A program made the translations under genes and the position numbers. 64,000 bases of DNA from NCBI GenBank assembly GCA_030867875.1, contig JAOWCC010001634.1, forward strand, positions 133,028,807-133,092,806, written 5' to 3'. Numbering within the stretch: the stretch's first letter is position 1; each line of letters begins with the position of its first letter. Positions 1 to 64,000 of the stretch are shown here, piece by piece. The notes under the pieces are model-generated. The model had not been told where the DNA came from. It saw only the letters and a program-made list of their open reading frames with translations, and did no database searches. The stretch comes from Actinernus sp. WN-2022 (lineage: Eukaryota; Cnidaria; Anthozoa; Actiniaria; Actinernidae).

Positions 1-141
1 CGTTGAAATAACACTGAGGCCTGTTTCGCAGCTAACTCCAAGAAGTTTCATGCAGATTCTGAATGAGTATCAAGCCCCAGACGTAGTGGTTAAACATCAG
101 TACAACATTTGAAATGGCCTTTTAATCAGTGGTATCCTCTG

Positions 142-400
142 AATTTGAATTTCTAACGGACCTGAAACAACCATAGGGGCTGATCAAAGCCAGAACCCGG
201 CTAATCCACAGATCGAATTGAAATTTAGCGTGTTGGTTTTTGTGGAGGGAGGAAAACCAGAGGACCCGGAGAAAAAGCCTCGGAGTAAGGGTGAGATACC
301 AACAAACTCAACTCACATATGGCGCCATGTACGGGGATCGAACCTGGGCCGCAGAGGTGAGATGCGAAGTGCTTAACCACTGCCCCACTCCGACTCCCCA
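142..400 (-). repeat. tRNA-derived SINE, copy 1
   Basis: Read on the minus strand, the head at about 400-330 has a degenerate pol III box A (GCAGTGGTTAAGCAC) and a good box B (GGTTCGATCCCC at 331-344). The body follows, with the phrase CTCCGGGTTCTCTGG-like and CCAACACGCTAAATTTC. The whole unit recurs at 712-962, so it is a dispersed repeat and not a tRNA gene. No acceptor-stem pairing is visible. Confidence 0.8.
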
Positions 401-711
401 GAGTCGAACTCTCCAACATGCTTTCAATATCTTTCAATACCTTTCAACAATATTTTCAGGCCATTTCAAACAGTATAGGCTTCAACAAATGTTGACTGAT
501 GTTGAAACCATTTGACCGAGGCCCCAGGACCCCGCAATCGGTTTTCATGTGATCTTAAGAGAAGGATTGCAGTTAATAAATTACACCACTTACGATGTTT
601 GAAGGTTACGCTGAATGATCCACTCGCTGTCAGCCAATCAGATTGTAGGATGTTCCACAGTCATAATAAATTGGGCATACACGTGTATTAACATCTAACA
701 AAAAAAAACTG

Positions 712-962
712 AATTTCTAACGGGACCTGAAACAACCATAGGGGCTCATCAAAGCCAGGACCCGGCTAAACCACAGATGGAATTGGGAATTTAGCGTGTT
801 GGTTTTTGCGGAAGGGGAAAAACCGGAGAACCCGAAGAAAAACCCTCCGAGCAAGGGCGAGATACCAACAAACTCAACTCACATATGGCGCCGCTTCCGG
901 GAATCGAACCTGGGCCACTCAGGTGAGAGGCGAAGCGCTTAACCACCACGCCACCACGGCAC
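712..962 (-). repeat. tRNA-derived SINE, copy 2
   Basis: Second and better preserved copy of the SINE at 142-400. Minus-strand box A is GGCGTGGTGGTTAAGCG (about 931-956) and box B is GGTTCGATTCCCGG (897-910). The body is roughly 90 percent similar to copy 1 by eye. An A-rich run just left of it (about 699-711) reads as a T-run at the 3' end of the element. Confidence 0.85.
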
Positions 963-1297
963 CTGAACGTTCCAATGACTAAAGTAACTCTTTATCAAAC
1001 AGGAACTGGCAGAAGATCTCCTGAACTTGCATTCGTTTATTACTGAGAGAGGGCTGACTCTAGGTATGGTAGCCATATGATGTTCTTCAGCGTTTCTATG
1101 TCTATTGAATTGAACCTTTGAATTCAACTACCAAACTAACACACTGAAATTGTTCTGATATGTTTTTCAAACTTTTTCAAAAGGAGGGCAAAGATTAAAG
1201 TGGATTACAAAAGCTTATTTTAAAGAAAACTTGATTTCGGTTACAGTGAACCGATTTCAAGTTGCTCTAAATTTCTTTTCATCAAAATAATGTTGAT

Positions 1298-1482
1298 TAG
1301 TATATACCACACCAGTGAATATCACTTTTCGCGCGCTCTGATTGGCTACTCAAACAGTGAATATGATTTCATATTCACCTCCGAGCAAAGCAGCGATCAT
1401 CTCGCGTGAGTTTTGTCCATTTTACAGAAAATAAAATAACTATTTGGTGCTGGCTATTCACCTGGAGTGTGGTATATACTAA
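1298..1482. mobile_element. MITE with TAGTATATACCACAC termini
   Basis: TAGTATATACCACAC at 1298-1312 is repeated inverted at about 1468-1482 (GTGTGGTATATACTA), and TGAATA/TATTCA pairs lie just inside. It has no coding capacity. A short hairpin (AATTATTCACC...GGTGAATAATT, about 1486-1516) follows immediately and repeats the inner motif. Confidence 0.7.
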
Positions 1483-1683
1483 AACAATTATTCACCTCCA
1501 CTTCGGTGAATAATTGTTAAATATTCTCCAATACATCTGGAAAGCATACTCTGCTAATCTGAGTAGTTATTTTTGTCTTTCGTCATGAGGATGTTTATCA
1601 TTTGGGGATTGACCGTGCCCCGTTAATAAGGGACAGTTCATTTATTACGTCACAGGGAAGGGCTGCTCGGTTCTGATGTTACT

Positions 1684-1935
1684 ACCTATAGCTCAGTGGT
1701 TAAGCTCCAGTCCCTCCCGGTTAGCTAAGTGGTCACGCGCCGGTCTGATGTGCGTGAAGTCGCTGGTTCAAAACACCGACCGGACCAACCGTTAAGGGTC
1801 TTAAAATAACTGAGTAAAACATGCTGCCGTTGTGGAACAATCTCATTCTCGAACTGCAAATGGTTAGACCTTCACATCTTCTCGGATAAGAACGTAAAAT
1901 CGTAGGTCCCACGTCGGCGTTAAGTTTATCAGTCT
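1684..1935 (+). repeat. tRNA-derived SINE with duplicated box A head
   Basis: GGTTAGCTAAGTGGTCACGC (from about 1720) resembles box A and CTGGTTCAAAAC (about 1763) resembles box B, spaced as in a tRNA-derived SINE. A second box A-like block (TAGCTCAGTGGTTAAGC) lies just upstream at about 1687. The tail (about 1854-1908, CTGCAAATGGTTAGACC...) recurs at 51813-51868, which confirms a dispersed family. Confidence 0.7.
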
Positions 1936-2104
1936 CACCAGACTGTCACGAGTTACCGACATTAAATAAGGTCTTTACTTTCTACTTGTCGTCCCATATC
2001 GTTGACGACTTTGTCGACCTCAGCAGAATCATTGATTTCATATGAATGTTGAAGGATCTTTGTCAAACCAAATGTCCCTCCAGACAAACGCGCAAATACT
2101 TTCA

Positions 2105-2190
2105 AGGGGTAGGGGTACCGGGAGGGACTGGAGCTTAACCACTGAGCTAACCGGGAGTGACTGGAGCTTAACCACAGCTAACCGGGCAAC
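2105..2190 (-). repeat. Box A-derived minisatellite, left block
   Basis: About two units of a 33-36 bp repeat. On the minus strand each unit reads CCCGGTTAGCTCAGTGG then TTAAGCTCCAGTCCCTC. The unit matches the SINE head at 1687-1722, so it looks like a pol III box A region amplified in tandem. It flanks the foldback at 2205-2915. Confidence 0.7.
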
Positions 2191-2204
2191 GTATCCTCGC
2201 TCTA

Positions 2205-2915
2205 CAATTACCAATAATCGATAAATGGCAAACACGCTTGAAATACCGATTATTGGTAATTCTACGACAAATCCTAACCCGAACAACAAACCGAACCCTA
2301 ACCATCGGACGAATTCACGGGTAAACGACGGGTTCTCGCTCACCTAGAGCTAGGGTTCACAGGTAAACAAGAAGAGAAGGTAAACGAGAAAGAGAAAAAT
2401 TGGAGCGCTCCAACAGTGCTTGGTAGTGCAGAGGTCATGACTACTACACTAAGCGCGTCTACCGCCGTTCGGGATTTGACAATTGTTTATCTTTATCCTT
2501 GACTGGTTAACACATCCTCCCCGTTGAATTAACAACTATCCTTAAATGGAAAACACACTTGAAATAATGATAATCGTTAATTCTAATGACATTCTTAAAA
2601 CCAGTCAAGGTTACATTCCGAAGGGCGGTAGACCGGCTAAGTGTAGAAGTGATGACGTCTGCACTACACTGCAGTTCGAGCCCGAGTAGGAGCGCTCAGA
2701 AAACATTTTTTCCTCTCTTTACCTTCTCTTCCTGTTTACCTGTGAACCCTAGCTCTAGGTGAGTGAGAACCCGTCGTTTACCCGTGAGCTCGTTCGATGG
2801 TTAGGGTTTGGTTCGGGTTAGGATTTGTCGTAGAATTAACGATTATCATTATTTCAAGCGTGTTTGCCATTTAAGGATAATTGTTAATTCAACGGGGAGA
2901 ATGCGTTGGACTGAT
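2205..2915. mobile_element. Foldback (long inverted repeat) element
   Basis: The left arm (about 2209-2425) is the reverse complement of the right arm (about 2690-2912). Shared landmarks are GGCAAACACGCTTGAAAT, CCGAACCCTAACCATCG, TAGAGCTAGGGTTCACAGG and GAGCGCTCC. The centre contains a further inverted pair (TACCGCCGTTCGG / CCGAAGGGCGGTA, and TTGACTGGTT / AACCAGTCAA). The same internal sequence occurs in the element at 3793-4366. There is no ORF of note. Confidence 0.75.
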
Positions 2916-2944
2916 TGACTGGCTTAACCACTGAAGAAAACGGG

Positions 2945-3045
2945 GGAAACTGGAGCTTAACGACTGAGCTAACCGGGAGGGACTGGAGCTTAACCACTGA
3001 GCTAACCGGGAGGGACTGGAGCTTAACCACTGAGCTAACCGGGAG
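2945..3045 (-). repeat. Box A-derived minisatellite, right block
   Basis: Three near-identical units of the same 33-36 bp repeat seen at 2105-2190 (plus-strand form GGACTGGAGCTTAACCACTG). Both blocks are in the same orientation and lie on either side of a foldback element, so the foldback may have inserted into one longer array. Confidence 0.75.
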
Positions 3046-3116
3046 GCGGTTATAGTAAGTGAAATTGCTCGTGAGAAACGGTTCAAACTACTTCCTTTTC
3101 TTCTTTTCCACAATCC

Positions 3117-3327
3117 AGGTGACATGTGGAGTATACTCCATCGTTACGGCAAGGAAATGATGGCCGCCTCATCTGTTACGATTAGATTGTACTCGTATAT
3201 CTTCCAGTTGTACCAGAGATACGAGAGCGACACCGAACCCGAGGGAGAAGCTTCCGCTCCGTCAACCTCAGCTACTTTAACTTACACTTTAGATGAATCA
3301 CTTGGCTATAAAAATGACACACCTTGA
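3117..3327 (+). CDS. Possible terminal coding exon, function unknown
   Basis: A pyrimidine-rich tract followed by CAATCCAG at about 3110-3118 looks like a splice acceptor. The open frame after it (ATG at 3124, stop at about 3325) encodes about 67 residues with a hydrophobic first half and an acidic, Ser/Thr-rich tail (YESDTEPEGE). I do not recognise it and see no upstream exon in the window. It could equally be chance coding next to a minisatellite. Confidence 0.2.
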
Positions 3328-3329
3328 TT

Positions 3330-3790
3330 TAGACATGAAACAGGGTTCCCAAGGCCAAGGAAATGTCCAGATTTTTTGTTCAAGCTCAGGAGAAGTCAAG
3401 AAATTTCAGATTGTTTCAGGGGAGCTCTAGAGCTTTTTCTTGATTTCAGCGAATTTTATGCTAATGTGGTTCCAGATTGTTGCAAACGTTTTGGCTGTGG
3501 AAGTATTCTATCTAGACAGGGTTGCCACAGTTCAGGGAAAAATCCGGGAATTTTGCATCTGGTCAGGGAAATTCTAAATTTCTTGTGAAAGTCAAGGACT
3601 TTTATTTCCAGGTTGCCACGAAACCTCATGAAGCCACACGCCTCAAAGCGTCTGCGAGGGGAGGCTACAGGTTTTGATAATGACTTTTGTTTTGGATTAG
3701 GGAAAGTCGAACAGTCTTATTATGGTCAGTGAAAATCGTTTCCTGGTCAAGGAAAAGTACGCAGTGCTTCCCAGTTTAGTGAAACAAATC
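3330..3790. other. Non-coding stretch with degenerate GTCAGGGAAA motifs
   Basis: Several loose copies of GTCAGGGAAA / GTCAAGGA-type words occur here (about 3350-3760). They look like a decayed repeat, but no clear ends or ORF are visible. Confidence 0.3.
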
Positions 3791-3792
3791 TC

Positions 3793-4366
3793 CCAACCTC
3801 GTGCCCAGGGTCTTCTCGGTCAGATCCAAGATGGCAGCTACATGTACTCCGAGAGCAACGCGTCATCTCTCTTAGATTGACTATTATCATCAATTGTCGA
3901 AATCGCTAGAATTGATTATAATCATCATTCTAAGACAAACCCTAATCCGAACTACGAACCAAACCCTAACCATCGGACGAGTTCACGGGTAAACGACTGG
4001 TTCTCACTCACCTGGAGCTAGGGTTCACAGGTAAACAAGAAAGGAAGGTAAACGAGAGAAAAAAAGAATTTTGAGCGCTCCTACTCGGGCTCGAACTCGT
4101 AGCCGTTTGCGTGCAGTGCTTGGTAGTACAGACGTCGTGACCACTACACTAAGCGCGTCTACCGCCGTTCGGAATTCGACAATTGTTGATCTTTATACTT
4201 GACTGCTTTTAACCTCGAGGTTAAATTGAGGATTATAATCAATTCTAGCGATTTTGACAATTGATGATAATAGTCAATCTAAGGGAGTTACCGTGTTGCC
4301 GAGAGAAGTCTTCTCTCGGAATAGCCGCCATCTTGGATCTGACCGAGGAGACCCTGGGCAAGAGGT
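3793..4366. mobile_element. Foldback element, second member of the 2205-2915 family
   Basis: The ends are inverted repeats: CAACCTCGTGCCCAGGGTC...TCGGTCAGATCCAAGATGGC on the left and the matching GCCATCTTGGATCTGACC...CCCTGGGCAAGAGGTTG on the right. Inner arms share TAGATTGACTATTATCATCA and GCTAGAATTGATTATAATC. The centre repeats the CCCTAACCATCGGACGAG...GAGCGCTCC block of the neighbouring foldback. Small ORFs on both strands across the right arm are mirror readings of the palindrome. Confidence 0.8.
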
Positions 4367-4442
4367 TGCAAATCTCCATGGAGAATGTTTTTTTTTCTCC
4401 TGATGAGTGGAACCTTCTGGGTATACATGTCACAATCACTTT

Positions 4443-4844
4443 AAAGTGCTTCTAACCCTTCTTGCAGTTTTCATATATATATATATATATATACAATCAT
4501 ATATATATATAAGTTTACAGACTGAGAATACTCTTTGGTCGACGCTTGTTTGAAATGATGAAAAATTCACCTTTTCTGACCCATGACCGCGTAAGAATAA
4601 ACCTGGGTCGATTACCAGGTAGACAATGGCGCCTTTCTATCACAAAAACATTCATTTATAGAGAATGTGCACAGTTTCTGAGGTGTTAGTAACGAAAAGT
4701 CATTTTAGACAAATTGCCAAGTATTTATTCAAATTATTGCAAAGTCGGATTAATTAGAATACGTACGCGGTCATGGGTCGGGAAAGGTCAATTGTTCATC
4801 ATTTCAAACAGTATTCTTTGTAAACCAAGGGTTAGAAGCACTTT
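4443..4844. mobile_element. MITE with an AT microsatellite in its left arm
   Basis: AAAGTGCTTCTAACCC at 4443 is matched inverted by GGGTTAGAAGCACTTT ending at 4844. Inner arms pair over TGTTTGAAATGATGAA and GACCCATGACCGCGTA. A (TA)n run at about 4476-4511 sits in the left arm only, so it expanded after the element formed. Confidence 0.8.
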
Positions 4845-5277
4845 CATAATAAGCCGTATGCATAATGACGTCATGCTTTTGTGATCACTACCAAGCCTCT
4901 GAGAATACCAAGACTGTTCTAAATCACTCCGCGGCAAAACGTTACGCGCATGCGTATTTGCTATTTCTTGTCGGCGCGGCCGCTCCCAGTTTCCCGCGAA
5001 AACCGAAATGAAACAATAGGCACATACCCGTGATTTTAAAATTTCTGCTTAAAAGTACCATTTGTGAACTGTTTTCTCAAAAAATAAGAAAACTACTTAA
5101 AAGCTAAGCCTAAGACTTTAACAGGTTGAAGTTTTCTTAATTTGTAATTCACTGTGAGTTTACTAAGTTATAAAATTATTTACTAAAAAAGTTGAAACCC
5201 TCGGTAATTTGTATTTGATAGCAGAGCCTTCGTCCTTTTGGCCAGCGGAGCATACCGTTTTGCCGCGGTGTGGATCT

Positions 5278-5558
5278 AAATAGGCCATTTGCAGGAATGC
5301 AATCACGTGGTTGTATTGGATGGCAAAAAAGATCTGACTTCATTTATTTAAAGACCTTGTACGAGATCGGTAGTGTTATTAGCAAAACCTGTTTGTAAAA
5401 GCTATTTTCCACCTCCAATCGATTGCCGATCTTTCTAAAACTGCGTTTTTAAAGATAGCTTGCCATGGCAACGCCTTTCCCATTGGGATCGAGCTCAATT
5501 CGTTCGTTAACAAAGTATTTTGTCAGCACGTGACTGTTTCCTGCAAAAGGCCTATTCT
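5278..5558. mobile_element. MITE with AATAGGCC termini
   Basis: AAATAGGCCATTTGCAGG (5278) is inverted as CCTGCAAAAGGCCTATT (ending about 5556), and CACGTG occurs inside each arm (about 5305 and 5527). Non-coding. Confidence 0.65.
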
Positions 5559-5559
5559 A

Positions 5560-6169
5560 AAAAGCTAAAAATGAAAGTGTCTGCATTATCTTTAATCTAA
5601 AAAGAACGTGATTTTTAAAACATTATCAACCTCCTTCCAGGGGTCTATACGCGCCCAGTCCAAGATGAATTAGGCGCGTAATGACCACTGGAACGAGGTC
5701 TTTACCATTCCCTGGCGGTCGGAAATCCCTTTCGAGCCCCAGGCTTGAATTTGTTTATTGCATTTTCTGGGCATGGAAAAACGTCTAATGTCGAAGTTTG
5801 AAGATATTTTTATATGGTTACGTAAAGCTTGTAAAACAAACTGAGATTCGAGCTGTGAACTAATATACATTGTCTGGTTCTTCGCGGTATGTGTGTCCCT
5901 TTTCTCATGAATGCTTTTTGCCTATTATAACTACATCTAATTGCAGGAAATGTCAGAAATTAATATAAAAATACCATGTATGAGTTCTGTAGTGTGTTTA
6001 GTTGTCTTCGTGTTCATAACTTTTTTATTTTATTTTCGTGCGCCACATGACCCTGGATCAACCAATTAGATTTCGCGTTAGATTTCAGCGGGTGCTCGTA
6101 TTTCTTGTGGGATTGTAATTAGCGCTCCGGCGGTATTTTTTAGGGGATATTTTAGAGGTACATTGGCTT
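5560..6169. other. AT-rich intergenic stretch, nothing recognised
   Basis: No coding exon, RNA gene or clear inverted repeat was found. A 66-codon minus-strand open frame (5670-5870) has no recognisable motif and looks like chance. Confidence 0.4.
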
Positions 6170-6308
6170 GGAGTTTGACTTATATCTCCATACCCTCTTT
6201 CTGCTAAAGCCATCCTCGAAGACCTCTGCCGTAAGAAACTGATGGGACGACCAGATTCCCGAGAGCGAGCTACACAATTGGACTACTTGGCTTGAACACT
6301 TGCTGAAA
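6170..6308 (+). pseudogene. BEL/Pao LTR-retrotransposon pol relic, upstream piece
   Basis: The plus-strand reading contains AKAILEDLCRKK (about 6208-6245) followed by a degenerate Trp-Leu segment. This matches the segment between reverse transcriptase and RNase H that is typical of BEL/Pao polyproteins. The reading stops being BEL-like at the ACTCGAG at 6308-6314 and resumes 8.5 kb downstream at 14846. It is degenerate, with frameshifts and no long open frame. The family call rests mainly on the downstream piece. Confidence 0.65.
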
Positions 6309-6420
6309 CTCGAGTATAGTATAGAATATGGGGGTTCTGGCGCAGCACCCTCGTTGTTTGTTGCAATCCCGCCTAACTAGACCCGTATTTTTTCTTTGGC
6401 AACCCTCCGTTTCGGCAACC

Positions 6421-6550
6421 TTTTCGGAAATCCTATGTGTAGCCAGATGGGGGCACCATTTTTCGGAAATCCTGTATCTATGGAAGTAGATGGGAGACCC
6501 ACAGTCTACACAACTTTTCGGAAATCCTATGTGTAGCCAAATGGGTCTCA
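6421..6550 (+). repeat. Subterminal repeats, left arm
   Basis: Three copies of TTTTCGGAAATCCT(G/A) start at about 6421, 6459 and 6514. Two continue into ATGTGTAGCCAGATGGG. The mirror set lies at about 14605-14745. Regularly spaced subterminal repeats are common binding sites for element-encoded proteins; that role is inferred here. Confidence 0.75.
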
Positions 6551-6667
6551 GTCCAGGCCTCCACCATGGTCCAGATGCAAATTGTTGCCCGAAAGCTTCC
6601 TATTAGACAATTAATGTAGCCCAAGGATATAGGGCAACTATTCTATTCGCACCAAAAACCTACGACA

Positions 6668-8690
6668 ATGGCAGCTATCCACGCAACATTCGAAAGCATG
6701 GGACTTCGTGTGGAGAAGAACTCAGTCCTCCATCTCCTACTAGAGAATACCTACGATAGCAACCTCGTCTCGGATATCTCCGATGTGGACTAGCTAGCCG
6801 AAACGAAGGCCAAACCAACCTTGTTCCACTCGAAGGACTTCCAACATTCGTGGACGACTTGCATGTGTTTGGCTATCTCTCCCGTACGGATGTTGTCTAC
6901 AAAGGAAGAAGGGTCCTACTCTCCACTGGAGATGCTGGAAAAGCAAAAACAGGTGGTTGCAGCAATACAGCTCGCAATACAGAACTCCAACCTATCTGGC
7001 AAACACCTCCACGTACGTAGCCATTTCCCACACTGCTAGTCCCGCCAGCAATGGCATTGTTTCTACGACCATTGCTAGAATCGAGAACGACACAGCAAAC
7101 CGCGCTCGCCAAGCATGGTGCAAGCTATATTCAGACGAAGAACCCGGAAGCCTATTTTGTGGCCAAGGTCGATGTATCGGAAATTCACTGGAGCAGCTGC
7201 AGTCTACACTAGCAGGACTCGAAAGGCACCTCGAACCTTGTGGCTATGGGCTCTATAGCATAGACTACACCCAAGAACAAGGAGACCTAGCCCATGCAAT
7301 GTGTTCCTATGGGGCGACTATCTTGGACAATACAGACTCCGTTGGAAAGCACGTGTGCACCTACATTCGCACTACAGCAACATACAAGAAGATTGTTTCG
7401 AACTTCGAGGCTGGAGAGATTCGAGAACCTTTTGGTGGCCACCTTGCAGACTATGTCGACTGTCCCAACAAACATCTCCACCAAACGTTCCAGCATCCAG
7501 ATGTCCAGGCTCGTGGGTGCACTCGTGTCGAGGTTTCGCTATATGCATGCCGTCTCGGCGAAGAGTTGTCTTCCAACATGGGGAAAGAGCTGGTAGAGGA
7601 GGTTCTGCAGACCCAGGGCCAAGATCTCTCGTAGTACAACCACCATCCAGACAATGGGGAAATCTAGCCCAAGAGCTGGACCGTTGTTGTATCCTTGCAG
7701 ATCGTCCGTCCCACACAATATATGCAACGTGGTATGCCCATTCCAAGACAAAGAGGGTGGCAGGGGTGCGGGTAGCTCCCACAGCTACCATATGCCACAA
7801 CGACCAGTACTGGGAGAAGGCCGTACGATGGACAATTTCCGAGTTTGGATTCCGATGCTGCCCCATCTTTCGTGTGGATATCTAGAGACCACAGACGTCG
7901 GCATCGACATAGGTCCACTTCGCTGCTACACAAAAGCAGCCAACACTTCGACCATTCTTGCCGCCAGCAAACGACCAGTGCAGAAACACACCAACTGCCT
8001 TCCACCAAGCCAACTGCTTCCAGAAACCCCCCAAGTAGCATGGATATGGCGAGAAAAGTACACCAACAATGCTATAGGGAAAGAAAAGAGTCGCTGGCCA
8101 CTGGAAGAGATACCCACAGATCGCGAAATATCGACGCTATCTACACACCATATATAGGCTAGCTAGATTGTTGGCTATTGCAGATGCGAAGAAGACCGAG
8201 TTGTGGCGTCGTAGAGTTGTCGAGGAACAAGTCGCACTTCGAGCGAGATACCCCAAACCCAGCAGACAAGCCTTGGTAGAAGCCCTATTGCAAAAAGCCA
8301 ACGAGGCATACAACGAGCTTCGTAGACACCCACCCAACCTTGCCATCGTACCAGCACCAAAAAGAACAGAGTGCAACAAAGCAGTCGATCTAGCTACAGG
8401 CGAGTACATTTGCTTCCTATATTCTACAACCACCTTCCGTGGTAGTCCAAGAACTATTCTACATCTTCTTCCTGCAGATAGCAATGGCGAAGCCTACCAC
8501 CGACGAAGAGACGCCTACATATGGTTTCTTCCTAGAGCGAGTACTAGAAGCAATTGGCACAAAAACTTGGAACGGGCTCTAGCGCCACTACGCTGCTATC
8601 TTGGAGACATTCGAACCACACCAAACAAGAAGAAGGACAGACTTGCCACCATATCTATCTGCCAATGCGTGTAGCATGTCTACGACGTAG
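6668..8690 (+). pseudogene. Left-arm copy of ORF1 and ORF2, disabled
   Basis: The ATG at 6668 opens the same reading as right-arm ORF1 (14490) but meets TAG at 6791. The ORF2 homologue follows in pieces in several frames (about 6957-7634, 7654-7890, 8168-8674). Relative to the right arm it lacks the segment from the CTYIR motif into the IYNK motif, and about 450 bp that encode the charged helix and the FFLPYTNFRVLGFRR region. Where the right copy seems to be out of frame, this copy often preserves the more protein-like reading (YWEKAVRWTISEFGF, then CCPIFRVDI), so the two arms have decayed independently. Confidence 0.8.
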
Positions 8691-8699
8691 ACGGACAAA

Positions 8700-9060
8700 G
8701 ACTAGCCAGACGTTGGAATGCTGGACTATCTGGCCATGACAAAACAAGACCATCCTCGTTGCACAACGAAGGAGTCTCGAAGTCTACGTCTCGCACGAGA
8801 TACAAGGGACCGAGAGCAAGAGAGTCGCAAAGTGCTTTCCCCACACTTTCTATTCCAACATCTTCCACACCTACATAGCACAAAATACCTTCTCCCTTTT
8901 TCGGCGATGCGAGATATGCCTCCAAAGACATCTGGTCGCACCCGAAGACACTGCCGTAGCCAAGGCTTCCTTCCAGGCCCGTGTTGGATAGAACATTGGC
9001 CACTTTCCCCAAGAACCATACATTCGTAGAATATCCATATTCCTATATGCCTACATATAG
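8700..9060 (+). pseudogene. Third gene remnant of the palindromic element, left arm
   Basis: Downstream of ORF2 a coding-like stretch with shifted frames can be read (CEICLQRHLVAP, then KASFQARVG), ending near RISIFLYAYI. The inverted copy at about 11590-11960 has the same words. It is uncertain whether this is a separate gene or the frameshifted C-terminus of ORF2. Confidence 0.4.
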
Positions 9061-9127
9061 CATTCTACAAAAGGGCATTCGCTTCGACTACGAAGTAGAC
9101 TACATATACATATGCCTGCAAAACTCC

Positions 9128-9350
9128 GAACATTTTGCGAATCTACGAACCTATTGCAAAGCTACAATCCTATTGCAAAGCCACGAACCTATTGCGAATC
9201 TACAATCCTATTGCAAATCTACAATCCTATTGCAAATCTACGATCCTATCGCAAATCTACGATCCTATTGCGAATCTACGATCCTATTGCAAATCTACGA
9301 TCCTATTGCGAAAGCCACGAACCTATTGCAAAGCCACGAACATATTGCAA
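9128..9350. repeat. 19-bp satellite, left arm (about 12 units)
   Basis: Tandem 19-mers of the form CTACAATCCTATTGCAAAT with single-base variants. The right arm holds the inverted array at 10545-11510 with about fifty units. Open frames over the array (repeats of YCKSTILLQIYDPIANL) are only translations of the repeat. Confidence 0.95.
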
Positions 9351-9357
9351 AGCCCCG

Positions 9358-9622
9358 AACAAATGGCACCGCAAAAAGATAGAAAACAAATGGAACCGCA
9401 AAAAAGATAGAAAACAAATGGCACCGCAAAAGATAGAAAACAAATGGAACCGCAAAAAAGATAGAAAACAAATGGCACCGCAAAAAAGATAGAAAACAAA
9501 TGGCACCGCAAAAGATAAAAAACAAATGGAACCGCAAAAAAGATAGAAAACAAATGGCTCCGTAAAAAGATAGAAAACAAATGCCACCGCAAAAGATAGA
9601 AAACAAATGGCACCGCAAAGAC
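9358..9622. repeat. 27-28 bp satellite, left arm
   Basis: About nine units of GCACCGCAAAAAAGATAG followed by AAAACAAATG. The inverted counterpart is at 10210-10510. Apparent proteins rich in FCGAICFLSF or NKWHRKKDRK are translations of this repeat on the two strands. Confidence 0.95.
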
Positions 9623-9827
9623 ATCCAAGGCCAACCATCCGAGGTATAGCACACAAAGGAAAAAATCGGCGGAACACGAGATTTACAAGGGCGCAGTGCA
9701 TCTATGTATGTACAAGGTCCACCACAGGACACCAACAAGGGATGCCTAGAACACCAACAAGATCCCCCATAGGAACCCACAAGGTTCCAACAAGGTCGCA
9801 ACAAGGTTCGTATCTACGTACTGCTAG

Positions 9828-9998
9828 ACATTTGCTAGATACGTGCTAGCTGTTTGCTAGAAGTTTGCTAGCTGTTTGCTAGAAGTTTGCTAGATATTTG
9901 CTAGATGTTTGCTAGACATTCGCTAGATATTTGCTAGATATTGCTAGATATTTGCTAGCTGTTTTGCTAGACAGCCGCTAGACATTCGCTAGCAGTAC
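9828..9998. repeat. Axis of the palindromic element: GCTAGA short repeats
   Basis: About fifteen units of an ~11-bp repeat (GCTAGATATTT, GCTAGCTGTTT, GCTAGAAGTTT and GCTAGACATTC variants) fill the junction between the arms. GCTAGC is itself a palindrome. Outside the array, GGTTCGTATCTACGTAC on the left mirrors GTACGTAGATACGAAC on the right, which marks the axis at about 9.91 kb. Confidence 0.9.
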
Positions 9999-10209
9999 GT
10001 AGATACGAACTTTGTTGCGACCTTGTTGGAACCTTGTTGGAACCTTGTTGGGTTCCTATGGGGGATCTTGTTGGTGTTCTAGGCATCCCTTGTTGGTGTC
10101 CTGTGGTGGGCCTTGTACATACATAGATGCGCTGCACCCTTGAAATCTCGTGGTTCCGCCGTTTTTGTCCTTTGCCTTTGTGTGCTATACTTCGGATCAG
10201 TCGGATGGT

Positions 10210-10510
10210 TGGCCTTGGATGTCTTTGCGGTGCCATTTGTTTTCTATCTTTTTGCGGTGCCATTTGTTTTCTATCTTTTGCGGTGGCATTTGTTTTCTAT
10301 CTTTTTGCGGAGCCGTTTGTTTTCTATCTTTTTTGCGGTTCCATTTGTTTTCTATCTTTTGCGGTGCCATTTGTTTTCTATCTTTTTGCGGTGCCATTTG
10401 TTTTCTATCTTTTTGCGGTTCCATTTGTTTTCTATCTTTTGCGGTGCCATTTGTTTTCTATCTTTTTTGCGGTTCCATTTGTTTTCTATCTTTTTGCGGT
10501 GCCATTTGTT
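10210..10510. repeat. 27-28 bp satellite, right arm
   Basis: Inverted counterpart of 9358-9622: about eleven units of GCGGTGCCATTTGTTTTC followed by TATCTTTTT. Confidence 0.95.
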
Positions 10511-10544
10511 CGGGGCTTTGCAATATGTTCGTGGCTTTGCAATA

Positions 10545-11510
10545 GGTTCGTGGCTTTCGCAATAGGATTGTAGTTTCGAAATAGGATTGTAGATTTGCAA
10601 TAGGATTGTAGATTTGCAATAGGATCGTAGATTTGCAATAGGATCGTATATTTGCAATAGGATTGTAGATTTGCGATAGGATCGTAGATTTGCAATAGGA
10701 TTGTAGATTTGCAATAGGATTGTACATTTGCAATAGGATTGTAGATTTGCAATAGGATTGTAGATTCGCAAAGGTTCGTGGCTTTGCAATAGGTTCGTGG
10801 CTTTGCAATAGGTTCGTGGCTTTGCAATAGGTTCGTGGCTTCGCAATAGGATTGTAGATTTGCTATCGGTTCGTGGCTTTGCAATAGGTTCGTGGCTTTG
10901 CACTAGGATTGTAGATTCGCAATAGGATTGTAGATTTGCACTAGGATTGTAGATTTGCACTAGGATTGTAGATTCGCACTAGGATTGTAGATTCGCAATA
11001 GGATTGTAGATTCGCAATAGGATTGTAGATTCGCAATAGGATTGTAGATTCGCACTAGGATTGTAGATTCGCACTAGGATTGTAGATTTGCACTAGGATT
11101 GTAGATTTGCAATAGGATTGTAGATTTGCAGTAGGATTGTAGATTCGCACTAGGATCGTAGATTTGCAATAGGATCGTAGATTTGCACTAGGATTGTAGA
11201 TTTGCACTAGGATTGTAGATTTGCAATAGGATGGTAGATTTGCAATAGGATCGTAGATTTGCACTAGGATCGTAGATTTGCACTAGGATTGTAGATTCGC
11301 ACTAGGATTGTAGATTTGCACTAGGATTGTAGATTCGCACTAGGATTGTAGATTTGCAATAGGATCGTAGATTTGCACTAGGATTGTAGATTTGCACTAG
11401 GATTGTAGATTTGCAATAGGATTGTAGATTTCCAATAGGATTGTAGATTTGCACTAGGATTGTAGATTTGAAATAGGTTCATAGCTTTGCAATAGGTTCA
11501 AAGATTCGCA
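10545..11510. repeat. 19-bp satellite, right arm (about 50 units)
   Basis: Inverted counterpart of 9128-9350 (GATTGTAGATTTGCAATAG units), four to five times longer than the left array. A sub-family with TTGCACTAG instead of TTGCAATAG is common only here, so the extra units arose by local expansion in this arm. Confidence 0.95.
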
Positions 11511-11589
11511 AAATGTTCGGAGTTTTGCAGGCATATGTATAAGTAGTCTACTTCGTAGTCGAAGCGAATGCCCTTTTGTTAGAATGCCA

Positions 11590-11960
11590 TATGTAGGCAT
11601 ATAGGAATATGGATATTCTACGAATGTATGGTTCTTGGGGAAAGTGGCCAATGTTCTATCCAACACGGGCCTGGAAGGAAGCCATGGCTACGGCAGTGGT
11701 CTTCGGGTGCGACCCAGATGTCTTTGGAGGCATATCTCGCATCGCCGAAAAAGGGAGAAGGTATTTTGTGCTATGTAGGTGTGGATGATGTTGGAATAGA
11801 AAGTGTGGGGGAAAGCACTCTCTTGCTCTCGGTCCCTTGTATCTCGTGCGAGACGTAGACTTCGAGACTCCTTCGTTGTGCAACGAGGATGGTCTTGTTT
11901 TGCCATGGCCAGATAGTCCAGCATTCCAACGTCTGGCTAGTCTTTGTCCGTCTACGTCGT
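11590..11960 (-). pseudogene. Third gene remnant of the palindromic element, right arm
   Basis: Inverted copy of 8700-9060, also broken across frames (minus-strand fragments with MLDYLAMAKQDHPRC and CEICLQRHLG). Its function is not recognised. Confidence 0.4.
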
Positions 11961-12059
11961 AGACATGCTACACGCATTGGCAGATAGATATGGTGACAAG
12001 TCTGTCCTTCTTCTTGTTTGGTGTGGTTCGAATGTCTCCAAGATAGCAGCGTAGTGGCG

Positions 12060-14000
12060 CTAGAGCCCGTTCCAAGTTTTTGTGCCAATTGCTTCTAGTA
12101 CTCGCTCTAGGAAGAAACCATATGTAGGCGTCTCTTCGTCGGTGGTAGGCTCGCCATTGCTATCTGCAGGAAGAAGATGTAGAATAGTTCTTGGACTACC
12201 ACGGAAGGTGGTTGTAGAATATAGGAAGCAAATGTACTCGCCTGTAGCTAGATCGACTGCTTTGTTGCACTCTGTTCTTTTTGGTGCTGGTACGATGGCA
12301 AGGTTGGGTGGGTGTCTACGAAGCTCGTTGTATGCCTCGTTGGCTTTTTGCAATAGGGCTTCTACCAAAGGCTTGTCTGCTGGGTTTGTGGTCTCTTGCA
12401 GAGATATGGGAATCCATTCGATTTGTCTATTGTTGGCATATAACTTTTTCTCTGGTTGGGTTTGGAAGCGAAGGGTAGGTTTGTTTGGGGATAGTTGGAC
12501 TAGGTAGTATAGTTGAGTGGGGTCGGATCCACACTGCGAGAAGTTGCCCTCGAGTTTGTCGAGTATAGTCGATAGTCCCTTCGTGCTCCATATGGCCATA
12601 TCCTCTCGTACAGCGCTACCTGACACATCGACATCTACAAAGATTCTAGCTGTATTGCCATACTGGCTTTTGCATCTTCGGAACCCTAGGACACGAAAGT
12701 TGGTGTAGGGAAGAAAGAAGTCTAGCTTGTAGGTTGTGGTTTTCGCGGCCATCTCTATCCGGCCTACAACCTCGGCTGTCTTTGCTTCGAAATCTCTCTT
12801 TCCAGATAGGAAGCGTTCCATCTTCGCGATCTCTTCCATCCTTTTCGCTCGAAGTGCGACTTGTTCCTCGACAACTCTACGACGCCACAACTCGGCCTTC
12901 TTCGCATCTGCAATAGCCAACCATCTAGCTAGCCTATGATGTGTAGATAGCGTCGATATTTCGCGATATGTGGGTATCTCTTCCAGTGGCCAGCGAATCT
13001 TTTCTTTCCCTATAGCATTGTTTGTGTGCTTTTCTCGCCATATCCATGCTACTTGGGGGGTTTCTGGAAGCAGTTGGCTTGGTGGAAGGCAGTTGGTGTG
13101 TTTCTGCACTGGTCGTTTGCTGGCGGCAAGAATGGTCGAAGTGTTGGCTGCTTTTGTGTAGCAGGAAGTGGATCTATGTCTATGCCGATGTCTGTGGTCT
13201 CTAGAATATCCACACGAAAGATGGGGCAGCATTGGAATCCAAACTCGGAATTTGTCCATCGTACGGCCTTCTCCCAGTACTGGTCGTTGTCGCATATGGT
13301 AGCTGTGGGAGCTACCCGCACCCCTGCCACCCTCTTTGTCTTGGAATGGGTATACCACGTTGCATGCATATATTGTGTGGGACGGACGATCTGCAAGGAT
13401 ACAACAACGGTCCAGCTCTTGGGCTAGATTTCCCCATTGTCTGGATGGTGGTTGTACTACGAAGAGATCTTGGCCCTGGGTCTGCAGAACCTCCTCTACC
13501 AGCTCTTTCCCCATGTTGGAAGACAACTCTTCGCCGAGACGGCATGCATATAGCGAAACCTCGACACGAGTGCACCCACGAGCCTGGACATCGGGATGCT
13601 GGAACGTTTGGTGGAGATGTTTGTTGGGACAGTCGACAGTCGAATCTCTCCAGCCTCGAAGTTCGAAACAATCTTGTTGTATATCTTCGCACGAATTGTC
13701 TTGCCTGTTGCTGTAGTGCATGCGAATGTAGGTGCACACGTGCTTTCCAACGGAGTCTGTATTGTCCAAGATAGTCGCCCCATAGGAACACATTGCATGG
13801 GCTAGGTCTCCTTGTTCTCGCATATCTTCGTTTTCCAACAGATGGTCCACTAGTGCGGATCTATCTAGTACCCCCGAGAAATCTTGGGTGTAGTCTATGC
13901 TATAGAGCCCATAGCCACAAGGTTCGAGGTGCCTTTCGAGTCCTGCTAGTGTAGACTGCAGCTGCTCCAGCGGAATTTCCGATACATCGACCTTGGCCAC
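12060..14000 (-). CDS. ORF2 of the palindromic element, 646 codons, unknown protein
   Basis: This is the longest open frame in the window. It is intronless, and the listed start is a GTG; protein-like reading continues upstream (IVSTTIARIENDTANRARQAW) to a TAA, so the true start is unclear and may lie in or be fused to ORF1. N-terminal features are YSIDYTQDFSGVLDR (about residues 33-47) and GCTRVEVSLYACR (about 142-154). Between them another frame holds TGKTIRAKIYNK, and a little further on YWEKAVRW and CCPIFRVDI are also out of frame. The 646-codon frame therefore passes through at least two blocks of compensating indels. The order D-x-T-x-D, K-x-Y-N-K, R-V-E-V is loosely like plasmid/phage rolling-circle Rep_trans proteins, but I see no HUH motif and no catalytic Tyr, so this is only a suggestion. 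The C-terminal half has a charged helix (ELWRRRVVEEQVALRAK) and no known motif. Confidence 0.6.
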   Translation of the reverse strand: MAKVDVSEIPLEQLQSTLAGLERHLEPCGYGLYSIDYTQDFSGVLDRSALVDHLLENEDMREQGDLAHAMCSYGATILDNTDSVGKHVCTYIRMHYSNRQDNSCEDIQQDCFELRGWRDSTVDCPNKHLHQTFQHPDVQARGCTRVEVSLYACRLGEELSSNMGKELVEEVLQTQGQDLFVVQPPSRQWGNLAQELDRCCILADRPSHTIYACNVVYPFQDKEGGRGAGSSHSYHMRQRPVLGEGRTMDKFRVWIPMLPHLSCGYSRDHRHRHRHRSTSCYTKAANTSTILAASKRPVQKHTNCLPPSQLLPETPQVAWIWREKHTNNAIGKEKIRWPLEEIPTYREISTLSTHHRLARWLAIADAKKAELWRRRVVEEQVALRAKRMEEIAKMERFLSGKRDFEAKTAEVVGRIEMAAKTTTYKLDFFLPYTNFRVLGFRRCKSQYGNTARIFVDVDVSGSAVREDMAIWSTKGLSTILDKLEGNFSQCGSDPTQLYYLVQLSPNKPTLRFQTQPEKKLYANNRQIEWIPISLQETTNPADKPLVEALLQKANEAYNELRRHPPNLAIVPAPKRTECNKAVDLATGEYICFLYSTTTFRGSPRTILHLLPADSNGEPTTDEETPTYGFFLERVLEAIGTKTWNGL

Positions 14001-14118
14001 GAAATAGGCTTCGGGTTCTTCGTCTGGATATAGCTTGCACCATGCTTGGCGAGCGCGGTTTGCTGTGTCGTTCTCGATTCTAGCAATGGTCGTAGAAACA
14101 ATGCCATTGCTGGCGGGA

Positions 14119-14490
14119 CTAGCAGTGTGGGAAATGGCTACGTACGTAGAGGTGTTTGCCAGTTAGGTTGGAGTTCTGTATTGCGAGCTGTATGGCTGCA
14201 ACCACCTGTTTTGCTTTTCCAGCATCTCCAGTGGAGAGTAGGACCCTTCTTCCTTTGTAGACAACATCCGTACGGGAGAGATAGCCAAACACATACAAGT
14301 CGTCCACGAATGTTGGAAGTCCTTCGAGTGGAACAAGGTTGGTTTGGCCTTCGTTTCCGGCTAGATAGTCCACATCGGAGATATCCGAGACGAGGTTGCT
14401 ATCGTAGGTATTCTCTAGTAGGAGATGGAGGACTGAGTTCTTCTCCACACGAAGTCCCATGCTTTCGAATGTTGCGTGGATAGCTGCCAT
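14119..14490 (-). CDS. ORF1 of the palindromic element, 123 aa, unknown
   Basis: The ATG at 14490 opens 123 codons ending ...RSHFPHC. It is a soluble, mixed alpha/beta-like sequence with no signal peptide or known motif (LPTFVDDLYVFGYLSR in the middle, LLSTGDAGKAKQVVAAI near the end). Its end overlaps, in the +1 frame, protein-like sequence leading into ORF2. ORF1-ORF2 may therefore be one gene with a frameshift (programmed or mutational) or two overlapping genes. The left-arm copy (6668) is interrupted by TAG at 6791. Confidence 0.55.
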   Translation of the reverse strand: MAAIHATFESMGLRVEKNSVLHLLLENTYDSNLVSDISDVDYLAGNEGQTNLVPLEGLPTFVDDLYVFGYLSRTDVVYKGRRVLLSTGDAGKAKQVVAAIQLAIQNSNLTGKHLYVRSHFPHC

Positions 14491-14604
14491 TGTTGTCGTA
14501 GGTTTTTGGTGCGAACAGAATAGTTGCCCTATATCCTTGGGCTACCATTGTCTAATAGGAAGCTTTCGGGCAACAATTTGCATCTGGACTATGGTGGAGG
14601 CCTG

Positions 14605-14745
14605 GACTGCGACCCATTTGGCTGCACATAGGATTTCCGAAAAGTTGTGTAGACTGTGGATCTCCCATCTACTTCCATTGATACAGGATTTCCGAAAAAA
14701 TGGTGCCCCCATCTGGCTACACATAGGATTTCCGAAAAGGTTGCC
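14605..14745 (-). repeat. Subterminal repeats, right arm
   Basis: Mirror image of 6421-6550: three copies of AGGATTTCCGAAAA with flanking CCCATCTGGCTACACAT. Confidence 0.75.
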
Positions 14746-14845
14746 GAAACGGAGGGTTGCCAAAGAAAAAATACGGGTCTAGTTAGGCGGGATTGCAACA
14801 AACAAACGAGGGTGCTGCGCCAGAACCCCCATATTCTATACTACT

Positions 14846-15183
14846 ACTCGAGCAAAATTGATTGATGCTTCAAGTCCGCGGAGTTTACAGACGTCGAGTC
14901 CAGCGAACTCCATCAATTCTCAGATGCTTCGGAGCGAGGATATGGAGCTGTTTCATATCTCCGACAGATTAACCCCTCTCAAACACATTGTAACGCAGAG
15001 CGCATGTGCCGTACATTCGATCTGTGTCCCTTGTAGAGAACGAAGATAAGAGATTTCAAACCTTCGTCAGTAGCTAACGGAGTCTCCGCTATATTAGATC
15101 AATCATTAGCGACACAGGAGATATGTCGACACGAAATCTATAACCGGACCGATGAAGCATCCAGGTGGATGTCAGCCGACTCT
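14846..15183 (+). pseudogene. BEL/Pao LTR-retrotransposon pol relic, downstream piece
   Basis: One plus-strand frame reads SDASERGYGAVSYLR (about 14918-14963), the hallmark start of the BEL/Pao RNase H region, preceded by FTDVESSELHQF. A further typical phrase, EASRWMSAD, lies at about 15155-15180. Stops and frameshifts interrupt it, so it is a relic. It continues the reading seen at 6170-6308, with the palindromic element lying between the two pieces. Confidence 0.8.
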
Positions 15184-15188
15184 CTTAA

Positions 15189-15443
15189 GGCTCGTTTACA
15201 CAGGCGATTTTTGATGCAATTTTTGTCGCGTCCCACTGCAATTTCTCTCGCCGCAAATTTGCGTTAAGTTGCATCAAGTTTCGAACATGCTCGAAACCAG
15301 TGCGACTTGGTGGCGACAAAAATTGCATCAAAATCGCCGCTAGTTTACACGCGCGAGTTGAAAGTGCAACTTCGCTGGCGAGCGAAATTGCAGTGGAAAT
15401 CGCGACACAAATTGCACAAAAAAATCGCCTGTGTATACGGGCC
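15189..15443. mobile_element. Foldback/MITE with GTTTACACAGGCGATTTT arms
   Basis: GTTTACACAGGCGATTTT near the left end is matched inverted by AAAAATCGCCTGTGTATAC near the right. The arms continue through TGCAATTTTTGTCGC and CCACTGCAATTTC. Non-coding. Confidence 0.8.
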
Positions 15444-15730
15444 TTTAAAGTGCCCTCAACCCCAATTTTTATTTTTTTTATTTTCGATAAGAAGAGGCAA
15501 TTTTGAGTATTTCTGCGAAAAGAAATTTGAATTCGCATTAATCGTTGATTTTTTTATGAGCGTTTAAAGATGACAAAATCACGTGTGTTGTGGCGCACGT
15601 CCTAATTATTATAATGAGTTTGTGACGGTAAGTGAAGGAAAAACGTCCGTTTCAGTCGTCAAAATTTACAAAGAGAAGTCCGAGTAGTTGGAAGTAGCCT
15701 GGTCAGCGAAATCAAGAAAAACGACGTTTA

Positions 15731-15930
15731 AATGCTAAATATGTGTGTCGTAGGGGGCTGCAGCAACTGTTAAGACGCCAAGCAAGATATCAGTCCTCAA
15801 AATTCCATTCTGCATGGGAGATGAGATTCGTTAGTCGGAAAGAGGCGCAAGTGGGTTGACTTTGTGAAAGCGAAACGTGCGCATTCATCCATGCTCGGAA
15901 AAAAAATCCTTCACTTGCGTCACAATTCTA
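15731..15930 (+). pseudogene. THAP-type zinc finger relic
   Basis: From ATGTGTGTC near 15740 the reading CVVGGCSNC, then a stop, then RRKWVDFVKAKRA in another frame, matches the start and middle of a THAP (C2CH) DNA-binding domain. THAP domains occur in P-element and Harbinger-type transposases and in host genes derived from them. The distal Cys-x2-His pair is not recognisable. One stop and at least one frameshift make this a pseudogene fragment. Confidence 0.5.
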
Positions 15931-16392
15931 ATGGCGGCGCTTTGCCATCAGATCGCGTTTACAATCGCTCATAAAAAATCAAGGATTAACGAAAATTTAA
16001 AAAAATAATCACAGAATTACTAAAAATCATATATTTTCGAAAATAAAATAAACTTTTTGGGGTTGAGGGGAACTTTAAATAATCGGCGTTGGATACATGA
16101 TTTCCTCAGGGGCCTACCGACATGAGCGATATTTCTCACGACGACTCGGCAATAAAGAAAGCGGCTAAAGTGAACGCGAGTTCAACAGCTCATTTCTTAA
16201 CCTTATAACATTCTTCTTCAAACGAAACTTCTTCTTAGTTTGAAGAAGATAGCATGTATATAGGGTACAAGACAATTAAACCTAGAAATGCTTGGCACGA
16301 AGAGCAAGATGGGAAAGGCAATTGATAACCAATCACTGAATTAACGGATCACACCTGTTAGCGTGAACGAGCTAAACAACGCCGAGAAGGCC

Positions 16393-16425
16393 TACAGACC
16401 AGTTTACGGTTCATGCGCAGTTGTC
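16393..16425 (+). repeat. Solo terminus of the AGACCAGTTTACGG MITE family
   Basis: CAGACCAGTTTACGGTTCAT followed by GCGCAGT matches the terminal inverted repeat of the MITE at 61808-61936. No partner repeat was found nearby. Confidence 0.55.
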
Positions 16426-16632
16426 CAAGTCTTGTTTGAAGGGCGCAATCATTTCTTTACACTTCTTAGGGTTAAGTTTCATGTATGTATTTAGAAGATT
16501 CCTTAGCGCTAATGAATCGCTGTGCTGCATGGTAAGTAATCTAGTTGTGGTTCTTGCTTCTGTGACATGAATTTTGCTGGCACTTCTGGTATTGTGATTG
16601 TGTATATCTTTGTTTAATTTAAAATAATCCTT

Positions 16633-18176
16633 AAAGGAGAACTGAACCCTATAAATCAATCCGACGACTATACAAACTTGTATTCAAGAGAAATAAGTTC
16701 TGCTATTTTATTTCTTTGTGGTGCACGTCTAAAAAGAGGAAATACATTTTGAAGGTCGGAAAAATTCGGACGGATCGAGTAAAACGCAGGGTGCAGGGCA
16801 CGCAGGACCTGGTACGCAGGGCGCGCAGGGTAGCCGGCAGATCACTATCGCGTCCACGTGGAGTTGTGACAAGTGAGCAGGCAAGATGACTTGAATGCTG
16901 CAATCTGATTGGTTGCTCAGCGGGCAAGATTTTTTCATCAGGATTTTCCAAATTCGCTCACAACTCTTCGTAAAGAAAGAGCGATAAAAACCGTACATTT
17001 TGAAAGAAACTAAACAATTTGTTACATGAAGGAAAATACTAATTTAACACTATTTCTGCTTTTTCGTTTTTCAGCTAAAATTCAGCTTTTTATTTATAGA
17101 AATTAATGCAGTTTTTCCGGCTCTCGCCAGTTCGATGAAAACAACTGCAGCAAAAACGCGGCGGCAAAAACGACTGAATTGAATGAAGTTGGATTAGGAG
17201 ACAAATATACTATAGCTGTCAGTGAAATACACAGAAGCTGAAATGGCTGTGACTTCAAAAAAACACAAAGAAAAGTTTGTCTGCCTTACAACGTTACTAC
17301 AATCGTGGTACAAAGAAATAAAATTATTACGGAAACGAGTAAAGTTAGCCTATAACTCTTAGCACACAGTTTCATCAAAGAAAGCAGTTTTTTTTTATTA
17401 TATGGGCTAAGAAATTCAGCATTCACATTTGGTAATTGGCTTATAAATTATGAGTATTTACTAAATAATACTTACAAGTTTGTTTGTATTCTTCTACAGC
17501 TCTCATTGTCAAGTTTTGTAGTGTGCTTATCGCCACTCAAGTGATTTCAATTTGCCGGTTCTTCCACAAATATGCAATTTTTTGTCTCTAGATAATGCGT
17601 TCGGGTTCCTGATAAAGTTGTCATTGAAACCTAGTGCATCTGAGCTGAAGTAAAGTACGGGTCAGTTTTCATCCATAAAAATGCATGTCGGAAAACATGC
17701 GTACCCTGCGTACCCTGCGTACCCTGCGTACCCTGCGTACCCTGCGTACCCTGCGTACCCTGCGTTCCCTGCACCCTGCGTTTTACTCCGTCCGGGAAAA
17801 ATAGCCGATTCTCCGCTGATAAAGCAAGTTTGTGTGACAGCTCAATTCAGTGCTTTTTTCCCCGTATCGTACGTCGTGCATACTAAGGAAATACAACCGC
17901 ACCTTCAGCACAAAGAAAGTACAATTGTGCGCTATTATGAGTCGTTAGTCTATCTATTCAAAGCCGAGAACAACATGACACAATAATTTATTCCCCGTAT
18001 AGTGCAACTTAGTACGTCGCAAATTACAGGAATCGAGCCGTCTGTTGGGAGGAAGGAAGGAAGATTTGCATTCCTTTGACGCAAAACACAGTAAAATAAA
18101 TTTTGGTATGAATCGTTTCATGTTTAGATCTACTCATTGAGCAAAAGGCTTCAGCTTCTTATGCTTCAGTTCTCCT
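16633..18176. mobile_element. Foldback element with CGTACCCTGC array
   Basis: CTTAAAGGAGAACTGAA on the left pairs with TTCAGTTCTCCTTTAAAG on the right (end about 18176). The arms also share AAAACGCAGGGTGCAGGG (about 16782) and its reverse complement (about 17766-17783). A central spacer of about 850 bp is AT-rich and non-coding. The right arm contains a seven-unit tandem array of GCGTACCCT (17698-17772); the left arm has only degenerate GCAGG units. Confidence 0.7.
17698..17772. repeat. 10-bp tandem array CGTACCCTGC
   Basis: Seven near-perfect tandem units inside the right arm of the foldback element. The open frame through it (AYPAYPAYP) is a translation of the repeat. Confidence 0.95.
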
Positions 18177-18520
18177 TTAAAGTTGTGAGTAAGGAATTTA
18201 TTTGGTGAAGACCTTTATAAACAAAGGAACCTTTCTGATATTTTATTTCACATACGTTTAGTAGTCAGTTTTAGCTTGACGAAGGTTTAGTATGATCTCT
18301 GTAACCTGCGCTGGGCTATCTATGATTCTTATTACTCGTTTTTGTAGCTTGAATATTTTGTCCAAATTTGGGACACCATGGCCAGTTTGCCCAGACAATG
18401 TTACAGTATTGTAGATAAAGGAGAACTAAAGTACAATATAACTGGCGACGGGATGGAACATAATGAAGGCTTTAACTTGATTAATGACCTCCAATAGACT
18501 GCCATTTTCAAAGCAACATG

Positions 18521-18709
18521 CAGTGGCGGATCCAGGGGTGGTTACGGGGGTGACATGTCACCCCCCCCCCTTTTGGGCCAAAAACAAATTCTGTATAGGA
18601 ATTCGTAAAAATAAAATACATTCGTTCAAATTTTGTAAGAAATTTCGCACCAGAAACTGTACCGGTCAAAATAGTCACCCCCCTTTTTCAAATCCTGGAT
18701 CCGCCACTG
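18521..18709. mobile_element. hAT-like MITE, 5-bp target duplication ACATG
   Basis: CAGTGGCGGATCCAGG at 18521 is mirrored by CCTGGATCCGCCACTG ending at 18709. ACATG occurs directly on both sides (18516-18520 and 18710-18714). C- and G-rich blocks flank an AT-rich centre. CAG...CTG ends and a short duplication suggest a non-autonomous hAT element of the 5-bp type. Confidence 0.85.
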
Positions 18710-18879
18710 ACATGGTTAATGTGTGGCTTCTCGTCTAGGTGTTGGCTGATATGTACTCCGAGAAATATAGTCGAGTTAACTCGTTCGATATTTTGGTTAT
18801 CAATTTTAATAACATTCCCTGAGTTAGAAAGAAACACGTTTATTCCTAGCATGAAATACAATTTGTTTGGTTTTCTTAA

Positions 18880-21080
18880 AAGTTAATGAGAGCTTGTTCG
18901 GCGATTTGGATCATAGTGTGCTAGCGCCTCAGGGGACATGAGAACACTTTTAATTTGTTGGAAAGCATGCTGTTGTGCATCTCCCCACATCCATGCAGAC
19001 ACTGCCCTTACGTAGTAAATGGCGTAAGGGCTCGCTGAGGTCAGCCATTCGATTCTTGGTACAAATGTCCCCAGGTGGTTGAACATGCCCATAAAGCGCT
19101 GCAAATCTTTGACATTCTCTGGAGGTGGAAATTTCGATATTGCTGTTGTGTTCTGTGGATCTGCCTGGATTCCAGAGCTATATTAACTTGACTGGATGTC
19201 TTCGAAAAACTCACATTTCTCCTGATTAGACCTGATGCGGTGGGGTGTAGCTCTCGATCACCCGTCTGTCATGATGTTCTTGATTTGCCCCATGGATAAG
19301 AATCTCATCTATCTGACAAATTGTTCCTTCCAGCGTTGGAATATTTCAGGAGTTGGACTAATTCCAAATGGAAGCCGGTTGAATCAGTAGCGACCGAAGG
19401 GTGTGACGAAAGTGGTAAGTAGTTTGGACTCTTCATCCAATGGGAGCTGCCAAAATCCACTGTTTGCGTCAAGTTTGGTAAATACTTTTCTCTTTCCAAA
19501 TTTGGCGAGGCTCTCATCTACTGATGGCATTAGGTGCATGTATTTCCCGTTGAACAGCCTTGTTGAGCTGTGTAAGATCGACACAGGTCCGGACTTTCCC
19601 TTTGGACCTGGGTACAGGTACACGACCAGAGCACCATGTTGTCGGTACTGTCACAGGAGAGATGACTCCCTGTCATAACATTGTCACGATCTCCAGTTTG
19701 ACTTTTGGAAATATGGGCTGGTGAATTTTTCTAGGGCTGTAAATGCAATGTGGCTCGGTATCTTGGCAAAGTGTTATATATGTGACATTCAGTTTTTCAA
19801 TTTCCAACACCACTGAACAGTGATGGAAATTATGCTTTATTTCGGCTGGTGCCGAACTAACTTCTTCTACATCTTGGTCAATGCGTGTGACACGCCCCAG
19901 TTCAACACATGCTTTTCTGCTGAGTAGTGAACATGCTTGGTTTGGTACAGTGACGTACACTGGTTCAGTGAGTTTTCTCTAGCGGTATTTGAGGTTGGCG
20001 TGGAACATGCCAATAACTGGGAGTCTTGTATCAATGAGAGTTTCACCCTTCAGCCAGGGGATCTTGTCGTCGATGACTGACTGCTGCCGCACCAGTATCA
20101 AGCGTGTGTTGTGGTAATTTACTCCTAGCTGGGCAGCCCAGTAGTCTCCATTTCCTTGTATTTCAGCTTCTACTTCAACCTCGGTATTTTTTTACTTTGA
20201 GATTTTGTTCTGCGACAAACTGCTTGAAAATGTCCCTTTTCCGACATTTGTTGCACGTAGCATCTTTCGCCGGGCACGCTTTACATTCATGTCGTTGGCG
20301 GCCACACCACATACAGGTTTAATTTCTCTGTACATGCAGGTTTCTGGGCTTCTTTGTCAACTGGACGGCTGTTTCTGCTCTTACCAGGTCCTACATTGTC
20401 AACTTGACTAGACTTGCCATCTCCGCGGACAAGTTCACGCCTAAATTTTGTTTCCTAGCTTCCGCCGGCCTGGCGACTCATCTGTACTGCCTGTGCCAGG
20501 GTAAGGGTTGATTTTGATTGAAAATGATCGGGCAGTGAATCGTCAAGCGCAAGCACTCTAACAATTATCCGGTCACCAATAAGTTCATCTAGATAAGTTC
20601 GCCGTACTCACAATCATCAGCTAATTTATACAGATATTGCAATTGAGTATGAAAGTGTCGATTGATTCTCCCTGCGCTTGAGCTGAGAGCGTTTGTTGAA
20701 GCGGGCTCTCTCAAAAATCACGTTGCGGCGTTCTGCGTATATAGTAAACGCCGTTCAGCGCTTTCTTTATTTATCTGTACGAGGCAGTTTCGTCATTTAT
20801 TCGCAGCGTTTGGAGATGATCCGCATTGGCAAGTCACCCATTGCATAAAGTAAGGTACTGACATGTTCAGTTTGGGGCTTACTGCTGAGTCCTGGTGCGA
20901 TTCAATATCTTTCAAAGCGGCGAAGCCATGTAGGCCACACGTCTGCTGGTCGTGGCCCGTTTGCTCCTTCACTGTTCCCGAGAGAGGCAATCGAGGCCGG
21001 GATGGTTGGATGTTTCTGGAGTTCCAATAAGTAGATTCTCAGCTGCTTGTGGTCGTTGCTGTTCGTTTTCCCCATTTTGT
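18880..21080 (-). pseudogene. Ty3/gypsy LTR-retrotransposon relic (gag-pol)
   Basis: Minus-strand order from right to left: gag-like sequence starting MGKTNSNDHKQLR (about 21075) with RFERYRIAPGL; zinc-knuckle-like cysteines (CKACPAKDATCNKC, about 20270-20310); a protease-to-RT linker with ACSLLSRKACVELGR (about 19900-19940); reverse transcriptase with KVFTKLDANSGFWQLPLDE (about 19440-19500) and TPFGRY; then the RT thumb/RNase H start with LQRFMGMFNHLG and WMWGDAQQHAFQQIKS (about 18960-19100). Frameshifts and stops occur throughout and no LTRs were identified, so it is inactive. Confidence 0.85.
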
Positions 21081-21639
21081 GGTTCGAGAAGCGCTGTCAC
21101 CATGTAGTAATATTTACTCGTTAACAGCCGAGTATATAAACAACAACTCGTTTATTCCAAGATGGCGGACCCCTTTTCCATGTGGTCATATACATACATA
21201 CATACATACTGTATTTGTTTAAGCAGGTTATGCATTAAATTATAATATAAACTATGAAGTAAATGCTAGAATCGAGTCCTTACAGTAAAATATGGATATC
21301 CGTTTCATAATATTAACACATAATATATTAATTAACATATATTGACTAATTATAGTAATAGTCTTTGTTTGTTACCAGGCAAGTTTCTTTGTGGAAGGTT
21401 AAGTCATCTAACGCGTTCTTATTTTTCTTAAGTACTAATTCAAATTAGCTTACTTTATCTATCTGTTTCATCTCATTTGGTAGAGTGTTCCAGACTACTG
21501 GGCCTCTAAATCTCAGTGTGGTTCTTCCAATTTGCAGATTGTAGTTTGAAATGATATACGATTTGAACATCATTCACAGATTGTATTGTCATGAAGCTAA
21601 AAGCATCATTTGTTCCTAAATAAATTATATATTATTTCA

Positions 21640-22997
21640 GGGGCTTGGTTGCTATGGATATTATGCATCAGTTTCATCAGTTCTCTTTTATCGATATCAA
21701 TGATATCTCTAACAGCTCTAAAATTCTAGACTTTCATCAGTGTCATCAGTGTCATCATTCTAGACTGCATCAGTGTCATCAGTTTTCTTTTATCGATATC
21801 AATGATATCTCTAACAGCTCTAAAATTCTAGACTTTCATATTTTTGCTGATGATACCAATCTATTTTATACCAATAACAGTTTGCAAAATCTGGAAATGA
21901 TCATTAATGAACAACTAGAACTGTTAAACAGTTCGATATGTTCAAATAAGCTTTCCTTAAATATTACTAAAACAAATTTTGTAATTTTCCATCCTTACCA
22001 AAAAAAATTAACTATCCTATTAAATTGGTACTAATGGCAAACCACTAAAGCAGGAGAACACAGTAAACTATCTTGGAATACTTATTGCCTGCAATCTAAA
22101 CTGGAAATCTTTATACATCAAATAAAACAAAATTAACAGAAGTATTGATGTACTCTCTAAATTACGATATTATTTAAAATTACCTATTCTTACTAACTTG
22201 TATTATTCACTTATATATCCTTACCTCACCGATGGTATCCTTATCTGGGGAAATACCTACCATACTACTATTCGTCCTTTATTCATCCTCCCAAAAAAAG
22301 GCACTTCGTATCATTACATCAGTTCTAAATACGATGCACATTCTACCCCTTTGTTTAGTCAACTTCAAATTCTGAAATTACATGATTTAACTTTCCTTCA
22401 TACTGCATTATTTATGTTCCAGTTCCACACAAATACTCTCCCACCTGTCTTCAAAGATGTTTTTATACCACTATCAAATGTTCACTCTTACAATACACGA
22501 CTAGCTTCAAGCTCTTCTTATTATCTTCCAATTATTCGAACAAATTATGGATTATTTAACATACGTTTTCAGGGTCCTAAAATATGGAATTTAGTTGACA
22601 ATAATATAAAATTTCTAACTAAACATAAATTTAAGAACTGTCTGAAAAAAGAACTTGTTAGCTGAATATTAACTTAATTGCACAATCACATTGTAGTAGT
22701 TTATTAGTCTTGTCCAGTAGTATTTTATTGTAGTTCTATAGTAGTGTATATTAGTTTTGTAAGTAGTCCCGTGATAGTCTTGTATAGTAGTAATTAGTCC
22801 TCTCTTTGTCTGTAGTAATTCTGTAGTTCCGGTGTTCTGACCTTCACAATGCATGTAAATCTATCTTTGGTGGCTCAGCTGAGTTTAGCTTTTCAGTTAT
22901 TCTGAGCCTCCTTGTACTAATCTGGTTGTTATTATTATTATTAGTCTATTGCTCTTTGTAAATTATGAGTACAAAATAAACTTGTTGTTGATATGTG
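21640..22997 (+). pseudogene. Non-LTR retrotransposon (LINE) 3' half, RT
   Basis: The frame contains FADDTNLFY (about 21842), the RT catalytic YADD-type motif, then NKLSLNITKTNFVIF, a frameshift, and a C-terminal region with LIYPYLTDGILIWGN and FQGPKIWNLVDN (22198-22665). The 3' UTR ends with TTATTATTATTA and GTACAAAATAAACTTG. It is 5' truncated, which is typical of LINEs. A segment of about 60 bp (CTTTTATCGATATCAATG... ) is directly duplicated at about 21675 and 21785. The clade looks jockey/CR1-like. Confidence 0.85.
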
Positions 22998-23094
22998 TTA
23001 TTGGTTACCAGTCTTAGCAGCTGTTAGTATTTCGTTATCAGTTAGGTTATCAGGAAGGTTATGTATTAAACAGCTGACTATAGGTGAGCCGGCA

Positions 23095-23455
23095 TTTAAT
23101 GCCATACTAAGTTACAACATGTAATTGTAGGAACTATACTTGTGAAATAAATTACTTGTAGTGTAGTCTTAGACAGATATTTCAGTCTCTTTAGTTGTTA
23201 ACCTTTCTGCCAAAGGTTTTACAGATGGCCGAATTCATTTGGGTGTGCCATGTTAGGTGTGGTCGATTCAATAGTGAAACCTAAATATCTGCTTTCGTTA
23301 ACGTAACTCAGTATCTTTTCTCCTAAAAGAAATGGTTTCAGTGGACCACAAAATACCCTATGACTGATTAGCATATCTTCAGATTTTCCTGTATGAATTG
23401 TTAACTTATTGTTTCTACACCAAGTATTTATATCTAGTCAGTACAGGAGTCCATT
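23095..23455 (-). pseudogene. LINE RT fragment (minus strand)
   Basis: Minus-strand reading includes NKLTIHTGKSEDMLISHR, then ILSYVNESRYLGFTIES, which is the post-YADD segment of a non-LTR reverse transcriptase. It is truncated on its upstream side at 23460, where the DNA element 23461-24931 begins. Confidence 0.7.
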
Positions 23456-23460
23456 ACTAG

Positions 23461-24931
23461 AAGCGTCCATCTAAAGTACACGGCACATACTCGTTTTGTT
23501 CTATAAATAGATTGCTTTTTCCCGCGAAAGCGTGTGGTTCTTAAGAGGTCCGCAAATTGTCGAAACAATGGCGGCCAAAGCGGAGCGAGAGATCCAATGT
23601 CGAAGTCCACAATCCGTCATTACTCGACCCCATACACGTTTTCCAATGAAAAATAACGAGAGACAGGTTCCTGTTAATAAATAATGCCATATTCTAATAA
23701 ATAACTTGTCTGAACACCAAGTTATAGATAAGCCGACATCACCGCTCTCGATCGAATTTATTTTACTTTTAAAGTATTCACGCCTGGCATAAGTTACCTC
23801 AAAATCGATCACTAAAAGCGAGCCAAAAATATATAAACCAGCACATCTTGTTTAATTCGCTGTCAAATTGAACGAAATTTTTGTATGTTAATATTAAAAT
23901 GAAATAACGTCTTTAGGATCAAACAAGTTTGTATATTGACGTTGGTGTGACGTCATAACGAACGACTCCTTTTAAGGTCAAATTCTGCGTTACCTATACG
24001 TTTGAAATAAAGCATGTTATCACAACAACATAAATATGTGTTTTTGATTGCCGCAATTTTAAAGTCTCTACGATAAATATTTGCTGAGTTATTAAGAACT
24101 GAAGTTTCCTGTGACGTCACATTTTCTGACGTCATGGTCTGACATCAGTCATGCTTTCTAAATTGAATAAACATAAAAAAGACCATATTGCGGCTATTCA
24201 ATGTACAGTAAGTACAGTTCCTCTTTAAAACCCCCAAAATACTTGAATAGTTATTTTTAAAAGACGTTTTCAAAAATATATGACGTCATAATTACGTTTC
24301 CTCTTTTTCACTGGGAATTTTAAAGTATTTCCTCTCTAAAATCGAAAATTTTAAAAACATACGGTTGTGGGTACCGATTTACTCTTTTGATTGCTAGATT
24401 GTCGTAAACAAATATTTTAAACTCTAAAAGATGAATGAAGAAGTTATTTTGTAAATGGTTCTGTATAAATTAAAAATTAAATAACTTTTCTCCCTCTCGA
24501 CCAATCGAACTCGGGTTTTCGGTTTCTTTGTTGTCGACATGATGGGAAATCGAAAATATAAAATTTACTGATGTTCAAGGTAATTGAAAACATCGAGAAA
24601 CCTATTATAAATGGATACATGACGTAACTGTGACGTCATCAAGATGTCTACGGTAAATCAAATCATCGGATTTTGTTTAGGTCGTCGGTCTTCATCATCC
24701 CACAAAAATTCAATCTTTTATGTTGGAAACTTTTGAAAATATAGCAAAGTGATAGATTTTAGGGTCATTTGTGCCAAGCGTGATTACTCTCTTGAGTCAC
24801 TGACGTCACTTTCGCTTTGTCTTAAGCATCGTGTTCATTGGCTGCTCAAATTGCTCCCGCGAAATTCTGTCTATTTTTAGCACAAAACGAGTCTGTGCCG
24901 TCGTATAGACCCAATGGGGTAGATGGACGCT
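23461..24931. mobile_element. 1.5-kb non-autonomous DNA element
   Basis: AAGCGTCCATCT at 23461 is mirrored by AGATGGACGCT ending at 24931. Inner arms share ACGGCAC-ACTCGTTTTGT and TTCCCGCG/CGCGAAAT blocks. The interior is AT-rich with several TGACGTCA-type words and no coding capacity. Confidence 0.7.
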
Positions 24932-24959
24932 CCTGGTAATGTGCTCCTGGTCAGTATTA

Positions 24960-27640
24960 TATATTCTACAGTCTCAGCCTCTAGTATGTAAAATAGATAA
25001 ATATCGATCCCCTAAATAAAACTGACGTTTATTAACAGGAGATACGTAAGATTTATTACGCAGCAAGTCGTTTTTAAAAGAAGCAACAGAAATACAATCG
25101 CGGGATGATTTCAACAGAGTGTTCCACTGTTTAGTAGTTGAATAAAGAAAATAATTCTTCAATTTTTCAGTAAAATATTACGTATAGAGAGTAAGCACAA
25201 GTTATTCCTGGTTCGAAGAGCATAAGAACTCCTCTGGTTTACATAAGGAGGGAAAGTGATGAGATATAACCTGGTGCAAGACTATTGATAATTTTATACA
25301 ACGAAATCAATTTAACTTTTTAATATCTTTTGACTGATGTATTTTAAGAATGTGAGCCCTCCAAGACTTATTACTAGATAGCGAGACGCCTAAATGCCCG
25401 TGACTACTAACTTCATCAATTGCCCTGTCTTGCAATTTCAAAAGAGAATGACATGGCTTATCTCTTTTAAGAGAAAACACCATACTTTTAGTCTTTGAAG
25501 CGTTCATTGTAACCAACCAATCATTGGACCACGCGTACGAAGTATAATTACATTCAAATCATCATTTAAAGTTCGAGCAGTCGACTCAGGTGTATAAACT
25601 GCACTTTAAGTAATAACGTGTCATCAGCAAATAGAAAGCAATTACTATTAATGTGATCATGAAGGTCATTAATGTAAATCAAAAATAAGAGCGGCCCAAG
25701 GACAGATCGTGAGGCACACCAGCTTGGATTTCTTTCCATGAAGAACAACTACCTTCAATAACGACCCGTTGCATCCTACCGCTTAATTAAATACCTTTCA
25801 AACCATGTAAATAAAAGTACCTTCAATTCCTAAATGTTTCAACTTAGCTAAGAGACCCACGTGCCAAACCTTATCGAATGCTTTCGATATATCCAAAAAG
25901 ACTGCCCGTACTTCGTTACCTCTATCTAGCGCCTCATAAATTTTGTGTACAATATAAACCAGCTGCATGACCGTTGAATTCCCAGGACGAAATCCAGATT
26001 GAAAACGATAAAAAAACTTATACATGTACGCTCAAGAAAGGAATACAACTTCATAAAAACAATCTTTTCACATATTTTACTAAAGCAGGAAAGGAGCGAT
26101 AGCGGTCGATAATTAGCCGGACTTAAGCTGGCGATTATCTTCAAGTGTATTAAGGCTTGGTTTGAACATGAAATTAAAACGAGGCAATAATTATTTCTTC
26201 GTGTTTTCTTGACCATCTTTCAAGTAAAAATTAGGCGGGAAAATACAATGCAAATTTGTATTTGACGAACTTTTCAAAACGGGGTGTGGAAAGAGCCCTT
26301 ACTTTAAGTTTATCCTCACTTAATTTTAACCAATAGCGATGTAGGTACACTAATTAGCCTTTTCTCGTTGCCTGCATTCAATATCAGCAGAAATATCGGC
26401 GAGCGAAGGCCGGAATTGATAATTTCCGGTCCTGAATCTCGCGGATATTTCTGCCAATATTGAATGCAGACAAGGAGAAAAGGCTAATTAGTCGCCGGTA
26501 CCAGTACATCGCTAATAGTTCAAATTAAGTGAGGATAAACTTAAGGTAAGGGCTCTTTCCACACCCCGTTTTGAAAAGTTCGGCATATACAAATTTGCAT
26601 AGCCTCCTCCGCAGGCATCTCTAATTTTCGAAGAAATCAGATATTAAAAATCGTGAATTGGGTTACCTGTGCTCCAATCTCCCTCTCTTTTCTTCACCTG
26701 CCACAGGGAGCCCATAATCTGATTTCTTCAAAAAATAGAGATGCCTGCTGAGGAGGCTAAAATTTGCATTGTATTTTCCCGCCTAACTTTTCGGAACGGT
26801 AGTTTCTATGGCAATGGTATCACTCGTTGGGTAAAGCAACCAGTTTCTACAATTCTGTAAAGTTTTATGATTTTTACTTGAAAGGTGGTCAAGAAAACAC
26901 GAAGAAAGGATTTGCCTCGTTTTCATTTATTACATTTGAGTCTCTCTTAATCAAAGGCAAAACATTTGCTAATTTCCAAAGGTGGGGAAACCATCCGTGA
27001 AAAAAAAGAAGCATTAATAAGACGCGTGAGTGGCTTACAAATCCCATGCATACAATATATTTAATCATTCGATTACTAATTCCACACGCCTTCGCTACGT
27101 CTACCCGGCTAAGTAAATCGGCAACTTCCTCCTCAGATGCAGTTATATTAGAGAGAGTATTAAAAATGAGATGCTAGGATAAGAATAGGAATTGTCACAT
27201 TGGCTGAAGGTAAATGGGTCTGGATAACAAAAACATCATTGAAAAATATCGGCTTTCTCCTTTGGATCAAAAATATGCATATTCTCATGCAAGGGCGGTA
27301 TAGAAATCCCAGCCTTGGAGCCATAATACGATTTAACAATTTTCCACCACTTTTTGGCTGACGTAGTTCGACTAGACAATAGCCCACTTCCGCGATATGC
27401 TTTACTTGTCACGCACAAAGGTTTCAATACGAGGCCCCGTGCTAAATTAAATTTATTCTTTTCTCTGAGATCAAAAACGAGAGCTAATGTTTTACCAGGG
27501 TATCCAAACACCGAGAAAGATGATGATTTTATTATTTCGAGGTGTTTGGGTTCCCTGGTGAAACACGAAGCTCGAGTTTTTGATCTGACTTCTCGAGCGA
27601 AAACAATACCTGCATTCATAAATCATTATAAAGTATTGTT
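24960..27640 (-). pseudogene. LINE ORF2 (RT), minus strand, split by a foldback
   Basis: Minus-strand pieces in order: ALVFDLREKNKFNLARG and KKWWKIVKSYYGSKAG (about 27240-27610), the linker upstream of RT; ANYRPLSLLSCFSKICE (about 26060-26115); FRPGNSTVMQLVYIV with FLDISKAFDKVWH (about 25860-25990); FLIYINDLHDH and FADDTLLLK (about 25600-25690); then KNYFLYSTTKQWNTL near 25160. These are canonical non-LTR RT blocks. Many frameshifts make it inactive. The foldback at 26173-26929 sits between the linker and the first RT block. Confidence 0.85.
26173..26929. mobile_element. Foldback element inserted in a LINE
   Basis: AAAACGAGGCAA...CTTCGTGTTTTCTTGACCA on the left is mirrored at 26885-26925. 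Inner mirrored blocks are TTAGGCGGGAAAATACAATG and GGGGTGTGGAAAGAGCCCTT. A second, asymmetric palindrome (TAGCCTCCTCCGCAGGCA at about 26607, mirrored at about 26745) is inserted in the right arm and resembles the ends near 30110-30350. Confidence 0.8.
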
Positions 27641-27719
27641 GCCTTGAATTTTATTGCATGCAATTATAGACTACAAGGGTTCTGATTGTTATTTTGTCAC
27701 GTTCATTTCAACCGAAACG

Positions 27720-27805
27720 GCCTGATAGCTTAGTGGGCAAGACAGCGGACTATAGTAGTCAAGAGCAGCCATGAGGATGATGGTTCGAGTCACACTCCGG
27801 ACACC
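27720..27805 (+). repeat. SINE-like tRNA-derived head
   Basis: GATAGCTTAGTGGGCAAGA resembles box A and GATGGTTCGAGTCAC resembles box B about 45 bp further on. Acceptor-stem pairing is absent and the spacing is longer than in a functional tRNA, so it is read as a SINE head, not a tRNA gene. Confidence 0.5.
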
Positions 27806-27812
27806 GATTTTT

Positions 27813-27875
27813 CACATGCATGAATCTTGATACCCAATGAGAACACTAGTGATGGTATCAAGATTCATGCATGTG
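27813..27875. repeat. Perfect 22-bp stem hairpin
   Basis: CACATGCATGAATCTTGATA at 27813 is mirrored exactly by TATCAAGATTCATGCATGTG ending at 27875, with a loop of about 19 bases. It could be a very short MITE. Confidence 0.85.
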
Positions 27876-28560
27876 ACCAAATGCAGCCCTCTGATTGACT
27901 AAAAAGTCATGAATTATTAAGGAGTATGAGAATGCTCATCAGTGACATTAAAATTCGGTTACGAACATGCCGTAGTTAATGTCCCACTCGTAGGAAATCT
28001 ACTCTACTACAGCGACACATATTACACGTACTACCATTAAGTACATCGATGAGGGGCGGTAAGGGGGTTTCGCGTGAAACGTGATCATGTGTATTTATTT
28101 TATGTGATCTGTGATCAGAAAAAAAAATCCGTGAACGGTGAATAACATGCTCATCGTGATACGTGAAACTTAAATTTAATTCTACGATATGCGTGATTCT
28201 TTATAAGAAAACCTGCAATATTTCCGTGATAGTCATAAAAGGTGACCTAAGAATCTTCTTATTTCTGACGTCAGTTTCCGGTTTAAAGTCTTACTGTGAC
28301 GAGAGCGAGGTTATGGCGTATAGCGCCACATGTAGCCCAAGCTTACTCGATTCAGTCTCAGGCAGAAAATCGAGAATTCAAAAACACCCAGTAAATCAAG
28401 GTTAAACGGCCCAGGAATCGCCATGGACATGAAAGGTAATGACTACAAGGGAAAGCGAAGGTTTTTGAAACAGTTAAAGTTAAATTCCCATACATCGCTC
28501 ATGCATACGAATCGTAAGTTTGGGCTACCTGTGATAGCGCGTGACGATTAACAAACCACA

Positions 28561-29208
28561 ATGGCGGTTTATGTACGGTATTTGCCCAAGACCGGAAAAA
28601 GCGGCGAAGACATGAAGCAACAGTTTCTCCACGAGGTCGATGTTCTTCAAACCTGCCGCTGTTGTATTAACGCAGCGGCGTCAAAGGAAAGAAGCTGCCA
28701 ATTGCAACAGCTCTTGCGACAATTGTATGACCGCAGAATCCGAGTGTGCCGATTGCAGGGTCAAACGAGTCATAGGCCCTCATTTAGAGCGTATCAAAGT
28801 TGTTTAGGAGGCCAGCAATGCGTGAGAGCTGTTGTGCTCATTGTCGCCACAGATTGTGAATCGGGAAACAAGAAAGCATTTGAACTGATCGCAGAGAGTA
28901 GGGATAAAGGAACTTTGAAAGCGCCGTTCATATTCATATGCCTCCCTGATGTTGTACATGTAGGCGGCAAAAGTCTAAAGTGCAATTTTGCCAACTGGAT
29001 GCTCAGTGCTATATTGCTTAATGAAAGGTCCTGCCAAAGTATGCTTCACACAATTAGAGACTCGGATACTCTCCTCAAGAAAATTCTTCCACGAGATAGT
29101 GTGGTAAACAAAGATCGAATGGATGTGGACCTACATGCAATGGATCACTTCAAGGACCAGTTTCCGACTTTGTTACAGTATGCCCGCAATTTGGCGAACA
29201 CGGTGTAA
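28561..29208 (+). CDS. 215-codon ORF, unknown protein
   Basis: The ATG at 28561 opens 215 codons without interruption, unusual for this AT-rich DNA. The predicted protein has a Cys-rich start (CRCCINAAASKERSC), a hydrophobic strand (CVRAVVLIVATDCESGN, about residues 86-102), another at about 120-128 (APFIFICLP) and a charged end. No signal peptide or known catalytic motif was recognised. Protein-like sequence continues in another frame beyond the stop (HERSYYPVVPQATPLDAG, about 29255-29310), so it may be a frameshifted part of a longer mobile-element or multi-exon gene. GTGAAAC-rich repeats flank it on both sides (about 28065 and 29985), which favours a repeat origin. Confidence 0.4.
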   Translation: MAVYVRYLPKTGKSGEDMKQQFLHEVDVLQTCRCCINAAASKERSCQLQQLLRQLYDRRIRVCRLQGQTSHRPSFRAYQSCLGGQQCVRAVVLIVATDCESGNKKAFELIAESRDKGTLKAPFIFICLPDVVHVGGKSLKCNFANWMLSAILLNERSCQSMLHTIRDSDTLLKKILPRDSVVNKDRMDVDLHAMDHFKDQFPTLLQYARNLANTV

Positions 29209-29600
29209 TGACTGTATCAAGAGGGTTGTTCATTGGGCTGCCTATTACTATACCCACGAGAGGTCATATTACCCAGTGGTTCCTCAGGCAACGCCTCTCG
29301 ATGCCGGCCTTCCTAGAATGAGCCATTTGAAGCCAATGCCGGAGAAACTTTAATGACAGAGAGGTAGAGCTGTCCGGCAAAGGATGGTACGCCAGGAAAC
29401 AACGATGTTTATAGCAGGTACACTACCATTAAACATGTATGCTACGTCTGTTGTACCAAAGGAGAACAGATAAGGTTCTAAGATAGCGGAAGCTCTGCGC
29501 AACCTCCTGCTTACAAAAACCAAGAAGATGAGCCGGGTACAGTTAGATATCTTAGGGGAAAGGTTGGAGCACAACCAGGCATCAGAGTATGACACTGATT
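29200..29600 (+). pseudogene. Frameshifted continuation of the 28561 ORF
   Basis: Reads NDCIKRVVHWAAYYYTHERS and then LPRMSHLKPMPEKL before a stop at about 29352, with further short coding-like pieces to about 29600. The composition looks like protein, but the product is not recognised. Confidence 0.35.
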
Positions 29601-30109
29601 GGCTGAATGCGAACCTACAGTTCTAGAGCGGAGTGACAACGAAGACGAAATGAAGTCCTTGTCTTCGCGCAGTAACAACTAGGAGCGGAAGGACTGTCCG
29701 GGTGTCTTCCAAGCTATTTTAACTCACGTTCAGGTACGCAAAATATTCCATTTTCGTTCATTTAGTAATATTTAAATTCTGAAAAGAAAGTAGATTTTAT
29801 AGAAAGCAGTTTCTGAAACTGTGATATGCGTAAGAAAAGATTAACTTACAAACGAAGGCACCGCCTGACAGCGGATTACTAAAAAACCGTATGCAATATA
29901 TCAAGGCTGTATCAACAGTAATACAATGTCATTTTTCGTGAATCGTGAAATCGGAATATTAATTACCGTGACTCTTATTAGTCGTGAAACCGTGCGCAGA
30001 CCCCCCCACCCCTCCCCCCACCTTTGTTATTTTTTTTATCGAAATTTATCAACTATTGGTTGCACAATCATATTCAAATTTGTCCAACGCACTTGCCATA
30101 ATCTATAAT

Positions 30110-30335
30110 TACGTAGCCTCTTACCTGCTTGCAGGCAGTAGAGGGTACTTTTTCGCGCAGAAAATCGCCGAAACGGCCGCCATATTGGCCGAGGGCCTCC
30201 CCCTCCATTTGTCATACAATCCCAGCAGGCCTCAATTACGCTCGGCCAATATGGCGGCCGCTTCAGTAATCCCGCCGTTTTCTGGGCGGAAAAAAACACA
30301 CCCTCTACCGCCTGCAAGCTGGCTACTTAGCCTCC
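30110..30335. mobile_element. MITE/foldback with GCGGCCGCCATATTGG arms
   Basis: GTAGCCTCTTACCTGCTTGC...GGCCGCCATATTGGCCGAG on the left is mirrored by CTCGGCCAATATGGCGGCCG...GCCTGCAAGCTGGCTAC on the right. It lies just upstream of the first exon of the phospho-lyase gene. The CAGGCA/TAGCC words link it to the palindrome at 26601-26760. Confidence 0.75.
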
Positions 30336-30359
30336 TCCGCAGGCAACCTTATTATATTT

Positions 30360-30622
30360 TTTAGATCCGGCAACCGGCGAAGCGGAGGATCCAACGCGAG
30401 GGGACATCTTCCCCTCCCGGCCCGGCCCCCTTCGCTCCCCACTCATTTGTTTCGTCCTCAGACCATTCCTCGTCCCTCTCTTACAAAGGAAGCCCGGATT
30501 CACATGATTAGTTGTTGTTTATACCTGTTGGATAATCATGTTATTCCGGTTATCTTGGCGCTGGCAGAACAATCGCGGTGCAGTGGTGACTGGTATACAA
30601 CAGGTAAAGTCACAAGATTGTC
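30360..30622 (+). promoter_or_regulatory. Putative promoter and 5' UTR of the phospho-lyase gene
   Basis: This is a locally GC-rich segment (CCCCTCCCGGCCCGGCCCCC at about 30412) in otherwise AT-rich DNA, directly upstream of the first coding exon. No TATA box at a convincing distance was found. TAA at 30605-30607 is in frame and closes the reading upstream of the ATG at 30623. Confidence 0.35.
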
Positions 30623-62939
<32,317 letters not shown>

Positions 62940-63209
62940 GTAAAGCACGTTGCCTGTAATTCTAGCTTTAAATTAGTGCCCCTAAGTTCAACATTATCTA
63001 AAAATTGATTTGGAGATCAGAGATCATCAGAGCGTGACTACTGAAACCAAGCCACTTCGACAACGAGAACTGAACACATTGCAAAACGAAAACAAAGAAC
63101 TCCAAAGTTCAAATCCTAGCATATTAATGTGCGAATTTTCTTCATTCGAAAGACTTCTATTATGAAGTCAACCAAATTCTCCTTTTACCGGATCGAAGCT
63201 CAAGCAAGT

Positions 63210-63335
63210 GGAAATGCTATTGTCTTGTACTCGACACTGATTGGCTCAAGTAACCGTAAGTTGGAATGCTATTGTCTTGTACTCGACACTGATTGGCTCA
63301 AGTAACCGTAAGTTGGAATGCTTTGTTTTCGTACT
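63210..63335. repeat. 52-53 bp tandem repeat, 2.5 units
   Basis: Units begin at about 63210, 63263 and 63315. Two are nearly identical (GCTATTGTCTTGTACTCGAC...TTGGCTCAAGTAACCGTAAG) and the third is diverged. Confidence 0.95.
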
Positions 63336-64000
63336 GCAATGTGATTGGTTCTCGTTGATTAAGTGGTCCTGGTTTCAGTAGCTGCACTGTAATTTTCGGT
63401 GCTTTATCAAAGTCTTGAAATATTGCCCCCGAACTCGTCATACTTGTCCCATCACCGAGCAAGACAAGAATGCATGCATGGGTTTAAACAGGAAGTTCCA
63501 GTATAAATAGCTAGAAGCCGCCGCCAAGCCAATGGTGTGATAAATGAACAGAGACTCTTTCCATCTAAACGGCAACTTCATGCAGACGAACCAACACCGC
63601 CCCACTTGATGGGAAGAGGCTCTTGTACATGAAAGATGCCGGGTCATATCCTGATTTATCATCACACTCTGTGAAATAGGAATCTTTATAAATAACGCAC
63701 GACATCAGACAACTTATCTAGAGAAAAGGGACAATCCTTCATCCACATATTTAGGAATCTTGCATCCAAACAAAGCCTTGGCTTGGACGGCTCAACGGTA
63801 AGAGGAGGAACCAAATATGGAGGTTTATTTCGTCCGACCTCTCCCCAAACTCTAAGGGCACCCGTGCATGGCCACGCGCTGGGGAATCTACCCAGAAATG
63901 AAACCGGAAAAGCGTGATTCGAGAAATGTTTAGGCGGTGGAAAATCAGAGTCTTACTTCACCCCCTTAAAGGTACCGCAGAAATGCTCGACAAAATCGAA
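63336..64000. other. Intron 10 up to the window edge, nothing recognised
   Basis: No exon continuing the phospho-lyase reading was found before the edge. A 75-codon minus-strand frame (63438-63665) has no recognisable motif. Confidence 0.4.

Follow-up and report, generated by a model that had tools for sequence, protein, structure and literature searches.

A multi-copy family of gene-bearing palindromic mobile elements with a predicted Rep_trans-like protein in Actinernus

Long palindromes are generally considered unstable. Foldback elements (FB, Galileo, and TU) have very long inverted repeats that contain satellites, and their coding part, a DDE transposase (P- or Mutator-type), lies between the repeats. 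A 6-bp target-site duplication (TSD) is the rule for the Polinton family and was measured here in one Polinton. Rolling-hairpin replication of parvoviruses yields palindromic dimers, and the parvovirus Rep is an HUH enzyme. In PMC10741241, Replitrons are described as transposons of 0.9-4 kb with short direct terminal repeats, no terminal inverted repeats (TIRs), and TSDs of 2-8 bp, and Helitrons as having neither TIRs nor TSDs. For the Rep_trans initiators, PMC4797284 gives an active site in which basic residues flank the catalytic tyrosine, together with three acidic metal ligands on separate strands and an R-x-E motif.

The locus described here lies in a 64,000-nt stretch of DNA from Actinernus sp. 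WN-2022, referred to as the window. The window is located on a 149-Mb contig of the 1.39-Gb assembly that holds the family of related elements, and thus no second organism is needed to explain the element.

The window copy and its genomic family

The initial annotation had placed a giant palindromic mobile element at 6308..14852, which was right to within a few bases: the exact palindrome unit spans 6313-14845, with its ends set from the TSD ACTCG. Its arms had been described as inverted copies of each other from terminal repeat to axis, and the alignment confirmed this with 98.3% identity (2279 aligned core columns); this length and identity exclude a chance origin. The subterminal repeats and two satellite families that had been noticed were present in both arms. 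The features of the window copy are as follows.

6308..6312, no strand: TSD, left copy, ACTCG
6313..9827, plus strand: left arm, tip AGTATAGTATAG, inner border approximate
6420..6545, plus strand: subterminal 32-nt repeats, three copies, left arm
6668..8674, plus strand: broken copy of the 841-aa gene (predicted Rep_trans-like), left arm, with frameshifts, deletions, and stops
8680..9012, minus strand: open frame in the left arm with a retained portion of the small convergent gene, which has 116 aa in intact copies
9117..9351, no strand: 19-bp satellite, about 12 copies, left arm
9358..9619, no strand: 27/28-bp satellite, left arm
9828..9989, no strand: axis spacer of 11-bp (TGCTAGATATT)n units, borders approximate
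9990..14845, minus strand: right arm, tip AGTAGTATAG (minus-strand reading), inner border approximate
10224..10510, no strand: 27-bp satellite, right arm
10517..11529, no strand: 19-bp satellite, about 53 copies, right arm
11968..14490, minus strand: broken copy of the 841-aa gene (predicted Rep_trans-like), right arm, including a 646-aa open frame at 12060-14000
14613..14739, minus strand: subterminal 32-nt repeats, three copies, right arm
14846..14850, no strand: TSD, right copy, ACTCG

The arms are unequal in length, mainly because of the copy number of the 19-bp satellite and deletions in the left arm, and each arm of this old copy has kept private indels. The complete gene set attributed to the locus was not borne out, as the main gene carries frameshifts and deletions in both arms; intact copies were found at other genome loci. 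The segment with the putative catalytic tyrosine is disturbed in both arms, the second (small convergent) gene is partly kept, and no similarity reaching the third (HTH) gene was found in the window copy. The window gave no Rfam match at gathering scores. The window element is a decayed member of a multi-copy family.

The family was collected by a six-frame search of the genome using the 646-aa frame as the query. At least 77 protein matches were obtained, a lower bound because only 68 of the 722 candidates were scored, and these merged into 68 arms. L017, which overlaps L023/L024, was excluded from the arm set. Neighbouring arms within 30 kb formed 23 convergent pairs, one direct pair, and no divergent pair; the second locus of the direct pair, L038, has a partner arm of its own outside the matches listed. 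Among those matches 22 arms were unpaired, and they are not all true singles, since the left arm of the window and a second arm at L019 are also absent from them. Single-arm copies had been proposed as something to look for elsewhere in the genome. The one examined closely, L020 with L045, proved genuinely single-armed within the 14 kb examined; it has no tips and adjoins a tandem array, and it is a damaged copy, not a clean monomer. Near-perfect palindromes of 9070 bp (e13) and 8868 bp (e14) were found, and the arms of e33 are 99.92% identical and separated by 72 bp.

The palindrome as the transposing unit

The TSD was testable in 10 of 19 elements, namely those in which both tips were found (e11, e12, e14, e15, e21, e23, e31, e38, and e39 were left out because at least one tip was absent or lay beyond the sequence retrieved for the element). 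An exact 5-bp TSD bounded the whole palindrome in nine of these ten copies (ATAAG, CGCAG, GTCCT, GTCCA, CCAAG, AAAGC, GCGCG, CTTAT, and ACTCG in the window), and e35 matched at four of the five positions. The chance of a 5-bp match at a fixed place is approximately 1 in 1000. The palindromes of the ten two-tip copies are approximately 8 to 14 kb long, excluding nested insertions. As the 5-bp TSDs bound whole palindromes and at least 23 convergent pairs recur, the gene-bearing palindrome is the regular transposing unit. This agrees with the proposal of a mobile element. The suggestion of a tail-to-tail replicative dimer fits the finding that the two arms of an element are each other's closest relatives, but the palindrome is not an accidental dimer.

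Both sequencing libraries and assemblers have trouble with palindromes, which would favour an artefact in which one arm was mirrored by the assembler. Against this, the two sides have different unique flanks with a matching 5-bp TSD, the same palindrome is present in two haplotype contigs, convergent pairs occur 23 times in the genome, and the arms carry private differences. We therefore rejected the artefact as exceedingly improbable.

Whole palindromes end in AGTAGTA...TACTACT; AGTAGTA is common to the tips, with a slight difference in the left tip of the window. A self-complementary hairpin of 154-237 nt was found at one end at least of e09, e13, e16, e21, e23, e25, e27, e35, e37, e38, and e39, and that of e09 folded with -67 kcal/mol (z -17.9). 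The tip hairpin was absent from the four elements e18, e29, e33, and the window copy, whose end folds no better than shuffled sequence. The inner part of the terminal segment was lost at one end and kept at the other in e16, e18, and e33; the same loss was observed in e15, measured against the e09 reference. At the axis of e12, e21, e25, e31, and e33, a short asymmetric loop made up of CTAGCAAA-type repeats is enclosed by CTAGTCCGGACTAG-type flanks and occurs in either orientation; in e13, e14, and the window, other short repeats take the place of this loop.

Kinship of the arms

Both arms were compared in twenty elements, five of which (e09, e10, e21, e23, and e38) are alleles or duplicated loci; for these, the nearest arm was the partner or the other copy of the same locus. 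The own partner was the nearest arm in 14 of the 15 independent elements, with identities of 98.3-100% between own arms and no more than 99.7% to the arms of other elements. In e12, the one exception, the own arms were 97.5% identical in the trimmed alignment and 99.05% in one 2846-bp block, compared with 99.16% to another element. A maximum-likelihood tree, from which e12_r was excluded because its inner end was badly aligned, paired the arms in the same 14 elements; support was starred for 12 of them, the pairing of e11 was weak, and that of e33 is given by identity.

One palindrome was found on two contigs in opposite orientation with identical flanks, which reads as two haplotypes. Of the seven variable sites in the allelic pair, two distinguished the A and B arms in each of the haplotypes; the other five were private. 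In a duplicated locus, also with seven variable sites, four separated the arms in both copies, two were private, and one was conversion-like.

These sites bear on whether the palindrome could be that of a foldback-like transposon, inherited as such, in which gene conversion acting after insertion keeps the arms similar and they are not remade. Satellites lie within the long inverted repeats as in foldback elements, gene conversion would likewise produce sister arms, and the conversion-like site is of the kind it would leave. The arm-specific differences have, however, persisted across two haplotypes and two duplicates, private indels have been retained between the arms of the old window copy, and the genes sit inside the arms, under selection. 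Post-insertion conversion is thus not the main cause of the arm likeness, and we consider this explanation improbable. The arms are sisters in 14 of 15 elements and their specific differences survive in alleles and duplicates; the mirror thus seems to arise separately in each copy, no later than its insertion.

Predicted protein, proposed mechanism, and comparison with known systems

The arm reading frames yielded only three genes (Rep-like, small convergent, and HTH). The main gene encodes an 841-aa protein in intact arms, and its dN/dS of 0.17-0.19 (nine comparisons between two subfamily groups) shows the protein to be under purifying selection. It has at least 145 relatives at E 1 or better (7993 candidates scored), and the 120 of them listed include Elysia crispata, Nematostella vectensis, and Actinostola; this protein family is at present without a domain name. 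The 841-aa protein gave nothing above chance in Pfam, PHROGs, PDB sequences, and phage genomes, and no relatives were confirmed in IMG/VR and GTDB contigs. Neither the intact protein nor the 646-aa frame of the window matched PF02486 in Pfam at E up to 10.

The predicted fold resembled that of the Rep_trans rolling-circle initiators (RepD family and RepSTK1) over approximately 300 residues, and the protein also carries a coiled coil and OB-like domains. Invariant or near-invariant residues were Y267 (59/59), K265 (59/59), K269 (58/59), D197 and D201 (both 58/58), R314 (57/58), E316 (58/58), and D53 (57/57). By our reading of their order and spacing, these correspond to the Rep_trans site, with basic residues on both sides of the tyrosine, three acidic residues carried by separate strands, and R-x-E; the R-x-E and D-x-x-x-D motifs are in the same order as in Rep_trans. 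No Pfam match exceeded the cut-off, and no HUH structure was among the structure matches listed. The initial annotation had recognised no transposase, integrase, polymerase, or RT motif; this stands in that no described family was matched by sequence in the libraries searched, while the predicted fold and the invariant residues, and only these, make the protein recognisable as resembling a Rep_trans enzyme. Among viral models, Foldseek found three hits below 0.001; the proteins concerned are unnamed or uncharacterised, the rmsd was 25-27, and the hits were left unused. Of two candidate yardsticks for Rep_trans, Pf1 orf430 is without a Pfam match and phage B5 Orf9 is Rep_1, so that neither was suitable.

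The second gene, of 116 aa, runs convergently from the end of the 841-aa gene in intact arms. Each of 10 pairwise comparisons gave 4-11 synonymous and only 0-4 nonsynonymous differences for it, and an opposite frame showed the reverse tendency. The third gene had an HTH_28 match (E 0.0024, weaker than the curated cut-off) and a ratio of 0.14-0.28 in five comparisons. Relatives of these two genes were not found in the searches made.

We lean towards a eukaryotic transposon with the palindrome as the transposing unit, which a Rep_trans-like nickase would copy by way of a single strand that folds on itself. A strand would be nicked at a hairpin (tip or axis) by the conserved tyrosine of the Rep_trans-like site. 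A polymerase would displace a single strand, perhaps with the OB-like domains bound to it. The displaced strand, being self-complementary, would fold back, and one arm would be copied from, or repaired against, the other, equalising the arms. The palindromic duplex would be restored from the hairpin and inserted with a 5-bp stagger, so that the palindrome would be remade in each round in the manner of parvovirus rolling-hairpin replication. The joining of the ends to the target could involve a Polinton-type integrase in trans.

The first 10 nt of a Polinton nested at the axis of e25 are also those of several element tips, Polinton pol genes adjoin or sit inside e21/e23 and e25, and no integrase was found in the element. 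These observations would fit a Polinton satellite with very long TIRs, whose insertion in trans would depend on the action of a Polinton-type integrase at the shared AGTAGTATAG tip, and in which the Rep-like protein would serve in replication or be cargo. The TSD of the nested Polinton is 6 bp (TCCGGA; one Polinton measured) compared with 5 bp for the elements, and no terminal similarity extends past the tip; we regard such a satellite as possible but rather unlikely. With the tip shared but the TSD and further termini different, an integrase of Polinton type, borrowed by the element, is a serious contender for the integration step. The corresponding class assignment for the nickase-based transposon (a non-HUH Rep_trans-type nickase, a fold-back hairpin rebuilding the palindrome from one strand in each cycle, 5-bp-TSD insertion, and possibly a borrowed Polinton-type integrase) appears evenly balanced to us.

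Here, an animal mobile element usually occurs in the genome as a long palindrome, whose halves seem to be reset to near-identity around each insertion. If the nickase reading is true, a non-HUH class of rolling-circle-type enzymes would be added to eukaryotic transposons, and plasmid replication, rolling-hairpin viruses, and transposition would be linked. The divergence between arms could then serve as a clock for individual insertions, like that between the LTRs of retrotransposons. No description of such an element was found among the papers listed in literature searches; Repbase and most subscription papers were outside the scope, and a record under another name is possible.

The protein resembles Rep_trans (PF02486; RepD family of pT181-type plasmids and RepSTK1) in predicted fold and in the order of key residues, whereas it is eukaryotic, 841 to approximately 860 aa long, without detectable PF02486 sequence similarity, and distinguished by the coiled coil, the OB-like domains, and the palindromic-transposon setting. 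A likeness to parvovirus rolling-hairpin replicons would lie in the hairpin tips, present in many but not all elements, and in inverted palindromic dimers, which fold-back copying would produce here as well; unlike these, the element has 5-bp TSDs, no capsid gene was seen in it, and four examined elements are without hairpin tips. Helitrons and Replitrons are likewise transposons built on a single-strand nickase (here predicted), but they use HUH enzymes, whereas the nickase here would be non-HUH, and the TIRs of the present element span its whole length, the arms being inverted copies from tip to axis. The tip AGTAGTATAG is identical over 10 nt to that of one Polinton of this genome; the element differs from Polintons/Mavericks in its gene-bearing palindromic arms and 5-bp instead of 6-bp TSD, and neither a protein-primed PolB nor a retroviral-type integrase of its own was found in the arm reading frames (the pol gene in e25 belongs to the nested insertion, which has its own TIRs). 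Long inverted repeats with internal short repeats are shared with foldback elements (FB, Galileo, and TU), whereas in the present element all genes sit within the repeat and occur twice, the protein is different, and no transposase was matched in Pfam. The element departs from each of Rep_trans, Helitrons/Replitrons, Polintons, and foldback elements in at least one defining feature tested, and the early impression that DNA transposons, Helitrons, and Polintons do not usually have this layout is supported.

Terminal segments and tandem arrays

At one end of four palindromic elements (in the genomic stretches L016, L018, L034, and L015), the inner terminal segment was missing while the tip was retained, and the missing stretch extended to the start of the shared core. 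A damaged single arm was adjoined by a tandem array (L045 and L020:1-2750), the unit of which was approximately 710 bp and contained internal inverted repeats.

Two further arrays in the window, spaced approximately 3 kb apart, were built of one 77-bp unit, and 21-bp arrays with AAACG...CGTTT units were located close to each of them:

43835-44128, first array of the 77-bp tandem unit
47148-47707, second array of the 77-bp tandem unit

A relative assigned to a bacterial MAG

A close relative of the 841-aa Rep_trans-like protein, P0045, was assigned to a MAG of Candidatus Thiodiazotropha endolucinida; its source is probably animal-host DNA within the bacterial bin.

Polinton and Polinton-like sequences at family members

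The axis of the palindromic element e25 (L025 joined to L041 near 5813; L042 near 990) holds a nested Polinton, which sits within a CTAGTCCGGACTAG motif and has TIRs of approximately 412 bp and TCCGGA as its target-site duplication. It carries the following frame:

L041:1053-4568, minus strand, pol-like frame of 1171 aa

The left arm of another palindromic element, e23, is directly entered by a pol-like frame from the left flank (L006 and L023) and lacks its tip where this frame runs in. We take the flanking frame to resemble the N-terminal part of a Polinton pol protein.
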